A DNA stretch of 64,000 nt from Chloroflexota bacterium (GTDB taxonomy: Bacteria; Chloroflexota; Anaerolineae; Anaerolineales; Villigracilaceae). The notes beneath the pieces are model-generated. The model was not told the origin of the DNA. It did no database searches and saw only the letters and a program-made list of their open reading frames with translations. Below are positions 1 through 64,000 of this stretch, one piece after another (within the stretch, counting starts at the first letter, position 1; every line of letters starts with the position of its first letter). The stretch spans positions 1 to 64,000 of the forward strand of contig JAIOAU010000011.1 in the NCBI GenBank assembly GCA_019873655.1, given 5' to 3'. The position numbers and the translations under genes are program-made.

Positions 1-60
1 ATGCCAACCAAATTGCGGAATGAACTTGCCCGACCGCAAAGTTGCTTATAACTCAAGACC

Positions 61-3000
61 ATGCTTGCACTCTCCCTTGATGATTTTCATCAATTATGCA
101 ACAAATCTAGAGATGTGACCGAGCGCAAGAGGGCGGAGGACGAGTTGCGCGAGTCGCAGCAGATGCTGCGACTCATTCTGGACACCATTCCGGTGCGCGT
201 CTTCTGGAAGGATCAGAATCTCAATTACTTGGGCGCCAATCAGCCGTTTGCCAGGGACGCCGGTTTGCAGTCGCCCGATGAATTGATCGGCAAGAACGAT
301 TACCAGATGGGCTGGGCCCCGCAGGCGGAACTGTACCGGGCCGACGATTTCGAAGTCATCCGGACTGGCAAGCCCAAAGTGAATTACGAGGAACCGCAGA
401 CCACGCCCCAAGGGGATTTGATCTGGCTGCGCACCAGCAAGGTGCCGCTGGTGGACGCGCGCGGCCGCGTGCGCGGCGTGTTGGGGACGTATGAAGATAT
501 TACAGAGCAGAAGCGCGCCGCTCAGGATTTGAATCGCCGCCTGAAGGAATTGACGGTCTTGCACATGGCGGCGACCATCGGCGTCGAGGCGACGACCATC
601 GACGAACTCGTCGAGCGCCTGACCCGCCTGATTGGCGAGACGCTCTATCCCGATAGTTTCGGCGTTGCGCTGTTGGACGAGAAACGGCGGGGGTTGGTGC
701 CCCATCCTTCCTACCACCATGTGGCTCCGGTGGAAAATATGCCCGATCTCATTCCTTTGGGCCAGGGAATCGTCGGCGTGGTCGCCGCCACCGGCCAGCC
801 GATTCTCGAAACGGACGTGCAAAAATCCGCTCACTATATTGGTTATGATCCCAGCACCCGCTCCGAACTGTGCGTGCCGATCAAGGTCGGCGAGCGGGTC
901 ATCGGCATCATCAACGCCGAGAGTTCCCAGATCGGGTTTTTCTCCGAGAACGATGAGCGCTTGCTTGCTACGCTTGCCAGTCAACTGGCGGTCAGCATCG
1001 AGAAGATACGGCTGCTGGAGGCCGAACGCAAGCGGCGTCAGGAGGCCGAAACGTTACGCAAGGCGGCGGAGATCGTCGCTTCCTCCCTCGACCTGACCAC
1101 GGTTTTGGATTCCATCCTCGATGCTTTGCGGCAGGTGGTTCCTTACGACAGCGCCAGCATTTTCCTTCAGGAAGGAGACAATTTGCGTCTCACCACCGCC
1201 CGCGGTTTAGAGAAGATGGGAGACCTCTTGAATGCGGTTTTCCCTGCCGACAATGAATTGATGCGCAAGATTTACAAGTCGCGCCAACCGCTCATCCTTG
1301 CCGACGCCCAAAAAGATGCTCGTTATAAGAAGTGGGGCAATACGTTCGATGTCCGCGGCTGGATGGGCGTGCCGCTGCTCTTGCGAGACGAGGTCATCGG
1401 ATATATTACACTCGACAGTCATCGGCCCAATGCCTACAGCCATGAAGATGCGGCTCTCGCTCAGACTTTTGCCCGCCAGGCGGCCATCGCGCTGGAGAAC
1501 GCCCGCTTGTATCAGCAGGCGTTGCGGGCCTCCGAGCGCAGCGCCGTTTTGCATCAGGCCAGCCAGGAGATTGCCAGCGCCAGCCAGGACCCCGAACAGG
1601 TCTACGAGGCGGTTCATCGGGCGACCTCGCGGCTCATGCCTGCCGAGGCGTTTGTCATCACCCTGCTCGACGAAGCCCGTCACGACGCCGAGGCCGTTTA
1701 CCTGGTCGATAAAGGCGGGCGCTGGCCCGGTCTGCGTTTTCCCCTCGACCGAAGTTTATCCGGGGAAATTATCACCACTGGCCGTTCGATCTTGATTAAC
1801 GATTTGAGCAAAGAAGAGCAACCGCCGGGCATCCACTTCGGCGAGAGCGAGGAAGTGCGCTCGATCTTGGCTGTGCCCCTCCAATTCGGCGGCAAGATTA
1901 TCGGCATGCTCTCCACCCAGTCTTACCAGCCCGGCGCTTACAAGGAGGAGGACAAAACGCTGCTCGAGATGCTGGCCGCCCATGCCACCGTGGCTATTGA
2001 GAACGCCCGTCTGTATGCCGAGACTTTGCAAGGACTGAAAGAACTGGAGGCCATCAACCGCATCTCGAACATCTTGCGTCTGGCCGAAAGCGTTGATGAA
2101 ATCCTGCCGCGCCTGCTGGACGAGACCCTTGAACTGATGGGCAGCGGTTCGGGCAGCATCGAACTGTACGATTCGGCCTCCGCCCGATTGACCAAAATGG
2201 TTTCCCGCGGCTGGTTTGCCCAGATTCAAGGGGTTGGAATGAAACCCGGCGAGGGGATCGCCGGTCGGGTCTTCGAGACAGGGGAGCCGATCGTCGTCAA
2301 GGAATTCGCCGCCGACCCGCGCGTGCGCCCAGAGGCGCGTCCCCAGATTCCCCCCGGCTGGGGAGGGGTCTGCGTGCCGATCCGTACTGCCCAGGCTACG
2401 ATTGGGGTCATGTTCGTCTCGGTGCGGTTGCCCCGCCAGATGAACAAAGACGAAGTCAACTTGTTGCTCACGCTGGCCGATATGGCCGGGACGGCCATCC
2501 ACCGCGCCACGCTCCATCAGCAGACTCAGCGGCAGTTGCAGCGTTTGGCCTCGCTGCGGGCGATCGACATGGCCATCAGTTCGATTTTGGACGTGCGCGT
2601 GACGTTGGGCATCTTGCTCGACCATATTATGGCGCAGTTGAACGTCGACGCCGTGGACGTCTTGCTGCTCAACCCGCGCGCCCAGGCGCTCGAATTTGCG
2701 GCCTCCAGCGGCTTTCGGACGGAGGCCATTCAGCGCTCGAGTTTGCATATAAACGAGGAATTGCCCGGCCTGGTTTTCCAGCAGCGAAAGATTGTCCAGA
2801 TTCCAGACCTGAGCGCCGCTGAATTGTTCAAGCGTCGGCAGTTGCTGGCCGGAGAGGCTTTCGTCTCTTACGTCGGCGCGCCGCTGGTTGTCAAGGGGCA
2901 GACCAAGGGGGTGATCGAGATCTTCCACCGTACGCGCCTCGAACCGGACGCCGATTGGTTGAGTTTCCTCGAGACGCTGGCGGGCCAGGCGGCCATCGCC

Positions 3001-3639
3001 ATCGACAACGCCGCCTTGTTCGAAGAGTTACAGCGCACCAACCTGGACCTCTCGCTCGCCTACGACGCCACCATCGAGGGCTGGTCCAAGGCCCTCGACC
3101 TGCGCGACCGCGAAACGGAAGGCCACACGCGGCGGGTGGTCGAAATGACGCTCGAATTGGCGCGCGCCATGGGCATCCCCGATGATGAGTTGGTTCACAT
3201 CCGCCGCGGCGCGTTGCTGCACGACATCGGCAAGATGGGTATCCCCGATGCCATTTTGCACAAAACCGGCAGCCTCAACAAGGACGAGTGGGAGATCATG
3301 CGCCAGCATCCCACCTTTGCCTACGAAATGCTCTATCCGATCAGTTACCTCCGCCTGGCGCTCAATATCCCTTACTGTCATCATGAACGCTGGGATGGCA
3401 GCGGTTACCCGCGCGGCCTGAAAGGCGAGCAGATTCCGCTGGCGGCGCGCATCTTTGCCGTTGTGGATGTTTGGGACGCTTTGACCTCCGACCGGCCTTA
3501 CCGCAAAGCCTGGACGAAAGAGGCCGCGCTCGAATACTTGAAAGAAAACGCCGGCAAGCAGTTCGACCCGCAAGTTGTCGAACGCTTCCTCAAGTTGTTG
3601 AAAGAGAAGGATAACCAGCGGCAGGGGGAAATGTCTTAG
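61..3639 (+). CDS. PAS / five-GAF / HD-GYP signalling protein
   Basis: The 1192-residue protein probably degrades cyclic di-GMP in response to small ligands or redox state. Order of domains: PAS about 31-152, GAF repeats at roughly 165-320, 335-490, 505-655, 675-825 and 840-1000, then HD-GYP about 1010-1180. The HD-GYP part keeps HDIGKMGIPD, HHERWDGSGYP and the following DALTSDRPYR, so it should be catalytic. No membrane segment is seen, so it is likely cytoplasmic. Odd: residues 17-32 (RDVTERKRAEDELRES) are the linker that normally follows a PAS domain, but nothing PAS-like precedes them and a stop lies at 49-51. The N-terminus may therefore be truncated. Its stop overlaps that of the convergent polyprenyl synthetase gene by four bases. 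Function is firm at domain level; the ligand is unknown. Confidence 0.9.
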   Translation: MLALSLDDFHQLCNKSRDVTERKRAEDELRESQQMLRLILDTIPVRVFWKDQNLNYLGANQPFARDAGLQSPDELIGKNDYQMGWAPQAELYRADDFEVIRTGKPKVNYEEPQTTPQGDLIWLRTSKVPLVDARGRVRGVLGTYEDITEQKRAAQDLNRRLKELTVLHMAATIGVEATTIDELVERLTRLIGETLYPDSFGVALLDEKRRGLVPHPSYHHVAPVENMPDLIPLGQGIVGVVAATGQPILETDVQKSAHYIGYDPSTRSELCVPIKVGERVIGIINAESSQIGFFSENDERLLATLASQLAVSIEKIRLLEAERKRRQEAETLRKAAEIVASSLDLTTVLDSILDALRQVVPYDSASIFLQEGDNLRLTTARGLEKMGDLLNAVFPADNELMRKIYKSRQPLILADAQKDARYKKWGNTFDVRGWMGVPLLLRDEVIGYITLDSHRPNAYSHEDAALAQTFARQAAIALENARLYQQALRASERSAVLHQASQEIASASQDPEQVYEAVHRATSRLMPAEAFVITLLDEARHDAEAVYLVDKGGRWPGLRFPLDRSLSGEIITTGRSILINDLSKEEQPPGIHFGESEEVRSILAVPLQFGGKIIGMLSTQSYQPGAYKEEDKTLLEMLAAHATVAIENARLYAETLQGLKELEAINRISNILRLAESVDEILPRLLDETLELMGSGSGSIELYDSASARLTKMVSRGWFAQIQGVGMKPGEGIAGRVFETGEPIVVKEFAADPRVRPEARPQIPPGWGGVCVPIRTAQATIGVMFVSVRLPRQMNKDEVNLLLTLADMAGTAIHRATLHQQTQRQLQRLASLRAIDMAISSILDVRVTLGILLDHIMAQLNVDAVDVLLLNPRAQALEFAASSGFRTEAIQRSSLHINEELPGLVFQQRKIVQIPDLSAAELFKRRQLLAGEAFVSYVGAPLVVKGQTKGVIEIFHRTRLEPDADWLSFLETLAGQAAIAIDNAALFEELQRTNLDLSLAYDATIEGWSKALDLRDRETEGHTRRVVEMTLELARAMGIPDDELVHIRRGALLHDIGKMGIPDAILHKTGSLNKDEWEIMRQHPTFAYEMLYPISYLRLALNIPYCHHERWDGSGYPRGLKGEQIPLAARIFAVVDVWDALTSDRPYRKAWTKEAALEYLKENAGKQFDPQVVERFLKLLKEKDNQRQGEMS

Positions 3640-4604
3640 AGTTTACGATCCACAATGTAACGGGCCAACACTTGCAACGCCTCGCGCTCGGCGCTGGCGG
3701 GCATCGTCTCCAGACAGGTCAGGGCGCGCTCGATGGATTGACGGGCCTCGTCCAGGGCCTGCGCAATGGCTCGACTGGCGCGAATGGATTGCACCAGCCG
3801 TTCCATCTGCATCCGGTCGGGGGGATCGTCCCCTTCCAGGAGCATCTTCAAATCCGGGTCTTCGGGATGGCTTTCGAGGTAATACAAAGTCGGCAGCGTG
3901 ATCAGCCCTTGCAGGAGGTCCGAACCGACCGGTTTGCCGACCTCGGCTTGCTCGCCGGTGAAATCCAGGACGTCGTCCACCATCTGGAAGGCCATGCCCA
4001 CCTCGTACCCGAACTGACGCATGGTCTCGACGACCGTCTCCTCCACAGGGCTGATCATGGCCGCGGCGCGGGCGGTCATTTCGATCAGCGAGGCGGTCTT
4101 GGCGTAGATGCGCTGATAGTAATTCTCGCGGCTGGCCAGACCGCGGGCCTGGAACAACTGGGTCAGTTCGCCGTTGACGATGGTGGCCAGGGTGTCGGCG
4201 AAGAGTTTCATCAGCGCCAGGTGATTGGTCTCGGCGGCCAGTTTGGCGGCGCGGGCGAAGAGGAAGTCGCCGGTCAGGACGGTGGCTGGCGGCGACCACT
4301 GGGCGTTGAGGGTGGGGATGCCGCGCCGCAGCAGCGCGCCGTCGATGAGGTCATCGTGAACCAGGGTGGCGGTGTGGAGCAGTTCGACCGCGGCGGCTAG
4401 GGTGATCAGCCTGTCGTGCGGCGCGCCCAGCATCTTGCCGCACAGCAGGCCCAGGGTCGGGCGGATGCGTTTGCCGCCCGAGGAGAGCAGATGGTCTAAA
4501 GCGGCGCACAGGTCGGGATGGGCGTCATAGGCCTGGCAGTGGAGCAGCGCTTCCACTTCCTGGAGTTCGCTCTGGATGGGGGTAGAGAAGGGAGGAGCAA
4601 TCAA
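3636..4604 (-). CDS. polyprenyl (trans-isoprenyl) diphosphate synthase
   Basis: This enzyme condenses isopentenyl diphosphate onto an allylic diphosphate to make a long prenyl chain for quinones or other lipids. Both aspartate-rich motifs are present: the first in LVHDDLIDGA and the second in MVDDVLDFTG, with the GGKRIRP motif near residue 45. At 322 residues it has the usual length of IspB/HepT-type chain-elongating enzymes. The start is TTG, and it overlaps the tatD stop (TTGA), so the two are probably translationally coupled. No ATG lies close enough downstream to keep the N-terminal helix. Product chain length cannot be read from the sequence. Confidence 0.92.
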   Translation of the reverse strand: MIAPPFSTPIQSELQEVEALLHCQAYDAHPDLCAALDHLLSSGGKRIRPTLGLLCGKMLGAPHDRLITLAAAVELLHTATLVHDDLIDGALLRRGIPTLNAQWSPPATVLTGDFLFARAAKLAAETNHLALMKLFADTLATIVNGELTQLFQARGLASRENYYQRIYAKTASLIEMTARAAAMISPVEETVVETMRQFGYEVGMAFQMVDDVLDFTGEQAEVGKPVGSDLLQGLITLPTLYYLESHPEDPDLKMLLEGDDPPDRMQMERLVQSIRASRAIAQALDEARQSIERALTCLETMPASAEREALQVLARYIVDRKL

Positions 4605-5452
4605 GTCGAATCTTCCCAGCAGAAGAGGCGGTTGGCGTTGGCCGTGGTGAGGGCGGCGATCTCTTCCGCAGTGCGCTGATGAATTTCTGCTATTTTATCA
4701 GCAATATGGCGCACGTATGCAGGTTCGTTGCGCTGGCCGCGCCGGGGGACGGGCGTCAGGAAGGGAGCGTCGGTCTCGATCAGCAGGCGTTCGAGGGGCA
4801 GGCTGGCCGCCACTTCCCGCCTGGCGATGGCGTTCTTATAGGTGACCGGCCCGGTCACGCCGATGAAGAAGCCCAACTCGACGGCGCGGCGGGCGGTTTC
4901 CAGCGAACCGGCGAAGGAGTGGAGAACGCCCGCCCGACCGACCAGCGGGCTGGCCTCTCGCTCGAGGCGGGCGACCCAGTCCTGGAGGATGTTCAACAAG
5001 TCCTGGGCGCACGGCCCGTCGGCGGCGTCGCCCTTCTCGCGCAGGTGGATGACGACCGGCAGGCCGAGGTCCGCCGCCAGGTCGAGTTGCTCGCGCAGGA
5101 CGCGCTGCTGGAGGTCATGGGGAGCGGCGTCCCAGTAGTAATCCAGCCCGATTTCGCCGATGGCGACGACTTTGGGGCTGCGCGCCAGTTCTCGGAGATT
5201 GTCTAAAGTTGGACGTCGAAAGTCTGATGTTTGACTTTCGACCTTTGACGCTTCGGTGGGATGGACGCCGACGGCGGCAAAGAGCATGGGATGAGACTCG
5301 GCCAGTCGGACGGCGGCCCGGCTCGAGGTCGGGGTGAGGCCGGGGATCAGAATGCGTTCAACCCCGGCTTGGGCGGCGCGCTCCAGAACGGCGGGACGGT
5401 CGGGATCGAAGGCGCGGAAGTCGAGGTGGCAGTGGGTGTCGGTGAGTGTCAC
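4601..5452 (-). CDS. tatD: TatD-family metal-dependent deoxyribonuclease/hydrolase
   Basis: TatD-family proteins are two-metal TIM-barrel hydrolases acting as 3'-5' DNases. Visible signatures are TDTHCHLDF at the N-terminus (HxH metal site), GVHPTE, IGEIGLDYYW, the catalytic VIHLRE, HSFAG and LIETDAPFLTP. I place the start at GTG 5452, directly before TLTDTHCH. The frame is open back to 5518, but that extension runs through a short-repeat tract and looks non-coding. With this start the protein is 283 residues. A family-atypical segment (SKVESQTSDFRRP) near the GVHPTE motif is encoded by an inverted repeat at 5215-5242. The stop overlaps the start of the polyprenyl synthetase gene. Confidence 0.9.
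   Translation of the reverse strand: MTLTDTHCHLDFRAFDPDRPAVLERAAQAGVERILIPGLTPTSSRAAVRLAESHPMLFAAVGVHPTEASKVESQTSDFRRPTLDNLRELARSPKVVAIGEIGLDYYWDAAPHDLQQRVLREQLDLAADLGLPVVIHLREKGDAADGPCAQDLLNILQDWVARLEREASPLVGRAGVLHSFAGSLETARRAVELGFFIGVTGPVTYKNAIARREVAASLPLERLLIETDAPFLTPVPRRGQRNEPAYVRHIADKIAEIHQRTAEEIAALTTANANRLFCWEDST
5215..5242. repeat. 10-bp inverted repeat inside tatD
   Basis: GTCGAAAGTC at 5215-5224 is followed after eight bases by its exact reverse complement at 5233-5242. The flanks continue the GTC/GAC-rich pattern. The element is read through in frame by tatD, giving a hydrophilic loop insert just after the GVHPTE motif. Confidence 0.7.
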
Positions 5453-5530
5453 GTGTCTCGGTGTCAGGTGTTCCCGTGTCAAGTATTTCTGCTCACGTGA
5501 TGCCGGGCAACGTGACATGGGAACACGTTG
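5450..5530. repeat. degenerate CACGTG/GTGTC short-repeat tract between pgm-type gene and tatD
   Basis: The spacer carries repeated variants of ACGTGTC, GGTGTCA and ACGTGAC with about 7-10 base spacing (for example near 5450, 5460, 5475, 5500 and 5513). It resembles the short-unit repeats found elsewhere in this window. It leaves the tatD frame open and so creates a spurious N-terminal extension. Confidence 0.5.
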
Positions 5531-6952
5531 TCATTTCAAACCAGCAACTTTTAAACCGTCCTGCAAAATGGCCTGGACTTTGTCTTTGTGGGTGGTCTCG
5601 CAGTAGACGCGCATGATGGGTTCGGTGCCGCTGAAGCGGATGAGCAGCCAGCCGCCGTCCTCGAGGCGGAACTGGAAGCCGTCCAGGGTGATTAGTTCGG
5701 TGACGCGCAGGCCGCCGATGGTTTGCGGTTTGGCGGCCAGAATCATCTGTTCGCGTTCGGCGCGGCTGCCGCGGAAGGGGCGGTCGATGCGGTCGTAGTA
5801 GTGGGCGCCGACTTTTTCGAAGAGCATCTCGATCAGTTCGGTGGGTTTCTTGCCGGTGCGGACCATGAAGTCGAGCATGTAGAGGCCGGCCAGGATGCCG
5901 TCGCGTTCGGGGACGTTGCCGCGGAAGGCGTAGCCGCCGCTTTCCTCGCCGCCGATGAGAGCGTTCGTCTCGGTCATCTTGGGGGCGACGTATTTGAAGC
6001 CCACGCCCGTCTCGATGACCGGCACGCCGTAGAGTTGGCCCAGTTTGTTGAGCATGGTGGTGGTAGAGATGGTCTTGACGATGGCGCCGCGCTCGCCGCG
6101 GATTTCGAGCAGGTAGTAGGCCAGCAGGGCGTAGACCCGCAACTGGTTGATGAACTGGCCGCGCTCGTCGCCGATGCCGCAACGGTCGGCGTCGCCGTCG
6201 GTGATGAGCAGGATGTCGGCGTGATGGTCGAGGGTGGCTTTCAGCCCGGCGTCGATGTTGGGCGGAATCGGCTCCGGGCGTTTCATTTCGGGGAAGATCG
6301 GGTTGCGCTGGTTGTGGATTTCAATGACGCGCGTCTTGCCGCCCTCAAGCAGGCGGGGGAAGTAGCCGGCGCCGTTGCCCCACATGGCGTCCACCAGGAC
6401 GGTCAGGCCGGCGTCTTTGATGGGCTGCAAGTCGATCAGTTTCTGGATGTGTTCGAGGTAGGCCAGGGAGGCGTCGAATTGGACGATCTCGCCGCGTTGG
6501 ACGGCGTCGTCGAAGGCGGAACGCCGCACGTCGGCGACATTCTCGGGGATGAGGGCTTCGATGCGCTTCAGGCCGTCCGGGTCGATCGCGCCGCCGGTGT
6601 GGTTGCGGACTTTGAAGCCGTTGTCTGTCGGCGGGTTGTGGCTGGCGGTGATGTTGACGCCTCCGCAAGCGCCTTTTTCGACGATGGCGAAGGCGATGAC
6701 CGGCGTGGGCGTGGCGTCTTGGGTCAGGTACACTTTGAAGCCATTGCCGGCCAGCACTTCGGCGGCGGCGGCGGCGAAATGCTCGCTGGCGAAGCGCTTG
6801 TCGTACCCGACGACGATCCACTGACCGGCTTTGCCTTCGGACAGCATGTAATTGGCGAAGCCCTGGGCGCAGCGCCGCACGTTGTCGAAAGTGTAGTCTT
6901 CGGCGATCGTGCCGCGCCAGCCGTCGGTGCCAAAGGTGATTTTGAGGGTCAT
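5531..6952 (-). CDS. phosphoglucomutase/phosphomannomutase family protein
   Basis: Alpha-D-phosphohexomutases interconvert hexose 1- and 6-phosphates through a phosphoserine. The 473-residue protein has FGTDGWRG at the N-terminus, the phosphoserine loop [11 protein letters not shown], the metal loop DGDADRCG, the sugar-specificity loop [11 protein letters not shown] and the phosphate-binding RFSGTEP near the C-terminus. All four active-site loops are intact. The start follows from FGTDGWRG lying five residues in. On the minus strand a TATAAT hexamer (6991-6996) lies about 38 bases upstream of the start, with no convincing -35. Substrate (glucose, mannose or glucosamine phosphate) is not decided by these motifs. 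Confidence 0.93.
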
Positions 6953-7120
6953 GATTGTTCTCCGATAATGAAAGGATGAGGATGGGAGAAATTATAACAG
7001 AGAGCAGTGGTCGCGCCTGCAAGAATTCATTGTCCCGAGAGAGAGGCACAAACAGAGGAGTATTCCTGGTAGAATGCCGGCTGTTGACTGTTTATCCTCG
7101 CGTTTTCTGGAGGAGCCAGC

Positions 7121-7978
7121 ATGGAGAAAATCTTCGTCGTTACCGGCGCGACCTCGGGAATCGGCCTGGCCGTGGCCGAGGCGCTCGTGGAGGCGGGCGC
7201 GTTCGTCCTCGGCGTCGGGCGCAGTCCGGAGCGGGCCGCGGCGCTGGAGGCGCGTCTGGGGAGCGGGGCGCGGCCGGGACGCCTGCGCGCTCTGACCGCC
7301 GACCTGGCGCTCCAGTCGCAGGTCCGCGCCCTGGCGGCGGCGGTGCGGGCCGAAGTGGAGGCGGCGGGCGGTCGCTGGCTGGACGGTTTGATCAACAACG
7401 CTGGCGTGTTCACCTTCCGCCGCGCCCTGACCGCCGAGGGCTTCGAGATGCAGTGGGCGGTCAACCATCTGGCGCCGTTCTTGCTGACGCATGAATTGCT
7501 GCCGCTGCTCGAGGCCGCGCCGCAGGCCCGGGTCGTGACGGTCAGTTCGGGGTCGCATTATCACACCCGTTTGCGCTGGCGCGATTTGCAACTGCGGCGT
7601 TTCTACAACGGCCTGCTGGCTTATAAACAGACCAAATTGTGCAATGTGCTCTTCACGCTCGAATTGCGCCGTAGGCTGGGGCCGGGCAGCCGCGTTCAGG
7701 CCTTTGCCGCCGACCCCGGCCTGGTTTTCACCGACATGGGCTTCAAGAACAACCCGCGCCTGGCGCGCTGGATTTGGGCGCTGCGGCGGCGCGGCGGAAT
7801 CACGCCCGCCGAATCGGCGGCTGGGATCGTTTTCCTGGCCCTCGAACCGTCGATTCAGCAGGCCGCCGAGATTTACTGGAAGCACGGACGCCCCAAAGCG
7901 CCCGACCCGGCCGGGCTGGACCTCGAGGCGGCGCGCCGTTTGTGGGAGATTTCGGCCCGCATGTGCGGCCTGGCGTAG
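7121..7978 (+). CDS. short-chain dehydrogenase/reductase (SDR)
   Basis: This is an NAD(P)-dependent oxidoreductase of the classical SDR fold, 285 residues. The cofactor glycine motif is VTGATSGIG at residues 7-15, the NNAG motif is in LINNAGVF, and the catalytic Tyr/Lys pair is in YKQTK after the VSSGSHYH serine segment. The overall pattern resembles retinol-dehydrogenase/WW-domain-oxidoreductase-like SDRs, but the substrate cannot be assigned. A GGAGGAG ribosome site precedes ATG 7121. It stands alone between divergent and convergent neighbours. Confidence 0.88.
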   Translation: MEKIFVVTGATSGIGLAVAEALVEAGAFVLGVGRSPERAAALEARLGSGARPGRLRALTADLALQSQVRALAAAVRAEVEAAGGRWLDGLINNAGVFTFRRALTAEGFEMQWAVNHLAPFLLTHELLPLLEAAPQARVVTVSSGSHYHTRLRWRDLQLRRFYNGLLAYKQTKLCNVLFTLELRRRLGPGSRVQAFAADPGLVFTDMGFKNNPRLARWIWALRRRGGITPAESAAGIVFLALEPSIQQAAEIYWKHGRPKAPDPAGLDLEAARRLWEISARMCGLA

Positions 7979-8017
7979 AGCGGCAGAGAGGCCCGATCTC
8001 TTTGAGAGAGCGAGTCC

Positions 8018-10024
8018 TCAACTAACGAGGAAGACCACCACCTCCCCCGGCCCGTGGACGCCGATGGTGAGGGTCATTTCGATGTCGGCGGTGCGGCTGG
8101 GGCCGGTGACGATGACCCCGGCCGCGGCGGCGCGCACTTCCGGCCGCGCCAGCGCCTCGGCGAGGGTTCCCACAATCTGACCGGCGCGCAGGATGACGGC
8201 GTGAACCGGCGGCAGGAGCGAGGCGGTCAGGGCGTTGGCGCTCTGGCTGGTCAGGACGAGCGAGCCGGTCTCGGCGATGGCGCACAGCGCGCCGGTCACG
8301 CCGACCGACAGGGACGGGTCGGGATGAAGGACGGCGGCCTGACCCAGATAGGGGGCGGCCAGGTCGTCGCTCAAGGCCTGGGAGACGCCCTTTTCAGCCA
8401 AAAAGGTCTGCAAGCGGGCGGGCAGGTCGGCGGCAGAGATGCGCTCCACCGTCCCGCCCAGGGCGGTCAGTTCTGTGGAAAACAAGGGTATCAGGGATTC
8501 GGCACTTGGGGATTGGGGAAGCGCTGTTCCCCCACCTTCCTTCCTGATTACCTGATTCCCTGTTTCCCTATTACCTATTTCCCTATTCCCTGTTTCCTTA
8601 TCACCCTTTTCCTCGATTTCCTGTTTAATGGTCTCCCACCGCGCCCGAAACGGCCTGACTGCCAGGCGCGGGAAATCCTTGCTGTAGCCCCAGCCAGTCC
8701 AGGCGGGCAGGCGCAGGTACGGGCGGCGCGGGGACAGAAGGCGGCTGAAGATGCCGCCCAGAGTCTGGAAAACGGCGAACAGGCGCGGGGTCGAGGCGGC
8801 GAGGCGGAAGCCGCGCAGGCCCACTTTGACGGGGGCGGGCAGGCCACGCCCTTCCGCTCCTTCATCCGGCGTCTGACCGGCGCGGAGACGCAGCAACAAC
8901 CCCGGCAGGTCAATGTCCACCGGACAGGCTTCGCGGCACGCGCCGCACAGGGAGGAGGCCTGCGCCAGGTAATCGAACGACGGATTGACCAGCGCGGCCG
9001 AGATGACCGAGCCAATCGGGCCGGGGTAGATGCTCCCGTAGGCGTGGCCGCCCGCCTCGCGGAAGACCGGACAGGCGTTCAGGCATGCTCCGCAGCGGAT
9101 GCAGGAGAGGCTTTCGGCCAGCGGCGAGGCGCGCAGGGCCGAGCGGCCGTTGTCGAGCAGAATCAGGTGGCGGGTCTGGCCGGGGAGCGGGGCGTTGATG
9201 AGGCTGGTATAGACGCTCAGTTTTTGTCCGGTGGCCGAGCGCGGCAGGAGCGAGAGGAAGAGCGCCAGGTCGTCCAGCGTGGGGACGAGGCGCTCGATGC
9301 CCATCAGGGCGATGTGAAGGCGCGGCAGGGTGGTGACCATGCGCCCGTTGCCCTCGTTGGTGACGAGGACGAGCGTGCCGCTTTCGACGACGCCGAAGTT
9401 GACGCCGGAGACGCCCACATCGGCGGTCAGGAAGATTTCGCGCAGGAGGCGGCGGGCGGCGTTGGTCAGGGTGGGGATGTCTTCGGTGTAGGGCAGGCCG
9501 AGTTTTTCTTCGAAGAGGCGGCCCACGTCGCCGCGGCGCAGGTGGACGGCGGGGGTGATGATGTGGCTGGGACGCTCGCCGCGCAGTTGGACGATGTACT
9601 CGCCCAGGTCGGTCTCGACGACGCGGCAGCCGCGCGCTTCGAGGGCATGGTTGAGTTCGATTTCCTCGCTGACCATGCTCTTGGATTTGGCGATGGTGAG
9701 GGGACTTGTAGAGGAGCGCGGATTTTGCTTTTCCACGATGTCGAGGAAGATTTGCAGCGCCTCTTCCGCATCGGCGGCGCGGTGGACGCGGATGCCGTTG
9801 GCCTCGACGCGCTCGATGAAGCGCGCCAGGTAATCGTCCAGGCGGGCGATGACCTCGGCCTTGGCGGCGTGGGCGCGGGCGCGGCGTTCCTGGAGATCGG
9901 GCAGGGATTCGAAGGCGGCCGTCCGCCCGGCCTTGCGGCGCGCCGCGTTGGCGTCCAGGGCGGCTTGCAGGTTCTCATCGGCGATGGCGTCGCGGATGCG
10001 TTGACGGAACAGTTTTGTGGTCAT
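8018..10024 (-). CDS. LutB-LutC fusion, iron-sulfur lactate oxidation protein
   Basis: In most bacteria L-lactate oxidation uses LutA, LutB and LutC as separate proteins. Here residues 1 to about 465 are LutB-like: an N-terminal LUD domain followed by two ferredoxin-type clusters, CIRCGACLNACPVFRE (near 306-320) and CGACREACPV (near 354-363). Residues about 515-668 are a second LUD domain of LutC type (GALCAIAETGSLVLTS; PPVHAVILRAGQIVGTL). The junction is a hydrophilic linker rich in GNRETGN-like repeats encoded by a short tandem repeat. The gene starts three bases after the lutA stop, so the two form an operon. The fusion is seen directly; lactate as substrate is inferred from the family. 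Confidence 0.88.
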   Translation of the reverse strand: MTTKLFRQRIRDAIADENLQAALDANAARRKAGRTAAFESLPDLQERRARAHAAKAEVIARLDDYLARFIERVEANGIRVHRAADAEEALQIFLDIVEKQNPRSSTSPLTIAKSKSMVSEEIELNHALEARGCRVVETDLGEYIVQLRGERPSHIITPAVHLRRGDVGRLFEEKLGLPYTEDIPTLTNAARRLLREIFLTADVGVSGVNFGVVESGTLVLVTNEGNGRMVTTLPRLHIALMGIERLVPTLDDLALFLSLLPRSATGQKLSVYTSLINAPLPGQTRHLILLDNGRSALRASPLAESLSCIRCGACLNACPVFREAGGHAYGSIYPGPIGSVISAALVNPSFDYLAQASSLCGACREACPVDIDLPGLLLRLRAGQTPDEGAEGRGLPAPVKVGLRGFRLAASTPRLFAVFQTLGGIFSRLLSPRRPYLRLPAWTGWGYSKDFPRLAVRPFRARWETIKQEIEEKGDKETGNREIGNRETGNQVIRKEGGGTALPQSPSAESLIPLFSTELTALGGTVERISAADLPARLQTFLAEKGVSQALSDDLAAPYLGQAAVLHPDPSLSVGVTGALCAIAETGSLVLTSQSANALTASLLPPVHAVILRAGQIVGTLAEALARPEVRAAAAGVIVTGPSRTADIEMTLTIGVHGPGEVVVFLVS
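8543..8612. repeat. degenerate 7-mer tandem repeat encoding the LutB-LutC linker
   Basis: On the coding strand the tract reads as variants of GGGAATA, GGTAATA and GGAAACA at roughly seven-base steps. It is translated in frame into a Gly/Asn/Glu/Thr-rich linker at about residues 471-494 of the fusion protein. Similar 7-mer tracts occur inside hyuA and hyuB. Confidence 0.75.
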
Positions 10025-10027
10025 CGT

Positions 10028-10756
10028 TCACCTGCGGTTCAACACTTCGGCGATATGCAGTACCCGCTGCGGCTTGCCCTGGCGCATCAGTCCGCCCTGG
10101 AGGTGCATGAGACAGCCCGTATCGGCGACGACCAGCGTGGGGGCCTCGGTCTTCTCGAAGTTGGCAATCTTGCGTTTGAGAAACTCGGCGGAGAGTTCGG
10201 GATGCTCGACCGAGAAGACGCCGCCGAAGCCGCAGCAATCCTCGCGCTCGGGCAGTTCGACCACCTCGGCCTCGCGGACGGCGGCGAGCAGGGCGCGCGG
10301 CTGACGGTCCACGCCCAGGCCGCGCAGCAGGTGACAGGAGGGGTGATAGGTCAGGCGTCCGGGCCAGCGCGCCCCGAGGTCGGTCACGCCGCGTACATCC
10401 ACCAGGTACTCGGTGAATTCGTAGACGCGGGCGGCGAGCGCCTGCGCCCGCGCCAGCCAGGGCGGGTCGTCGCGGAAGAGTTCCGGGTAGCCGTGGCGAA
10501 TCATGTGCGCGCACGAGCCGGAGGGGATGACGACATCGCCGCGGGTTTGCTCGAAAATCTCGATGAGGCGGCAGGCCAACGGTCGGGCCTCGGAGCGGAG
10601 GCCGGCGTTGAAGGCGGGCTGTCCGCAGCAGGTCTGCGCGGCGGGGAATTCGACCCGCACCCCGGCGCGGTTCAGGACGCGCACCATCGCCTCGCCCACC
10701 TCCGGGAAGAAGGAGTCGATCAGGCAGGTGATGAACAGTTGGACGGTATCGGGCAT
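10028..10756 (-). CDS. lutA: LutA-like (Fe-S)-binding protein, CCG-domain
   Basis: LutA/GlcF-type proteins carry two cysteine-rich CCG domains that bind an iron-sulfur cluster and act with LutB/LutC in lactate oxidation. Both domains are visible: ITCLID followed by TCCGQPAFNAG, and PSCHLLRGLG followed by EDCCGFGGVFS. The 242-residue length fits LutA. I chose ATG 10756 because MPDTVQLFITC begins the conserved domain and a TACAAT hexamer (minus strand, 10763-10768) lies only six bases upstream, which suggests a leaderless transcript. The frame is open to 10942 but that stretch is intergenic in character. It is directly followed by the lutBC fusion. Confidence 0.88.
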   Translation of the reverse strand: MPDTVQLFITCLIDSFFPEVGEAMVRVLNRAGVRVEFPAAQTCCGQPAFNAGLRSEARPLACRLIEIFEQTRGDVVIPSGSCAHMIRHGYPELFRDDPPWLARAQALAARVYEFTEYLVDVRGVTDLGARWPGRLTYHPSCHLLRGLGVDRQPRALLAAVREAEVVELPEREDCCGFGGVFSVEHPELSAEFLKRKIANFEKTEAPTLVVADTGCLMHLQGGLMRQGKPQRVLHIAEVLNRR

Positions 10757-10889
10757 ATGTTCATTGTATCGCAGTCGTTTTTGGCTGGCATGTGTCAGAA
10801 GTGAGGATGAAAGGGTGACGAGTGAGGGGTGATGGCCGGCCTCCGAATTTCGAATCTCATGGTATGATTGCCGCCGCAAAGGAAGAGTC

Positions 10890-13040
10890 ATGAATACGTT
10901 TCGCACCAAACTCCCCAACCATTTCGACCTGCCGCGGCGCATTGCGCGGCTGCGGGAACTGGCCTACAACTTGTGGTGGGCCTGGAACCCGACCGTCCAG
11001 CGCCTGTTCACGCGCATCGACTTCGCGCTGTGGGAAAGCGTCAACCACAACCCGCTGCGTTTTCTGCGCGCCATCAGCCGCGCCGAACTGAACGCCGCCG
11101 CCCAGAACCCCATCTACCTCGACCTGTACGACCGCGTCTTCGCCGACTTCGACGCCTACCTCAAGGCCAGCGACACCTGGTGCACCCGCACCTACAAAGG
11201 GCGCTGCAAGAATCAAATCGCCTACTTCTCGATGGAATTCGGCCTGCACGAAATCCTGCCCATCTATTCCGGCGGGCTGGGCGTGCTGGCCGGCGACCAT
11301 CTCAAGGAGGCCAGCGACCTGGGCCTGCCGCTGGTCGGCGTGGGGTTTATGTACAGCGAGGGCTACTTCTCGCAGCGCATCTCGGAGGACGGCTGGCAGG
11401 ACGCCATCAACAATCCGCTCAACTTCGAGGAACTGCCGGTGCTGAAAGTCCTGGACGAGAACGGCCAGCCGTTGACGGTGAAGGTGGACTTCCCCGACCG
11501 CCAGGTCAGCGTCCATATTTGGGAACTGCGCGTCGGGCGCGTCCCGCTCTATCTGCTCGATACGAACATCGAGACCAACGCCCCGGCCGACCGCCGCCTG
11601 ACCACCCGCCTCTACTGGTCGGACCTCGACCTGCGCATCCTGCAGGAGATTGTCCTCGGCGTCGGCGGGGTGCGCGCCCTGCGCGCCCTGGGCTTCGAGC
11701 CGAAGGTCTGGCACATGAACGAGGGGCACGCCGCCTTCCTGACCCTCGAGCGGGCGCGCGAACTGGTCGCCGAGGGGATGACCTTCGAGCAGGCCATCGC
11801 CAGGACGCGCAAGAACAACATCTTCACCACCCACACCCCCGTCCCGGCCGGCAACGACGAATTCCCTCTCTGGCTGGTGGACAAGTACCTCTCGATGTTG
11901 TGGCCCGACCTGGGCCTGACCGCCGACCAGTTCATCGACCTGGCGCGCAACCGTCAGCCCTGGGGCGAGACCTTCAGCATGCCCATCCTGGCCCTGCGCC
12001 TGTCGGACGGCCGCAACGCCGTCTCCGAACTGCACGGGCACGTCTCGCGGGCGATGTGGCGTTTCCTGTGGCCCGAAGCCAGGGACGAAGACGACGTGCC
12101 GATCACCTACATCACCAACGGCGTCCACACCGCCAGTTGGATGGCGCGCCGCCTGCGCGTCCTCTACGACCGCTACCTGGGCGAGGACTGGCTCGAACAT
12201 CTCGACGACCCGGAGATTTGGGAGAAAATCGACCTGATTCCCGACCAGGAATTGTGGGCGGTCCACAATCACCTCAAACGCAAACTGGCCTTCTACATCA
12301 TGGATCGGGCGCGCAAACGCTGGATGCAGGGCGGATTCCACCCCGTCCAGGTCATCGCCTCGGGTGTGATGCTCGACCCCTACGCCCTGACCATCGGCTT
12401 TGCCCGCCGCTTCGCCACTTACAAGCGCGCCAACCTGGTCCTCTCCGACCTCGACCGCCTGCTGAACATCCTTAACAAGCCCAACCGGCCGGTGCAAATC
12501 ATCTTCGCCGGCAAGGCCCATCCCGCCGACGAACCCGGCAAGATGCTCATCCAGGAGGTCTATCGGGCGGTGAAAAAGGCCGAGAACGGCGGCCGGCTGG
12601 TCTTCCTGGAGGACTACGACATGAACCTGGCCCGTTACCTGGTCCAGGGCGTGGACGTCTGGCTGAACACCCCCCGCCGCCCGAACGAGGCCTCCGGGAC
12701 CTCGGGCATGAAGGCCGCCCTGAACGGCGTCCTCAACTTCTCGGTCCTCGACGGCTGGTGGCGGGAGGCCTACAACGGCGAGAACGGCTGGGCCATCGGC
12801 GAAGACGCCGGCCCCGAAGAGAACGCCGAGGACGGCGAGGAGGCCGAGAGCCTGTACCACACCCTGGAGACCGAAATCGTCCCGCTCTACTACGACGAGC
12901 GCGGCGTGGATGACATGCCTCGCAAGTGGGTGGCGCGCATGAAGCAGTCCATGCGCACGATTACGCCCCTGTTCAGCACCCGGCGCATGCTCAAGGAATA
13001 TGTCGAGCGCCTCTACCTGCCGGCGATGAAATCCGGCTGA
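10890..13040 (+). CDS. alpha-glucan phosphorylase (short form)
   Basis: The enzyme releases glucose 1-phosphate from glycogen or maltodextrin using pyridoxal phosphate. At 716 residues it belongs to the shorter archaeal/thermophile-like branch (GT35) rather than the roughly 800-residue E. coli type. Visible motifs are NLWWAWNP near the N-terminus, GVLAGDHLKEASDLGLP, HTPVPAGND, FARRFATYKRA, FAGKAHPAD and EASGTSGMKAALNG, which contains the PLP-binding lysine. A GGAAGAG ribosome site precedes ATG 10890. It is divergent from the lutA operon and probably works with glycogen-storage enzymes outside the window. Confidence 0.93.
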   Translation: MNTFRTKLPNHFDLPRRIARLRELAYNLWWAWNPTVQRLFTRIDFALWESVNHNPLRFLRAISRAELNAAAQNPIYLDLYDRVFADFDAYLKASDTWCTRTYKGRCKNQIAYFSMEFGLHEILPIYSGGLGVLAGDHLKEASDLGLPLVGVGFMYSEGYFSQRISEDGWQDAINNPLNFEELPVLKVLDENGQPLTVKVDFPDRQVSVHIWELRVGRVPLYLLDTNIETNAPADRRLTTRLYWSDLDLRILQEIVLGVGGVRALRALGFEPKVWHMNEGHAAFLTLERARELVAEGMTFEQAIARTRKNNIFTTHTPVPAGNDEFPLWLVDKYLSMLWPDLGLTADQFIDLARNRQPWGETFSMPILALRLSDGRNAVSELHGHVSRAMWRFLWPEARDEDDVPITYITNGVHTASWMARRLRVLYDRYLGEDWLEHLDDPEIWEKIDLIPDQELWAVHNHLKRKLAFYIMDRARKRWMQGGFHPVQVIASGVMLDPYALTIGFARRFATYKRANLVLSDLDRLLNILNKPNRPVQIIFAGKAHPADEPGKMLIQEVYRAVKKAENGGRLVFLEDYDMNLARYLVQGVDVWLNTPRRPNEASGTSGMKAALNGVLNFSVLDGWWREAYNGENGWAIGEDAGPEENAEDGEEAESLYHTLETEIVPLYYDERGVDDMPRKWVARMKQSMRTITPLFSTRRMLKEYVERLYLPAMKSG

Positions 13041-13070
13041 GAAGATCGAAAGCGCTTTCTGGAAACTCCC

Positions 13071-13601
13071 ATGTGGACTCAACTTCTCTCCCTCTCCGCC
13101 TGGCTGGGGGCGCTGGGAATCTTCGCCTTGCGCGTCACTGACATGACCTTCGACACCCTGCGCATGCTCTTCGTGGTGCGCGGCCGCAAGGGGATCGCCT
13201 GGGGGCTGGGCTTCATGCAGTCGGTCATCTTCGTGATTGCCATCACCTCGGTCTTGAGTAACCTGGATAACCCGCTCAACATCCTGGGCTACGCGGCCGG
13301 CTTCGCCACCGGCAACGTGGTCGGGATGTGGATCGAGGAGCGGCTGGCGATCGGCTACGTCCAGTTGAGCGTCATCAGTCCGCGGCGCGGGGCGGCGGCG
13401 GCCCGGGCGCTGCGTCAGGCCGGTTTCGCCGTGACCGAGATTCCGGCGCGCGGCCGGGACGGCATGGTCAGCCTGCTGAGTTGCAGCCTGCAGCGCAAGG
13501 ACGTGGCGAAGGCCGAACAGGTCGTCCTGGAGGCGGATCCGGAGGCGTTCGTCACCGCCGAGGAGGTGCGTCCGCTGCGGCGCGGCTTCTGGCGGGCCTA
13601 G
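13071..13601 (+). CDS. UPF0316/DUF2179-like membrane protein
   Basis: The 176-residue protein has an N-terminal membrane half, with hydrophobic stretches near 8-25, 45-62 and 70-90, and a soluble C-terminal half near 100-170 that fits the YitT-type DUF2179 domain. The arrangement RVTDMTFDTLRMLFVVRG and GNVVGMWIEERLAIG matches my recollection of UPF0316 proteins. Function is unknown. It lies 30 bases downstream of the phosphorylase gene and may be co-transcribed; a strong hairpin follows it. Confidence 0.8.
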   Translation: MWTQLLSLSAWLGALGIFALRVTDMTFDTLRMLFVVRGRKGIAWGLGFMQSVIFVIAITSVLSNLDNPLNILGYAAGFATGNVVGMWIEERLAIGYVQLSVISPRRGAAAARALRQAGFAVTEIPARGRDGMVSLLSCSLQRKDVAKAEQVVLEADPEAFVTAEEVRPLRRGFWRA

Positions 13602-13618
13602 AGCCAGGAAGCAGGGAT

Positions 13619-13654
13619 AAAAAAGCGCAACCCGTCCGCGGGCTGCGCTTTTCA
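13619..13654. terminator. bidirectional intrinsic terminator
   Basis: AAAAGCGCAACCCG and CGGGCTGCGCTTTT flank a TCCG loop, with runs of A on the left and T on the right. It can therefore terminate both the UPF0316 gene and the convergent aminopeptidase gene. Confidence 0.85.
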
Positions 13655-13669
13655 TTTTCGGGGCGCAAT

Positions 13670-14773
13670 CTACAGTTTGAACTCGCCGTTGCGATAGATG
13701 ACCTCGCCGTCCACCACAATCTCGGAATCCTCTTTCATCCCGCAAATCATATCCCAGTGAATGATGGACTTGTTCTTCGAGCCGGTTTCGGGGTAGCCCG
13801 CTCCGAGCGCCATGTGGAACGAACCGCCGATCTTCTCGTCAAACAGGATGTTGTGCGAGAAGCGGTCGACCTCCATGTTGGTGCCGATGGCGAACTCGCC
13901 CACGTAACGGGCGCCGGGGTCGGCTTCGAGCATTTCGAGCAGAAAAGCCTGGTTCTTGGCTGCCTTGGCCTGGGCGACCTTGCCGTTGGTGAAGGTCAAT
14001 TCCACGCCTTCGACCATCACGCCGTTGTAGATGGCCGGGAAGGAAAAATGGACCCAGCCGTTGATCGAGTCTTCCACCGGTCCGGTGTAAATCTCGCCGT
14101 CGGGCATGTTGTGCGTCCCGCAGCCGTTGACAAACTTGCGGCCTTTGATGCTCAGGGTCAGGTCCACGTTGGGGCCGCGCAGGATGACCTGGTGATGGCC
14201 CTCGATGCGTTCGATGATCTTGGCCTGGGCGTCCTTGACCTTTTTCCAGTAGGCCACCGGGTCGTTCTGGTCGGCGTGGCAGGCGCGGTAGACGAAATCC
14301 TCGAACTCGCGCAGGCTCATTTCGGCTTCGATGGCGTAGCCTTCGGTGGGGAAGAGCGTGCTGACCCACTTGAACGCCCCCTCGGCGCCGCGCCGCATTT
14401 GGGCCTCGAGGATGGGGGCCAGGGCTTTCTGCCGCCGCCGCTGACGGGCCGGGTCGACGTGCGAGAGGGCGCGCGGGTTGGTCGCCGAGGCGATGCGGAT
14501 GCGGCTCTCGAACTGGTCGTAGACCAGTTTGCGGAAGGGAGGAATGTCGTCGAGCTGTTCGTCGCTGGCTTTGGCGAACAGGATTTCATCCTGATCGGTC
14601 AGGTCGAGCAGCAAGGCCGGGTGGCCGCCGCGCTCCAGAACGCGGGCATAGACGGCGCGCACCAGCGGGACGGCGGCGGTGGTCGCCTCGATGGCGACCC
14701 GGTCGCCCGGTTTGATGTTGGCCGAGTAATCCACCAGGATTTCGGCCAGTTTTTCAACGCGTGGATCGGTCAA
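13670..14773 (-). CDS. M29-family aminopeptidase
   Basis: Thermophilic-type M29 metallopeptidases release N-terminal residues using two metal ions. The 367-residue protein shows the family metal-site segments EGVELTFTNGKV, VGEFAIGTN, SHNILFDEKIGGSFHMALGAGY and SIIHWDMICG. The start is TTG 14773, giving LTDPRVEKLAEIL; it is preceded by a clear AGGAGG five bases away. The frame remains open to 15052 but that region overlaps the next gene. The terminal segment DGEVIYRNGEFKL is typical of the family end. Confidence 0.9.
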   Translation of the reverse strand: MTDPRVEKLAEILVDYSANIKPGDRVAIEATTAAVPLVRAVYARVLERGGHPALLLDLTDQDEILFAKASDEQLDDIPPFRKLVYDQFESRIRIASATNPRALSHVDPARQRRRQKALAPILEAQMRRGAEGAFKWVSTLFPTEGYAIEAEMSLREFEDFVYRACHADQNDPVAYWKKVKDAQAKIIERIEGHHQVILRGPNVDLTLSIKGRKFVNGCGTHNMPDGEIYTGPVEDSINGWVHFSFPAIYNGVMVEGVELTFTNGKVAQAKAAKNQAFLLEMLEADPGARYVGEFAIGTNMEVDRFSHNILFDEKIGGSFHMALGAGYPETGSKNKSIIHWDMICGMKEDSEIVVDGEVIYRNGEFKL

Positions 14774-14835
14774 GAGAACCTCCTGTGTAGGCAATGAGCA
14801 GATTATACCCAGATTGTTTCTTTTTTCACAGCCTG

Positions 14836-15618
14836 TCAGGGCGACTCGGAAGCGTGCAGAGCCGCCAGGATTTGCGGGTGCAGGGCGGGCGGAGCGGCCA
14901 GGATGGAGCCGCTGGTCAGGTAGTCGGGCCGGCCGTCCAGGTCGGTGACCCGCGCCCCCGCTTCGGCGGCGATCAGGCCGCCGGCGGCCAGGTCCCAGGG
15001 GCTGAGTTTGAGTTCCCAGTAGCCGTCGAAGCGGCCGGCGGCCACATAGCACAGGTCGAGGGCCGCCGAGCCGAGGCGGCGCACGCCCTGGGTCAGTTTG
15101 GCCAGGCGGGCGAAATGGTCGAAGTTGTTGCGCGGCGTGTGGAGGATGTCGTAGGGAAAACCGGTGACCAGCAGGCTGCGCCGCAACTCGCTGACCTGTG
15201 AGACGCGCAGGCGGCGGCCGTTCAGCCAGGCGCCGCGGCCGCGTTCGGCGCGGAAGAGCTCGTCGCGCAGGGGGTCGTAGACCACGCCCAGGGTTACCTC
15301 TCCCGCTGGCGCGTAGGCGATCGAGACGGCGAAGATCGGCACGCCGTGGGCGTAGTTGACCGTGCCGTCGAGGGGATCAATGTACCAGAGGCCATCGCTG
15401 CCGCTCCCGCTCGCCCCCGATTCCTCGGCCAGGACGCGGCTGGCCGGGAAACGGCGGCCTATCTCGCCCAGGAGATAGGCCTCAGAACGGCGGTCCACCT
15501 CGGTGACCGGGTCAATCGCGCCTTTGTATTCCACTTGCAGGTCTTGCTCGTAGCCGGCGCGCAAAATCTCGCCGGCGGCGCGAGCCAGTTCTTCGAGCAC
15601 ATCCAGCGTCGGCTGCAT
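14836..15618 (-). CDS. inositol monophosphatase family protein
   Basis: This is a lithium-sensitive-type magnesium phosphatase of the SuhB/IMPase fold, 260 residues. Motifs: LAEESGASG (metal ligand glutamate), WYIDPLDGTVNYAHG (the DPxDGT signature) and LSPWDLAAGGLIAAEAGARVTD (WDxAAG). Possible substrates are inositol phosphate, fructose bisphosphate or nucleotide phosphate; the sequence does not separate them. Its ATG abuts the stop of the upstream receiver gene, so the two are co-transcribed. Confidence 0.92.
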   Translation of the reverse strand: MQPTLDVLEELARAAGEILRAGYEQDLQVEYKGAIDPVTEVDRRSEAYLLGEIGRRFPASRVLAEESGASGSGSDGLWYIDPLDGTVNYAHGVPIFAVSIAYAPAGEVTLGVVYDPLRDELFRAERGRGAWLNGRRLRVSQVSELRRSLLVTGFPYDILHTPRNNFDHFARLAKLTQGVRRLGSAALDLCYVAAGRFDGYWELKLSPWDLAAGGLIAAEAGARVTDLDGRPDYLTSGSILAAPPALHPQILAALHASESP

Positions 15619-16251
15619 TTATTTCTGGGCGTTCCTGCTTTCTTCGAGGATGCGGTGAATTTGGGCCAGTTCCGCCTGAATCTCGTCGCGGTCATTCTTG
15701 GCCTGCTCCAGGAGGGCCTCGAAGGCCGGGCGCTGATTGGGCGGCAAGGTGGTGAGTAGGCGTTCGGTGCGCGCGATCTGGGTGTTCTTATGGCGCAGTT
15801 TGTGTTCCAGCCGCTCGCGGTAGCCGGTGTAGAATTCGCGCTCCCCCAGCGGCTGGCGCGGCGGCTCGGGGCCGGCGGTCAGCAGTTCGGCGACGGTCAG
15901 GAGGAATTCCTCGGTGTCGATCGGCTTCTCGATGAAGCGCGCCGCGCCCAGGCTGATGGCAAAGTCTTTGTCCTCCGGCGTGACGTAAGTGGCCGAGAGA
16001 AAGATGATGGGCAGGTCGCGGGTCTGCGGGTTGGAGCGGATGCGGTGCGCCAGGGCGTAGCCGTCCATCTTGGGCATCAGGATGTCGGTGATGACCAGGG
16101 CTGGCCGCTCCTTTTCGATCATCAGCAGCGCTTCCTGACCGTTCTTGGCCGTGACGACCGGGTAGCCCTTGAAGCGCAGGGTGACTTCGAGCAGTTCCAG
16201 GACGTTGGAGACGTCTTCGACGACAAGGATGGGACCAGAGGGAATGTTCAT
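15619..16251 (-). CDS. response regulator receiver protein with C-terminal coiled coil
   Basis: Residues 7-125 form a CheY-like receiver: acidic pair E12/D13, phospho-acceptor D56 in ITDILMPKMDG, and the conserved lysine in FIEKPID. Residues about 140-205 are charged and helical, probably a coiled coil, with no DNA-binding motif. The output is therefore likely protein-protein. It is directly followed by the inositol phosphatase gene with no gap, which suggests one transcript. No histidine kinase is adjacent. Confidence 0.88.
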   Translation of the reverse strand: MNIPSGPILVVEDVSNVLELLEVTLRFKGYPVVTAKNGQEALLMIEKERPALVITDILMPKMDGYALAHRIRSNPQTRDLPIIFLSATYVTPEDKDFAISLGAARFIEKPIDTEEFLLTVAELLTAGPEPPRQPLGEREFYTGYRERLEHKLRHKNTQIARTERLLTTLPPNQRPAFEALLEQAKNDRDEIQAELAQIHRILEESRNAQK

Positions 16252-16310
16252 AGCCTTTCTATTTTAGTCTGCTTTGGGCGGCAGGGCAAGAGACGCGCTT
16301 GTCAGTCTTG

Positions 16311-17591
16311 TCAGCCGCTCCAGGGACGGATTCCAGCGCCGACCTCGTAGACGCGGCCGCGCTTGACGACCAGCCGGACCAGATTGCCGCCGAAACGATA
16401 GCCCAACTGACGGTAATCGGGGACGGAAAGGACGAGCAGATCGGCTTGCTTGCCCGCTTCCAGCGAACCGATTCGGTCGGCGCGGCGGATGGCATGGGCG
16501 GCGTTGATGGTCGCGGCGGCAATGGCCTGGGCGGGGGTCAGTTTCAGGGTCCGGCAGGCCAGGGCGATGACAAACTGCATCGACTCGTTCCAGGCCGTGC
16601 CGGGGTTGCAGTCGGTCGCCAGGGCCAGGATGCCGTCGGCCTCCAGGATGGCGCGGGCGGGGGTGTATTCGGTCTCGGCCAGGCCGAAGGGGGTGCAGGG
16701 GAGCGAAACGGCGACCGTCTCGGAAGCGCCCAGGGCGGCGATGTCGGCGGCGGAGGTCTTGACGAGGTGGTCGGCGGAGGCCGCCCCCAGCCGGACGGCC
16801 AGCGAGGCCCCGCCCAGGTTGTCGAACTCGTCGGCGTGAATCTTGAGCGGGAAGCCCAGATCGCGGGCGCGGGTCAGGATTTGCTCGCTCTGGGCCAGAT
16901 CGAACGCGCCGGTCTCGCAGAAGACGTCCACGAAAGGCAGGGGGCGAGCCGCGCCGGCGCGCTCGTCCCACCAGCGGCGGACAGCGGGGAGCATCTCGTT
17001 GCAGAGCAGGTCGGTGTAGGCCTGGGGGTTGTCTTTGAATTCGGGGGCGACGGCGTGAGCGCCCAGGAAGGTCGGCGCGATTTCGAGGGGGCCTTCGGCG
17101 TCCAGGCGCAGGAGGGCGTCGAGCAGTTTCAGTTCGGCGGCGGTCTCCAGGCCGTAGCCGGTCTTGGCTTCGGCGGTGGTGGTGCCGTGGGCGAACATGC
17201 GCAGGGCGCGCGCCCGCGTCTGGGCGAGCAGGTCTTCGAGGGCGGCGGCCCGGGTGGCGCGCACGGTGGAGAGAATGCCGCCGCCGGCGGCCAGGATGTC
17301 GAGGTACCTGGCGCCGGCCATTTTCATTTCGAACTCGGCGGCGCGGTCGCCGGCCCAGACGAGGTGGGTGTGCGGGTCGACGAAGCCGGGCAGGACGGCG
17401 CAGCCGGAAGCGTCCAGGCGCGGCTCATGCGGATAGGCCGCCAGCAGGTCGCGGCTGGGGCCGACGGCGGCGATCTCCTCGCCGCGGATGAGGACAGCGC
17501 CGTCCTCGATCAGGCCGAGGTCGCCCAGGCGGTCGCCGCGCTGCGGGCCGCCGGCCAGGGTCAGGACTTGGGAGGCGGAATGGATGAGCAT
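16311..17591 (-). CDS. hutI: imidazolonepropionase
   Basis: HutI hydrolyses imidazolone-5-propanoate to N-formimino-glutamate in histidine breakdown. The 426-residue protein has the amidohydrolase metal motif GFVDPHTHLVWAG, the long substrate loop FEMKMAG...YLDILAAGGGI, HADEFDNLGG, SADHLVKTS and ATDCNPGTAW, all typical of HutI. No other hut genes are in the window, so the pathway must be split or encoded elsewhere. Confidence 0.92.
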   Translation of the reverse strand: MLIHSASQVLTLAGGPQRGDRLGDLGLIEDGAVLIRGEEIAAVGPSRDLLAAYPHEPRLDASGCAVLPGFVDPHTHLVWAGDRAAEFEMKMAGARYLDILAAGGGILSTVRATRAAALEDLLAQTRARALRMFAHGTTTAEAKTGYGLETAAELKLLDALLRLDAEGPLEIAPTFLGAHAVAPEFKDNPQAYTDLLCNEMLPAVRRWWDERAGAARPLPFVDVFCETGAFDLAQSEQILTRARDLGFPLKIHADEFDNLGGASLAVRLGAASADHLVKTSAADIAALGASETVAVSLPCTPFGLAETEYTPARAILEADGILALATDCNPGTAWNESMQFVIALACRTLKLTPAQAIAAATINAAHAIRRADRIGSLEAGKQADLLVLSVPDYRQLGYRFGGNLVRLVVKRGRVYEVGAGIRPWSG

Positions 17592-17693
17592 GAGGGTATT
17601 TTAATCGAAATGATCGAAACTTTCGCTGCGGCTGGTCTTTGGCATCGAATGGCGCAAAATGTTTCCAGGATGAAAATGTGGTATTCTTGTAGT

Positions 17694-19004
17694 ATGTCTG
17701 CGTCCATCCCTCATACCACTCCTGTCCTTGCTGTGCCAGAGGCCAACCTGATTCCGGTCAGCGACCATTTGCAGCGCATGGCGGATATTCCGCCTTCGCG
17801 CATGTTTCTGATCAACAAATCGCTCAAGGTCTATCAGGAGCGCAATCCCGGCGCGCCGGTCTTCGATGCTTCGCAGGGGGACGGCGGCGCTTCGCTCTCG
17901 GGCGTGCCGCGCCCGATTCTGGAGCGCGCCGCCCAGATGCAGATCGAGCACGGCACGGCCTACGACATGCCCTATGGCACCGACGCGTACCGCCGGGCGG
18001 TCGTCGAACAGTACTGGAAACTGGACCCCGGCCTGGGGTACGGGCCTGGCAATATCCTCGGCGCGGCCGGCGGGCGGGACGCGCTCGTCAAGGCGTATCA
18101 GGCCATGTTGGCGCTCGGCTATGGCCGTCAGGGCGACTTGATCATGGTCTCGCGCGTCCCCTGGCTTTCGTATAACTGGGGGCCGTATGGCATCGGCGCT
18201 AACGTCCTCTGGGCGCCCGGAGACCCGGCCGAAGGCTGGGCCTACTCGGAGGATGCGATTCGGGAAAGCGTCCGCTTTGCGGCCAGCAAAGGGCGCAAAC
18301 TGGCCTGCCTGGTCATCACCAATCCCGACAATCCCACCGGCCTGACGCTCTCGCCCGAGAGACAGGCCGCGCTGGCGCGGGCGGCGCTGGAGGCGGGCGT
18401 GGCGTTTGTGCTGTTCGACTGGATGTATCACTACGTCACCGACGAACAGCCGATGGATTTGAACACCTTCCTGCCGCGCTTCACCCCCGAAGAGCGCCGG
18501 CGGCTGATTTTCATGGACGGAATCACCAAGTCGCTCGGCGCGTCGAACATCCGCAACTGTCATCTGGTCGCCGACGAGGCGGTCATCAAGTTCATGGCGG
18601 CCCGCGCCTCGCACACCGTTCTTCCCACTTTTTACGCGATGGCGGTGGCGATGGCGGCTTATGAGATGGGCTACGAGCAGGCCACGCGTCCGATCGTCGA
18701 GCCGACCAACGCCAGCCGCAAGGCGCTGCGCAGTCTGCTGGCCCAGAGCGGACTGCCGTACATCATCGGTCAGGGATACTATGCCTTCATCAACGTGGGC
18801 GAATTCATCCGCGCCCGAGGGTGGCAGGATGGCGAACCGCTGGGGCAGTATCTGGCCGAGAACTTCGGCGTGGCGGTCGTCCCCGGGGCGTTCTTCTCCC
18901 CCTTCGGCGGCGACTGGGTGCGGTTTTCGTATGCGACCCCGGTGGAAAAGACGGTCGGCGCTTTCGAGCGGTTGATGGAGGGGCTGCAATCTATGAAAGG
19001 ATGA
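17694..19004 (+). CDS. pyridoxal-phosphate aminotransferase, class I/II
   Basis: The 436-residue protein is a fold-type I aminotransferase. It has ITNPDNPTG, the YHYV/DW segment typical of the cofactor site, and the PLP lysine in DGITKSLGAS. The open frame runs far upstream, antisense to hutI, but the family-like sequence begins at MSASIPHTTP. A TATTCT hexamer (17682-17687) ends six bases before ATG 17694, consistent with a leaderless start there; ATG 17676 is a weaker alternative. The amino-group donor and acceptor are not evident. It is followed after 42 bases by an MFS gene and may form an operon with it. Confidence 0.88.
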   Translation: MSASIPHTTPVLAVPEANLIPVSDHLQRMADIPPSRMFLINKSLKVYQERNPGAPVFDASQGDGGASLSGVPRPILERAAQMQIEHGTAYDMPYGTDAYRRAVVEQYWKLDPGLGYGPGNILGAAGGRDALVKAYQAMLALGYGRQGDLIMVSRVPWLSYNWGPYGIGANVLWAPGDPAEGWAYSEDAIRESVRFAASKGRKLACLVITNPDNPTGLTLSPERQAALARAALEAGVAFVLFDWMYHYVTDEQPMDLNTFLPRFTPEERRRLIFMDGITKSLGASNIRNCHLVADEAVIKFMAARASHTVLPTFYAMAVAMAAYEMGYEQATRPIVEPTNASRKALRSLLAQSGLPYIIGQGYYAFINVGEFIRARGWQDGEPLGQYLAENFGVAVVPGAFFSPFGGDWVRFSYATPVEKTVGAFERLMEGLQSMKG

Positions 19005-19046
19005 TGAGGCGTCGCCGAATGCCGGTTCCGCCCGGATAGTTGTCCC

Positions 19047-20303
19047 ATGAAAATCCATCCTCCCGAGGGCATGCGCGCTTTTACGCTCATCTGGTTCGGC
19101 CAGGTCGTTTCGCTGGTAGGTTCGGCGATGACCTGGTTTGCGTTTACCCTTTGGGCCTGGCAAAAAACCGGCCAGCCGACTGCGCTCTCGACCATTAGTT
19201 TCTTCACCTTTCTTCCCACCGTCCTGTTTACGCCGGTCGCCGGGGCGTTGGTCGATCGCTGGAACCGTAAGCGGGTGATGATGCTCTCGGATTCCGCCGC
19301 CGCCCTGGGGACGCTGGCGGCGCTGATTCTCTATCTGGGCGGATGGCTGCAAATTTGGCACCTTTATCTGATTGGTGTTCTGGCCGGTTTCTTCATGGCT
19401 TTTCAGTATCCGGCCTATCAGGCCGCGGTGACGACCATGCTGCCCGAGCGGCACTACGCCCGCGCCCAAGGCATGCTCGGCCTGGCGACGGCGCTTTCCG
19501 GAATCCTCGCGCCGGTGCTGGCGGCGGCCCTGCTTGGCGTGATGGACATGGCCGGCATCATGTTCATCGACCTGGCGACGTTCGGCGTGGCGCTGGCCAC
19601 CTTGTTGGTGGTTTTTATCCCCCAGCCGGCGGTCAGCGCGGCGGGACGGGAGGGCCGCGGCAGCCTGGGGGGCGAGATTCTGTTCGGCTTTCGCTACATC
19701 TTCCGCCATCCCGGTTTGCGGGCCCTGACATCGATGTTCGCCTTTGCCTACTTTTTCATTGCGATTGCCGCCACGCTCCTGGCTCCGCTGGTGCTGAGCG
19801 GATCGGGGGAAAGCCGCGCCGCGCTGGCGACCGTCCAGTCGGTGGGCGCGGTGGGCGGGGTGGTCGGCGGCGGGCTGCTCAGTCTGTGGGGCGGATTCCG
19901 GCGGCGGGTGTACAACGTCCTGTGGGGCGGAATCGGCGCCTGCCTGCTCGGCATGCTGACCCTCGGGCTGGGCGGTTCGGTCCTCGTCTGGGCGGTCGGC
20001 AGTTTCTTTTTCTCGTTCTTCGAGCCGTTCGTCGAGGGCGGCAACATGGCGCTCTGGCAGGCGCGCGTCGAGGCCGATGTGCAGGGGCGCGTCTTCTCGG
20101 CCCGTCATCTGTTGGTGCAGATTCCTTATTCGCTGGGCGTGCTGGTTTCGGGTCCGCTGGCCGAATACGGGCTGGGAGGGCTGGCCGGCGGGGGCGCGGC
20201 GGGCATCCGCCTGGCGGTGCTGCTCGCGGCGGCAGGCGGGCTGGCTGCTTTCCTCGGCGGGGCGGCATTGCCCTCTATCCGCCGCGCAGAGGAGAAAACA
20301 TGA
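19047..20303 (+). CDS. MFS transporter
   Basis: A 418-residue polytopic membrane protein with about 12 predicted helices. The signature GALVDRWNRKRVMML between helices 2 and 3 marks the major facilitator superfamily, and the start FxLIWFGQVVSLVGSAMTWFA resembles the EntS-like MFS_3 drug/siderophore exporters. Its TGA overlaps the ATG of the methyltransferase gene (ATGA), indicating coupled translation. The substrate is unknown. Confidence 0.9.
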   Translation: MKIHPPEGMRAFTLIWFGQVVSLVGSAMTWFAFTLWAWQKTGQPTALSTISFFTFLPTVLFTPVAGALVDRWNRKRVMMLSDSAAALGTLAALILYLGGWLQIWHLYLIGVLAGFFMAFQYPAYQAAVTTMLPERHYARAQGMLGLATALSGILAPVLAAALLGVMDMAGIMFIDLATFGVALATLLVVFIPQPAVSAAGREGRGSLGGEILFGFRYIFRHPGLRALTSMFAFAYFFIAIAATLLAPLVLSGSGESRAALATVQSVGAVGGVVGGGLLSLWGGFRRRVYNVLWGGIGACLLGMLTLGLGGSVLVWAVGSFFFSFFEPFVEGGNMALWQARVEADVQGRVFSARHLLVQIPYSLGVLVSGPLAEYGLGGLAGGGAAGIRLAVLLAAAGGLAAFLGGAALPSIRRAEEKT

Positions 20304-21130
20304 TCTACTGGATCGTTGGCGTTGTGGTTTTCTTGGTCGCTCTCTATCTCTTCGTGGACCGCGAAATCTACTTTTACGAGGGGACGCATCTGGGGCCGCG
20401 CATTCAGGCCTGGCTCTACGACCGCTGGGCGAAGAAATACGACCAGGGCAAACAGGCCAGCCAGGCGCGCGACGCCGACATGCTCGCCCGGCCGCTGCTG
20501 ACAGCGTTGCAAGGCGCATCCCAGCCTCTCGTCCTCGACCTTGCCACCGGCACCGGCCGCCTGCCGCTGGCTCTGCTGCGCGAGCCGGACTTCGACGGCC
20601 ATATCCTTGCCCTCGACATTTCGCTCGGCATGCTCGAACAGGCGGCGGTCAAACTGGCCGATTACAAGACCGGCGTGACGCTCCTCCGTCAGTCCGGCTG
20701 GCCGCTGCCTTTTGCGGACGAGACGTTCGATGTGGTCTGTTGCCTGGAGGCGCTGGAAGTGATGCCCGAAATGGAGACTCCGCTGGCCGAATTGTTCCGC
20801 CTTCTGCGCCCGGGCGGGATTCTGCTGACCTCGCGCGGCACCGAGGCCTCCGGCCGGCGGGCGAAGGTCGTCCCCGCGCCGGATTTCGTCCGGTTGCTGG
20901 AAAGGAAAGGATTTGTCCAGGTTGAGATCATGCCCTGGTGGAAATTGTTCGACCGCGTCCTGGCCCGCAAGCCGGGGACTCTGCTGCCTGCCGGACTGCC
21001 CCGCCTCGAGCAGGCGCTGCTTTGCCCGGCCTGCCGCCAGCCCACCCTGGCCGACGCGGCCGACGCCCTCCGCTGCCATCGATGCAAACGGACGCTGCTG
21101 CGCACGCCGGAGGGAATCGTCCTGCTCTGA
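20300..21130 (+). CDS. membrane-anchored SAM methyltransferase with C-terminal zinc-ribbon-like tail
   Basis: The 276-residue protein begins with one hydrophobic helix (residues 2-22). A class I methyltransferase domain follows: motif I VLDLATGTGRLPLALL near 77-92, motif II region LALDIS, and PFADETFDVVCCLEALE. The end carries two Cys-x2-Cys pairs, CPAC and CRHC-like CHRC, about 20 residues apart, which could bind zinc. Start ATG 20300 overlaps the MFS stop. The domain resembles UbiE/MenG-type enzymes, but the membrane anchor and the C-terminal ribbon are unusual, so I do not assign a substrate. Confidence 0.82.
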   Translation: MIYWIVGVVVFLVALYLFVDREIYFYEGTHLGPRIQAWLYDRWAKKYDQGKQASQARDADMLARPLLTALQGASQPLVLDLATGTGRLPLALLREPDFDGHILALDISLGMLEQAAVKLADYKTGVTLLRQSGWPLPFADETFDVVCCLEALEVMPEMETPLAELFRLLRPGGILLTSRGTEASGRRAKVVPAPDFVRLLERKGFVQVEIMPWWKLFDRVLARKPGTLLPAGLPRLEQALLCPACRQPTLADAADALRCHRCKRTLLRTPEGIVLL

Positions 21131-21334
21131 TGTTGAGCGGATTCGAATTCGCCGTAAGTTGCTTCGAACAGAACACTTGCCACGCGGCGCAGGACATAGT
21201 AAACTTTAGACAGTGAACGCCAGCCTGCCGCTCCTCCCGATGGTGACAATGACCATGGTCATGCGCATGGCCATGTTCGGCCGCGTCCGGGCAGCGACGG
21301 CGGGAAGGCGTTAGCGGGTTGACGCAATTCCTCA

Positions 21335-21366
21335 CGGGCTGTCCGGCTGCGGGCGGCCCGTTTTGT
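21335..21366 (+). terminator. possible intrinsic terminator after the methyltransferase operon
   Basis: CGGGC at 21335-21339 pairs with GCCCG at 21356-21360 around a loop that can itself pair (CCG/CGG), followed by TTTTGTTG. The stem is short, so confidence is moderate. Confidence 0.45.
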
Positions 21367-21418
21367 TGTAGATGGCTGCGCCCGGCGTTGGTCGTCAGAT
21401 ATATTCAGAATAACGTTC

Positions 21419-21505
21419 ACTGCCGAGGCGCAAGCAAAATGAAGGCCGTCTCTTGGCGAATTTGGAATATTGCTTGGCGTTCTCCGCGCCTTGGCGGTTG
21501 TTACG
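21419..21505. repeat. dispersed palindromic CGCCAAGGCGC repeat, copy A
   Basis: The right arm TTGGCGTTCTCCGCGCCTTGGCGG is nearly identical to the right arm of copy C at 31332-31434 and similar to copy B at 27424-27531. The left arm (ACTGCCGAGGCGCAAG) is decayed. It lies just upstream of metG. Confidence 0.75.
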
Positions 21506-21538
21506 AATAGAGTCTATTCTCTGGAATGGAGTTTTCTT

Positions 21539-23338
21539 ATGCCTGAAGACATCCTCGTTGCCATTGCCTGGCCCTACGCCAACGCCGAGATTCACGTCGG
21601 CAACATCACCGGCTCCCACCTGCCCGGCGACATCGTCGCCCGTTATCACCGCCTGAAGGGCAACCGCGTCCTGATGGTCTCGGGCACCGATTCGCACGGC
21701 ACGCCGGTCACCCTCAAGGCCGACGCCCTCGGCAAGCCGGTCGAGGCGGTTTACCAGGAGTACCACGCCGGCTTCCTCGAATTGTTCCAGCAACTGGGCA
21801 TCACCTACGACCTGTTCACCACCACCCACACCGAGAATCACTTCAAGGTGGCGCAGTCGGTCTTCCTGGCGCTCAAGGAGAACGGCTTCCTCTTCACCCA
21901 GAAGTCCATGCAGTGGTACTCGCCGGCGGCCAGGCGTTTCCTGCCCGACCGGTACGTGGAGGGGAGGTGTTACATCTGCGGCGCGGACGGCGCCCGCTCG
22001 GATCAATGCGACGCCTGCGGCAACGTGCTCGAACCCGAGAAACTGATCAACCCGCGCGCCCGCACCGGCGACGGCGCCCTCAAACTGCGCGAGACCGAGC
22101 ATTACTACCTCGATCTGTCCAAACTGGAGCCGGAGGTCAAGGAATTCCTGCGTCAGCGCGCCGGCTGGATGCGCGAGACCGTCCTGGGCGAATCGCTCGG
22201 CAAGATCGAGGCCGAGGGCCTCAAACCGCGCCCCATCACGCGCGACCTGGACTGGGGCATCCCTGTGCCGGTCGAGGGCTGGGAGGGCAAGTGCCTGTAC
22301 GTCTGGTTCGAGGCGGTCATCGGCTACCTCTCCGCGCCCATCGAGTGGAGCCGCCTGAGCGGCCAGGATAAGGCCTGGCATGCCTGGTGGGTCAACCCGG
22401 CGGCGCGCCAGTTCTACTTCATCGGCAAGGACAACATCTTCTTCCACACCTCGCTCTGGCCGGCCGAACTGATGGGCGCCGGCGAACAGTTCATGAAAAT
22501 CTTTGCCGGCGAGAGCGGCCGTCTGACCGTCCCCTACGACGTGCCGGCCAATCAATTCATGAACCTCGAAGGCCAGAAAATCTCCGGTTCGCGCAACTGG
22601 GCCGTCTGGGGGCGCGACGCCCTGCGCCGCTACGACCCTGACGCCCTGCGCTACTACCTGACGGTCAACATGCCCGAACTGCGCGACACCGACTGGGACT
22701 GGGCCGACTTCGTCGCCCGTAACAACAACGAACTGGTCGCCGCCTGGGGCAACCTGGCCAATCGCGTCCTGTCTTTCTGCTACAAACATTGGGAGGGACA
22801 CGTCCCGACCGTCGCGCTCGAAACGCTCCATCCTGTCGACCGCGAACTGCTGGCCGTCATCGAGTCCGGCTTCGAGACGGTCGGCCGCGAACTGGAAGCC
22901 GTTCACCTGCGGGCGGCCCTCCAAGAGGCGATGCGCCTGGCCAGCGAAGTCAACAAATACCTGGACGCCGCGGCCCCCTGGTTCCAGATCAAGACCGACA
23001 AGGACGAGGCGGCCAAGAGCATCTACACCGCCCTGCGCGCCATCGACTCTCTCAAGATCATGCTGGCGCCCTTCCTGCCGTTCACCTGTCAGCGCCTGCA
23101 CGAATTCTTCGGCTACGAAAAACCGCTCTTCGGCGAGCAATACACCGAGACGGTCCGCGACGCCCTGGGCGAACACACCGTCTTGCGCTACCGCGGCGTG
23201 GAGGGAATGCAGTGGAAACCGAGCGAACTGCCACCCGGCGCAAAGTTGAACCCGCCCGCGCCGCTCTACAAAAAACTGGATGAAAGCATCATCGCCGAAG
23301 AACGGGCGCGGCTGGGGAAAGAGCCGGAAACGAATTGA
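21539..23338 (+). CDS. metG: methionyl-tRNA synthetase
   Basis: MetG charges tRNA-Met. The 599-residue class I synthetase has the HIGH-like motif IHVGNITGSHLPGD, the GTDSHGTPV segment, a zinc knuckle with two Cys pairs (CYICGADGARSDQCDACG), and a KMSKS-equivalent reading KISGS in GQKISGSRNW. The anticodon-binding helical domain fills the C-terminal third; there is no tRNA-binding beta-barrel appendix. I start it at ATG 21539, preceded by GGAATGGAG. The frame stays open to 21470 only because it reads through the dispersed repeat. Confidence 0.95.
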   Translation: MPEDILVAIAWPYANAEIHVGNITGSHLPGDIVARYHRLKGNRVLMVSGTDSHGTPVTLKADALGKPVEAVYQEYHAGFLELFQQLGITYDLFTTTHTENHFKVAQSVFLALKENGFLFTQKSMQWYSPAARRFLPDRYVEGRCYICGADGARSDQCDACGNVLEPEKLINPRARTGDGALKLRETEHYYLDLSKLEPEVKEFLRQRAGWMRETVLGESLGKIEAEGLKPRPITRDLDWGIPVPVEGWEGKCLYVWFEAVIGYLSAPIEWSRLSGQDKAWHAWWVNPAARQFYFIGKDNIFFHTSLWPAELMGAGEQFMKIFAGESGRLTVPYDVPANQFMNLEGQKISGSRNWAVWGRDALRRYDPDALRYYLTVNMPELRDTDWDWADFVARNNNELVAAWGNLANRVLSFCYKHWEGHVPTVALETLHPVDRELLAVIESGFETVGRELEAVHLRAALQEAMRLASEVNKYLDAAAPWFQIKTDKDEAAKSIYTALRAIDSLKIMLAPFLPFTCQRLHEFFGYEKPLFGEQYTETVRDALGEHTVLRYRGVEGMQWKPSELPPGAKLNPPAPLYKKLDESIIAEERARLGKEPETN

Positions 23339-23445
23339 GCGGCCGCGCCGCAAAAAACGCTCAAAAACCCTTCTCCAGTAGGGTGTATTTGACCTTTCGA
23401 ACCGGTATGATAGAAACGGTAACCGGATAGCATCTCTGGGTGACC

Positions 23446-24150
23446 ATGGAACTGATCCTCGTCATTGATCATGAGTTCCCCACCCAACGCCTGGTGCGCG
23501 ACCATCTCGAACAGGCGGACTACCGCGTCCTGACGGCTTCCGACGCCGAGACCGGGATGCGGATGTTGCGCCGCGAATCCCCCGATCTGGTCGTCCTCGA
23601 CGCCAGCCTGCCTCAGCAAAGCGGCCTCGAACTGGCCCGCGCCATCCGCCTCGACCAGGAACTGGCCTCCCTGCCCATCCTCTTGCTCGCCCCCCAGGCC
23701 AGCGACCATCTGCGCAACGGCAGCCTGGAACTGGGCATCGATTATTACGTCACCCGGCCGTTCAATCCGCGCGAACTGGTGCAGCGCGTCAAAACCCTCC
23801 TGCGCCTCTCGAAGAACGGCAAACCTGCCCCCACCCGCATCGTCCGCGGCGACCTGACCCTCGACCTGTGCGGCCGCCGCCTGCTGGTGCGCGATGAGCC
23901 GGTCGAACTGACCCCGGCGGAATTCTCCCTCTTATCGGCCTTCATGGAAAAACCCGGCCACATCTTCACCCGCCAGGAACTGCTCCAGGCGGCGTTGGGG
24001 CATGCCAGCGAAAGCGCCAGCCGGACGCTCGACACCCACATCCGCAATCTGCGTCACAAAATCGAAGACAATCCCTATCAGCCGGTGTACATTCAAACTG
24101 TCCACCGCGTGGGGTACCGCTTTGGCTGGTTGGGCGGCGAAGTGACCTGA
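23446..24150 (+). CDS. winged-helix response regulator with degenerate receiver
   Basis: The protein (234 residues from ATG 23446; GTG 23440 is also possible) has an N-terminal receiver and an OmpR/PhoB-type winged helix near 130-225 (ELTPAEFSLLSAFMEKPG; RTLDTHIRNLRHKIE; VHRVGYRF). The phospho-acceptor D52 is kept (VLDASLPQQSG). The acidic pair is altered to D8-H9, the switch Thr/Ser is Ala (LLLAPQ), and the invariant lysine is Arg (TRPFNPRE). It may thus be regulated without phosphorylation. No kinase is adjacent. A hairpin follows the gene. Confidence 0.88.
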   Translation: MELILVIDHEFPTQRLVRDHLEQADYRVLTASDAETGMRMLRRESPDLVVLDASLPQQSGLELARAIRLDQELASLPILLLAPQASDHLRNGSLELGIDYYVTRPFNPRELVQRVKTLLRLSKNGKPAPTRIVRGDLTLDLCGRRLLVRDEPVELTPAEFSLLSAFMEKPGHIFTRQELLQAALGHASESASRTLDTHIRNLRHKIEDNPYQPVYIQTVHRVGYRFGWLGGEVT

Positions 24151-24185
24151 AGCAGACCCGCCTTTGCCAGCGCCAGGGTTTGATA

Positions 24186-24216
24186 AGAACCCGTTTCCTT
24201 CGAGGAAACGGGTTCT
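24186..24216. terminator. strong hairpin between convergent genes
   Basis: AGAACCCGTTTCCT and AGGAAACGGGTTCT form a perfect 14-bp stem around a TCG loop. It lacks a long U-run on either side, so it may work as a bidirectional terminator or RNA end-protection element. Confidence 0.65.
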
Positions 24217-24223
24217 CCGCTAC

Positions 24224-25471
24224 TCAACCCTCTGCGGCCGGGGAGATTGCTCGCCGGTCGGGCTTGAGGAACAGCAGGAAACCGGCCAGCCGCAGACCGG
24301 CGCTGACCAACAGCGCCCCGTCCAGGCCAATCAAATCGGCCAGCGCGGTGCCGAGCAAGGGAGCGACGATGGTCGAGAGATATTGCAGCGATTGCGCCAG
24401 CGAAACGAACAAGGCGCTGTACTCCGGTGGCACCGTCTTCATGAGTTCATCGAAGAAAACAAGGTCCAGGCCGGCCTGGAAGAGCCCGGCGACGGCGGCG
24501 AAGACCAGGATGGCGTTCACTTGCGGAAAGAGAGCCGTCAGGGCGGGGTAGAACGTCATCCCCAGCGTGGTCGCCAGCAGGACGAAGCGCCCTCCGCGCT
24601 GCTTCGAGAGGCGCGGCCAGAGAAAATAGCCCACCAGCATCACCAGCGTGAAGACCATGTTGATGCTGCCGATTTGCGAGTCGCTGGCCCCTACCTGCCG
24701 CACGAAAAAGAGCGGCATGATCGGCGCGCTCAGCGCCAGTGCCGAGAGATAGACAAAACGCTTGGTCGAGAACGAGACGAAGGCTGGCGCGGCCCGGATG
24801 AGGTCCAGGCTGTTGCGCAGTCGTTGGCGCGGCGAGCCGCCGGCGGGGAGCGGGGCGGGCGTCTGCTCGGGCAGGCAGATGCGGTTGGAGAAATAGAAAC
24901 TGATCAGCCCGCCGAGCGAAAGCCCCAGAAACATGAGCGCATAATTGAGCGGAAAGGCAATCCGGTCGATGACGCGCGTCACCAGGAAAGTCCCCACCAC
25001 GCCGGTCAGACCGAAGACCGCCCATCGCCGCGAGAGGAGCAGATAACGGCCCTCCGGCCCGGCGACGGCGTTCATCACCACGCTGAAGGCGACGGCCAGG
25101 GCCGTCATCGGCAGGGTGGCCAGCGCCCAGATGATCAGCGTCGAGAAAATGAGATGTTCCTGCGGCAGGAAGAGGGTCAGCAGGCCGGTCAGGGCGTAAC
25201 AGGCGATCACCGCCAGGCGCGACAGACTGTACCACGGCACGATCCTGCGGCGGCTTTGCAGAAAGCGCCCCACCGCCAGCGCCAGAATCAAGCCGGTGAC
25301 GCCCGGCATCGAAGTCAACAGCCCGACCTGTACGTTGCTCGCTCCCAGGCGGGTCAGGAAGACGGGCAAAAAGGGGGCGGCGACGTTCGAGATGCTGACG
25401 CCGACGGCGTCGATGAGAACGTAGCGGAAATTGCGCTTCTGCGTGGCGGGGTCGGTTTCGGCAGGGATCAT
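24224..25471 (-). CDS. MFS transporter
   Basis: A polytopic membrane protein of about 415 residues with two six-helix halves and a central loop near residues 190-215. It has the MFS-like LPVFLTRLGASNVQVGLLTSMPGVTGLILALAVGRFLQSRRR pattern (a glycine-rich second helix with a basic turn). I prefer start ATG 25471 (MIPAETDPATQKRNFRY); the frame stays open to 25516 through another Met. The subfamily looks like uncharacterised bacterial MFS exporters. The substrate is unknown. Confidence 0.85.
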   Translation of the reverse strand: MIPAETDPATQKRNFRYVLIDAVGVSISNVAAPFLPVFLTRLGASNVQVGLLTSMPGVTGLILALAVGRFLQSRRRIVPWYSLSRLAVIACYALTGLLTLFLPQEHLIFSTLIIWALATLPMTALAVAFSVVMNAVAGPEGRYLLLSRRWAVFGLTGVVGTFLVTRVIDRIAFPLNYALMFLGLSLGGLISFYFSNRICLPEQTPAPLPAGGSPRQRLRNSLDLIRAAPAFVSFSTKRFVYLSALALSAPIMPLFFVRQVGASDSQIGSINMVFTLVMLVGYFLWPRLSKQRGGRFVLLATTLGMTFYPALTALFPQVNAILVFAAVAGLFQAGLDLVFFDELMKTVPPEYSALFVSLAQSLQYLSTIVAPLLGTALADLIGLDGALLVSAGLRLAGFLLFLKPDRRAISPAAEG

Positions 25472-25554
25472 GGCGGCAAAGAGGGCAAGGGCGATTATAA
25501 TCCTCCCCGGGAACAAAACCGTTCGCCAGTCGTCTTTGTTTCGAGGAGGAAACC

Positions 25555-26832
25555 ATGAGAACCCCTGTCCTGACTCGTTTTGCCCTTGCCCTGACTGCAG
25601 CCGCCGTGTTGTTGGCGGCTTGCGCTCCCCTTCCCAAACCGGTCCACTCCGACCTCTCGCGCGACCTGGCGCCGGTCGTCCCGCCCACCGATTTGCAGAT
25701 TCTGGTCGGCGGCAACAACGCCTTCGCCCTCGACCTGTACGCCGCCCTGCGCGGCGAGGACGGCAACCTGATCGCCTCGCCTTACAGCATCTCGCTGGCC
25801 CTGGCGATGACCCGCGCCGGCGCGGCGGGCGAGACCGCCCGTCAGATGGACGCCGCCCTGCGCTTCGACCTGCCGCCCGAGCGCCTGCATCCGGCCTTCA
25901 ACGCCCTCGACCTCGAACTGGCCTCCCGCGCCCAGGCCGCCTCGGACGAGGCCGAGCCGCTGCAATTGAACGTCGCCAACGCCGTCTGGGCGCAGCAAGA
26001 CCACCCCTTCCGCAGCGAATACCTGGATCTCCTGGCCCTCAACTACGGCGCGGCCGTCTTCCCGGCCGATTTCGTCAGCCAGGCCGAACCGGCGCGCATC
26101 GAGATCAACCGCTGGGTCAGCGCGGAGACCGAAGGCAAGATTCGCGACCTGCTCGCTCCCGGCGCGCTGGACGCCTCCACCCGCATGGTGTTGGTCAACG
26201 CCATCTACTTCAAGGCCGATTGGCAGACCCCCTTTGATCCCAATGACACCTACGACGCTCCCTTCTACCTGCTGGACGGTTCGCAGGAAACCGTCGCTAT
26301 GATGCATAATGAACTCACCCTGCCCTATCTGCGCGGCGACAATTTCCAGGCCGTCGAGTTGCCCTATGCGGGCGGGACGGCGGCGATGACCCTCCTCGTC
26401 CCGGATTCCGGCCAGTTTGCCGCCTTCGAATCGAGCCTCGACTTTGACAGGCTGGAGGCGATTCTGGCGCAAATGCAGCCCGTCGAAGTGCAACTCGGCC
26501 TGCCGAAATTCACCTTCCGCAGCCAGTTCGACCTGGCGCAGACGCTCTCGGGCATGGGCATGCCCGACGCCTTCGACCCCGGCCGGGCCGATTTCTCCGG
26601 CATGGATGGGGCGCGCGATCTCTACATCAGCAACGTTGTCCATCAGGCGTTCGTCGCGGTGGACGAAGAGGGCACCGAGGCCGCCGCGGCGACGGCGGTC
26701 ATCATGGCGCTTTCGGCCGTCATGCCGCAGGGAATCCCGCTGGAAATCAATCGCCCCTTTATCTTTATCCTCCGCGATCTTCCCACCGGCCAGATTCTGT
26801 TCATCGGCCGCGTGCTCCAGCCGGGCGAGTGA
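25555..26832 (+). CDS. serpin, secreted lipoprotein form
   Basis: Serpins trap serine or cysteine proteases by a suicide conformational change. The 425-residue protein has a lipoprotein signal peptide ending LLAACAP (lipid cysteine near residue 22), then a full serpin domain: NLIASPYSISLALAM, NAIYFKADWQTPFD, and FIFILRDLPTGQILFIGRV at the end. The hinge EEGTEAAAATAV matches inhibitory serpins. Counting from that hinge, the scissile bond falls near Leu-Ser-Ala in MALSAVM, suggesting elastase- or chymotrypsin-like targets. A GAGGAGG ribosome site precedes ATG 25555. It stands alone. Confidence 0.92.
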   Translation: MRTPVLTRFALALTAAAVLLAACAPLPKPVHSDLSRDLAPVVPPTDLQILVGGNNAFALDLYAALRGEDGNLIASPYSISLALAMTRAGAAGETARQMDAALRFDLPPERLHPAFNALDLELASRAQAASDEAEPLQLNVANAVWAQQDHPFRSEYLDLLALNYGAAVFPADFVSQAEPARIEINRWVSAETEGKIRDLLAPGALDASTRMVLVNAIYFKADWQTPFDPNDTYDAPFYLLDGSQETVAMMHNELTLPYLRGDNFQAVELPYAGGTAAMTLLVPDSGQFAAFESSLDFDRLEAILAQMQPVEVQLGLPKFTFRSQFDLAQTLSGMGMPDAFDPGRADFSGMDGARDLYISNVVHQAFVAVDEEGTEAAAATAVIMALSAVMPQGIPLEINRPFIFILRDLPTGQILFIGRVLQPGE

Positions 26833-26856
26833 ATCGGCGGCGGAAGAGGCTCGGTT

Positions 26857-27342
26857 CTAGGGCAGATTCCCGCTCAAATAGTCGATGACGAATTGCAGAG
26901 CGGCGTCGGCGGAGGCCTGTTTGTTGGCCCGCCGGTCGCCGCTCCAGACGAATTTACGCGCCCAGTCGCCGTCGGTGGCCGAGAGTCCGATCCAGGTGGT
27001 GCCGACCGGTTTATCGGGCAGGCCGCCGCCGGGTCCGGCGATGCCGCTGACGCTGACGGATAGGTCGGCCCCCAGAATGGTCCGCACCCCGCGCGCCATC
27101 TCGATGACCGTCTCGCGGCTCACTGCCCCGTGGGCGCGCAGCGTGTCCCAGGAGACGTGCAGGAGGGCCACTTTGGCCTCGTACGCGTAAGCGATCACCC
27201 CGCCCACGAAATACTCGGACGCGCCGGGGATGTCGGTGATTCGGTCAGCGATCAGGCCGCCGGTGCAGGATTCGGCCGTCGCCAGTTTCAAATTGCGCTG
27301 GCGCAGCAGCGCGCCAAGACGAAGTTCGAGCGAATCTTCCAT
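26857..27342 (-). CDS. pncC: CinA-family nicotinamide-nucleotide amidase
   Basis: PncC deamidates NMN to nicotinic acid mononucleotide in NAD recycling. The 161-residue protein is the stand-alone CinA C-terminal domain. Signatures are LKLATAESCTGGLIADRITDIPGAS, VGGVIAYAYEAKVALL, HGAVSRETVIEMA and VSVSGIAGPGGG, covering the catalytic serine and glycine loop. It has no N-terminal CinA/MoaB-like domain. Confidence 0.92.
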   Translation of the reverse strand: MEDSLELRLGALLRQRNLKLATAESCTGGLIADRITDIPGASEYFVGGVIAYAYEAKVALLHVSWDTLRAHGAVSRETVIEMARGVRTILGADLSVSVSGIAGPGGGLPDKPVGTTWIGLSATDGDWARKFVWSGDRRANKQASADAALQFVIDYLSGNLP

Positions 27343-27423
27343 AGCGAGGTCATTATACCCTCTTCGTTCTTTCGATTCCTTGAGAGGACGCGGGGTCCAA
27401 TTCGATCGAAACTTTATTCGTGA

Positions 27424-27531
27424 TCACCGCCAAGACACGGAGAGCGCCAAGAAATATCCCAAACTCGCCAAGAGAAAGTCTTGGCGGCATTCATTATCAT
27501 TTGGCGTCTTCGCGCCTTGGCGGTGAACAAG
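27424..27531. repeat. dispersed palindromic CGCCAAGGCGC repeat, copy B
   Basis: The left arm CACCGCCAAGACACGGAGAG and the right arm TTTGGCGTCTTCGCGCCTTGGCGGTG are imperfect inverted complements about 110 bases end to end. Inner inverted segments (CGCCAAGA and TCTTGGCG) also pair. The transcript would form a long hairpin. This is the best-preserved copy of the three. Confidence 0.8.
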
Positions 27532-27555
27532 AATGATGTCTAATACATTTTGTGA

Positions 27556-27584
27556 TTGTTTTGAGACCGAAATGCGTATATAAT
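27556..27584 (+). promoter_or_regulatory. sigma-70-type promoter for the beta-helix gene
   Basis: TTGTTT at 27556-27561 and TATAAT at 27579-27584 are separated by 17 bases. Transcription would begin near 27591, giving a leader of about 70 bases. Confidence 0.6.
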
Positions 27585-27662
27585 TAGAAAAATGGTGACC
27601 AGACAATAGTTGTTTCGGCTGCCATTTTCCTCGCGGGTCATTTTTTAAACAAGGAGGTCTTG

Positions 27663-30455
27663 ATGAGAAAACGATTCGTTCTTTCATTCGTTGTCGTTCT
27701 TGTTGTCTTGTTCCAAATGGCCATGCCGGGAATCGCCTACGCCGACGAGGGCGCGCCGCCCGAAACGCCGCCGACCGAAGAGGTTGTCGAGCCGGCTGAC
27801 GGCGGAGGCGAAGGCGAGACGCCCACCGTGCCGGAAATCCTGGAGGAAACGCCGCCAGAGACGGAGATCGTGGTCCTGGATGAAACGGGCGAACCCGAGC
27901 CCCTGGCCACCCAGCAGGCGGCCGAGATCATCGCCAACAGCGACCCGGTCTGGTGCCCGACTGGAGAAACCCCCGCCACTGATAACGACCCCTTCACGCC
28001 CGGCAACCAGAACAACTGCACGCCAACTCAGATCGATGTCACCGCCCTGATCAACTATCTGCAGACCAACAGCATCTCCGGGTCGGGGACGATTTTCTTC
28101 CAGGATGGCGTCTACGGCGGGCCGGAGCCGTTGATCTCTTTTAACGCCTCTGCTCTTCCCCTCTTGGCCGATCTCGGCCTGGAGGGCGGCTGGGACCTGA
28201 CGACCGGAGCCAAGGTCGTGGACGGAGTGACGACGTTCAACGTTCCCGTCCTCATTGACTGGGCGGCCAATGTCTCCCTGACCGACATCTTCATTGACCT
28301 GGCAACCTATACCGGCGCGCCGTCGGTCGGGCTGGCTGTCTCTACCAGCGGCGGCGATATCGCGCTGGATAACGTCCGGGTCTTGAACAATCCTTCCGGC
28401 CCTGGCGCCATCCTCGACACCGCCTATATAGTGTTTGACCCCGGAACCGGAGACTATGTCGCTAGCGGCGCCGGCGAGGTGGCCGTCACCGACAGCCAAT
28501 TTGTAAACAACGCAGATGAAGGCCTCTCCATTATTGCCAATGGAGGCGTGACCCTCACGAACGTGTATGCCTATAGCAATGGCTGGACGGGCGTCTATGT
28601 GGACACCTGCCCGGCTTTGTGGGCCGTGAATTGCGGCGGCGTAGCCGGGGATGTTCAGGTGTTCAACAGCGTCGCCGAGTACAATGACGGCGTAGGCTTT
28701 GTTCTGTGGGCCAACGGGTTCATTGGCATCTATAACACCGACGCCAACTCCAACGGCGACGATGGCTTCTACGCCGACAACTGCATCGTGAACGGCGATC
28801 ATTGCATTGCCGCCGGTGATGTGGAAGTGATCGGTGGTTACTCCGAAAACAATAGCGGTTTTGGCGCCTACATCAGTTCAGGCGGAGATGTGAGCCTGAC
28901 CTCTTTTTATTCCGGGTATAACAATTGGACCGGCCTCATGCTGACCACCTATCGAGGCGCAGGCGACGTTGACCTCTACGACGTTTACCTGGAATGGAAT
29001 GGCGACTCCGGCCTGTACGTCGATTCGGCTGGCAACATCTACCTCGAAGAGGTATGGTCATACGACAACGCCATCGGCGCCGTCCTCGATAACAGCACCG
29101 GAACAGGATGGGTGTACATCCAGTCTGCCGATTTCATCGGAAATACCTGGGATGGCCTGTACGTGCAATCGCACGGCGACATCTCACTGGACGATGTCTG
29201 GGCGAATAACAATGGCGTGCACGGCGCTTACCTGGACACGGACGGAGTCGGCGCGATTGACGTCTCGTTCAGCGAATTCAACGGCAACGGCCAGTACGGC
29301 CTCTATGCCCACAGCATGGACGGCGATATTTCCCTCTACGAGGTGGATGCCAGTTATAACGGCGTCAAGGGCGCCTATCTGGAGGCCGGCTGCACCTGCC
29401 TGGGCAGCATCCTCGTCCATCACGGCACCTTCTTCGAAAACGGCGAAGTGGGCCTCTGGGCGGCCACCCAGCAGGGCGACATCAACCTGATTGATGTTCA
29501 AGAGGATGGCAACGGAACGACCAGCCTGGGCGCTTTCCTGTCGTCCTCCGGCGGCGGCCTGATCAACGTTACCGACAGCGTCTTTGCTGAAAACACCGGC
29601 TTTGGCGTCAAGATTGTCAGCACGAACCCTGCCGCCAACGGCGTCGCCTTGAATAATGTCACTGCTCAAGACAATGGCAGCGATGGGGCGCGCATCCTGA
29701 GCGGCTGGACCTTCGGCTGCTACGGCCCGCAGGGCATCCATGCGACCGTCACCGACGGCGCCTACCAGAACAACGGCGGCTACGGCCTCTACGTGGCCCC
29801 CGGGCCGCTCGGCACGCTGACCCTGGCCGGGACGGTCAACTTCGCCGCCAATGCCAACGGCGACTACTATGTTGATCTGACCGACCCCTGCCTGCCGCCG
29901 CCTGAACCGCCCGAACCGCCGCAGCCGCCGGTTCCGCCTCTGCCGGTCAAGATCGTCGAAGTGCCCGATGCGGGCGGCACGCCGGTCGAGATGGACTGCG
30001 TCAATTACGGCGCGACGGTTCTGGTTCTGCCGAACGGCGACGAAGTGCGCTATGCATGCCCGGGCCGCGGTCTCTACCTGATCCACCGTCTCCAGGAGGG
30101 CGAACTGCCCGGTCCGATTGCAACCGGCCCGCGCTTCGTCTCGGCGATCAACGTCAGCGTCGAGCAGGATGGTCAGCCAATCATCGTCGAGAAAGAGGGC
30201 GGCTACTTCATCGTCTCCTTCAAGATTCCGGAGGGGATGGAGGGCCAGCATTTCTCCATCCTGTTCTGGGATCCGAGCGCCAATAACGGCGCCGGCGACT
30301 GGGTCGAACTGCCCCGCCAGCAGGCGGGCGGCGCGATCCCGCTCCATCCCGGCAGCAACGACGGTATGCTGATTCTGCGCGGCGTGTACCAGGAAGACGG
30401 CTATGTCCGCGTCAAGGTCAATTTCACCGGCGTCTTCGCGCTGATTGCGCGCTGA
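27663..30455 (+). CDS. secreted right-handed beta-helix surface protein
   Basis: The 930-residue protein has a Sec signal peptide (residues 1 to about 28, MRKRFVLSFVV...GIAYADEG). An acidic Pro/Glu/Thr-rich stretch runs to about 80. Residues about 170-760 consist of short repeats of the form DGLYVxSxGDISLxDVxxxxNGxxGAYL, typical of a parallel beta-helix. A proline-rich hinge (PEPPEPPQPPVPP) near 762-785 is followed by a C-terminal domain of about 145 residues of beta character. No LPXTG or C-terminal membrane anchor is seen. The start ATG 27663 is set by AAGGAGGT. The likely role is adhesion or polysaccharide binding; this is inference. Confidence 0.85.
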   Translation: MRKRFVLSFVVVLVVLFQMAMPGIAYADEGAPPETPPTEEVVEPADGGGEGETPTVPEILEETPPETEIVVLDETGEPEPLATQQAAEIIANSDPVWCPTGETPATDNDPFTPGNQNNCTPTQIDVTALINYLQTNSISGSGTIFFQDGVYGGPEPLISFNASALPLLADLGLEGGWDLTTGAKVVDGVTTFNVPVLIDWAANVSLTDIFIDLATYTGAPSVGLAVSTSGGDIALDNVRVLNNPSGPGAILDTAYIVFDPGTGDYVASGAGEVAVTDSQFVNNADEGLSIIANGGVTLTNVYAYSNGWTGVYVDTCPALWAVNCGGVAGDVQVFNSVAEYNDGVGFVLWANGFIGIYNTDANSNGDDGFYADNCIVNGDHCIAAGDVEVIGGYSENNSGFGAYISSGGDVSLTSFYSGYNNWTGLMLTTYRGAGDVDLYDVYLEWNGDSGLYVDSAGNIYLEEVWSYDNAIGAVLDNSTGTGWVYIQSADFIGNTWDGLYVQSHGDISLDDVWANNNGVHGAYLDTDGVGAIDVSFSEFNGNGQYGLYAHSMDGDISLYEVDASYNGVKGAYLEAGCTCLGSILVHHGTFFENGEVGLWAATQQGDINLIDVQEDGNGTTSLGAFLSSSGGGLINVTDSVFAENTGFGVKIVSTNPAANGVALNNVTAQDNGSDGARILSGWTFGCYGPQGIHATVTDGAYQNNGGYGLYVAPGPLGTLTLAGTVNFAANANGDYYVDLTDPCLPPPEPPEPPQPPVPPLPVKIVEVPDAGGTPVEMDCVNYGATVLVLPNGDEVRYACPGRGLYLIHRLQEGELPGPIATGPRFVSAINVSVEQDGQPIIVEKEGGYFIVSFKIPEGMEGQHFSILFWDPSANNGAGDWVELPRQQAGGAIPLHPGSNDGMLILRGVYQEDGYVRVKVNFTGVFALIAR

Positions 30456-30482
30456 TTTTCCTTGCAGTCTCCCGCGGGGAAC

Positions 30483-30513
30483 CTTCGAGGGACGGCCCAG
30501 CCGTCCCTCGAAG
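30483..30513 (+). terminator. hairpin terminator after the beta-helix gene
   Basis: CTTCGAGGGACGG (30483-30495) and CCGTCCCTCGAAG (30501-30513) form a perfect 13-bp stem around CCCAG. Only a weak T-run follows (CATGTTT). Confidence 0.7.
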
Positions 30514-30579
30514 CATGTTTGGGGAGGTCGTGATACAATCCATCAACCTAGAAACAACCCTCTTTCAGGAAGGACGATC

Positions 30580-31320
30580 ATGAAAAGAACTTCTCTGCTT
30601 TTATTCCTGTTGATGGCTTTTGCCCTGGTCTTGTCTGCCTGCGAGCGGGCGGTCGAGGCGACTCCCACCCTCGCTCCCACCGCCCCCACCGCTACCCCGG
30701 ACCCTTGCTCGCCCGCCATGATGCCGACCACGCTGGCGCCGGTCAACGCCCTGATGCGCGAGTTCGATGACGCCGCCCAACTGGCTGCCCAGACGCCGCG
30801 CGACCAACTGGTGCTGGTCATCCCCAGCCTGCAGGAGATTCGCCGCCGGGCCGAGGACCAGGAGGTGCCTTCCTGCCTGGCCACGCTCAAGGCGCTGCAA
30901 ATTACGCACATGAACACGGTCATCAACACCCTGATGGCCTTCCTCAGCGGAGCGGACGTGAACATCCTGGTGCAGGGCATTTCGCAGGCCCGTCTGCAGC
31001 GCGAGGATTACAACCGTGAACTGGCCCGCCTGACGGGAATGACCTATGAGCCGCCGGCCACGGCCACGCCGGCCCCGACCGGCGTCACCGCCGTGGCCAC
31101 CAACACGGGCGCCGACCCCGTCAGCCTGTATGCCCTCCCCTCGACCGACGCCGTCCCCGTGGGCGTGTTGGCGGCCGGCCAGGGATCGGTGGCGATCGGC
31201 CGGAGCGCCGACGGCCGCTGGATTCAAATCATCTCTCCTGAAGATCCGACCCAATCCGTTTGGGTTTTGGCCGAAGCGGTCACCCTGGTGGGAGGCGAGG
31301 GGTTGCCGGTCGTACCGTAA
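30580..31320 (+). CDS. SH3-like domain lipoprotein
   Basis: The 246-residue protein has a lipoprotein signal with lipobox LVLSAC (Cys near 21), then a Thr/Pro/Ala-rich spacer. A helical region follows at about 45-155 (two cysteines, DPCSPAMM and VPSCLATL, may form a disulfide). A second Thr/Pro linker leads to a C-terminal SH3b-like segment near 178-245 (VSLYALPSTDAVPVGVL; GRWIQIISPEDPTQSVWVLAEAV). I begin at ATG 30580 with an AGGAAGG site; the frame is open further upstream without coding character. It is probably an exported cell-surface protein of unknown function. Confidence 0.78.
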   Translation: MKRTSLLLFLLMAFALVLSACERAVEATPTLAPTAPTATPDPCSPAMMPTTLAPVNALMREFDDAAQLAAQTPRDQLVLVIPSLQEIRRRAEDQEVPSCLATLKALQITHMNTVINTLMAFLSGADVNILVQGISQARLQREDYNRELARLTGMTYEPPATATPAPTGVTAVATNTGADPVSLYALPSTDAVPVGVLAAGQGSVAIGRSADGRWIQIISPEDPTQSVWVLAEAVTLVGGEGLPVVP

Positions 31321-31331
31321 GCCGCAATCGC

Positions 31332-31434
31332 ATTCACCGCCAGGGCGCAAAGACGCCAGATAAATGAAGATCGCCAAGGTCTTTTCTTGGCGGGTCTGGA
31401 ATCGTTCTTGGCGTTCTCCGCGCCTTGGCGGTTT
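31332..31434. repeat. dispersed palindromic CGCCAAGGCGC repeat, copy C
   Basis: TTCACCGCCAGGGCGCAAAG on the left pairs imperfectly with TTGGCGTTCTCCGCGCCTTGGCGG on the right. Inner CGCCAAGG/TCTTGGCG segments also pair. The right arm is almost identical to that of copy A upstream of metG. The element sits between the SH3-like lipoprotein gene and uvrC. Confidence 0.8.
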
Positions 31435-31440
31435 TACAAA

Positions 31441-31477
31441 AGAGTCTGCCGCCTCACGGGAGGCGCAACTCTTTTTT
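31441..31477 (+). terminator. intrinsic terminator immediately upstream of uvrC
   Basis: AGAGT...CGCCTC pairs with GAGGCG...ACTCT around an ACGG loop and is followed by six Ts (31472-31477). It ends only 18 bases before the uvrC ATG, so uvrC must start from a promoter overlapping it or be controlled by read-through. Confidence 0.7.
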
Positions 31478-31494
31478 CGGTTAAAATCTTGGCG

Positions 31495-33360
31495 ATGGAA
31501 ATTTCCGAGCACCTGAAAGGCATCCTGGCGACCCTGCCAGCCAAGCCCGGCTGCTACCTGATGAAAGACGCCGCCGGGACGGTCATCTACGTCGGCAAAG
31601 CGGTCCGGCTGCGAGACCGCGTCCGCTCGTATTTCCACGCCGATCTCAGCCACGACAACAAGACCCGCCGCCTGGCGCGCGAAGTGGCCGATATCGAGTG
31701 GATCGTCGTCGGCTCGGAACTCGAGGCCCTCATCCTCGAGATGAATCTCATCAAGAAACACCGCCCGAAGTACAACGTCCGCCTGAAGGACGACAAACGC
31801 TACCCCTACATCAAAATCCACTGGCAGGACGATTTTCCCAAAGTCACCGTGACGCGCCTGATGCAGGACGACGGCGCGCGCTACTTCGGGCCGTACACAT
31901 CCGCCTGGGCGGTGCATCAGACCCTCGACGTGCTGCGGCGCGTCTTCCCCTACCTGACCTGCGACCGGACGATCACCGGCCAGGACGCCCGCGCCTGCCT
32001 GTACTACGACATCAAACTGTGTCTGGCGCCGTGCATCGGGGCGGTGAACCGCGAACAATACCGCCAGATGATCGCCGACCTGCAGGATTTCCTCGACGGG
32101 CGCGCCGAACCGGTCCTGAGCCGCGTCCAGCAGGAGATGGAACAGGCCGCCGAACAACTCAACTTCGAGCGCGCCGCCGCCCTGCGCGACAAAATCAAGG
32201 CGCTGCAGAGCATCGTCGAGCGTCAGAAAGTGGTCTTCCCCGCCGATTACAAGGACTCGGATGTCCTCGCCCTGGCGCGCGCCGACGACGAGGCCTGCGT
32301 GCAGGTCTTCTTCATCCGCGGCGGCAAACTCATCGGGCGCGAGTACTTCGTCCTCGAGGGGACGGAAGACGCCGCCGACGCCGAAGTGATGGCTCAGTTC
32401 GTCAAGCAATTCTACACCGAGGCGGCCCGCCTGCCTCAACAGTTGCTGCTCCCCGAAGAAATCGAGGAGGCCCGCATCATCCAGGAGTGGATGCGCTCGC
32501 GGCGCGGCGGCGAAAAAGTCGAAATCTTCGTCCCGCAGGAGGGCCAGCCGCAGGAGTTGGTGCGCATGGCGGCCGAGAACGCCGCCGAGACCCTCGCCGC
32601 CCTGCGCGCCCGCTGGCAGGCCGACACCCACCGCCAGGAACAGGCCCTGGCCGAGTTGCAGCAGGCCCTCGGTCTGGCCGGGCCGCCCAACCGCATCGAG
32701 TGTTACGACATCTCCAACACCCAGGGCACGGCTTCGGTCGGCTCGATGGTCGTCTTCCGCCAGGGCGTGCCGGATAAGAAACTCTACCGCCGCTTCAACA
32801 TCAAATCGGTGAGCGGGCCGGACGATTTCGCCTCGATGGAGGAAGTCCTGACCCGCCGCTTCCGGCGCTGGCAGGCGGCGGACGAATCCGCCCTCCAGCC
32901 CGGGGCGCGCCCGGACGAGGCCTTCGCCCAACTTCCCGACCTGTTGATCGTGGACGGGGGCAAGGGACAGTTGAGCCGGGCGGTGGCCGTCCTCGAACGG
33001 GCCGGTCTGACCGGCCGGGTGGCGGTCATCGGCCTGGCCAAGCAGGAAGAGGAGATTTTCTTCCCCGACCGCCGCGCTCCCCTGCGCCTGCCGCGCCATT
33101 CGCAGGGGCTTTACCTGCTCCAGCGCATCCGCGACGAAGCCCATCGCTTTGCCATCACCGCCCACCGGGCGCGGCGCTCGAAGCAGGGGCTGGCCTCGGC
33201 GCTCGACTCCATCCCCGGAGTCGGCCCGGCCAGACGAAAGTCCCTCTTGAAACATTTCGGTTCTGTGGATAAGATTAGAGAAGCCACGCTGGAGGAACTG
33301 ACCGCCGTGCCGGGCATCACGCCCGCCCTGGCCGAGACCATCAAGGCGAGCCTGGAATGA
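31495..33360 (+). CDS. uvrC: excinuclease ABC subunit C
   Basis: UvrC makes both incisions in nucleotide excision repair. The 621-residue protein has the GIY-YIG nuclease at the N-terminus (KPGCYLMKDAAGTVIYVGKA), the UvrB-binding UVR motif (EQLNFERAAALRDKIKALQ), the RNase H-like nuclease (IECYDISNTQGTASVGSMVVF; LIVDGGKGQL; AHRFAITAHR) and C-terminal helix-hairpin-helix motifs (SIPGVGPARRKSLLKHFGS; AVPGITPALAETI). Start ATG 31495 is fixed by MEISEHLKGIL. A TAAAAT hexamer seven bases upstream (31482-31487) suggests a leaderless transcript. The stop overlaps the next ATG. Confidence 0.96.
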   Translation: MEISEHLKGILATLPAKPGCYLMKDAAGTVIYVGKAVRLRDRVRSYFHADLSHDNKTRRLAREVADIEWIVVGSELEALILEMNLIKKHRPKYNVRLKDDKRYPYIKIHWQDDFPKVTVTRLMQDDGARYFGPYTSAWAVHQTLDVLRRVFPYLTCDRTITGQDARACLYYDIKLCLAPCIGAVNREQYRQMIADLQDFLDGRAEPVLSRVQQEMEQAAEQLNFERAAALRDKIKALQSIVERQKVVFPADYKDSDVLALARADDEACVQVFFIRGGKLIGREYFVLEGTEDAADAEVMAQFVKQFYTEAARLPQQLLLPEEIEEARIIQEWMRSRRGGEKVEIFVPQEGQPQELVRMAAENAAETLAALRARWQADTHRQEQALAELQQALGLAGPPNRIECYDISNTQGTASVGSMVVFRQGVPDKKLYRRFNIKSVSGPDDFASMEEVLTRRFRRWQAADESALQPGARPDEAFAQLPDLLIVDGGKGQLSRAVAVLERAGLTGRVAVIGLAKQEEEIFFPDRRAPLRLPRHSQGLYLLQRIRDEAHRFAITAHRARRSKQGLASALDSIPGVGPARRKSLLKHFGSVDKIREATLEELTAVPGITPALAETIKASLE

Positions 33361-33737
33361 AGACAGTCTGGATTGTGGACGATGACGAGGAAATGATCCG
33401 CGCCGTGCAGTTGATGCTCAAACTGCTCAAGTGCGAAACGCGGCACTTCCTCGGGGCGCGTCCGGCCGCCCAGGCCATCCTGGCCGGCGAGATTCCCGAC
33501 CTGCTGATTCTCGACATCAACATGCCCGAGGTCAGCGGCCTGGACATGCTGGAGTTCCTGCGTCGCCGCCGCGAGACCCTCACCCTGCCGATCGTGATGC
33601 TTTCGACCGAAGCGGCCGATGTCCAGGTGGATCGGGCGCTGGCCATGGGCGCGGATGCCTACGTCACCAAGCCGGTCAGCCTCGAAGAATTGGAAGCCGC
33701 CATGCAGAAGGCTCTCAAGGCCCGCGGCCGGCGTTGA
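33357..33737 (+). CDS. single-domain response regulator
   Basis: The 126-residue protein is a stand-alone CheY-like receiver: acidic cluster VDDDEE, phospho-acceptor in LILDINMPEVSG, switch Ser in MLSTEAA and the conserved lysine in VTKPVS. It has no output domain, so it must act by protein interaction or phosphotransfer. Its ATG overlaps the uvrC stop, so the two are translationally coupled, an unusual pairing. Confidence 0.9.
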   Translation: MKTVWIVDDDEEMIRAVQLMLKLLKCETRHFLGARPAAQAILAGEIPDLLILDINMPEVSGLDMLEFLRRRRETLTLPIVMLSTEAADVQVDRALAMGADAYVTKPVSLEELEAAMQKALKARGRR

Positions 33738-33810
33738 AAACGCCGTCTATTCGACGTATGGTGAGTCAGATTGCCCTGAAGGGGGCAGGCAATTTTTGAA
33801 GAGGTAGTAG

Positions 33811-33942
33811 ATGTCAGAGTCAAAAGACAAAAAGAACCGACTGGACCGCAGGGCCCGCCAGCGGCGGATTTACAGCGCGGTCATCATCGTTTTGTCGGTG
33901 TGCATGGTCATCTCGATGATTTTGCAGTTGATCGCCAAATGA
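33811..33942 (+). CDS. 43-residue single-pass membrane protein
   Basis: This short open frame starts at ATG 33811 after GAGGTAG. It codes for a charged N-terminal half (MSESKDKKNRLDRRARQRR) and one hydrophobic helix (YSAVIIVLSVCMVISMILQL), ending with LIAK. By the positive-inside rule the basic end faces the cytoplasm. The composition and the ribosome site support a real gene. Function is unknown. It precedes prfA by about 100 bases. Confidence 0.65.
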   Translation: MSESKDKKNRLDRRARQRRIYSAVIIVLSVCMVISMILQLIAK

Positions 33943-34046
33943 GCGGCGGGAAATCCTGATATAATCGGCGGGCGCGGCGCGGAAAGCCGCGCTCGTTGTC
34001 GCCTGCTTGCAAATGCTGCCCTTTCACGGGCAGGGATAAGGATGTT

Positions 34047-35114
34047 ATGCTCGACAAACTGGCTGGAATCGAAAGACATTTTGACGAAATCGAACGGTCG
34101 CTGCTCGAGGTGGGCAGCGACTATCAACGCGCCGCCGAATTGAACAAGGAACGCACCGATTTGGAGCCGATCGTGACGCGGGCGCGCGAGTACCGCCGCT
34201 CGCTGGCCCGCTTGGACGAGGCCCGCGCCCTGCTCGACTCGGAATCGGACCCCGAACTGCGCGCCCTGGCCGAGGCCGAAATCGCCGACCTGGAGCCGCG
34301 CCTGAGCGAACTGGAACGCCAACTCAAGCAGATGCTCATTCCAAAAGACCCGCGCGACGAGAAGAACGTCTTCGTCGAGATTCGCGCTGGGACGGGGGGC
34401 GAGGAGGCCGCCATCTTCGCCGCCGACCTGTTCCGCATGTACACCCGCTACGCCGACCGCCAGGGCTGGCAAGTCGAAATCGTGGACCAGAACGCCATCG
34501 GCATCGGCGGATTCAAGGAAATCGTCTTTCTGGTCAAGGGCAAGGGCGCCTATTCCAAACTCAAGTATGAGTCCGGGGTGCACCGCGTCCAGCGCGTGCC
34601 GGTCACCGAGGCCTCGGGCCGCATCCACACCTCGACGGCCACCGTCGCCGTCCTGGCCGAGGTGGACGAGGTCGAGGTCGAGATTCCCGAGTCCGACATC
34701 ACCATCGAGGTCTTCAAGTCTTCCGGCGCAGGCGGGCAGAACGTCCAGAAGAACGCCACCGCCGTGCGCATCTACCACAAGCCGACCGGCATCGTGGTGG
34801 CCTGCCAGGACGAGCGCTCGCAGTTGCAGAACAAACTGCGCGCTCTCTCGGTGCTGCGCGCCCGCCTGTACGAAATCGAACAGGAAAAACGCCGTTCCGC
34901 TGAGGAAGCCGATCGCCGCGCCCAGGTGGGGACGGCCGAACGCTCCGAGAAGATTCGCACCTACAACTATCCGCAGAACCGGGTCACCGATCACCGCATC
35001 AACCTTTCGATTTACAACCTGCCAGCCGTAATGGATGGGGAGATCGACCCGTTCATCGAAGAACTCGCCACCCGCGACGAGGCCGAGCGACTGGCCGCGT
35101 CTGCGCTCGAGTAA
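34047..35114 (+). CDS. prfA: peptide chain release factor 1
   Basis: RF1 ends translation at UAA and UAG. The 355-residue protein has the GGQ peptidyl-hydrolysis loop in SSGAGGQNVQKNATAVRI and the codon-recognition segment RVPVTEASGRIHTST, where PVT stands in place of the PxT motif of RF1. The usual RF1 GTGGEEAAIF and the tail NYPQNRVTDHRINLSIY are present. I chose ATG 34047 (MLDKLAGIERHFDEIE) after a TAAGGATG site; the frame is open further upstream. A TATAAT hexamer at 33960-33965 may be its -10 element, and a CTGCCC/GGGCAG hairpin lies in the leader near 34016-34033. Confidence 0.94.
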   Translation: MLDKLAGIERHFDEIERSLLEVGSDYQRAAELNKERTDLEPIVTRAREYRRSLARLDEARALLDSESDPELRALAEAEIADLEPRLSELERQLKQMLIPKDPRDEKNVFVEIRAGTGGEEAAIFAADLFRMYTRYADRQGWQVEIVDQNAIGIGGFKEIVFLVKGKGAYSKLKYESGVHRVQRVPVTEASGRIHTSTATVAVLAEVDEVEVEIPESDITIEVFKSSGAGGQNVQKNATAVRIYHKPTGIVVACQDERSQLQNKLRALSVLRARLYEIEQEKRRSAEEADRRAQVGTAERSEKIRTYNYPQNRVTDHRINLSIYNLPAVMDGEIDPFIEELATRDEAERLAASALE

Positions 35115-35136
35115 CCCTGCCGGCCGCGGCCAAACT

Positions 35137-35166
35137 TGCGAGAAAATGGATATATGGGGTACAATT
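35137..35166 (+). promoter_or_regulatory. promoter for the GAF histidine kinase gene
   Basis: TTGCGA (35137-35142) and TACAAT (35161-35166) are 18 bases apart and lie about 20 bases before the start codon at 35187. Confidence 0.5.
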
Positions 35167-35186
35167 ATCCAAATTGAGGTGTCCGG

Positions 35187-36881
35187 ATGCTCCTGACAAG
35201 GGAACAATTGCAAGAGCGTTTGATCGCCTTGCATAAAGCCAGCCTCGAACTGATCAAAATCAAAGAAGTCAGCCTCGAGACTTTGCTGGAACGGATCGTC
35301 GCACTGGCCTGTGAACAGGCCGGCGCGCGTTATGCTGCCCTGGGGGTGCTCGACGACGATGGGCGGCTCAAACATTTTATTACGGTAGGAATGACTCCCG
35401 AAGAAATCAAGCGCATTCCCCACCCGCCGCGCGGGCTGGGGCTGATCGGCGCTTTGATGCACAGTCAGGAAAACATCCGCCTGGCCGAGATCGCCGACGA
35501 CCCGCGCAGCGTTGGCTTTCCGCCCGGCCACGCCAAAATGCATTCCTTTTTGGGCGTGCCCATTCGTTTGGGCAATCGGCAGTTGGGGCAGATTTATCTG
35601 ACGGAGAAGAAAGACGCGCCCGAATTCACCCCGGATGACGAGAAGATCATCGAGATGTTGGCCGCCTACGCCGGCATCGCCATTCAAAACGCGCGTTTAT
35701 ACAACGAATTGCAGCAACGCGACCGCAGCCTGACCCGCCGGACGGAGGAACTGGCGCTGATTAACCACGTCGGCGCGGCGCTGGCCGATTCGCTCGAACT
35801 GGACGAAATTCTGGATATGACGCTCTCGCAGTTGCTCTACCACTTCAAGGTCGAGGCCGGGGAGATTTTCCTGCTCGACGAAGATGGCCAGACCCTGCGG
35901 CTGATGCTGCACCGCGGCGAGGCGGCCGAGGCCTTCTGGACCCGCAACCGCTTCAAGGTGGGCGAGGGCGTGGTGGGGCAGGCCGCGGCGACGCGCAAAC
36001 CGGTCATCGTCACCGATCTGGAGCGGCAGGAGGACTTCACCCGTCAGGCGATCGTGGAAGCCGGTTTTCGCCAGATCGCCTGCATTCCGCTCATCGGACG
36101 CGGCGAATTGGCCGGCGTGCTGACCATCGCGACTCGCAGCGATAAGTTGCTGGAGGAGGGCGAGGTGCAACTGTTGACCTCCATCGCCGCGGCGGCCGGG
36201 ACGGCCATCGAAAACGCCCGCCTGCACATCAACGCCCGCCGCCTGGCGGTGCTGGAGGAGCGTCAACGCATTGGCATGGACTTGCACGATGGCGTGATTC
36301 AATCCATCTATGGCGCCGGCCTGGCGCTGGAAAATGCTCGTCTGGTCTTGCGCGAGAATGTGGACGAAGCCGAGGAACGCATCCGCAAGGTGGTCGAAGA
36401 CCTCAACCGTACAATTGCGGATATTCGCGCCTACATTTTGGACTTGCAGCCTCGTCAGTTGGGCAGCGAGAACTTGGTCGAGGGCTTGCAGCGTTTGTTG
36501 GCCGAATTCCGCCAAAACACCCAGGCGCAAGCGGCTCTGACCAGCCCGCGCCCCAATCAGTTGAAGGACTTGCCCCTCAGCCATGCAACCGCGCTCTTTC
36601 ACATCTGTCAGGAGGCGCTGGCCAACGCGGCCAAGCACGCCCGTCCCAGCAAGGTGTCTGTAGATTTATGGCTGACCTCCGACCGCGTGCTGCTCGAGGT
36701 GCGCGACAACGGCAAAGGCTTCAGCGTAGAGAAAGCCCGCCGGACGGTCGGCCACGGACTGTCGAATATGATGGCGCGTGTGCATAGCGTCGGCGGCGAT
36801 CTGGAGATCACCTCTGTCTTGGGGGAGGGAACGACCATCCTTGCCTGGGTGCCGCGCGCTGCAGCGCCGCGCAGCGCCTGA
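35187..36881 (+). CDS. two-GAF sensor histidine kinase (NarX/DesK-type)
   Basis: The 564-residue soluble kinase has GAF domains at about 20-172 and 195-345. A HisKA_3 dimerisation helix carries the phospho-acceptor in RQRIGMDLHDGVIQSIYG (near 370-385). The HATPase_c domain has the N box EALANAAKHA, the G1 box VRDNGKGF and the G2 box GHGLSNMMARV. NarL-type response regulators usually partner such kinases, but none is adjacent. No membrane segment is present, so it probably senses an intracellular ligand or redox signal. Confidence 0.93.
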   Translation: MLLTREQLQERLIALHKASLELIKIKEVSLETLLERIVALACEQAGARYAALGVLDDDGRLKHFITVGMTPEEIKRIPHPPRGLGLIGALMHSQENIRLAEIADDPRSVGFPPGHAKMHSFLGVPIRLGNRQLGQIYLTEKKDAPEFTPDDEKIIEMLAAYAGIAIQNARLYNELQQRDRSLTRRTEELALINHVGAALADSLELDEILDMTLSQLLYHFKVEAGEIFLLDEDGQTLRLMLHRGEAAEAFWTRNRFKVGEGVVGQAAATRKPVIVTDLERQEDFTRQAIVEAGFRQIACIPLIGRGELAGVLTIATRSDKLLEEGEVQLLTSIAAAAGTAIENARLHINARRLAVLEERQRIGMDLHDGVIQSIYGAGLALENARLVLRENVDEAEERIRKVVEDLNRTIADIRAYILDLQPRQLGSENLVEGLQRLLAEFRQNTQAQAALTSPRPNQLKDLPLSHATALFHICQEALANAAKHARPSKVSVDLWLTSDRVLLEVRDNGKGFSVEKARRTVGHGLSNMMARVHSVGGDLEITSVLGEGTTILAWVPRAAAPRSA

Positions 36882-37162
36882 TTTTGACCCCTAACGAAGG
36901 GCGAAACGCGTTTTTTTGAGTTTCACGCTTGGCGGACTCGATCTCTGGTCGGCAAAAAATTTTTTAAGTTTCTGTCTTCCCCCTTCCAGTGAGCGGTCAA
37001 CTAACGACGACTTCACCCCATAAATGGGGGAGACTGGCGCCGCGACCGGCATTTGTGGGGGGATGGAATATATCGCTGGTTTCTCCTTGTTTGGCGATTT
37101 TCTTTAAGATTTGTGCGACCTTAAAAATCGAGAAGTTTTTAGGATAGCGTAGGTTTGGCGTA

Positions 37163-37192
37163 TTGGAAAGTAAGGGGGCTTTCTGCTAAAAT
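37163..37192 (+). promoter_or_regulatory. dnaA promoter
   Basis: TTGGAA (37163-37168) and TAAAAT (37187-37192) are 18 bases apart. Transcription from near 37199 would give a leader of about 140 bases. Confidence 0.6.
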
Positions 37193-37204
37193 AGGGGCGC
37201 ATGT

Positions 37205-37290
37205 GGGTAGCAAACGCTACCCTCTCCCAGAGTAAGACGGCACTCAATTCAATATTGTTTATCTGGTATGCCCACTGCTCGTGCAGTGGG
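37205..37290 (+). promoter_or_regulatory. structured dnaA 5' leader with two perfect hairpins
   Basis: GGGTAGC/GCTACCC (37205-37222, loop AAAC) and CCCACTGC/GCAGTGGG (37271-37290, loop TCGT) are both perfect stems within the predicted transcript. Neither has a U-run, so they are not ordinary terminators. They could bind a regulator or affect message stability; this is inference. Confidence 0.5.
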
Positions 37291-37340
37291 TTTGCATCCC
37301 TGCGCCCCATTACAGGATCACAGCAGTCGTGGAGGAAGAG

Positions 37341-38690
37341 ATGAACGCCGAACATGCCTGGCAGTCTGTGCTCAGCCAGCTCCAGATGGAGATGCCGCGC
37401 GCGTCGTATGACACCTGGGTAAGAGATACCCGGGCGATTTCTTATGAGGATGGGGTTTTCACAGTCGGTGTTCGGAATGCTTATGCGCGCGATTGGCTCG
37501 ATAGCCGCCTGTCCAGCACGGTTGCGCGTCTCCTGGTGGGGATTGTGGACCGGGAAGTCGAAGTCCGGTTTGTCGTGGCCCCCAATGGACGAGGAGAGTT
37601 GGACGAAGAACGTCCGGCCGACGCCGAAGATGAAACCCAGGCCGGGGAAATCGCCGCTTCCAGGCAGGTCTCCGATTCGCTCAATCCTCGTTACACCTTC
37701 GAAAGTTTTGTCGTCGGCCCCAACAACCGCCTGGCGCATGCGGCCGCTCTGGCGGTCGCCGAGAATCCGGCCCAAGCGTACAATCCGCTCTTTCTCTACG
37801 GCGGCGTGGGCCTGGGCAAGACCCATTTACTGCATGCCATTGGGAACGCTTGCCACAAGCGCGGCTTGCGGGTTCGATATGTCTCTTCGGAAGAATTCAC
37901 CAACGACCTGATCAATGCCATTCGCACGCACACCACGCCGGCGTTTCGCGAAAAATATCGCGCCGTTGATGTCTTGCTCATCGATGATATTCAGTTCATC
38001 GCCGGCAAAGAAGCCACCCAGGAAGAATTCTTTCACACCTTCAATTGCCTGCATGGGCAGAACAAGCAAATTATCATCTCCTCCGACCGGCCGCCGAAAT
38101 CGCTGGTTACCCTGGAGGAGCGTCTGCGCTCGCGCTTCGAGTGGGGCCTGACCGCCGATATTCAACTCCCCGACCTGGAAACACGCCTGGCCATTCTGCG
38201 TTCCAAGGCCGAGAGACTCGGCCGGACCATCCCGGCGGACATCATGGAAATGATCGCCCGCCGCGTCCAGTCCAACATCCGCGAACTGGAAGGCGCCCTG
38301 AACCGCATCATCGCTTTTTCCGATTTGAGCGGCATGGCCCTCACCCCTCAACTGGCGGAGGTCGCCTTGGCCGACTTGCTGCCTCAGCGCGGCGACATCA
38401 AACCCGATACGGTCGTGGACGTCGTGGCGCGGGCGTTCAACCTGTCGGTCGAGCGGCTGCTGTCTTCCGAACGGTCGCGCGAGGTGGCTCTGCCGCGCCA
38501 GATCGCCATGTATTTGTTGCGCGAAAGCAACGTTTCTCTGCCCCAGATTGGACAGGTCCTGGGCGGACGCGACCACACGACCGTCATGTACGCCTGCGAT
38601 AAAGTGGCGGATCTGCTCGAACGCGACGACCGTCTGCGCCGACAGGTGGTTCAGATCCGGCAGCAATTGTATGGCGGCGCTGCCGTTTGA
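37341..38690 (+). CDS. dnaA: chromosomal replication initiator protein
   Basis: DnaA binds origin boxes, oligomerises with ATP and melts the origin. The 449-residue protein has domain I at 1-80 (AWQSVLSQLQMEMPRASYDTW), a short acidic linker near 90-115, the AAA+ core with Walker A FLYGGVGLGKTHLLHAI, Walker B LLIDDIQFIAG and sensor residues. The C-terminal DNA-binding domain has the signature GGRDHTTVMYACDKV. Start ATG 37341 follows a GGAGGAAGAG site. The usual partner dnaN is not next to it; rpsB lies downstream past a small convergent gene. Confidence 0.96.
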   Translation: MNAEHAWQSVLSQLQMEMPRASYDTWVRDTRAISYEDGVFTVGVRNAYARDWLDSRLSSTVARLLVGIVDREVEVRFVVAPNGRGELDEERPADAEDETQAGEIAASRQVSDSLNPRYTFESFVVGPNNRLAHAAALAVAENPAQAYNPLFLYGGVGLGKTHLLHAIGNACHKRGLRVRYVSSEEFTNDLINAIRTHTTPAFREKYRAVDVLLIDDIQFIAGKEATQEEFFHTFNCLHGQNKQIIISSDRPPKSLVTLEERLRSRFEWGLTADIQLPDLETRLAILRSKAERLGRTIPADIMEMIARRVQSNIRELEGALNRIIAFSDLSGMALTPQLAEVALADLLPQRGDIKPDTVVDVVARAFNLSVERLLSSERSREVALPRQIAMYLLRESNVSLPQIGQVLGGRDHTTVMYACDKVADLLERDDRLRRQVVQIRQQLYGGAAV

Positions 38691-38724
38691 GAGAACTCTT
38701 CGCGGTGGGTGTTTGGCTCAGTCA

Positions 38725-38751
38725 GCCGTCCCGGGTTCAGGCCGGGACGGC
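38725..38751 (+). terminator. hairpin terminator after dnaA
   Basis: GCCGTCCCGG and CCGGGACGGC form a perfect 10-bp stem around GTTCAGG. It lies between the dnaA stop and the end of the convergent 96-residue gene. The T-run afterwards is weak. Confidence 0.6.
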
Positions 38752-38795
38752 GCGCGTTTCCTTGCCAGGTTGGATTCGATTCTCCTCGGCCGGAG

Positions 38796-39086
38796 TCATT
38801 CGCCCACGAACTCGCCGCCGGTGATCTGGCGGTTGACGATTCGCCGCGGTTCGTCGAAGGTCAGCACGACCTCGATGGGCTGGAAGCAGTGCCCGCTGCC
38901 GATCAACACCTTGCGGCAAATGTAGTAGGGTTTATCGTTGGCGTCGTATTCCAGGCTGGGGTCGTTGTAGATGTTTACCTGTCCCTGGATGATTTCGCCG
39001 CAGCGGTTGCAACGCACAGAGAAATTGTAGAATCTCCCTTTGGGGGCGGGAGCGAAGGCCTTGGCAAGTTTCTCGAAGATGTTCAT
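38796..39086 (-). CDS. 96-residue protein with two cysteine pairs, possible zinc ribbon
   Basis: I do not recognise a named family. The protein begins MNIFEKLAKAFAPAPKGRFYNFSVRCNRCGE and has a first CxxC pair (CNRC) near 26-29. A second set (CRKVLIGSGHC) lies near 57-67, spaced as for a small zinc-binding or rubredoxin-like fold. The rest is beta-rich. ATG 39086 is chosen because this helix starts the compact domain; the open frame extends upstream without coding features. It is convergent with dnaA and divergent from rpsB. Confidence 0.7.
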   Translation of the reverse strand: MNIFEKLAKAFAPAPKGRFYNFSVRCNRCGEIIQGQVNIYNDPSLEYDANDKPYYICRKVLIGSGHCFQPIEVVLTFDEPRRIVNRQITGGEFVGE

Positions 39087-39396
39087 GGCGGTCTCTTTTC
39101 GAAAGACGGTTGTTGGGATGGGCGGCCGGGAAGTGCAAACAATCTGCTTCTGGGCGCGGCCCAAGTATAGTGCAATCTCCTGCGAGGCGCAATTGTCGGC
39201 GGGAACCGAGTATCTGTCTAACGACCGCCTTGCAGTTTTTATTTTGTGGTATACTTGGGCGGCTTCCGAAGGGAAGCACCATTCTGCCTGGGACGGGCAT
39301 CGAGCGTCCCTGAGCGGGAAAGTCACCCCGCTAAACCCACCCCGTCCCGCGTCCGCCAGGCGACGCTGGAGGACGGGAAGAGAATAAGGAGAAAAG
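39087..39396 (+). promoter_or_regulatory. rpsB promoter and long leader
   Basis: This 310-bp gap contains a TATACT hexamer at 39250-39255, with no good -35 at normal spacing. A G/C-rich leader of about 135 bases then leads to the AAGGAG ribosome site before rpsB. Several short complementary blocks (CGGGAC/GTCCCG type) make it likely to be structured, as expected for a ribosomal-protein leader. I could not match it to a known S2 leader. Confidence 0.45.
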
Positions 39397-40287
39397 ATGG
39401 CTGTTGTTTCTATGAAAGCGCTGCTGGAGAGCGGCGTCCATTTTGGCCACCGGACCAACAAATGGAATCCGGGCATGAAGCCGTACATCTTCACCGAACG
39501 CAACGGCATCCACATCATCGACCTGCAGCAGACGGTCAAGGCGATCAACACGGCCTACAATGTCATTCGCGATACCGTCGCGGCGGGCGGCGTGGTGCTG
39601 TTCGTCGGCACCAAGCGCCAGGCGCAGGAGACCGTCCGCGATGAGGCAATTCGGTGTGGCATGCCCTATGTCACCGAGCGCTGGCTGGGCGGCATGTTGA
39701 CCAACTGGCCGACGATGTACCAGCGCATCCAAGAACTGGAACGCATGGAGAAGTTGTTGGCCAGCGGCGAGGTCGAGAAACTGACCAAGAAAGAAGGCCT
39801 GCTCATCCAGCGGGAGGTCAATCGCCTGAACATCCGCCTGTCGGGCGTGCGCTCGATGACGCGTCTGCCTGACTTGCTCTTCGTGGTGGACGTGATGCGC
39901 GAGGCCGCGGCGGTGCATGAAGCCAATCTGCTCAACATCCCGGTTGTCGCTCTGGTGGACACCAATTGCGATCCCTCGCATGTGGACTATGTCATCCCCT
40001 CCAACGACGACGCCATTCGGGCCATCAAACTGCTGGTGGGCAAGATGGCGGATGCGGTCCTGGAGGGCAAAGCCCTGCGCAAGGACGAGGAACTGGAGAC
40101 GCCGGTCGAAACCGCTGTCGATGAAGCGGCGGCCCGCCGGACGCGCCGGCCCGTGGAAGAGGAAATCGAACTTCAGGACGAGGAACTGCTCGGCGAGGCC
40201 ACGCTGGCAAAATTGGCTCCGTCTCCTAAGGAAGAGGAGGACCTGGAGATCGAGTACGACGACATCGAGTCGGACGAGGAAGAATAA
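39397..40287 (+). CDS. rpsB: 30S ribosomal protein S2
   Basis: S2 binds the back of the 30S subunit. The 296-residue protein has the family segments [56 protein letters not shown] and [25 protein letters not shown]. Beyond residue 225 it has an acidic Glu/Asp-rich tail ending DDIESDEEE, which is longer than in E. coli S2 (about 240 residues). It begins the conserved rpsB-tsf-pyrH-frr-uppS-cdsA gene order. AAGGAG precedes ATG 39397. Confidence 0.97.
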
Positions 40288-40308
40288 TCTATCGAGGTGC
40301 ATGGGATT

Positions 40309-40911
40309 ATGGAAATTACGACTGAAATGATCAAGGAATTGCGCGCCGCGACCAACGCCGGCGTGCTGGACTGCCGCAAGGCGCTGACCGAGGCCAACGG
40401 CGACTTTCAGAAAGCGGTGGACTATCTGCGCGAAAAAGGTCTGGCCACTGCCGCCAAGCGCGCCGACCGGGTCGCTTCCAACGGCGTGGTGGAACTCTAT
40501 TCGCACGGCAATGGCCGGGTGGGCGTGATGGTCGAGGTCAACTGCGAGACGGATTTTGTCGCCCGCTCGGAGTCCTTCCGCAAATTCGCCCACGAGATTG
40601 CGCTGCAGATTGCCGCCGCCGCGCCGCGTTACATCCGCCCGGAGGAGATCCCGGCGGAGGAACTCGCCCACGAGACCGAGATCGCCAAGGCGCGCGCCCG
40701 CGAGGAAGGCAAGCCCGAACATATGCTCGACCGCATTGCCGAGGGGCGCGTCGAGAAGTACAAAGACGAGGTCTGCCTGCTGCGCCAGACGTACATCCGC
40801 GACGAAAAGACCCCCATCGAGAAACTGCTGCTCGACCAGATTGCAGCGATCGGCGAGAATATTGTCATCCGGCGCTTTGTCCGCTGGGAATTGGGCGAAG
40901 CCAGTCAGTGA
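40309..40911 (+). CDS. tsf: elongation factor Ts
   Basis: EF-Ts exchanges GDP for GTP on EF-Tu. The 200-residue protein is the short form. It has the N-terminal UBA-like domain (MIKELRAATNAGVLDCRKALTEANGDFQKAVDYLREKG) and the core with EVNCETDFVARSESF; most of the second core subdomain seen in the E. coli protein is missing. ATG 40309 gives MEITTEMIKELR; GTG 40297 would add four residues. It follows rpsB by 21 bases and is followed by a strong terminator-like hairpin. Confidence 0.95.
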   Translation: MEITTEMIKELRAATNAGVLDCRKALTEANGDFQKAVDYLREKGLATAAKRADRVASNGVVELYSHGNGRVGVMVEVNCETDFVARSESFRKFAHEIALQIAAAAPRYIRPEEIPAEELAHETEIAKARAREEGKPEHMLDRIAEGRVEKYKDEVCLLRQTYIRDEKTPIEKLLLDQIAAIGENIVIRRFVRWELGEASQ

Positions 40912-41673
<762 letters not shown>

Positions 41674-41691
41674 CGGGGAAAATCGCCCTTC

Positions 41692-41733
41692 CAACAGGCT
41701 TGCCGGCCGATTCGGGCCGGCGTCCTGTTGTTT
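41692..41733 (+). terminator. intrinsic terminator after pyrH
   Basis: An outer stem CAACAGG/CCTGTTG encloses an inner stem GCCGGCC/GGCCGGC with loop GATTCG-like, followed by TTT. It separates pyrH from the frr promoter. Confidence 0.75.
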
Positions 41734-41735
41734 AA

Positions 41736-41765
41736 TTGGCAATTTTTGTGGTTTTAGGGTATCCT
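41736..41765 (+). promoter_or_regulatory. frr promoter
   Basis: TTGGCA (41736-41741) and TATCCT (41760-41765) are 18 bases apart, directly after the pyrH terminator and 35 bases before the frr start. Confidence 0.5.
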
Positions 41766-41800
41766 TAGGGCACATCCTTGTTCCATATCCGGAGGCTGAC

Positions 41801-42358
41801 GTGATAAACGACATTCTGAAAGAAGCCCAGACGCGTATGTACGCCGCTGTTCAGAATCTGCAAGATGACCTGGCCACCATCCGCACCGGGCGCGCCAGCC
41901 CGGCGTTGGTGGAAAAACTGCCGGTCGAGTATTATGGCGCCTCGACGCCGTTGATCCAACTGGCCTCCATTTCCGTCCCCGAGCCGCGCCAGTTGTTGAT
42001 CAAACCCTTCGACCCGGCTGCGCTGCGGAGCATCGAAAAGGCGATTCTGGCCTCGGACCTCGGCCTGACGCCGAACAATGACGGCAAGCAGATTCGCCTC
42101 AACCTGCCTGCCCTCACCGAGGAGCGCCGCCGCGAATTGGTGCGGGTTGTCCATAGCCGCCTGGAGGAGGCCCGTGTGGCCATCCGCAACGTGCGGCGCG
42201 ACCTGCTCAACGACCTGCGCGATTTCGAGCGCGAAAAAATGATCTCAGAAGACGATCTGGAGCGCGGTGAGCAGGAATTGCAAAAAGTGACCGACAAATT
42301 CATCGAAGAAGTGAACAAGATCGGCCAGCACAAAGAACAGGAGATTATGGAGGTCTAG
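41801..42358 (+). CDS. frr: ribosome recycling factor
   Basis: RRF splits post-termination ribosomes together with EF-G. The 185-residue protein has the expected length and signatures: TIRTGRASPALVEKLPVEYYGASTPL, LLIKPFDP, NNDGKQIRLNLPALTEERRRELV and the C-terminal helix ending DKFIEEVNKIGQHKEQEIMEV. The start is GTG 41801 after a GGAGG site; the frame is open upstream without homology. Confidence 0.96.
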   Translation: MINDILKEAQTRMYAAVQNLQDDLATIRTGRASPALVEKLPVEYYGASTPLIQLASISVPEPRQLLIKPFDPAALRSIEKAILASDLGLTPNNDGKQIRLNLPALTEERRRELVRVVHSRLEEARVAIRNVRRDLLNDLRDFEREKMISEDDLERGEQELQKVTDKFIEEVNKIGQHKEQEIMEV

Positions 42359-42403
42359 CCGCTCTTGGCCGCGCGGCGGCCCGGAGCGATCTCCTGTCCG
42401 GTT

Positions 42404-43135
42404 ATGAACTCTGAGAATTCGACCCCCCTCTCCAAAATTCCCCATCATGTTGCCATCATCATGGATGGCAACGGCCGTTGGGCGCTTCAACGCGGCCTGC
42501 CGCGTCTGGCGGGGCATCGCGCCGGCACCGAGAACCTGCGCCGCATCATCACCGCCAGCGTCGAGTTCGGCATCAAATATCTGACCATCTACGCCTTTTC
42601 GACCGAGAACTGGGGCCGGCCGCGGGAGGAGGTCGAGGGCTTGATGCGCATCCTCGAGGATGTCATCGACCGCGAACTGGGCGAGTTGCATAAGGAGGGG
42701 GTCCAATTGCGTCACATCGGGCGGCTGGAACGCCTCGACCCGGCCATTCAGGAAAAAGTCCTGGCGGCCATCGATTTGACGCGCAACAACAACCGCCTGA
42801 TCCTGAGCGTGGCGTTCAACTACGGCGGCCGGGATGAAATCGTGTGCGCCATCCAGAAGATGATTCGCGACGGCGTCAAGGCCGAGGAAGTGAACGACGA
42901 ACTGGTCAGCCGATACCTGTTCACGGCCGGCGTTCCGGACCCCGATCTGATCATCCGCACCTCGGGCGAACTGCGGGTCTCGAATTTCCTCATCTGGCAG
43001 GCGGCGTACTCGGAGTGGTACATCACGCCGACCTACTGGCCCGATTTCGACAAAGAGGAATACCGCAAGGCGCTGGAAGCCTATGCCCGCCGCGACCGCC
43101 GCTATGGCGGCTTATCAGACTCCACAAAGGATTGA
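42404..43135 (+). CDS. uppS: undecaprenyl diphosphate synthase (isoprenyl transferase)
   Basis: UppS makes the C55 lipid carrier for cell-wall synthesis by cis-prenyl condensation. The 243-residue protein has HVAIIMDGNGRWALQRG, YAFSTENWGRPREEV, ILSVAFNYGGRDEI and PDLIIRTSGELRVSNFLIWQAAYSE, covering the catalytic Asp and the substrate-binding Arg/Ser. ATG 42404 gives a normal N-terminus. It follows frr closely and is followed three bases later by cdsA. Confidence 0.95.
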   Translation: MNSENSTPLSKIPHHVAIIMDGNGRWALQRGLPRLAGHRAGTENLRRIITASVEFGIKYLTIYAFSTENWGRPREEVEGLMRILEDVIDRELGELHKEGVQLRHIGRLERLDPAIQEKVLAAIDLTRNNNRLILSVAFNYGGRDEIVCAIQKMIRDGVKAEEVNDELVSRYLFTAGVPDPDLIIRTSGELRVSNFLIWQAAYSEWYITPTYWPDFDKEEYRKALEAYARRDRRYGGLSDSTKD

Positions 43136-43138
43136 ACT

Positions 43139-43948
43139 GTGCTGAAAACCCGCGTCCTGGCCGCCATCGTCCTGGCTGTGGTCGGTGTCCCGGCCGTGAT
43201 TCTCGGGGGCATCCCCTATTTCCTTTTGATCACCGTCTTTTTGAGTCTGGCCGCCTGGGAGTACGTGCAGTTGTTCCAGGCGGCTGGCTTTCGCGCCAGT
43301 CCGTGGCTGGTCGTTGGGGGGACGGCTGCCTTGCTCGTCCTGCGCGGCTATTTTCCAGAATACGCCGGGGTTGGCCTGGCCATCTTGGTGCTGGCGGCGA
43401 TGGGATGGCATCTGGTGGCCTATGAAGACGGCCGCGACCAGGCGGCGACCGACTTTGCCGTCACGTTGGGCGGCTTTTTGTATCTCGGCTGGATCGGCGC
43501 TTATTTGGTCGAACTGCGCGCTTTGCCGAACGGCATGTGGTGGTTCTGGTTGATTCTGCCGTCAGTATGGGTTGCCGATTCGGCGGCTTATTTCATCGGC
43601 AAGAGATTCGGCAAGCATCCGCTCAGTCGGCGCCTGAGCCCCAAGAAAACCTGGGAAGGGTATTGGGGCGGCGTGATTTTTGGAACCTTGGGCGGGGCCG
43701 GCCTGGCCCTCCTCGGTCAGCAGGCGGGCGGTTTGGGAGTCCCGTGGTGGAAAGGGGCGGCGGTGGGCCTGATGCTGGCCATTCTCACCACCCTGGGCGA
43801 CCTGGGCGAAAGCATGATCAAACGGCAGGCGGGCGTCAAAGATTCCAGCAACCTCATCCCCGGCCACGGCGGCTTCTTCGACCGTTTCGACACCTGGCTC
43901 TGGGGCGGGGCAATCGGCTATTTCCTGATCACCTGGTTCTTGTTGTAA
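43139..43948 (+). CDS. cdsA: phosphatidate cytidylyltransferase
   Basis: CdsA makes CDP-diacylglycerol, the precursor of phospholipids. The 269-residue protein is polytopic (about seven helices). It ends with the family signature region: WVADSAAYFIGKRFGKHPLSRRLSPKKTWEGYWGG, followed by DLGESMIKRQAGVKDSSNLIPGHGGFFDRFD. The start is GTG 43139, three bases after the uppS stop. Confidence 0.95.
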   Translation: MLKTRVLAAIVLAVVGVPAVILGGIPYFLLITVFLSLAAWEYVQLFQAAGFRASPWLVVGGTAALLVLRGYFPEYAGVGLAILVLAAMGWHLVAYEDGRDQAATDFAVTLGGFLYLGWIGAYLVELRALPNGMWWFWLILPSVWVADSAAYFIGKRFGKHPLSRRLSPKKTWEGYWGGVIFGTLGGAGLALLGQQAGGLGVPWWKGAAVGLMLAILTTLGDLGESMIKRQAGVKDSSNLIPGHGGFFDRFDTWLWGGAIGYFLITWFLL

Positions 43949-43966
43949 ATCCATCGGGAGGCAGAG

Positions 43967-44950
43967 ATGAATTCTGAACCTACACGCAACCTGGCGCTCG
44001 AACTGGTGCGCGTGACGGAGGCGGCGGCGCTGGCAGCCGGCCGTTTGATGGGCCGGGGAGATAAGGTCGCCGCCGACCGCGCCGCGGTCGAGGCGATGCG
44101 GGTCGTTCTCAACTCTATTCAGATGAATGCGATCATCGTCATCGGGGAAGGGGAAAAGGATCAGGCCCCAATGTTGTTCAACGGCGAGCGGGTGGGAACC
44201 GGACAGGGGGTCGAGATGGACATCGCCGTGGATCCGATCGACGGCACCCGTCCGCTGGCCAACGGCACCTCGAATGCCATCGCCACGGTGGCGTTGGCGC
44301 CGCGCGGGACGATGTTCAATCCCGGTCCCTTCTTGTATATGCACAAGATAGCCGTCGGTCCCGAAGCGCGCGGTTGCATCCATATCGAGGCCTCCGTCGA
44401 GGAGAATTTGCGCGCCGTAGCCAAGGCCAAGGGCAAGGCCATCGAAGATTTGACGCTGGTGATTCTCGACCGGCCGCGGCACGCCGAATTGATTGCCGAG
44501 GTGCGGCGGCTGGGGGCGCGCATTCGCCTGCTGGCCGATGGTGACGTTGCCGGCGCGTTGATGACCTGCTGGCCCGACTCGGGCATCGACATCCTGTATG
44601 GCATTGGCGGCACACCGGAAGGGGTGATCGCCGCCTGCGCTCTGCGGGCGATGGGCGGCGAAATCCAGGGCAAACTGTACGCCCGCAGCGAGGACGAGGT
44701 GCGCCGCGGCCGCGAGATGGGTTATGACTTCGAAAAAATCTTGACCATGGACGATTTGGTCGCCTCGGACGATGTCTTCTTCGCCGCGACCGGCATCACC
44801 AACGGTGAGTTCCTGCAGGGCGTCAAGTATTTCGGCAACGGCGCCCGCACCGACAGTCTGGTGGTGCGCGGCCTGACCGGCACGGTGCGCCAGATCATCG
44901 CTACCCATCGGCTAGAAAAACTCAGCCGTTTCAGCGCCATCAAGTATTGA
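43967..44950 (+). CDS. glpX: class II fructose-1,6-bisphosphatase
   Basis: GlpX-type phosphatases remove the 1-phosphate in gluconeogenesis. The 327-residue protein has the metal-binding motifs GEGEKDQAPML and VDPIDGTRPLANG, then GVIAACALRAMGGEIQGKL. An AGGCAG site precedes ATG 43967. It follows cdsA by 18 bases, so it may be the last gene of the operon. The -35 box of the tRNA-Asn promoter overlaps its stop codon. Confidence 0.94.
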   Translation: MNSEPTRNLALELVRVTEAAALAAGRLMGRGDKVAADRAAVEAMRVVLNSIQMNAIIVIGEGEKDQAPMLFNGERVGTGQGVEMDIAVDPIDGTRPLANGTSNAIATVALAPRGTMFNPGPFLYMHKIAVGPEARGCIHIEASVEENLRAVAKAKGKAIEDLTLVILDRPRHAELIAEVRRLGARIRLLADGDVAGALMTCWPDSGIDILYGIGGTPEGVIAACALRAMGGEIQGKLYARSEDEVRRGREMGYDFEKILTMDDLVASDDVFFAATGITNGEFLQGVKYFGNGARTDSLVVRGLTGTVRQIIATHRLEKLSRFSAIKY

Positions 44951-44975
44951 CAGCCGTCTGGCTTCCCTATATAAT
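44947..44975 (+). promoter_or_regulatory. consensus sigma-70 promoter of tRNA-Asn
   Basis: TTGACA (44947-44952) and TATAAT (44970-44975) are separated by exactly 17 bases. Both hexamers match the consensus. The -35 overlaps the glpX TGA. Transcription would start about 44982, a few bases before the tRNA. Confidence 0.9.
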
Positions 44976-44986
44976 CTCGCCTGCTT

Positions 44987-45059
44987 TCCTCGCTAGCTCA
45001 ATCGGCAGAGCGGGCGGCTGTTAACCGCTAGGTTGGAGGTTCGAGTCCTCCGCGAGGAG
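44987..45059 (+). tRNA. tRNA-Asn (anticodon GTT)
   Basis: The cloverleaf folds fully: acceptor stem TCCTCGC/GCGAGGA, D stem GCTC/GAGC, anticodon stem GGCGG/CCGCT with loop CTGTTAA, T stem GGAGG/CCTCC with loop TTCGAGT, and discriminator G at 45059. The CCA end is not encoded (CCT follows). It has its own consensus promoter and an intrinsic terminator 5 bases downstream. Its 3' portion is the seed of the adjacent tandem array. Confidence 0.95.
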
Positions 45060-45351
45060 CCTGGCTCTCCTGCGCGGAGGGCTTTTTTTGTCTGGTTGGA
45101 GGCCCCCGGAAGGGGATGTTATTCGAGTCCTCCGCGAGGAGCCTGGCTCTCCTGCGCGGAGGGCTTTTTTTGTCTGGTTGGAGGCCCCCGGAAGGGGATG
45201 TTATTCGAGTCCTCCGCGAGGAGCCTGGCTCTCCTGCGCGGAGGGCTTTTTTTGTCTGGTTGGAGGCCCCCGGAAGGGGATGTTATTCGAGTCCTCCGCG
45301 AGGAGCCTGGCTCTCCTGCGCGGAGGGCTTTTTTTGTCTGGTTGGAGGCCC
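45040..45351 (+). repeat. 82-bp tandem array built from the tRNA-Asn 3' end plus terminator (3.8 copies)
   Basis: Units begin at 45040, 45122, 45204 and 45286; the last is cut at 45351. Each starts with the same 22 bases as the tRNA 3' end (T-loop through acceptor strand). The unit continues with the terminator hairpin GCTCTCC/GGAGGGC and T7, then GGTTGGAGG (5' side of the T stem) and a 19-base insert containing CCCC-CGGAA-GGGG. The insert is absent from the tRNA itself. The copies are essentially identical. Because 82 is not a multiple of three and no stop occurs, the array is open in all three forward frames. I do not annotate a protein here. Confidence 0.92.
45064..45089 (+). terminator. 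tRNA-Asn terminator, first of four identical copies
   Basis: GCTCTCC (45064-45070) pairs with GGAGGGC (45076-45082) around TGCGC, followed by seven Ts. Identical copies recur at 45146-45171, 45228-45253 and 45310-45335. Confidence 0.88.
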
Positions 45352-45537
45352 GCAAAGAGGTTTCTAATGTTAGAAGGCCTCTAATGTCTGAAACTGGAAG
45401 GCAATATGATTTGTCTATTTCGGTTTGCTCCTGTATAATGTTGTAAGAAGAGGTGTTCTCCTTTCGAGAGTGCATGGGGGACTTGCCTGTTTGTTCGTTT
45501 CAATGGCGTCGTTCCTGTTTGCTTCAGGAGGTTCCTC
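45352..45537. other. spacer between the tRNA array and the C39-like gene
   Basis: It holds an imperfect hairpin GAGGTTTCTAA/TTAGAAGGCCTC near 45357-45382 and a promoter with TTGTCT (45411-45416) and TATAAT (45434-45439) spaced by 17. An approximately 90-base leader ends in the CAGGAGG ribosome site. No gene is supported. Confidence 0.6.
45411..45439 (+). promoter_or_regulatory. promoter for the C39-like/SH3 gene
   Basis: TTGTCT and TATAAT are separated by 17 bases. The predicted start is near 45446. Confidence 0.6.
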
Positions 45538-46914
45538 ATGTTCAGGACCCAGCACCTTTACCAGAATGATCCGCAGTGGAAAGACGTTCCCCTCGGTTTT
45601 GCTACCGAGACGATCGGCAACTGGGGCTGTTTGTTGACCTCGGTCACGATGATGCTCAATGGCTTGGGCTACAATGAGACTCCCGTAACCGTCAACGAGA
45701 AGATGAAGGCTGCCGGCGGTTTCCAGGGAGCCTTTTTCATCCCCTCGGCTTTGCCGTATGTCTTCCCGAATGTGATCTACAAGGGAATGCAGCCGTGCGA
45801 AACTACCCCAGCCCCCATCGCGCTCATCGACGCCAATCTGGCGGCTGGCAAGCCGGTCATCGTCCAGGTGGATTGGAATCCCCAGGTGGGCATCCAAACC
45901 CACTTCGTGCTGCTTAAGGACAAGAAGGACGATGACTACGTCCTCTACGATCCGTACATGTATCGCGGCGACAGCCCCGACAAAGAAGTCCTGCTCACTC
46001 AACGCTACAAATATCAAGGCCCCGACCTGGCCAGCGCCATCACGGGCGTCCTTTGGTGGGATGGAACTGTCCCGCCCGCGCCGCCCGAGAAGACCCATTT
46101 ACCGCTGCCGGCCGAACGCTTCGTCGTCTATGTGGCCGAGGACGACCTGGCGCTGCGGGCCGAACCGGCGGTGACCGGTTACTTGTGGAAGCGTCTCCTG
46201 GCCGGGACCGAACTGATCTCCCTCGAACCCAAGGCTTCTGCCCAGAGCAAGGTCGGCCAGCAGGGGAAATGGATTCAGGTGCAGGACCCGGCTGGCGACC
46301 AGGGATATGTGGCCGCCTGGTATGTTTCTCTCCAGAAGGGCGCGCCGCCCCAACCCGCCGCAGCCGCGCCGGCTCAACCTGCAACGACCCCGCCGGCAGC
46401 CCGTCCGGCTCCTTTGCCGCCGGGTGCACTGGCGCTGATTCCGACTGCAGAGGTCGCTTTTCGCACCCAGCCGGTGATTTCGCCCTCGACCCTCATCCGT
46501 CGCATCCCGCCTACCGAGCAGGTCGTAGCAGTCGAACCGCCCGATCAAGTCATCAACAAGGTCGGCGTGGATGGCCAGTGGATCAAAGTGCGCGACAATA
46601 CCCAGCGTGAAGGCTACATTGCCGGCTGGTACCTGAAATATGCCAGCGGTTCGACCGCGGCCGCAGCCGCCGCGGCCGCGCCTCCGGCGGCCTCCGGCGA
46701 TCTCAAGGTCCGCACCACGGCGGAGGGCGTCGCCTTCCGCAGCCGGCCGGTGATCAGCGACGCCACTCTCATCAAGCGCTTCCCCCTCGGCGCCGAACTG
46801 ACCGTCGCCGAACCCGGCGGGGAGAGCAAGATCGGCGTCAACGATCAGTGGCTCAAGGTCCGCGACGCTGCTGGCGCGGAGGGTTATGTTGCGGCCTGGT
46901 TCGTGACGCGTTGA
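45538..46914 (+). CDS. C39-like cysteine peptidase domain with three SH3-like repeats
   Basis: The 458-residue protein begins with a papain-like C39_2-type domain (about 1-170): QNDPQWKDVPLG, catalytic Cys in NWGCLLTSVTMML, His in GIQTHFVLL and DPYMYRGD. Three SH3-like repeats follow near 195-265, 300-370 and 390-458. Each reads as FRxxPVISxxTLIKRxPxGxEL...GxxWIKVRDxxGxEGYVAxWYV, and they are separated by Ala/Pro/Thr linkers. No signal peptide is visible, which is odd for a protein with wall-binding-type repeats. It may be cytoplasmic or exported by another route. It precedes the TIR-WD40 operon by 36 bases and could be co-transcribed. Confidence 0.8.
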   Translation: MFRTQHLYQNDPQWKDVPLGFATETIGNWGCLLTSVTMMLNGLGYNETPVTVNEKMKAAGGFQGAFFIPSALPYVFPNVIYKGMQPCETTPAPIALIDANLAAGKPVIVQVDWNPQVGIQTHFVLLKDKKDDDYVLYDPYMYRGDSPDKEVLLTQRYKYQGPDLASAITGVLWWDGTVPPAPPEKTHLPLPAERFVVYVAEDDLALRAEPAVTGYLWKRLLAGTELISLEPKASAQSKVGQQGKWIQVQDPAGDQGYVAAWYVSLQKGAPPQPAAAAPAQPATTPPAARPAPLPPGALALIPTAEVAFRTQPVISPSTLIRRIPPTEQVVAVEPPDQVINKVGVDGQWIKVRDNTQREGYIAGWYLKYASGSTAAAAAAAAPPAASGDLKVRTTAEGVAFRSRPVISDATLIKRFPLGAELTVAEPGGESKIGVNDQWLKVRDAAGAEGYVAAWFVTR

Positions 46915-46950
46915 GCGCGCCTTCTTTTTTGTCGGTAGAATTGAGGTTCC

Positions 46951-49900
46951 ATGCCTGAGCAGGCGCAAGACCAGCCGTCTGGAAATGGCGTCTTCATCTC
47001 TTATTCCCGCAAAGATAAGGAATTTGTCAAGCGGTTGAACGACGCCCTTGACGCGCACGGCGTCAACGCCTGGGTCGATTGGGAGGGGATTCCGCTCAGC
47101 GCCGACTGGATGGCCGAGATTACGAGGGCCGTCGAAGGAGCGGATGCCTTTTTGTTTGTCATCAGCCCCGACTCGCTGGCCTCGAAAGTCTGCGCCGAGG
47201 AACTGGAAATCGCCCTGCGCTATGACAAGAAACTGATTCCGATCCTGTACCGCATGCCCCGCCGGGATGCGCCCATGCATCCCAAACTGGCCGCTACCAA
47301 CTGGGTCTATCTGCGCGAGCAGGACGATTTCGATGCCACGTTACCCAAATTGGTCGAAGTCATCCACCTCGATTTGGACTGGGTTCGCCAACACACCCGT
47401 CTCTTACAGCGGGCCAACGAGTGGGAAAGCAAGGGCCGCGACGCGAGTTATCTTCTGCAAGGCGCTGACCTGAACGAAGCCGAGCGCTGGCTGGTGGAAG
47501 CCGCCTCCGGCGAAAACCGCGTTGTCCTTCCGCTGCAATCCGAATATATCCAGGCCAGCCGCAAGGGCGCGGCCCGCCGTCAGCGCAATTTGCTTGTGGG
47601 CGTTTCCTTGGCGCTGGTCGTCAGCATCCTGCTCGGCGTGTATGCCTTCTTCCAGCGGGGGATTGCCGTCGAGAAAGAGGCCGAGGCGCGCGCCAACGCC
47701 GCCACGGCGGTCGCCAACGCCAACCTGGCCGCGACCGCCCAGGCTGTGGCCGAAAACAATGAAATCATCGCCCGCCGGAACGAAGCCCAGGCGATTGCCA
47801 ATCAGAACACGGCCAACGCCCAGCGCAGCGCCGCCCGCGCCCAGGTCTATCAATTCCGCCCGGCCGACCTCTACACCAGCACCTTGCTGGCCCTGGATTC
47901 GTGGCAGCGCGAACCCTCGGCCCAGGCAGAGGATATCCTGCGCCAGAATCTCAGCCTCATGCCCATTCCTCTCTTTCAGATGACGCAGCAGGATTGGATC
48001 AGCGGGATCGAACTCGACCCGACCGGCGCGCAGTTCGTCACCGCCAGTCAGGATGACCGCGCCTGCGTCTGGGGGATGGAAGACGGCCAGATGCGGTTCT
48101 GCGTTCAGCACGACCGCAATGTCACTCGCGCCTTTTTCATTCGCGACGGGGAGGTGCTTGTCACCAGCAGCCTCGATGGACGCGTCAATCTCTGGAACGC
48201 GGCCGATGGCGCCCTCTTGCAGTCGTATGAGATGGGCGCGCCGGTCAATGACGTCACGGTCAGCCCGGATGGGCGCTGGCTGGCGGCGGGCCGGGCCGAC
48301 CGCCTCGTGGCGGTTGTCAATCTGCTGGCGGACCGCGTCGTCGTCGAATTGGAGCAGCGCGGCCCGGTCGGCGCGGTGGCGTTCAGCCCTGACGGCAACG
48401 TGGTCGCCATCGCCACCGACGCCGGAAACGTCCGCCTGTGGCGCTTGATGAGCGATTTCTCGCTTTCTGGACCCCAGCACAGCGGACCGGTCTACCGGCT
48501 TGCCTTCAGCCCCAACGGCGAATGGATCGTTTCGGTCGGCGAGGACAGCACCGCCCGCCTCGGGCGCGTCAGCGAGGGCGGGCAGCGCTTCGTCCTGTCC
48601 CATGGGGACTGGGTCGAGGATGTTGCCTTCAGTCCGGATGGCTCCTGGTTCGTGACGGTTTCCGATGACAACCGCATCTATGCCTGGGACACGGCTACTG
48701 GCCAGGAGAGATGGCGCGCTCACCAGGAGGGATTCGTCCAGCGCATTGCCATCAGCCCGGATGGGAACTGGGTGGCCACGACCGGTTACGACCGCACGGC
48801 GCGGGTCTGGAACGCAGCCTCTGGCAGTGAAATGCTGCGTATCCCGCTGGAGAGCGTCGGCACGGCGCTGACTTTCAGCCGGGATGGCCGCCGTCTGATC
48901 GTTGGGACGGACCGGGGCGGAATCAGCGTCTGGGACGTTTCGGCGCTGGCAGCCCGCTGGGGCTATCTCGAATTTCCCGAATTCGTGCGCGAGGCGCATT
49001 TCGATCCCTCCGGCCAACGGCTGGTCGTCAACGCCGACGACCGAACGGTGCGCCTGTTCCCGCTCGACCGGCTGGCCGATTTCTCCTCCGGCGCGGAGGG
49101 GACGGTGATTCTCTCCTCGCCCGTGCTGACGTATGAACTGGCCGTCAGCCCCGACTCTCGGCGGCTGGCTGTCTCGGAGGGCGATCTCAACCGGGCGGTC
49201 GTCTATGACCTCGAGCGGCAGACGACGGCGACGTTCGCGCACGAGAGCAGGATTACCGATCTGGCCTTCGATCCTGCCGGCCGTCTGCTGGCGGTGGGCG
49301 GCGGCGGCCAGATTCGTCTGTGGGAGGCGGAAAGCGGCCAGTTGCAGGAGACCATCGAGACGCCCGCGCCGGTCTACGCGCTGGCTTTTCATCCCGGCGG
49401 CGTCTGGCTGGCGGCCGGATTGCAGGATCAGGTGGTGATCTGGGATCTCGCCCAAGGCGCTCAGGCGGCCGTCTTCGACCAGGCCGGCAGCATCAATGAA
49501 CTGGCGTTCAGCCCCGACGGCAACTGGATGGTCTCTTCCAGTTCCGAGGGGACGGTGCTGCTGTGGCGCATTCGTCCCGGCGCGGCCTTCCAGGCCTTTT
49601 CGGGCGTGCTGCGCAATGGCCAGGCCAACGCCTTCGCCTTCAGCCCCGACAGCCGCCTGCTGGCGCTCGGTTCGCCGGAGGGCTATGCTTATCTCTATGA
49701 CCTGGCAAGCGGAGAAGAGATCACCCGCCTGCCGCATGCCTACGCGGTAACGGGCGTCTCTTTCTCCAGCGACGGCCGCCTGCTGGCGGTGGTTGCGCGC
49801 AAAGTGGTTCAATTTTGGGAAGTGGAGGCGCTCCCCCTCATTCGCACCGCCGACCTCGAAACCGTCGCCTGCGGGCGTCTGACGGTCAATTTCAGTTCGG

Positions 49901-49989
49901 CTGCCTGGCAGCAATTCTTCGACAACGAGCCGTATCGTTTGATTTGCCCCAACCTTCCCCAGGATGCCGCCGGCGTCCTCGGACCTTGA
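46951..49989 (+). CDS. TIR - transmembrane - WD40 protein
   Basis: The 1012-residue protein starts with a TIR domain (about 12-140: VFISYSRKDKEFVKRLNDAL; WVDWEGIPLSADWMAEI). It keeps the glutamate of the SxVCAEEL helix (E83/E84) expected for NAD-cleaving TIRs. A linker follows to one membrane helix (about 214-234), an Ala/Asn-rich coiled coil (238-305), then about 15 WD40 repeats (345-990) marked by SPDG...LWD-like ends, enough for two seven-blade propellers. TIR domains in prokaryotes often act as NADase effectors; the WD40 part may sense a partner. TAGAAT (46936-46941) is a weak -10 just upstream. It is the first gene of a three-gene operon. Confidence 0.88.
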   Translation: MPEQAQDQPSGNGVFISYSRKDKEFVKRLNDALDAHGVNAWVDWEGIPLSADWMAEITRAVEGADAFLFVISPDSLASKVCAEELEIALRYDKKLIPILYRMPRRDAPMHPKLAATNWVYLREQDDFDATLPKLVEVIHLDLDWVRQHTRLLQRANEWESKGRDASYLLQGADLNEAERWLVEAASGENRVVLPLQSEYIQASRKGAARRQRNLLVGVSLALVVSILLGVYAFFQRGIAVEKEAEARANAATAVANANLAATAQAVAENNEIIARRNEAQAIANQNTANAQRSAARAQVYQFRPADLYTSTLLALDSWQREPSAQAEDILRQNLSLMPIPLFQMTQQDWISGIELDPTGAQFVTASQDDRACVWGMEDGQMRFCVQHDRNVTRAFFIRDGEVLVTSSLDGRVNLWNAADGALLQSYEMGAPVNDVTVSPDGRWLAAGRADRLVAVVNLLADRVVVELEQRGPVGAVAFSPDGNVVAIATDAGNVRLWRLMSDFSLSGPQHSGPVYRLAFSPNGEWIVSVGEDSTARLGRVSEGGQRFVLSHGDWVEDVAFSPDGSWFVTVSDDNRIYAWDTATGQERWRAHQEGFVQRIAISPDGNWVATTGYDRTARVWNAASGSEMLRIPLESVGTALTFSRDGRRLIVGTDRGGISVWDVSALAARWGYLEFPEFVREAHFDPSGQRLVVNADDRTVRLFPLDRLADFSSGAEGTVILSSPVLTYELAVSPDSRRLAVSEGDLNRAVVYDLERQTTATFAHESRITDLAFDPAGRLLAVGGGGQIRLWEAESGQLQETIETPAPVYALAFHPGGVWLAAGLQDQVVIWDLAQGAQAAVFDQAGSINELAFSPDGNWMVSSSSEGTVLLWRIRPGAAFQAFSGVLRNGQANAFAFSPDSRLLALGSPEGYAYLYDLASGEEITRLPHAYAVTGVSFSSDGRLLAVVARKVVQFWEVEALPLIRTADLETVACGRLTVNFSSAAWQQFFDNEPYRLICPNLPQDAAGVLGP

Positions 49990-50008
49990 TTTTTTTGGAG
50001 GAAATGCG

Positions 50009-51331
50009 ATGTCAACCGATTCCAAGATGCCCATTCTGGAAATTGCCTGGACGCGTTACGCCCAGTTCGACCGCGCCTCGCTTCGGCGGAAGCGGCCCAA
50101 CTTTGGCCTGCGCCGCTGGATTCTCATTCTGGGCGTGCTGGCGACCCTGCTGGCCATCCTGACCGAGGTGCTGGCGGACTCGCTGCCGGCTCTCGGCAGT
50201 CTGGCGCTCAAAATCGCCCTCATCGCCACGCCCATCATCGGGTCGGGATTGGCAGCCTTCACCAAACAGTTCTTTGCGCGCGGCGATCACCTGATTCTGC
50301 GGGCGGGCGCCGAGGAAATCCTCAAGGAAATCTACACCTTCCGCACTATCTTGAAGGACAAGCCCAATCGGCGCGAATGGCTGGAGAAACGCCTGGCCGA
50401 CATCCAGCGGCAGGTCTATCGCGGCCTGGGCGGCGAAATGGTCTTCGAAGAGGCGCCGACCAAAATTCCGCCCTATTATGACCCCGCCAATCCCGACAGT
50501 GATCCCGGTTTCGACGACCTCAACGGCGACCAGTATTTCCGTTACCGCCTGCGCAATCAATTGCAATGGCACCGCGACCAGCTCGTGCCGATCAACCGCC
50601 AGCGAATCGTCTTGCAGATTCTCATCATCCTGACTGGCGTAGTGAGCGCCTTCCTGGCGGCCATGGGCGGGCCGTTCGCGCTCTGGGTGGCGCTCTCGGC
50701 TTCCATCGCCGCGGCCCTGACCACTTGGCAGGAACTGCACAATCAGGATTTCATCGTCCGCAATTACAGCAAGGTGGTGGTCGAACTGGGCATCATCCAT
50801 GACCACTGGCTCAGTTTGGAGCCGGAGGAGCGCAGCGAAGGCGAATTCTTCAGCATGGTCCAGGCGACCGAGGACATCCTCTGGAGCCAGAATGTCGAGT
50901 ATATCCAGTCCATGCAGGAGGCGCTGACCAAACTCGACCTGGATGAGGAGGCCGGTCTGGTGCTGAATACCGTGCGGCAGGCGCGCGCCGCCGACGCCCT
51001 GCGCAAGCGGCAGATCCACCAGGCGGTCACCGCAGCCACTGCCGAGGCCGTCGCCGAGGCCGAACAGGCCGCCGTCCAGACTTACCAGACCACCCTCAGC
51101 ACGCTTGCCCAGGAAGCCTCCTCCGAAATCGTCCGCAAGGAGTTGCAGGCCATGGCCCAGGCGGCGGGCGAGACTCTCCAGGGGCTGACGCAGCGCGCTT
51201 CGCGTCTGCGCGCTGCCCTCGACCAGATTGCGGCCAAGTATGCCAATGTCCAGATCAACAGGACGACGCCTCGCGAGGTGGTGAACGAGGTTTTGTCCCA
51301 ATTCCCGCCGACCGGCGAAGTCAAGGGTTGA
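50009..51331 (+). CDS. tandem SLATT/DUF4231-like membrane protein
   Basis: The 440-residue protein has two similar modules, each an amphipathic stretch followed by a two-helix hairpin: hydrophobic pairs near 37-56/63-85 and near 210-230/235-252. The second begins YRLRNQLQWHRDQ and ends WQELHNQDFIVRNYSK. This is the pattern of SLATT (2TM) domains, predicted pore-forming effectors linked to SLOG and nucleotide-signalling genes. The C-terminal third is a long Ala/Gln/Glu-rich coiled coil. ATG 50009 follows TTGGAGG; it lies 19 bases after the TIR-WD40 stop. The SLATT assignment is from recalled family architecture. Confidence 0.75.
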   Translation: MSTDSKMPILEIAWTRYAQFDRASLRRKRPNFGLRRWILILGVLATLLAILTEVLADSLPALGSLALKIALIATPIIGSGLAAFTKQFFARGDHLILRAGAEEILKEIYTFRTILKDKPNRREWLEKRLADIQRQVYRGLGGEMVFEEAPTKIPPYYDPANPDSDPGFDDLNGDQYFRYRLRNQLQWHRDQLVPINRQRIVLQILIILTGVVSAFLAAMGGPFALWVALSASIAAALTTWQELHNQDFIVRNYSKVVVELGIIHDHWLSLEPEERSEGEFFSMVQATEDILWSQNVEYIQSMQEALTKLDLDEEAGLVLNTVRQARAADALRKRQIHQAVTAATAEAVAEAEQAAVQTYQTTLSTLAQEASSEIVRKELQAMAQAAGETLQGLTQRASRLRAALDQIAAKYANVQINRTTPREVVNEVLSQFPPTGEVKG

Positions 51332-51373
51332 TTGCTCGGAGCGCCCCGGTCTGCGCTCCTTTTCGGGAGGAAT

Positions 51374-53662
51374 ATGAGCGCGTCCAAATCCACCCCTCGC
51401 AAACCGTCTTCGTCTAGCGATGAGACGCTCGCGGCGCTGGAGGAGTCGCGCGCCGCCATCCGCAAGGCGATCGAGGAGGTCGTCGAAGAGACCCGCAAAG
51501 GGGTCCGCGCCGCGCTCGCCGAGGTCCAGGTTGCGCCTCCCCCGCGGCGGGCAGAAGCGGGGACCGTCCGTCTGCGTCCGCAGACCTTGCCGCACGCGTT
51601 CGTGGTCATGCCATTTGGGAAGAAGAAGGGCGCCAACGATGTCCTCTATGATTTCAATGCCATTTACGAGGAGTTGATCAAGCCGGCCCTGATTCTGGCC
51701 GGTTTCGAGCCTTTCCGCGCCGACGAAGCGACTCAGAGCGGCGACATCCTGACCGACATGTTCCAGGAATTGCTGCTGGCCGATCTGGTGGTGTGCGATT
51801 TGAGCATCGACAACGCCAACGTCTTCTACGAGGTGGGCATCCGGCATGCCTTCCGCAAGCGCGGCGTGATTCATATCCAGTCCGGCCGGGCATACATGCC
51901 TTTCGACATCTTCAACGTGCGCACCCTGCCTTATCACACCACGCCAGAGGGCGCGCCCGACCCCGCCCATCTCGAAAAGGACCGTCAGGCGATTGCCCGC
52001 CTGGCGCGCGATACCTACAACTCCGATCGCGAGGCGGTTCACAGCCCCATTTTCAACCTGCTCCCCGGCCTGCCCGAGCCGGACCGCAAGGCGCTGCGCA
52101 CCCCGCTGGCGACCGGTTTCTGGCGCGAGTACCACGAGTGGCAGGAGCGCGTCGCCGTCGCCCGCCGCCAGAAGCGCGTCGGCGACATCCTTCTCCTGAC
52201 GGAGGAGATCACCAATCCCCTGATTCGCGAAGAGGCGATCGGTGAGGCCGGCCGGGCGCTGGCCGACCTGGGCCGTCATCAACTGGCCCTGCTCCAGTAT
52301 CAAAAAGGTCTGGCGCTCAACCCCGAAAACGTCGAATTCCGCCGCCGCGAGGCCTTTCATCTCAACCGCCTCGGGCGCGTCGACGAGGCCATCGTCAAGA
52401 TCGAGAGCCTGATTCGCGATGCGCCGCGCGACAGCGAGGCGATCGCCTATCTGGGCCGAATCTACAAGGAAATGTGGCTGGCCTCCTGGAGGACCGAACC
52501 GGATTTGGAGAAACGTCTGCGCCTGGCTTTTGATTCCTACCCCTGGCTGTTGAAATCGTTCGACACCTATCTCAAGGGATTCCGCGCCGACCTGAACGAG
52601 TTCTACCCCGGCATCAACGCCCTGACCCTGGGGATGATGCTGATTCACATGGCCGACCGCTTCGAGGAGCGCGAGAACCCCGATCCCGACATCGCCTCTG
52701 TCCGCCAGGTCCTGCCCGACTTGCGCGGCGCCCTCGAATTCTCCCTGGAAACCCGCGCCGCCGACGATCAGGCCGATTACTGGACGCTGGTCTCGCTGGC
52801 CGAACTGCGCGTCCTGACGGCCGAGAGTCCCCAGCAGGTCGAGCGCGCTTACCGCAAGGCATTGCCCGCCTCGCACCGCAAGATATTCAATTTGCAGTCT
52901 TCCATCCAGCAATTGGAGATTCTTCAAGCGCTGGATATGCGTCCCGCCTTTGTGGAGGCGGCTCTGGCCGTATTGCAAGAGGAGGTCAAGCGCCTGCGCG
53001 GCGAAGATTACTCCGAGTCGTCCAAGAAGGACGACATTGACCGGCGCGCCTTCGTCTTCAGCGGCTACATGATGGACGCTCCCCGTGAAAAGGAGAAGAA
53101 TTTCCCGCCTGCGCTGGAGGAGCCGGTCCGCCAGGCCATTTTCCAGGTCCTCGACCGCTTCCAGGTCGGCCCGGAAGACTTGGCGCTGACGACCGGCTTG
53201 GCCGCCGGCGGCGATTTGATTTTTGCCGAATGCTGCCTCGAACGCGGCATCCCCGTCAAGGTCTATATGCCCCTGCCAGACGCCGACTACCTGCAAGACT
53301 TCGTCAGCCCCTGCGGGGAGGCCTGGGTGGAGCGTTTTTACAAAGCGCGCAGCCATCCGCTGCTCAGCCAGCGCTATCAGGCCGACCGTCTCGGCCCGCC
53401 GCGCCCAAACGACGACCTGTACGAGCGCAACAACCGCTGGGTGATGTACTCTGCCCTGGGGGCGGGGGCGGAAAACGTCCGACTGATTGCACTTTACGAG
53501 AGCCGAAGCCTGCGCGGTGCAAGCCGCGACGCCGCTCTGGTCCATCACATGGTCGAACTGGCGCGCGAAGCCGGCGTTCCGGTCGAGCAAATCAACCCTG
53601 TCAAACTGGTCCTGGCGGGCGGCAGGGCGGTCGGTCGGCAGAAACCGCCTCCGTCTTCCTGA
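51374..53662 (+). CDS. NDT-like / TPR / SLOG-like signalling protein
   Basis: The 762-residue protein has an N-terminal helical coil (15-50). Next is a nucleoside-deoxyribosyltransferase-like domain (about 72-240) with HAFVVMPFG, ADEATQSGDILTDMFQELLLADLVVCDLS and NANVFYEVGIRHA. A TPR-like, TRAFs-binding-type middle region spans about 270-540. The C-terminal Rossmann-like SLOG-type domain (about 555-740) has FVFSGYMMD, LTTGLAAGGDLIFAECCLERGI, VKVYMPLPDADYL and NVRLIALYES. The family logic is binding or making a nucleotide signal. ATG 51374 follows GGGAGG, 42 bases after the SLATT gene. Domain calls are by motif recollection. Confidence 0.75.
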   Translation: MSASKSTPRKPSSSSDETLAALEESRAAIRKAIEEVVEETRKGVRAALAEVQVAPPPRRAEAGTVRLRPQTLPHAFVVMPFGKKKGANDVLYDFNAIYEELIKPALILAGFEPFRADEATQSGDILTDMFQELLLADLVVCDLSIDNANVFYEVGIRHAFRKRGVIHIQSGRAYMPFDIFNVRTLPYHTTPEGAPDPAHLEKDRQAIARLARDTYNSDREAVHSPIFNLLPGLPEPDRKALRTPLATGFWREYHEWQERVAVARRQKRVGDILLLTEEITNPLIREEAIGEAGRALADLGRHQLALLQYQKGLALNPENVEFRRREAFHLNRLGRVDEAIVKIESLIRDAPRDSEAIAYLGRIYKEMWLASWRTEPDLEKRLRLAFDSYPWLLKSFDTYLKGFRADLNEFYPGINALTLGMMLIHMADRFEERENPDPDIASVRQVLPDLRGALEFSLETRAADDQADYWTLVSLAELRVLTAESPQQVERAYRKALPASHRKIFNLQSSIQQLEILQALDMRPAFVEAALAVLQEEVKRLRGEDYSESSKKDDIDRRAFVFSGYMMDAPREKEKNFPPALEEPVRQAIFQVLDRFQVGPEDLALTTGLAAGGDLIFAECCLERGIPVKVYMPLPDADYLQDFVSPCGEAWVERFYKARSHPLLSQRYQADRLGPPRPNDDLYERNNRWVMYSALGAGAENVRLIALYESRSLRGASRDAALVHHMVELAREAGVPVEQINPVKLVLAGGRAVGRQKPPPSS

Positions 53663-53705
53663 CCGGCGGCCGTCTGCTGTTCCCCCTTCGCGCCGTCCCC
53701 GCCGG

Positions 53706-54173
53706 TTACTCGGCGGGGACCATGATTTTCCCGACCTTCTCCTTGGGGTAGGCCCAGATTTCCCCCTTCACGCCGCGCGCCAGGTAGAAATCCCCGGCCC
53801 GCACCGTCTCCTCGCCTTCCATCGTCTGGATGGTGACCAGGCGGTCGGGGTCGCCGGTCACCTCCACCAGCGGGACGAGCAGGGTGACGGCCCGCTTGAT
53901 GCAGTAGCCGGGGCGGGTGATGAGATAGGTGCTTTCGAAGATTTCGGCGTCCACCGGCCAGACGTCCTCGGGCGCGTCGGCTTCGCTGACCAGATAGTCG
54001 CCGGGCTTGGCGGTCAGCGATTCGCCCCACGGCGTGGCCACTTCCATCCGTTCCGGTTCGCCGGGGGCGGGCAGGAAACGCTCGAAGCGCCGCTCCACCG
54101 TACTGCGGTAGGGCTTGAAGGGGAGTCGGTCAAGAATCTTGTCTGTGGGCGTCAGGCGCAGAGGTGTGGTCAT
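53706..54173 (-). CDS. PGDYG-domain-like protein
   Basis: The 155-residue protein contains KPGDYLVSEADAPEDVWPVDAEIFESTYLI, which matches the PGDYG-type motif. A second half repeats a similar beta pattern (VRAGDFYLARGVKGEIWAYPKE). It is probably a small beta-rich domain of unknown function. ATG 54173 gives MTTPLRLTPTDKIL; the frame is open upstream to 54413 without coding character. It converges on the SLOG-like gene, ending 43 bases from its stop, so it is a neighbour and not a member of that operon. Confidence 0.7.
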   Translation of the reverse strand: MTTPLRLTPTDKILDRLPFKPYRSTVERRFERFLPAPGEPERMEVATPWGESLTAKPGDYLVSEADAPEDVWPVDAEIFESTYLITRPGYCIKRAVTLLVPLVEVTGDPDRLVTIQTMEGEETVRAGDFYLARGVKGEIWAYPKEKVGKIMVPAE

Positions 54174-54298
54174 ATGGATCGGATGGCCGGAGACCGGCAA
54201 AGTCTTCTCCTGATGAAATTCCCACCTGATTGTAACATGCTTTTCGGCGTCGCGGATTTCTCGAAGGTCGCGCGAGCAGACGGTTAGATAATTTCTCC

Positions 54299-54676
54299 TT
54301 ACAGTCCTAAAAACCGCCGTGCAAAGGCGCGCACCGTGCGGGCCACCTCCACCGCCTGACGGGCGTCGTCCAAGGTCAACTCTGTCCCAGGGTAGCGCAC
54401 TGTCACCGCGCAATCGGTCAGAAACGTCAAATCGTCCGGCGAAAATCCGGTCAAGATGCCGTTCTGTTCACACAACGTGTTGAGCGTGGGCAGGTCATGG
54501 GTTTTGGGAAAGGCCGCTGCCCGAAAGAGCAACAGGGCTTTGAGGTATTTCTCGGCGCTTTGCTGGGCGTGAAAACCAATCGCAGTGAGTGGGGGATGCT
54601 TGCGCCGTAGCAGGGAGATAGCCAGTTTCCAGTCTTCTTCAGCAAATCGAACCCATTCCGAGAAATCATCCACCAT
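54299..54676 (-). CDS. HEPN-domain protein (toxin-like partner)
   Basis: The 125-residue all-helical protein has the HEPN signature: WVRFAEEDWKLAISLL, HAQQSAEKYLKALLL, KTHDLPTLN and TDCAVTVRYPG. It overlaps the upstream nucleotidyltransferase gene by 11 bases, the usual HEPN-MNT arrangement in which HEPN is an RNase-like toxin and MNT neutralises it. I do not see the canonical Rx4-6H ribonuclease motif; the nearest is an Arg eight residues before the His of KTH. RNase activity is therefore uncertain. Confidence 0.85.
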   Translation of the reverse strand: MVDDFSEWVRFAEEDWKLAISLLRRKHPPLTAIGFHAQQSAEKYLKALLLFRAAAFPKTHDLPTLNTLCEQNGILTGFSPDDLTFLTDCAVTVRYPGTELTLDDARQAVEVARTVRAFARRFLGL

Positions 54677-55019
54677 AGATGACCTTCCCTCGGCTCACGA
54701 TCTCGCGCAGGAAAAAATTATGGGACAACTCTTGTTGCAATTCCTGAGGGGTTTTGACCAAAATATCCACCGGGAAAGAGCGGGGGTAGAGCAATCTGGA
54801 GACCGCCAGGACGCGCTGACGAGGCGGCAAGTCTGTCTCCCACACCACCAGCAAATCCACGTCGCTATCCGGCGTCGGCTGGCCGTAGGCATACGAGCCA
54901 AACAGGATGATTTTCTGCGGGTTCAAGGCGCGCGCCAGCCGCTCGATGACCTGCGGCAGCGTCTCGGCCACCGGGCGGAAACCGGTTGGAGCGACGTCCG
55001 TCTTGACCAGAGCGTCCAT
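54666..55019 (-). CDS. MNT-type minimal nucleotidyltransferase (antitoxin-like)
   Basis: The 117-residue protein has the pol-beta-superfamily motif ILFGSYAYGQPTPDSDVDLLVV, with both aspartates of the DxD site, and a third candidate acid in FPVDILVKT. MNT proteins of HEPN-MNT pairs can AMPylate and inactivate the HEPN toxin. The gene is upstream of, and overlaps, the HEPN gene. Confidence 0.88.
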   Translation of the reverse strand: MDALVKTDVAPTGFRPVAETLPQVIERLARALNPQKIILFGSYAYGQPTPDSDVDLLVVWETDLPPRQRVLAVSRLLYPRSFPVDILVKTPQELQQELSHNFFLREIVSRGKVIYGG

Positions 55020-55100
55020 GCAAGCCTCCGCTTCTATTTTATCTGAAATCCGGTTTGAATGCGCGTATAATTTCGGCAGTTCGGTTTCAGGAGACCTCTT

Positions 55101-55229
55101 ATGCCTCGCTTCCTGCTCGCGCTCCTCTTCCTGTTCCTGGTTGTCGCCGCCTGCGGCCCTCAGACGGCGGACGACAGACCGTGGACGGTGGACGGCAGAC
55201 CGCCGTCTATCCGACTCTCGACGATTTGA
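55101..55229 (+). CDS. 42-residue lipoprotein, probably a truncated remnant
   Basis: ATG 55101 follows CAGGAG. It encodes a lipoprotein signal MPRFLLALLFLFLVVAACGP (lipobox VAAC), then a short tail through a GTGGACG-type repeat, stopping at 55227. In another frame the text just after the repeat reads YPTLDDLTICLQAF, which looks protein-like. The repeat may thus have shifted the frame of a longer gene. Confidence 0.45.
   Translation: MPRFLLALLFLFLVVAACGPQTADDRPWTVDGRPPSIRLSTI
55161..55206. repeat. degenerate GTGGACG/GGCAGAC 7-mer tract
   Basis: Variants of GGACGAC, GTGGACG and GGCAGAC recur at about seven-base steps. The same family appears in the 5' end of hyuB (58322-58362). Confidence 0.6.
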
Positions 55230-55275
55230 CTATCTGCCTCCAGGCCTTCTCCCCTGCGCTATAATTTGAATTGAA

Positions 55276-55929
55276 ATGGATGCCCTTGCAGAATTCGAAC
55301 GGCGTCTGCCGCCGGCGCAGCGCCTGCTGTTCTATACGCTCAACAGCCCGGCCCAGATTCAGGCCTACCTCGACGACCTGCCGTACATCGCCGAGGAACT
55401 CGACCGCTCGCCCTTGCGGGTGATGACCGACGGCCAGGCGCATTGCCTGGACGGCGCGCTGTTCGCCGCCGCGGCCCTGCGTCGGCTGGGCTTTCCGCCC
55501 CTCATCCTAGACCTGGTCCCCGTTCCCGGCAAGGACGACGACCACGTGCTGGCCCTCTACCGCGTCGGCGGGTTGTGGGGCGCGGTGGCCAAATCCAACT
55601 ACGCCGGCCTGCGCTTTCGCGAACCCATCCACCGCACCCTGCGCGAACTGGCGCTCACCTACTTCGAGCATTACTACAGCCTGGACGGCGAAAAGACCCT
55701 GCGCGCCTACACCCGTCCCCTCGACCTGGCCCGTTTCGACGCCGCCGGCTGGATGTGGGACGAAGAGGGGGTCGAGCAGGTCAGCCGCCGCCTGTATCGC
55801 CTCAAGCCCATCCCGCTCTTCCCGCCCGAAGCCGCCGCCCGCCTCTCGCCAGTGGACGAACGTTCCTACCGGGCAGGGACCGTCGGCACGGATTTCGACT
55901 GGGTGTTTGGGCGGCGCGCCAACCCATGA
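55276..55929 (+). CDS. transglutaminase-like-fold hypothetical protein
   Basis: I do not recognise a named family. The 217-residue protein has a possible papain/transglutaminase-like active site: Cys in QAHCLDGALFAAAALRRLG, His in DDDHVLALYRV and Asn/Tyr in KSNYAGLRFREP. No signal peptide is seen. A TATAAT hexamer (55260-55265) lies only ten bases before ATG 55276. Its stop overlaps the next ATG, so it is coupled to the YgjP-type protease. Confidence 0.65.
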   Translation: MDALAEFERRLPPAQRLLFYTLNSPAQIQAYLDDLPYIAEELDRSPLRVMTDGQAHCLDGALFAAAALRRLGFPPLILDLVPVPGKDDDHVLALYRVGGLWGAVAKSNYAGLRFREPIHRTLRELALTYFEHYYSLDGEKTLRAYTRPLDLARFDAAGWMWDEEGVEQVSRRLYRLKPIPLFPPEAAARLSPVDERSYRAGTVGTDFDWVFGRRANP

Positions 55930-56597
55930 ACGATTACCGCCTCATCCGCTCCCGCCGCCGGACGATTGCGCTCATCGTCCAGGACGACGGCGCGCTGGTG
56001 GTGCGCGCCCCGCTGCGCGCCCCCGACGAGGTCATCCGCGCCTTCGTCGCCCGCAAAGCCGACTGGATTCGCAAACAACAGGCGCGGGCGCGCCGTCTGG
56101 CGGCGGCGGTCGCCCGCGAGTATGTGGAGGGCGAGACCTTTCTCTACCTGGGGCAGGCCTATCCGCTCAAGATCGTCCCGCCGCGCCGCCCCGCGCTGCG
56201 GCTGACGGACCGCTTCGAGTTATCGCGTTCTGCCCAGGCGCGGGCCGAGGCGGCTTTCGTCCGCTGGTACCGGGCGCGGGCGGCGGAGGTCATCCCGGCG
56301 CGGGTGACGGCGCTGGCCCGTCAGCATGGCTTCGCGCCCGCCCGCGTGCGCATCACCTCGGCGCGCAGCCGCTGGGGGTCGTGCAGCCCCAAGGGGACGC
56401 TCAGTTTCCCCTGGCGGCTGGTCATGGCCCCGCCGGCGGTCATTGACTATGTCATCGTCCACGAACTGGCGCATTTGGACATCAAGAATCACAGCCCGGC
56501 CTTCTGGGCCAGGGTGGGGGAAATCCTGCCGGATTACAAGAAGCAGGTCGCCTGGCTGCGCCGCAACGGGCGCCTGCTGACCCTGAGCAGCGGCTAG
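55926..56597 (+). CDS. YgjP-type metal-dependent hydrolase (DUF45)
   Basis: The 223-residue protein has the zinc metallopeptidase motif VIVHELAHLDIKNHSPAFW near the C-terminus and the family signature TSARSRWGSCSPKGTLSFPWRL ahead of it. The N-terminal half (KxSRRRTIALIVQDDGALVVRAP) is typical of DUF45/YgjP. ATG 55926 overlaps the upstream stop. Physiological substrate is unknown; family members are predicted proteases. Confidence 0.9.
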   Translation: MNDYRLIRSRRRTIALIVQDDGALVVRAPLRAPDEVIRAFVARKADWIRKQQARARRLAAAVAREYVEGETFLYLGQAYPLKIVPPRRPALRLTDRFELSRSAQARAEAAFVRWYRARAAEVIPARVTALARQHGFAPARVRITSARSRWGSCSPKGTLSFPWRLVMAPPAVIDYVIVHELAHLDIKNHSPAFWARVGEILPDYKKQVAWLRRNGRLLTLSSG

Positions 56598-56751
56598 GCG
56601 TTTCGGGGGCGCAACCCCCTCGGAAACGAAAAGCGGAAGTTTTGTTTCGAGGCGGGCTTTGCCCGCCGGATTCGGCCTCTGCCCGCCGGATTTTCGGAGG
56701 CCCAGCCCCCTCAGAAACAAAAAAGCAACCGCCGCCCCGCCCTTTTGCGCG
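56598..56751. terminator. hairpin-rich convergent spacer
   Basis: At least two stems occur. CGTTTCGGGG/CCCC..GGAAACG lies near 56599-56628, and GGCGGGC-TTT-GCCCGCC lies at 56651-56667. A second GCCCGCCGGATT copy follows near 56681-56692, and AAAAAAG ends the spacer. It separates the YgjP gene from convergent hyuB. Confidence 0.6.
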
Positions 56752-58374
56752 CTACGCTTTCCCGTAGCCCCCGCCCCCCGGCGTTCGGATGCTGAGCACG
56801 TCGCCGGCCCGCAGGTCCACCGTCCCCTTGCCCGGCAGGGGGATTTCCTCGCCGCCGCGCAGGATGACGTTTTCCCCGGGAAGGCCGGCTTCGCCGCCCG
56901 CCAGGCCGTAGGGGCCGCGTCGCCGGCGCTCGCTCAGGAGAGTGGCGCGGCAGTCGGTCAAGACCTGGACATCGCGGCGGATGCCGTTGCCGCCGCGGAA
57001 TTTCCCCCGCCCGCCCGAACCGCGCCGGACCTCGTAGCGCAGGACGCGCAGCGGGTAGGCGTATTCGAGCGCCTCGACCGGGGTATTCAGCGTGTTGGTC
57101 ATGTGCGAGTGGACGGCGCTCGGCCCGTCGGCGTCCGGCCGCGCCCCCATCCCGCCGCCGATGGTCTCGTAATAGGCGAAGGCCCCTCCCGCCGCCAGAG
57201 CGCCGCCGATGGTGACGTTGTTCATCGTCCCCTGGCTGGCGGCGGGGACTTTGGCGGGGCAGGCCTGGGCCAGCGCTCCGAGCAGGACGTCCACGATGCG
57301 CTGCGAGGTCTCGACGTTGCCTCCGGCCACCGGCGCGGGCGGCCGGGCGTTGACCACCGTCCCGGGCGGGGCGATGACCTCGACCGGCGCCAGGCAGCCG
57401 GCGTTGTCGGGGACGTCCAGGCCGAGCAGGCAGCGGAAGACGTAATAGACCGCCGAGAGGGTGATGGCATAGACGGCGTTGACGCTGCCGGGGCGCTGCG
57501 CCGCCGACCCGCTGAAATCCACGCGCGCCGAATCGCCGCGAATCGTGACCGCGGCGCGGATGGGGACCGGTTCCTCGCTCACGCCGTCGTCGTCCAGGCA
57601 GTCCTCGAAGCGGTAGGTGCCGTCGGGCAGGGAGGCCAGCAGGCGGCGGACAGCGCGTTCGGTGTAAGCCAGCAGTTGCGTCATTGCCTCTTCGATTTCG
57701 GCCCGGCCATAGCGCTCGACCAGCGCGAGCAGGCGCTCCTCGCCGCGCCGGTTGGCGGCGATCTGGGCCTGCAGGTCGCCGAGGCGTTCCTGGGGGGTGC
57801 GCACGTTGGCCAGAATCAGGTCCAGCACGCCGCGGTTCATCTCGCCGGCGCGCATCAGCCGCACCGGCGGGATGATCAGCCCCTCCTGGTAGATTTCGCG
57901 CGCCACCGGCATCGAGCCGGGCGTCATGCCGCCCACGTCGGCGTGATGGGCGCGCGAGGCGGCGAAGCCGATGAGGCGGCTCTCTGCCCCGGCGCGCAGA
58001 AACACCGGCGAGACCATGGTGATGTCGGGCAGGTGCGTCCCGCCGCGGAAGGGATCGTTGAGGAGAATCAGGTCGCCGGGGGCCAGGTCGGGGCCGAAGG
58101 CCTCCACTGCCGCGGCGACCGAGAGCGGCATGGCCCCCAAGTGGACGGGGATGTGCGCCGCCTGGGCGATCAGCCGGCCCTGGGCGTCGAACAGGGCGCA
58201 GGAGAAGTCGCGGCGTTCTTTGATGTTGGGCGAGTAACTGGAGCGGCGCAGGAGCGTGCCCATCTCCTCGGCCACGGCGGCGAAGAGGTGCTTGAAGATT
58301 TCCAGTTTGACCGGGTCGTAGGCCGTTTGCGGTCTGTCGTCTGCCGTCTGCCGTCTGCGGTCTTTCTTCATCAT
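56752..58374 (-). CDS. hyuB: hydantoinase B / oxoprolinase family protein
   Basis: HyuB acts with HyuA as an ATP-dependent hydantoinase or oxoprolinase. The 540-residue protein has the family core YDPVKLEIFKHLFAAVAEEMGTLLRRSSYSPNIKERRDFSCALFD, LLNDPFRGGTHLPDIT and the C-terminal SxGGxGKFRGGNGIRRD pattern, ending RTPGGGGYGKA. The first 18 residues (MMKKDRRRQTADDRPQTA) come from a short-repeat tract and are atypical. Its ATG overlaps the hyuA stop, so the pair is coupled. Substrate is not evident. Confidence 0.9.
   Translation of the reverse strand: MMKKDRRRQTADDRPQTAYDPVKLEIFKHLFAAVAEEMGTLLRRSSYSPNIKERRDFSCALFDAQGRLIAQAAHIPVHLGAMPLSVAAAVEAFGPDLAPGDLILLNDPFRGGTHLPDITMVSPVFLRAGAESRLIGFAASRAHHADVGGMTPGSMPVAREIYQEGLIIPPVRLMRAGEMNRGVLDLILANVRTPQERLGDLQAQIAANRRGEERLLALVERYGRAEIEEAMTQLLAYTERAVRRLLASLPDGTYRFEDCLDDDGVSEEPVPIRAAVTIRGDSARVDFSGSAAQRPGSVNAVYAITLSAVYYVFRCLLGLDVPDNAGCLAPVEVIAPPGTVVNARPPAPVAGGNVETSQRIVDVLLGALAQACPAKVPAASQGTMNNVTIGGALAAGGAFAYYETIGGGMGARPDADGPSAVHSHMTNTLNTPVEALEYAYPLRVLRYEVRRGSGGRGKFRGGNGIRRDVQVLTDCRATLLSERRRRGPYGLAGGEAGLPGENVILRGGEEIPLPGKGTVDLRAGDVLSIRTPGGGGYGKA
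58322..58362. repeat. GCAGACG-type 7-mer tract in the hyuB 5' end
   Basis: On the coding strand GCAGACG variants recur six times at about seven-base steps and are translated as RRRQTADDRPQTA. The family matches the tract at 55161-55206. Confidence 0.7.
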
Positions 58375-60431
58375 CGCGCCACCTCGACAATCAAGTTTTC
58401 GTAGGCGTCCACGCTGGCCAGGTCGCCCGCCCCCAAGAGGATGGTGGTGTCGCTGCGCACGATCACGGCCGGACCCCGAATCTGGTTGCCGGGGCGGAGG
58501 CGCTCGGCGCGGTAGAGGGGGGTCTGGCGCGGCCCGTCGGCGAAGAGGACTGGCCGGTGTTCGAGCAGGGCTGGGGAGGGATCGGACGGGCCGAGGGGCT
58601 GGGCGGGGAGGGGCGGGGGGGCGGTCTGGCCGACGGCGCGCAGGCGCAGGTTGACCACTTCGACGGGGGCGTTTTCTTGCGCGTAGCCATACTGACGGGC
58701 GTGCAGGGCGTGGAAGTCGGCGTACACGTTTGGGCCGAAGGGGACGATCAGTTCGTAGGACTGGCCGCGGTAGCGCATGTCGAGGAAGGGTTCGAGGCGG
58801 ATGTCGGCCTCGGCGACGCCCTCGGCGCGCAGGTCGGCGCGGCCGCGGCGGGCGAGCGGCTCCAGGCGGGCGGCCAGTTCGGCGACGGGCGTCTCGCCGG
58901 GCAGCATGACGGTTTGCGTGTAGTCTTTGATGACGTCGGCGGCCAGCATGCCAAAGGCCGAAAGGGTGGAGGCCAGCGGCGGGACGAGCAGGCGGGGGAT
59001 GCCCAGGCCGCGCGCCAGGTCGGCGGCGTGGAGGCCGCCCGCCCCGCCAAAGGACAGGAGGGTGAAGGCGCGCGGGTCGTGGCCGCGCTCGACCGAGATG
59101 ACCCGCAGGGCGCGCTCCATGTGGGCGTTAGCGATTTGCACCACGCCCAGGGCAGCCTGTTCGGCGCTCAGGCCCAGTTCGGCCCCCAGGCGGGCGAGGG
59201 CGGCCCGGGCGCGGCCGGGGTCGAGCGGCATCGTCCCGCCGAGGAAGTGTTCGGCCTGCAGGCGGCCGAGGACCAGGTTGGCGTCGGTGACGGTCGGCAG
59301 GTCGCCGCCGCGGCCGTAGCAGGCCGGACCGGGGTCCGCGCCGGCCGATTCGGGGCCGACGCGCAGCGCCCCGCCGACGTCGACGCGGGCGATCGAGCCG
59401 CCGCCGGCGCCGATGGTGTGGATGTCGAGCAGCGGGACGCGAATCGGGCAGCCGCCGACGACGGCCTCGGTGGTGATCTGCGGCTGGCCGTCGATGAGGG
59501 AGACGTCGGTGGACGTGCCGCCCATGTCGAAGGTGATGAGTTTGACGGCGGAGGCCGCCGTCCGGGCGACGTAGGCGCAGCCGACCACGCCGCCAGCCGG
59601 CCCGGAGAGGATGCAGCGCACGCCGAAGCGGCGCGCTTCGCCGGGGCTGATGCTTCCGCCGTTGGATTGCATGACGCGCAGGGTCACGCCGGGCGGCAGG
59701 CCGGCCTCCAGGCGGCGCAGGTAGCGGTCGAGGATCGGGGAGACGTAGGCGTTGACGGCGGTGGTGCTCATGCGCTCGTATTCGCGGTACTCGGGCAGGA
59801 TTTCGCAGGAAAGGGATGCCGAGAAGCCCGCCGCCCGCAGTTTCGCGCCGATGGCCTGTTCGTGTTCGGGATGCAGGAAGGAGAACAGCAGGCAGACGGC
59901 GACGCTTTCGATCCTTTGCTGTTGGATTTCTTCGATGATGGCTTCGACCTGGCGCTCGTCGAGGGGCTGGAGGACGCGCCCGCCGGCGTCGACGCGCTCG
60001 TCCACCTCGAAGCGCCGCTCGGCGGGGATGAGCGGCGGGGGCGGGGCGGCGAGGAGGTCGTAGAGGGCCGGGCGGTTCTGGCGGCCGATTTGCAGGACGT
60101 CGCCGAAGCCGCGCGTCGTCACCAGGGCGGCCGCCGCGCCTTTGCGCTCGAGCAGGGCGTTGGTGGCCACCGTCGAGCCGTGGGTGATGGTGATGAGTGA
60201 TTGGTGATTGGTGATTGAGGATTGGTGATTGGCGATTGAGGATTGGTGATCGGCGATTGGCGATTGGCGGGGGTCGAGAATACGCTGCAGGCCGTCCAGC
60301 ACCGCCTCGGCCGGATCGTGCGGCGTGGAGAGCAATTTGAAGGTGCGCAGGGTTTGGGCGGCCGGGTCGTAGACGACGAAATCGGTGAAGGTGCCGCCGA
60401 TGTCGATGCCGATGCGAAGGGAGGTGTTCAT
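58371..60431 (-). CDS. hyuA: hydantoinase A / oxoprolinase family protein
   Basis: HyuA carries the ATPase of the acetone/ribonuclease-H-like fold (BcrAD-type). The 686-residue protein has RIGIDIGGTFTDFVVYD, the ITHGSTVATNALLERKG loop, EYREYERMSTTAVNAYVSP, ITFDMGGTSTDVSLI and GGAGGLHAADLARGLGI. Residues about 55-80 (SPIADHQSSIANHQSSITNHQ) form an unusual Ser/His/Gln repeat encoded by a short tandem repeat between the N-terminal helix and the THGSTVATN motif. It is followed by hyuB with a four-base overlap. Confidence 0.92.
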   Translation of the reverse strand: MNTSLRIGIDIGGTFTDFVVYDPAAQTLRTFKLLSTPHDPAEAVLDGLQRILDPRQSPIADHQSSIANHQSSITNHQSLITITHGSTVATNALLERKGAAAALVTTRGFGDVLQIGRQNRPALYDLLAAPPPPLIPAERRFEVDERVDAGGRVLQPLDERQVEAIIEEIQQQRIESVAVCLLFSFLHPEHEQAIGAKLRAAGFSASLSCEILPEYREYERMSTTAVNAYVSPILDRYLRRLEAGLPPGVTLRVMQSNGGSISPGEARRFGVRCILSGPAGGVVGCAYVARTAASAVKLITFDMGGTSTDVSLIDGQPQITTEAVVGGCPIRVPLLDIHTIGAGGGSIARVDVGGALRVGPESAGADPGPACYGRGGDLPTVTDANLVLGRLQAEHFLGGTMPLDPGRARAALARLGAELGLSAEQAALGVVQIANAHMERALRVISVERGHDPRAFTLLSFGGAGGLHAADLARGLGIPRLLVPPLASTLSAFGMLAADVIKDYTQTVMLPGETPVAELAARLEPLARRGRADLRAEGVAEADIRLEPFLDMRYRGQSYELIVPFGPNVYADFHALHARQYGYAQENAPVEVVNLRLRAVGQTAPPPLPAQPLGPSDPSPALLEHRPVLFADGPRQTPLYRAERLRPGNQIRGPAVIVRSDTTILLGAGDLASVDAYENLIVEVAR
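60190..60272. repeat. GATTGGTGATTG-type short tandem repeat inside hyuA
   Basis: The plus strand shows about eleven variants of GATTGGT/GATTGGC/GATTGAG at seven- to eight-base steps. It is read through in frame by hyuA as a Ser-Ile-Asn-His-Gln repeat. Confidence 0.85.
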
Positions 60432-60546
60432 GGCGTGATGATACCCTGAAATGGAGTTGGCGTAAAATCTCCCGCTTCACTTCAGAGACCCGGTCTCTTG
60501 AAGAGGCCGGGTCTCTGTGTTTTCGCATCCTACGTCAGGGTCGGGT

Positions 60547-62460
60547 TCAGGGGATATTCGACTGGTTGATGTCCTGGCCGGTGATGTAGAGCGTGCCGGG
60601 GTGGTCGTTGTTGCTGGAATAACTGCCGACCCAGATGAGGTAAACGCCAGCGGGTGGATTGAAAATATCCACGAGGGGGTTGTAGCGGTTGTTATTCCGA
60701 TCGGGGAAGCCGGAGTCGTCGTTGCAGTACCAGACGCCGTTGGGCGCCAGGACGCTCATGGTCGAGTCGCCGCTGTCGCTGGCGATGAAGAAGAAGCGCA
60801 GACGGCTGGACGATCCGCTGTAGACGACCTGATAGGTGGGCGCTTCGGTCGCCCAGCCGATGCAGCCGTAGGCGTAGAGCGGGCTGGAGCGGACGTCTAT
60901 CGGCCCCCCGGCGGTAATATTGACTGTGTAGGGATCAGGGCTGAATCCGGCTTGCAGGCTTCTCGAGCCGAAGATCGGGCTCAGGTTGGGGTTCAGGGAC
61001 GGCACCGGGGCGTCGGTGATCGAGAGATAGCCCTGATGAGCGCCTCCGCGCTGGTACGAGTTGACCCAGATGTTGTACTCGCCGGGCGGCGGGTTGTTGA
61101 TGCGGACGGTGGGGTTCAGAGACGAGTTCGAGTCGTCGTTGCAGTAGTATTCGCCGCCAGGCCCTTGGACGACCATGGTCGTATCGCCGCCGAGGTCGTC
61201 CACGAAGCCGATCGAGAGAGTCTCGGTCGAGCCGGACCAGTTGAGGCGGAAGGTGGGGGCGCTTTCGGCAAAGCCGCCGCAGCCGGGGATGTTCATGCTC
61301 CACACGTCCAGGCTGCTGCCGCTCTGGACGAAGACGGTGTAGGGGTCGGGGCTGAAACCTGGCTGGAGGCTGGTTTCCCCGTAGAGCGGATCGAGGCTGG
61401 GGTCGAGTTCTCCCTGGCCGAAGATGTTGCCGGGGTGAAGGTCTTGCTGGGTGAGGTAGAGCGTTCCGCTGACCTGCCCTTCGGGCCAGTAACTGCCGAT
61501 CCAGATGAGGTATTCACCTTGCTGGGGGTTGGAGAGCGTAAGCATCGGATCGAACGAGTAGCCGGAGTCGTCGTTGCAGAGATAACGGCCGTCAGGCGTC
61601 CGGATGATGAGGGTGGTGTCTTCGGTGTGATCCGACATGAAGAAGATGTTGAGGGGGCCGAGCGAGCCGGTCAGGTTGAGGCGGAAGGTGGGTTCGCTGG
61701 TGGTATAGCCCAGGCAACCCGCCTCCAGATCCAGTGAATTGACGTCCACGTTGCCGCCAACGGCGGCGGCGGCGGTGTAAGGATCGGGTTGGAAACCGCT
61801 GGAGAGGGCAATTTCGCCGTAGGCGGGTTCGGCGCCAGGATTCAGCCGGTCGCTGAAATCGGGGTGGAGGGGATCAAGATCGAATTGAGTGATGTAGAGG
61901 CGTCCGCTGCCGGTTTGGCCCTCGGCCAGGTTGGTGATCCAGATGGCGTAAGCGCCGGCGCTCGGAGAGGGAATTTGGACCATCGGATCTCGGCTGGCCG
62001 GGCTGAAGTCGTCATTACACAGATACTGGCCGTTGGGGGTGTAGATGACCAGGGCGGCGTCGGCGTTATTGTCTGCGAGGTAGAAAATGCGCAGGCGGGA
62101 CGTTTCTCCGCTCCAGTTGAGGACGTAATCCGGCTGGCGGGCGGTGAAACCGACGCATTGCCCGCCCAGGTTCTGGTTATAGACGTTCAAAGTCCCTCCG
62201 CCGTTGCTGGCGGGGGTCATGTACGGATCGGGCGAGAAGCCGCCCTGCAGGTCAATGGCGCCGGCGCGCGGTTCGGCAGAGGGATTCAAGCCGAAGCCCA
62301 GCAGACTCCAGTCCAAAACCCCCAGTTGGAATAGTAAGAAGCCGCCGATGACAAGCACCAGACAGCACAGACAAAGAAGGACTGCCGCGACGCCGACGAT
62401 GATCCAGATTTTCGTCTTGCCGGTCTGGGAACCGGCGTCGGAAGGCTCGATTGTATCCAT
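60547..62460 (-). CDS. membrane-anchored protein with four pre-peptidase-like beta repeats
   Basis: The 637-residue protein has an N-terminal membrane helix (about 17-45, IWIIVGVAAVLLCLCCLVLVIGG). Four repeats of about 140 residues follow, each containing LQxGFSPDPYT, a conserved Cys (GCxGFxxxxP), LNWSGxxxxLxIxF, GxYxCNDDS and GxYxIWVxSY. They resemble PPC-type extracellular beta-sandwiches; the paired cysteines may form disulfides. I set the start at ATG 62460: its AAGGAG is nine bases upstream, whereas the next in-frame ATG (62469) abuts the site with no spacing. Function is unknown; binding outside the cell is likely. Confidence 0.8.
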   Translation of the reverse strand: MDTIEPSDAGSQTGKTKIWIIVGVAAVLLCLCCLVLVIGGFLLFQLGVLDWSLLGFGLNPSAEPRAGAIDLQGGFSPDPYMTPASNGGGTLNVYNQNLGGQCVGFTARQPDYVLNWSGETSRLRIFYLADNNADAALVIYTPNGQYLCNDDFSPASRDPMVQIPSPSAGAYAIWITNLAEGQTGSGRLYITQFDLDPLHPDFSDRLNPGAEPAYGEIALSSGFQPDPYTAAAAVGGNVDVNSLDLEAGCLGYTTSEPTFRLNLTGSLGPLNIFFMSDHTEDTTLIIRTPDGRYLCNDDSGYSFDPMLTLSNPQQGEYLIWIGSYWPEGQVSGTLYLTQQDLHPGNIFGQGELDPSLDPLYGETSLQPGFSPDPYTVFVQSGSSLDVWSMNIPGCGGFAESAPTFRLNWSGSTETLSIGFVDDLGGDTTMVVQGPGGEYYCNDDSNSSLNPTVRINNPPPGEYNIWVNSYQRGGAHQGYLSITDAPVPSLNPNLSPIFGSRSLQAGFSPDPYTVNITAGGPIDVRSSPLYAYGCIGWATEAPTYQVVYSGSSSRLRFFFIASDSGDSTMSVLAPNGVWYCNDDSGFPDRNNNRYNPLVDIFNPPAGVYLIWVGSYSSNNDHPGTLYITGQDINQSNIP

Positions 62461-62632
62461 TATATTCATCTCCTTGTGAACACTTTGGTGGAATCCGGCT
62501 GTCGGGCGGACTTCTCTTCTATGGCAACAGAAAGCAAGGGAAGCATTTTGGGGCCGGTCCTCTCATTATACGTCATTCTCCCGACTTTCGGGCGCCATTT
62601 CATCGAATCCCGGGACTAGGACGAGAGGACGG

Positions 62633-62661
62633 TTGCGTCGGCATCCATCTCTCTGTATACT
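62633..62661 (+). promoter_or_regulatory. promoter for the DUF2804-type gene
   Basis: TTGCGT (62633-62638) and TATACT (62656-62661) are separated by 17 bases, upstream of ATG 62692. Confidence 0.55.
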
Positions 62662-62691
62662 TGTTTGAGACCTGATGAGGAGATAGAAGCC

Positions 62692-63726
62692 ATGCAAACC
62701 GAACTGACTCAACCCGGCCCTCTTTTGGATTCTGCTGGACGCCTGTCCCAGGTCGGCTGGGCGCGCCAGCCGCTGCTGGACTGTAATCTGGAAAACGCCC
62801 GTTTCTACGCGTTGCGTTTCCTGCAGCGTTTTCGCATCAAGCGCTGGGATTATTATGCCGTCTTCACGCCCCGGCGCTTCTTCTCGGCGACGATTGCCGA
62901 CCTAGGCTACGCCGGCAACGTCTTCGTTTACACGCTGGACTTCGAGACGGGCGACCTGCACGAGGAGGGGCTGGTCATCCCGCTGGCGAAGGGCATCGTC
63001 CTGCCGCGCAGCAGCGGCGAGTGCGAGAGTTCCTTCGCGGACGAGCGGGCGCGCCTCTTTTTCCGCGTGGCGGAGGGCCAGCGGCGTCTGACCGTCGAAT
63101 GGCCCGCCTTCCACGCCGGACGCGGCATCTCGGCCGAGATCACCCTCTCCACCCCGCCGGGCGCCGAGACGATGACCATCGTCATCCCGATTGGCCGCCG
63201 GCGCTTCTATTACAACACCAAGATCAACTGTCTGCCCGCCTCCGGCTGGCTGCGCTACGGCGACCTGCGCGAGGAACTGGAGCCGCGCACCTGCATCGGT
63301 TCGCTCGACTGGGGGCGCGGCGTCTGGGAGTACCGCTCCTTCTGGAACTGGGCCTCCGCCTCCGGCTTCCTACCCGACGGGCGGACGGTGGGCCTCAACC
63401 TCGGCCGCGGCTTCGGCGACCTCTCGGCGGCCACCGAAAACGCCCTCATCCTGGACAACCGCATCCACAAACTGGACCAGGTCAACTTCGAGTACGTCTC
63501 CGGCGATTACATGAAGCCCTGGCGTTTTACCGACAACCAGGGCCGCCTCGATTTGACCTTTACTCCCTTCAAGGATCGCTGCGCCCGCACCAACCTGGGC
63601 GTCATCTTCAGCGAGGTTCATCAAATGTTCGGGCGCTATTCCGGCCGGGCCGTCGCCGATGACGGTCAAGTCATCCAGATTCGGGATTTGATCGGCTTTG
63701 CCGAGGAACATCACGCCCGCTGGTAA
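62692..63726 (+). CDS. DUF2804-family protein
   Basis: The 344-residue protein resembles DUF2804 (carotenoid-1,2-hydratase-like beta-barrel) proteins: an ENARFYALRFLQRFRIKRWDYYAVFTP start, then KINCLPASGW, SLDWGRGVWEYRSFWNWASASG, GLNLGRGFGD and the end HQMFGRYSGRAVADDGQVIQI. ATG 62692 follows GAGGAGATAG. The function of the family is unproven. It is followed 40 bases later by an MFS gene, possibly in one operon. Confidence 0.8.
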   Translation: MQTELTQPGPLLDSAGRLSQVGWARQPLLDCNLENARFYALRFLQRFRIKRWDYYAVFTPRRFFSATIADLGYAGNVFVYTLDFETGDLHEEGLVIPLAKGIVLPRSSGECESSFADERARLFFRVAEGQRRLTVEWPAFHAGRGISAEITLSTPPGAETMTIVIPIGRRRFYYNTKINCLPASGWLRYGDLREELEPRTCIGSLDWGRGVWEYRSFWNWASASGFLPDGRTVGLNLGRGFGDLSAATENALILDNRIHKLDQVNFEYVSGDYMKPWRFTDNQGRLDLTFTPFKDRCARTNLGVIFSEVHQMFGRYSGRAVADDGQVIQIRDLIGFAEEHHARW

Positions 63727-63766
63727 CTCGGACGTTCCGCTCATTTCTTCGACGCATAGGAGCCTC

Positions 63767-64000
63767 ATGAAATCCAAACTCTCGCCGCGCATCTGGACCG
63801 CCATCATCCTGTTGGCCTTTTCGGGACAACTGGCCTGGGGGGTCGAAAACCAGTATTTCAACACCTTCATGTACAACAACATCACGCCCGACCCGCGTCC
63901 GATCTCGTGGATGGTGGCGGCCAGCGCCGTCACCGCGACCTTGACCACGATTTTGATGGGCACGTTGAGCGACCGGACGCGTTCGCGTTGGGGCCGCCGT
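63767..64000 (+). CDS. MFS transporter, N-terminal fragment (cut by window end)
   Basis: The visible 78 residues, MKSKLSPRIWTAIILLAFSGQLAWGVENQYFN onward, form the first helices of a GPH/SLC45-like major facilitator, with the GTLSDRTRSRWGRR turn between helices 2 and 3. The gene continues beyond 64000. A TAGGAG site precedes ATG 63767. Confidence 0.8.
   Translation, partial: MKSKLSPRIWTAIILLAFSGQLAWGVENQYFNTFMYNNITPDPRPISWMVAASAVTATLTTILMGTLSDRTRSRWGRR

Follow-up and report, generated by a model that had tools for sequence, protein, structure and literature searches.

Behind the only tRNA gene that ARAGORN recognised in the analysed window (the whole stretch of 64,000 nt, contig JAIOAU010000011.1 of assembly GCA_019873655.1, from a Chloroflexota bacterium of the family Villigracilaceae), the 3' end of that tRNA, tRNA-Asn(gtt), is repeated several times in tandem. 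The locus raises the question of what such repeats are and how they come to stand behind a tRNA gene. We have therefore analysed the anatomy of the array, searched for arrays of the same build behind other tRNA genes and compared them with known repeats of stable-RNA genes.

Anatomy of the array behind tRNA-Asn

The array has a period of 82 bp, and Tandem Repeats Finder reported 3.8 copies with 100% matches and without indels at 45040-45351. The following features were located, all of them on the forward strand.

44947-44975 (+): promoter of tRNA-Asn, TTGACA-17-TATAAT, 12 of 12 consensus bases
44987-45061 (+): tRNA-Asn (gtt), source of the echoes (ARAGORN; Rfam RF00005, 64.7 bits)
45030-45039 (+): part copied as A', tRNA positions ~44-53, variable loop and 5' T-stem strand (from sequence)
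45040-45061 (+): part copied as B', tRNA T-loop to 3' end, 22 nt (from sequence)
45063-45083 (+): intrinsic terminator of tRNA-Asn, present in each unit (terminator scan and folding)
45093-45102 (+): echo 1, A', 9 of 10 bases as in 45030-45039
45103-45121 (+): echo 1, hairpin insert X (CCCC-loop-GGGG and ATGTTA), 19 nt (from sequence; similar inserts at 74 tRNA genes)
45122-45143 (+): echo 1, B', 22 of 22 bases as in the tRNA
45145-45165 (+): echo 1, terminator (terminator scan)
45175-45225 (+): echo 2, A' 45175-45184, X 45185-45203, B' 45204-45225 (82-bp offset, 100%)
45227-45247 (+): echo 2, terminator (terminator scan)
45257-45307 (+): echo 3, A' 45257-45266, X 45267-45285, B' 45286-45307 (82-bp offset, 100%)
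45309-45329 (+): echo 3, terminator (terminator scan)
45339-45372 (+): apparent decayed stub, A' 45339-45348 and a remnant of X ending in ATGTTA (comparison by eye)

The last 22 bases of the tRNA, TTCGAG...GGAGCC (45040-45061), recur at 45122-45143, 45204-45225 and 45286-45307. Each recurrence is preceded by the 19-base insert X, CCCCCGGAAGGGGATGTTA (45103-45121, 45185-45203 and 45267-45285), and X in turn by A', TGGTTGGAGG, which shares 9 of its 10 bases with tRNA positions 44-53. An echo thus covers tRNA positions ~44-73, with X at the boundary of T-stem and T-loop, 53|54. The original prediction had placed a 22-base tRNA end at the start of each unit and a 19-base insert between the halves of the T stem; both were confirmed, the insert directly following the last base of the 5' T-stem strand. 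We term such an array a "split echo", i.e. a gene-less tandem of the tRNA 3' part with its trailer and terminator, in which the T arm is interrupted by a hairpin.

The expected series of tRNA-Asn 3' ends, each with a terminator of its own, was likewise recovered. Six terminator-like sites were found in 43900-46900 against 3.1 expected from shuffled sequences, and four of them are the identical hairpins at 45063, 45145, 45227 and 45309. In isolation, the terminator of this locus folds with -12.6 kcal/mol alone and with -29.8 kcal/mol when extended by the free 3' strand of the tRNA. The predicted extent, 3.8 copies at 45031-45351, was right in period and count, but the first of these copies is the tRNA's own 3' end and only three echoes are complete. 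Further on, TGGTTGGAGG occurs a fourth time (45339-45348), and the sequence behind it, CCCGCAAAGAGGTTTCTAATGTTA (45349-45372), appears by eye to be a decayed insert, so that the apparent stub runs to 45372.

All four matches of the 82-bp unit in the 3.04-Mb assembly lie inside the array. The same unit far from any tRNA, which would have marked an ordinary minisatellite, was accordingly not found in this assembly, and we rejected that explanation, since the unit occurs only behind tRNA-Asn and the design recurs behind other tRNAs. A CRISPR-like array was rejected as well, the units being copies of the adjoining tRNA. The identity of the units agrees with the earlier proposal that the array is young or kept uniform; given identical copies in an assembly of 45 contigs, their number at this locus is uncertain. 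It should be added that a second promoter-like site, TTGTCT-17-TATAAT, lies at 45411-45439 of the window, directly past the array and ahead of an ORF at 45538-46914, and that further tandem repeats of the window are located at 60183-60267 and 8543-8626 (a 7-bp unit in 12.3 copies and a 15/30-bp unit).

Split echoes behind other tRNA genes

Copies of the tRNA-Asn 3' end split by a similar hairpin were identified in two relatives, and no tRNA-Asn echoes were found in the two genomes of the same genus that were compared. Across the 152 genomes of the family, a pattern made of the insert tail and the T-loop matched at 53 places in 30 genomes, and the same pattern read backwards did not match at all. 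In 21 of 30 family loci examined, a recognised tRNA (Lys, Ser, Val, Met, Glu, Arg or Asn) was located 24-75 nt upstream and the echo corresponded to the 3' end of that tRNA, exact or altered. The other nine comprised four chance-like matches (L036, L039, L041, L060), four loci near a contig edge (L040, L043, L053, L061) and one with Ns in tRNA-Asn (L051). With the T-loop removed from the pattern, 96 of the 152 genomes matched; among 30 such loci viewed, 12 had an upstream tRNA and T-loop-like sequence after the insert, one (L078) started at the contig edge and 17 had no tRNA, most of these being chance-like. In the genome of the window, the matches of a looser insert pattern were confined to the Asn and Glu echoes.

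An order-wide search returned matches in 52 of 400 genomes. One locus each was inspected in 30 of these genomes: a tRNA lay within 700 bp upstream in 22, three were near a contig edge, L108 was echo-like with no tRNA in view, and L107, L109, L110 and L112 were chance-like; the loci kept belong to families f1 and f13 and to one f8 genome. Furthermore, 73 stretches were matched in 84,980 named species genomes, nine of which, from scattered taxa and with no linked tRNA, resemble chance matches. The remaining 64 had a tRNA within 600 bp upstream in 52 cases, lay at a contig or locus edge in eight and were without a recognised tRNA in four. All but one of them carried the label Chloroflexi or that of an Anaerolineae taxon (63/64), the exception being a MAG labelled Pelotomaculum (L166), and the carriers include the isolates Anaerolinea thermolimosa IMO-1 and Levilinea saccharolytica KIBI-1. 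The search pattern fixes the insert tail, which varies, and these counts are therefore lower bounds; the searches were aimed at the Anaerolineales insert only, and nearly all loci were chosen by their match to the pattern or to a matching locus and do not form a random sample.

The search of related genomes for tRNA 3'-end repeats, which had been suggested as a check, resulted altogether in echoes with an insert before the T-loop at 74 tRNA genes of 16 kinds and eight amino acids in the Anaerolineales (Chloroflexota), with 153 units, 74 of them first units; the kinds become 18 when the shifted-insert echoes of tRNA-His in the genome of the window and of tRNA-Gln in A. thermolimosa are added. 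Units were kept when the insert had 17-22 nt and A' scored at least 5, and tRNA-Ser(tga) artefacts were removed. Before filtering there were 219 insert units and 12 "plain" rows, the latter looking like neighbouring tRNA genes, the three shifted-insert echoes of the window genome's tRNA-His, or a match in the chance locus L110. The units seen measure about 55-195 bp and contain no genes.

Both flanks of the insert mostly follow the adjoining tRNA. Outside the T-loop, B' agreed with its own tRNA at 10.5 of 11 bases, compared to 4.2 for tRNAs of other amino acids at the same register, and it was identical over 18 bases in 48 of 74 cases. A' agreed with its own tRNA at 8.6 of 10 bases and with tRNAs of other amino acids at 6.0, each taken at the best register in the same 60 nt; among the 74, the own tRNA gave the single best fit in 45 cases, shared the best fit in 17 and was outdone in 12. 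At position 52, A' deviates from the tRNA in 34 of the 74 cases (G to C for the most part), at position 53 in one, and the copied T stem is therefore broken just beside the insert in many echoes. The kept inserts are 18-21 nt long, with 82 distinct sequences, and those of all 74 first units form a stem of 4 bp or more, whose loop varies (ATTGA, GCAG, GGAA and others). The hairpin gave no inference as to which strand (RNA or DNA) is read, C/A and G/T combinations being both frequent, and the similarity of the insert tail GGGGATG to the 5' end of tmRNA (two tmRNAs compared) was too short to be given weight.

To see the echoes against the background of all tRNA genes, two genomes were surveyed in full, using stretches around all 46 (genome of the window) and 51 (A. 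thermolimosa) Rfam matches; 47 distinct tRNA genes per genome were recognised with ARAGORN and 800 nt downstream of each were examined. Echoes followed three of 47 genes in the former (Asn, Glu ctc and His, the latter with its insert at ~49|50) and 11 of 47 in the latter. Ten of these eleven had the usual insert (Arg cct, Arg gcg, Asn, Glu ttc, Gly tcc, Lys ctt, Ser cga, Ser gct, Ser gga and Val cac); in the eleventh, Gln ctg, the insert is shifted to after TTCGAA and was missed by the hairpin classifier, hence the count of ten plus one, whereas Ser tga was excluded, as the script merely sees the echoes of its neighbour. In a control, the tail of each tRNA was sought behind the tRNAs for other amino acids, which gave a match for 28 of 2058 and 43 of 2066 pairs. 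With recognised neighbouring tRNA genes set aside, no insert-less echoes were found in the two genomes except for two tRNA-like copies, both in A. thermolimosa: a Lys copy next to Ns and an Arg copy starting near the anticodon loop.

The fate of a single locus was followed with the tRNA-Ser(gct) array as a query against 57 genomes of one genus, from which the best 30 loci were taken, favouring carriers. Among these best 30, a full echo was present in 16 by script and in two more (L336, L337) by eye; two had the insert with B' decayed or missing (L331, L332), two were stubs (L317, L333), in three the contig stopped at the expected start of the array (L325, L330, L335) and five were empty sites (L323, L326, L327, L329, L339). 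By eye, B' tracks the tRNA sequence of each species. Pairwise identity among the 13 carrier species was 96% for the 13-nt hairpin and 56% both for the 6-nt tail and for the trailer with terminator. Complete, partial and missing echoes side by side are compatible with turnover, and the conservation of the hairpin with either constraint or a recent spread.

Several further observations were made on individual loci. Three X-like hairpins, CCCCAAAGGGGATGATA/ATGTTA, stand in tandem before an ORF on the reverse strand of L093 (from ~310), one of the 17 loci of the family in which no tRNA was found, with a possible tRNA-Arg-like tail upstream by eye; the bond of the hairpin to tRNA tails is thus not strict. 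In L191 (A. thermolimosa) and L166, two of the four loci from named species genomes that had no recognised tRNA, echoes follow tRNA-Met-like pieces without the 5' half, which seem to start at the anticodon loop, as if an integration there had displaced the array. The tRNA-Val loci L038, L129, L132 and L133 carry a second hairpin ahead of the copied variable loop, preceded in the last three by anticodon-loop-like sequence, and a motif like GCGAAGCACCC...GGG recurs in L038, L129 and also L125. Assemblies were seen to break at or inside the arrays (contig ends of L325, L330, L335, L133, L142 and L054), and draft assemblies probably undercount them.

Possible origins of the repeats

The explanation that we favour is that echoes are short non-coding repeats arising at the 3' ends of stable-RNA genes via hairpin-dependent duplication, followed by tandem recombination; we give it about an even chance of being correct. 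Such repeats would establish themselves at these 3' ends, probably through duplication in single-stranded DNA by template switching or a hypothetical recombinase, and the hairpin would be an essential part of the repeat. The arrays may then expand and contract through recombination between direct repeats, and they could be tolerated because recombination of the tRNA with an intact B' would still yield a complete tRNA. Two results point in this direction: copied RNA sequence lies to either side of the insert, which argues against the insert being merely an end of some integrated element, and insert-less echoes are essentially absent from the two surveyed genomes, which suggests that the hairpin takes part in the formation or the maintenance of echoes. 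Counting against it, no movement, intermediate or enzyme was seen, 12 of the 74 A' copies are better matched by a tRNA of another amino acid, the insert may stand elsewhere in the T arm (tRNA-His of the window genome, tRNA-Gln of A. thermolimosa), and L093 shows the hairpin in tandem where no tRNA was found. Moreover, the long presence at one locus across a genus, with a hairpin conserved at 96% versus 56%, could equally mean a selected function.

Function as RNA is the alternative that survives best, and we consider it unlikely, though worth weighing. Read-through from the tRNA promoter would here be processed to putative small RNAs like E. coli rtT RNA, acting as a decoy, a sponge or a series of terminators; small RNAs, and also insulation of the tRNA transcript, had been put forward as possible roles in the original prediction. 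The perfect promoter before tRNA-Asn and the terminator in every unit of its array agree with it, as do the far better conservation of the hairpin than of trailer and terminator in one genus, a few inserts with the stem changed on both sides and pairing preserved (e.g. CACCC/GGGTG and CTCC/GGAG), the folding of the A. thermolimosa Val unit, in which B' pairs upstream and which only 7 of 200 shuffles equalled, and the annotation of RtT as an RNA in E. coli. The unit of our array, however, folds no better than shuffled sequence (155 of 200 as good); some echoes follow mere fragments of a tRNA or stand where none is visible, a terminator was not evident by eye in several units of tRNA-Met and tRNA-Gly, and presence among relatives is patchy. 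We prefer hairpin-dependent repeats over functional RNA.

Repeated integration at the tRNA 3' end, likewise offered in the original prediction, would make the units leftovers of integrative elements whose site of recombination is the T-loop, with B' as the attR core and the insert as the element end. The junction at the T-loop is in line with it, and the ssrA repeat of Dehalococcoides with its 15-bp upstream motif is comparable (PMC3146451). Yet the end of an element would not be expected to reproduce host tRNA sequence from before the crossover, as A' mostly does, and the small, gene-less units speak against it too; the insert as the end of an integrated element is weakened by the A' copy to its left. 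Neighbouring genes were assessed by clustering 1177 six-frame ORFs of at least 80 aa near 64 loci: among the 14 commonest families, inspected by eye, there was no recurrent mobility gene or recombinase, so that a mobility gene beside the arrays was not supported, and the commonest families stood at a fixed distance upstream of one tRNA and were housekeeping-like.

None of 50,697 phage records matched 45062-45351, and among plasmids the tRNA part alone was matched in each of the 20 records listed out of 35. Of ten matches in viral contigs, nine were without a tRNA and chance-like; the tenth, phage-like contig L220 (IMGVR_UViG_3300005259_000061), speaks for integrative elements in that it starts with an echo array. 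It begins inside the array (positions 1-240), its B' resembles the 3' end of tRNA-Gly, its genes include by eye a terminase, a portal and a lysozyme-like gene, and it may be either a prophage adjoining an array or a phage-borne tRNA. Taken together, integration in the ordinary att-site sense is weakened, since the copy continues left of the insert and the units are gene-less, and we regard remnants of integrative elements as improbable.

Plain tandem duplication via replication slippage at the tRNA gene, with the hairpin as an incidental insert, has a still lower probability. Its merits are the identical tandem units, a short junction sequence shared in empty sites (TTTTCCA beside CCAGTCGCGGG, by eye) and the resemblance, also by eye, of the tRNA-Asn terminator to that of an array-less genome of the same genus; against these stand the same kind of insert behind 16 tRNA kinds, whose consensus refutes the simplest form of slippage, and the two full surveys with no insert-less echoes bar the two tRNA-like copies. 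An assembly artefact, to which the identical copies and the several contigs broken at such arrays might point, is very improbable given the arrays in the cultured isolates A. thermolimosa IMO-1 and L. saccharolytica KIBI-1 and in a 3.44-Mb contig, the differences among A. thermolimosa units and the E. coli repeats in complete genomes.

Relation to known repeats of stable-RNA genes

REP/BIME, MITE-like and mitochondrial palindromic repeats are short hairpins of unknown mobility that are dispersed in genomes. Echo inserts resemble them in being short hairpins; unlike them, they were seen almost only behind tRNA genes, with L093 as the exception. A dispersed hairpin repeat of the REP or MITE kind was thus not supported for our array, the unit of which is confined to it.

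Within the phylum, the ssrA islands of Dehalococcoides are, to our knowledge, the nearest known integration system. For them, a 20-bp direct repeat of ssrA, an insertion placed in the T-loop and a conserved 15-bp motif directly upstream are reported (PMC3146451). The islands (DsiB among them) share with echoes the RNA 3'-end repeats starting from the T-loop, the conserved motif directly upstream and a serial arrangement along the chromosome. The direct repeat of an RNA 3' end that starts in the T-loop was indeed present at our locus. The Dehalococcoides repeats, however, bound islands, often with a serine-recombinase module, whereas echo units are without genes: no recombinase and cargo lie between the 82-bp repeats, and no element-derived sequence was found left of the junction, where A' copies the host tRNA. 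The echo copy also continues upstream of the insert, in which it differs from the islands.

The kind of repeat represented by E. coli tyrT/rtT is already known. The rtT RNA is a small RNA processed from the read-through transcript of the tRNA, the tyrT repeats have so far been treated as a local curiosity, and we know of no explanation of rtT since the 1970s. We found no description of the split architecture, of its recurrence behind many tRNAs in Anaerolineales or of the E. coli 5S case in the literature searched, in which few subscription journals were covered. The E. coli loci compared here were drawn from four different strains.

Strain K-12 has four tyrT/tyrV repeats, one in the spacer and three after tyrV, all of them with AAGGTTCG of the tRNA T arm left of the insert and AATCC...CCA right of it; these flanks on both sides indicate that the tRNA 3' part is split inside the T-loop. 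Further RtT-like copies were located behind tRNA-Pro, tRNA-Arg and 5S rRNA. Behind tRNA-Pro, two copies stand in tandem with a terminator between them and are annotated as "RtT sRNA"; the RefSeq note there (L347, 682-983) reads "rtT sRNA, processed from tyrT transcript", yet the repeats copy and follow tRNA-Pro. The flanks of the 5S copy are copies of the 5S 3' end. This unannotated RtT-like element, seen between 5S rRNA and tRNA-Asp of E. coli 95-3192 (L345, 635-790), carries the 5S 3' end in direct as well as inverted copy and scores 31.3 with Rfam RtT, below the gathering score of 45.

The direct A' copy was significant in the Tyr spacer, Tyr 1, Pro and 5S, being equalled in 11, 4, 19 and 14 of 2000 shuffles, respectively, and the inverted copy of the RNA's 3' arm was equalled in none of 2000 shuffles in each of the four. 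The tRNA-Arg copy, which the family RF00391 misses, has B', and neither its A' (627/2000) nor its inverted copy (93/2000) was significant. The 67-nt RtT insert matched in 4291 of 5426 E. coli genomes, at a median of six places.

The same anatomy, with unrelated inserts, is thus present in two unrelated lineages, Anaerolineales and E. coli, as judged from sequence. It may be, and here we are more tentative, somewhat below an even chance, that they represent a broad class of non-coding elements at stable-RNA 3' ends in unrelated bacteria, in which a hairpin particular to the lineage travels from locus to locus, by means of an enzyme of its own or of a process linked to replication, and causes every new host RNA gene to duplicate its 3' end on both sides of it; E. 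coli rtT would be one branch of this class. With many tRNA kinds, a second phylum, tRNA-Pro and 5S rRNA, the tyrT repeats become a comparative problem with many cases, and a hairpin found almost only within copied RNA tails provides a concrete object of study. The repeats bear on how tRNA genes draw repeats and integrations, they explain one source of assembly breaks at tRNA genes, and they suggest a possible dedicated process that copies the tails of stable RNAs.

The differences between the two lineages lie in the insert and its surroundings. The E. coli inserts (Tyr, Pro and 5S) have 66-68 nt and an unrelated sequence, and they stand inside the T-loop, after TTCG or TTCGA, and not at 53|54. 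The copies are spaced by 178 bp versus 82 bp in our array, and the covariance model RF00391, which found four matches in E. coli locus L344, had none in 43900-46900 of the window up to E=5 and none in five Anaerolineales echo loci up to E=0.5, in accordance with the prediction that the units would be unrelated in sequence and much shorter. The inverted T-arm copy that E. coli adds is not general in Anaerolineales, where it reached a shuffle fraction of at most 0.01 in three of 60 first units (the 60 of 74 with enough sequence). What both share is the build: tandem copies of the tRNA 3' end directly downstream of the tRNA gene, a hairpin-rich insert within the T arm that is preceded by a copy of the 5' T-stem strand, and several stable RNAs affected (in E. 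coli Tyr, Pro and 5S), each echo copying its own RNA. The likeness to E. coli tyrT, which had been proposed for the design of the array, is therefore deeper than claimed, for the E. coli repeats are split as well and bear a strand of their own RNA on the left of the insert.
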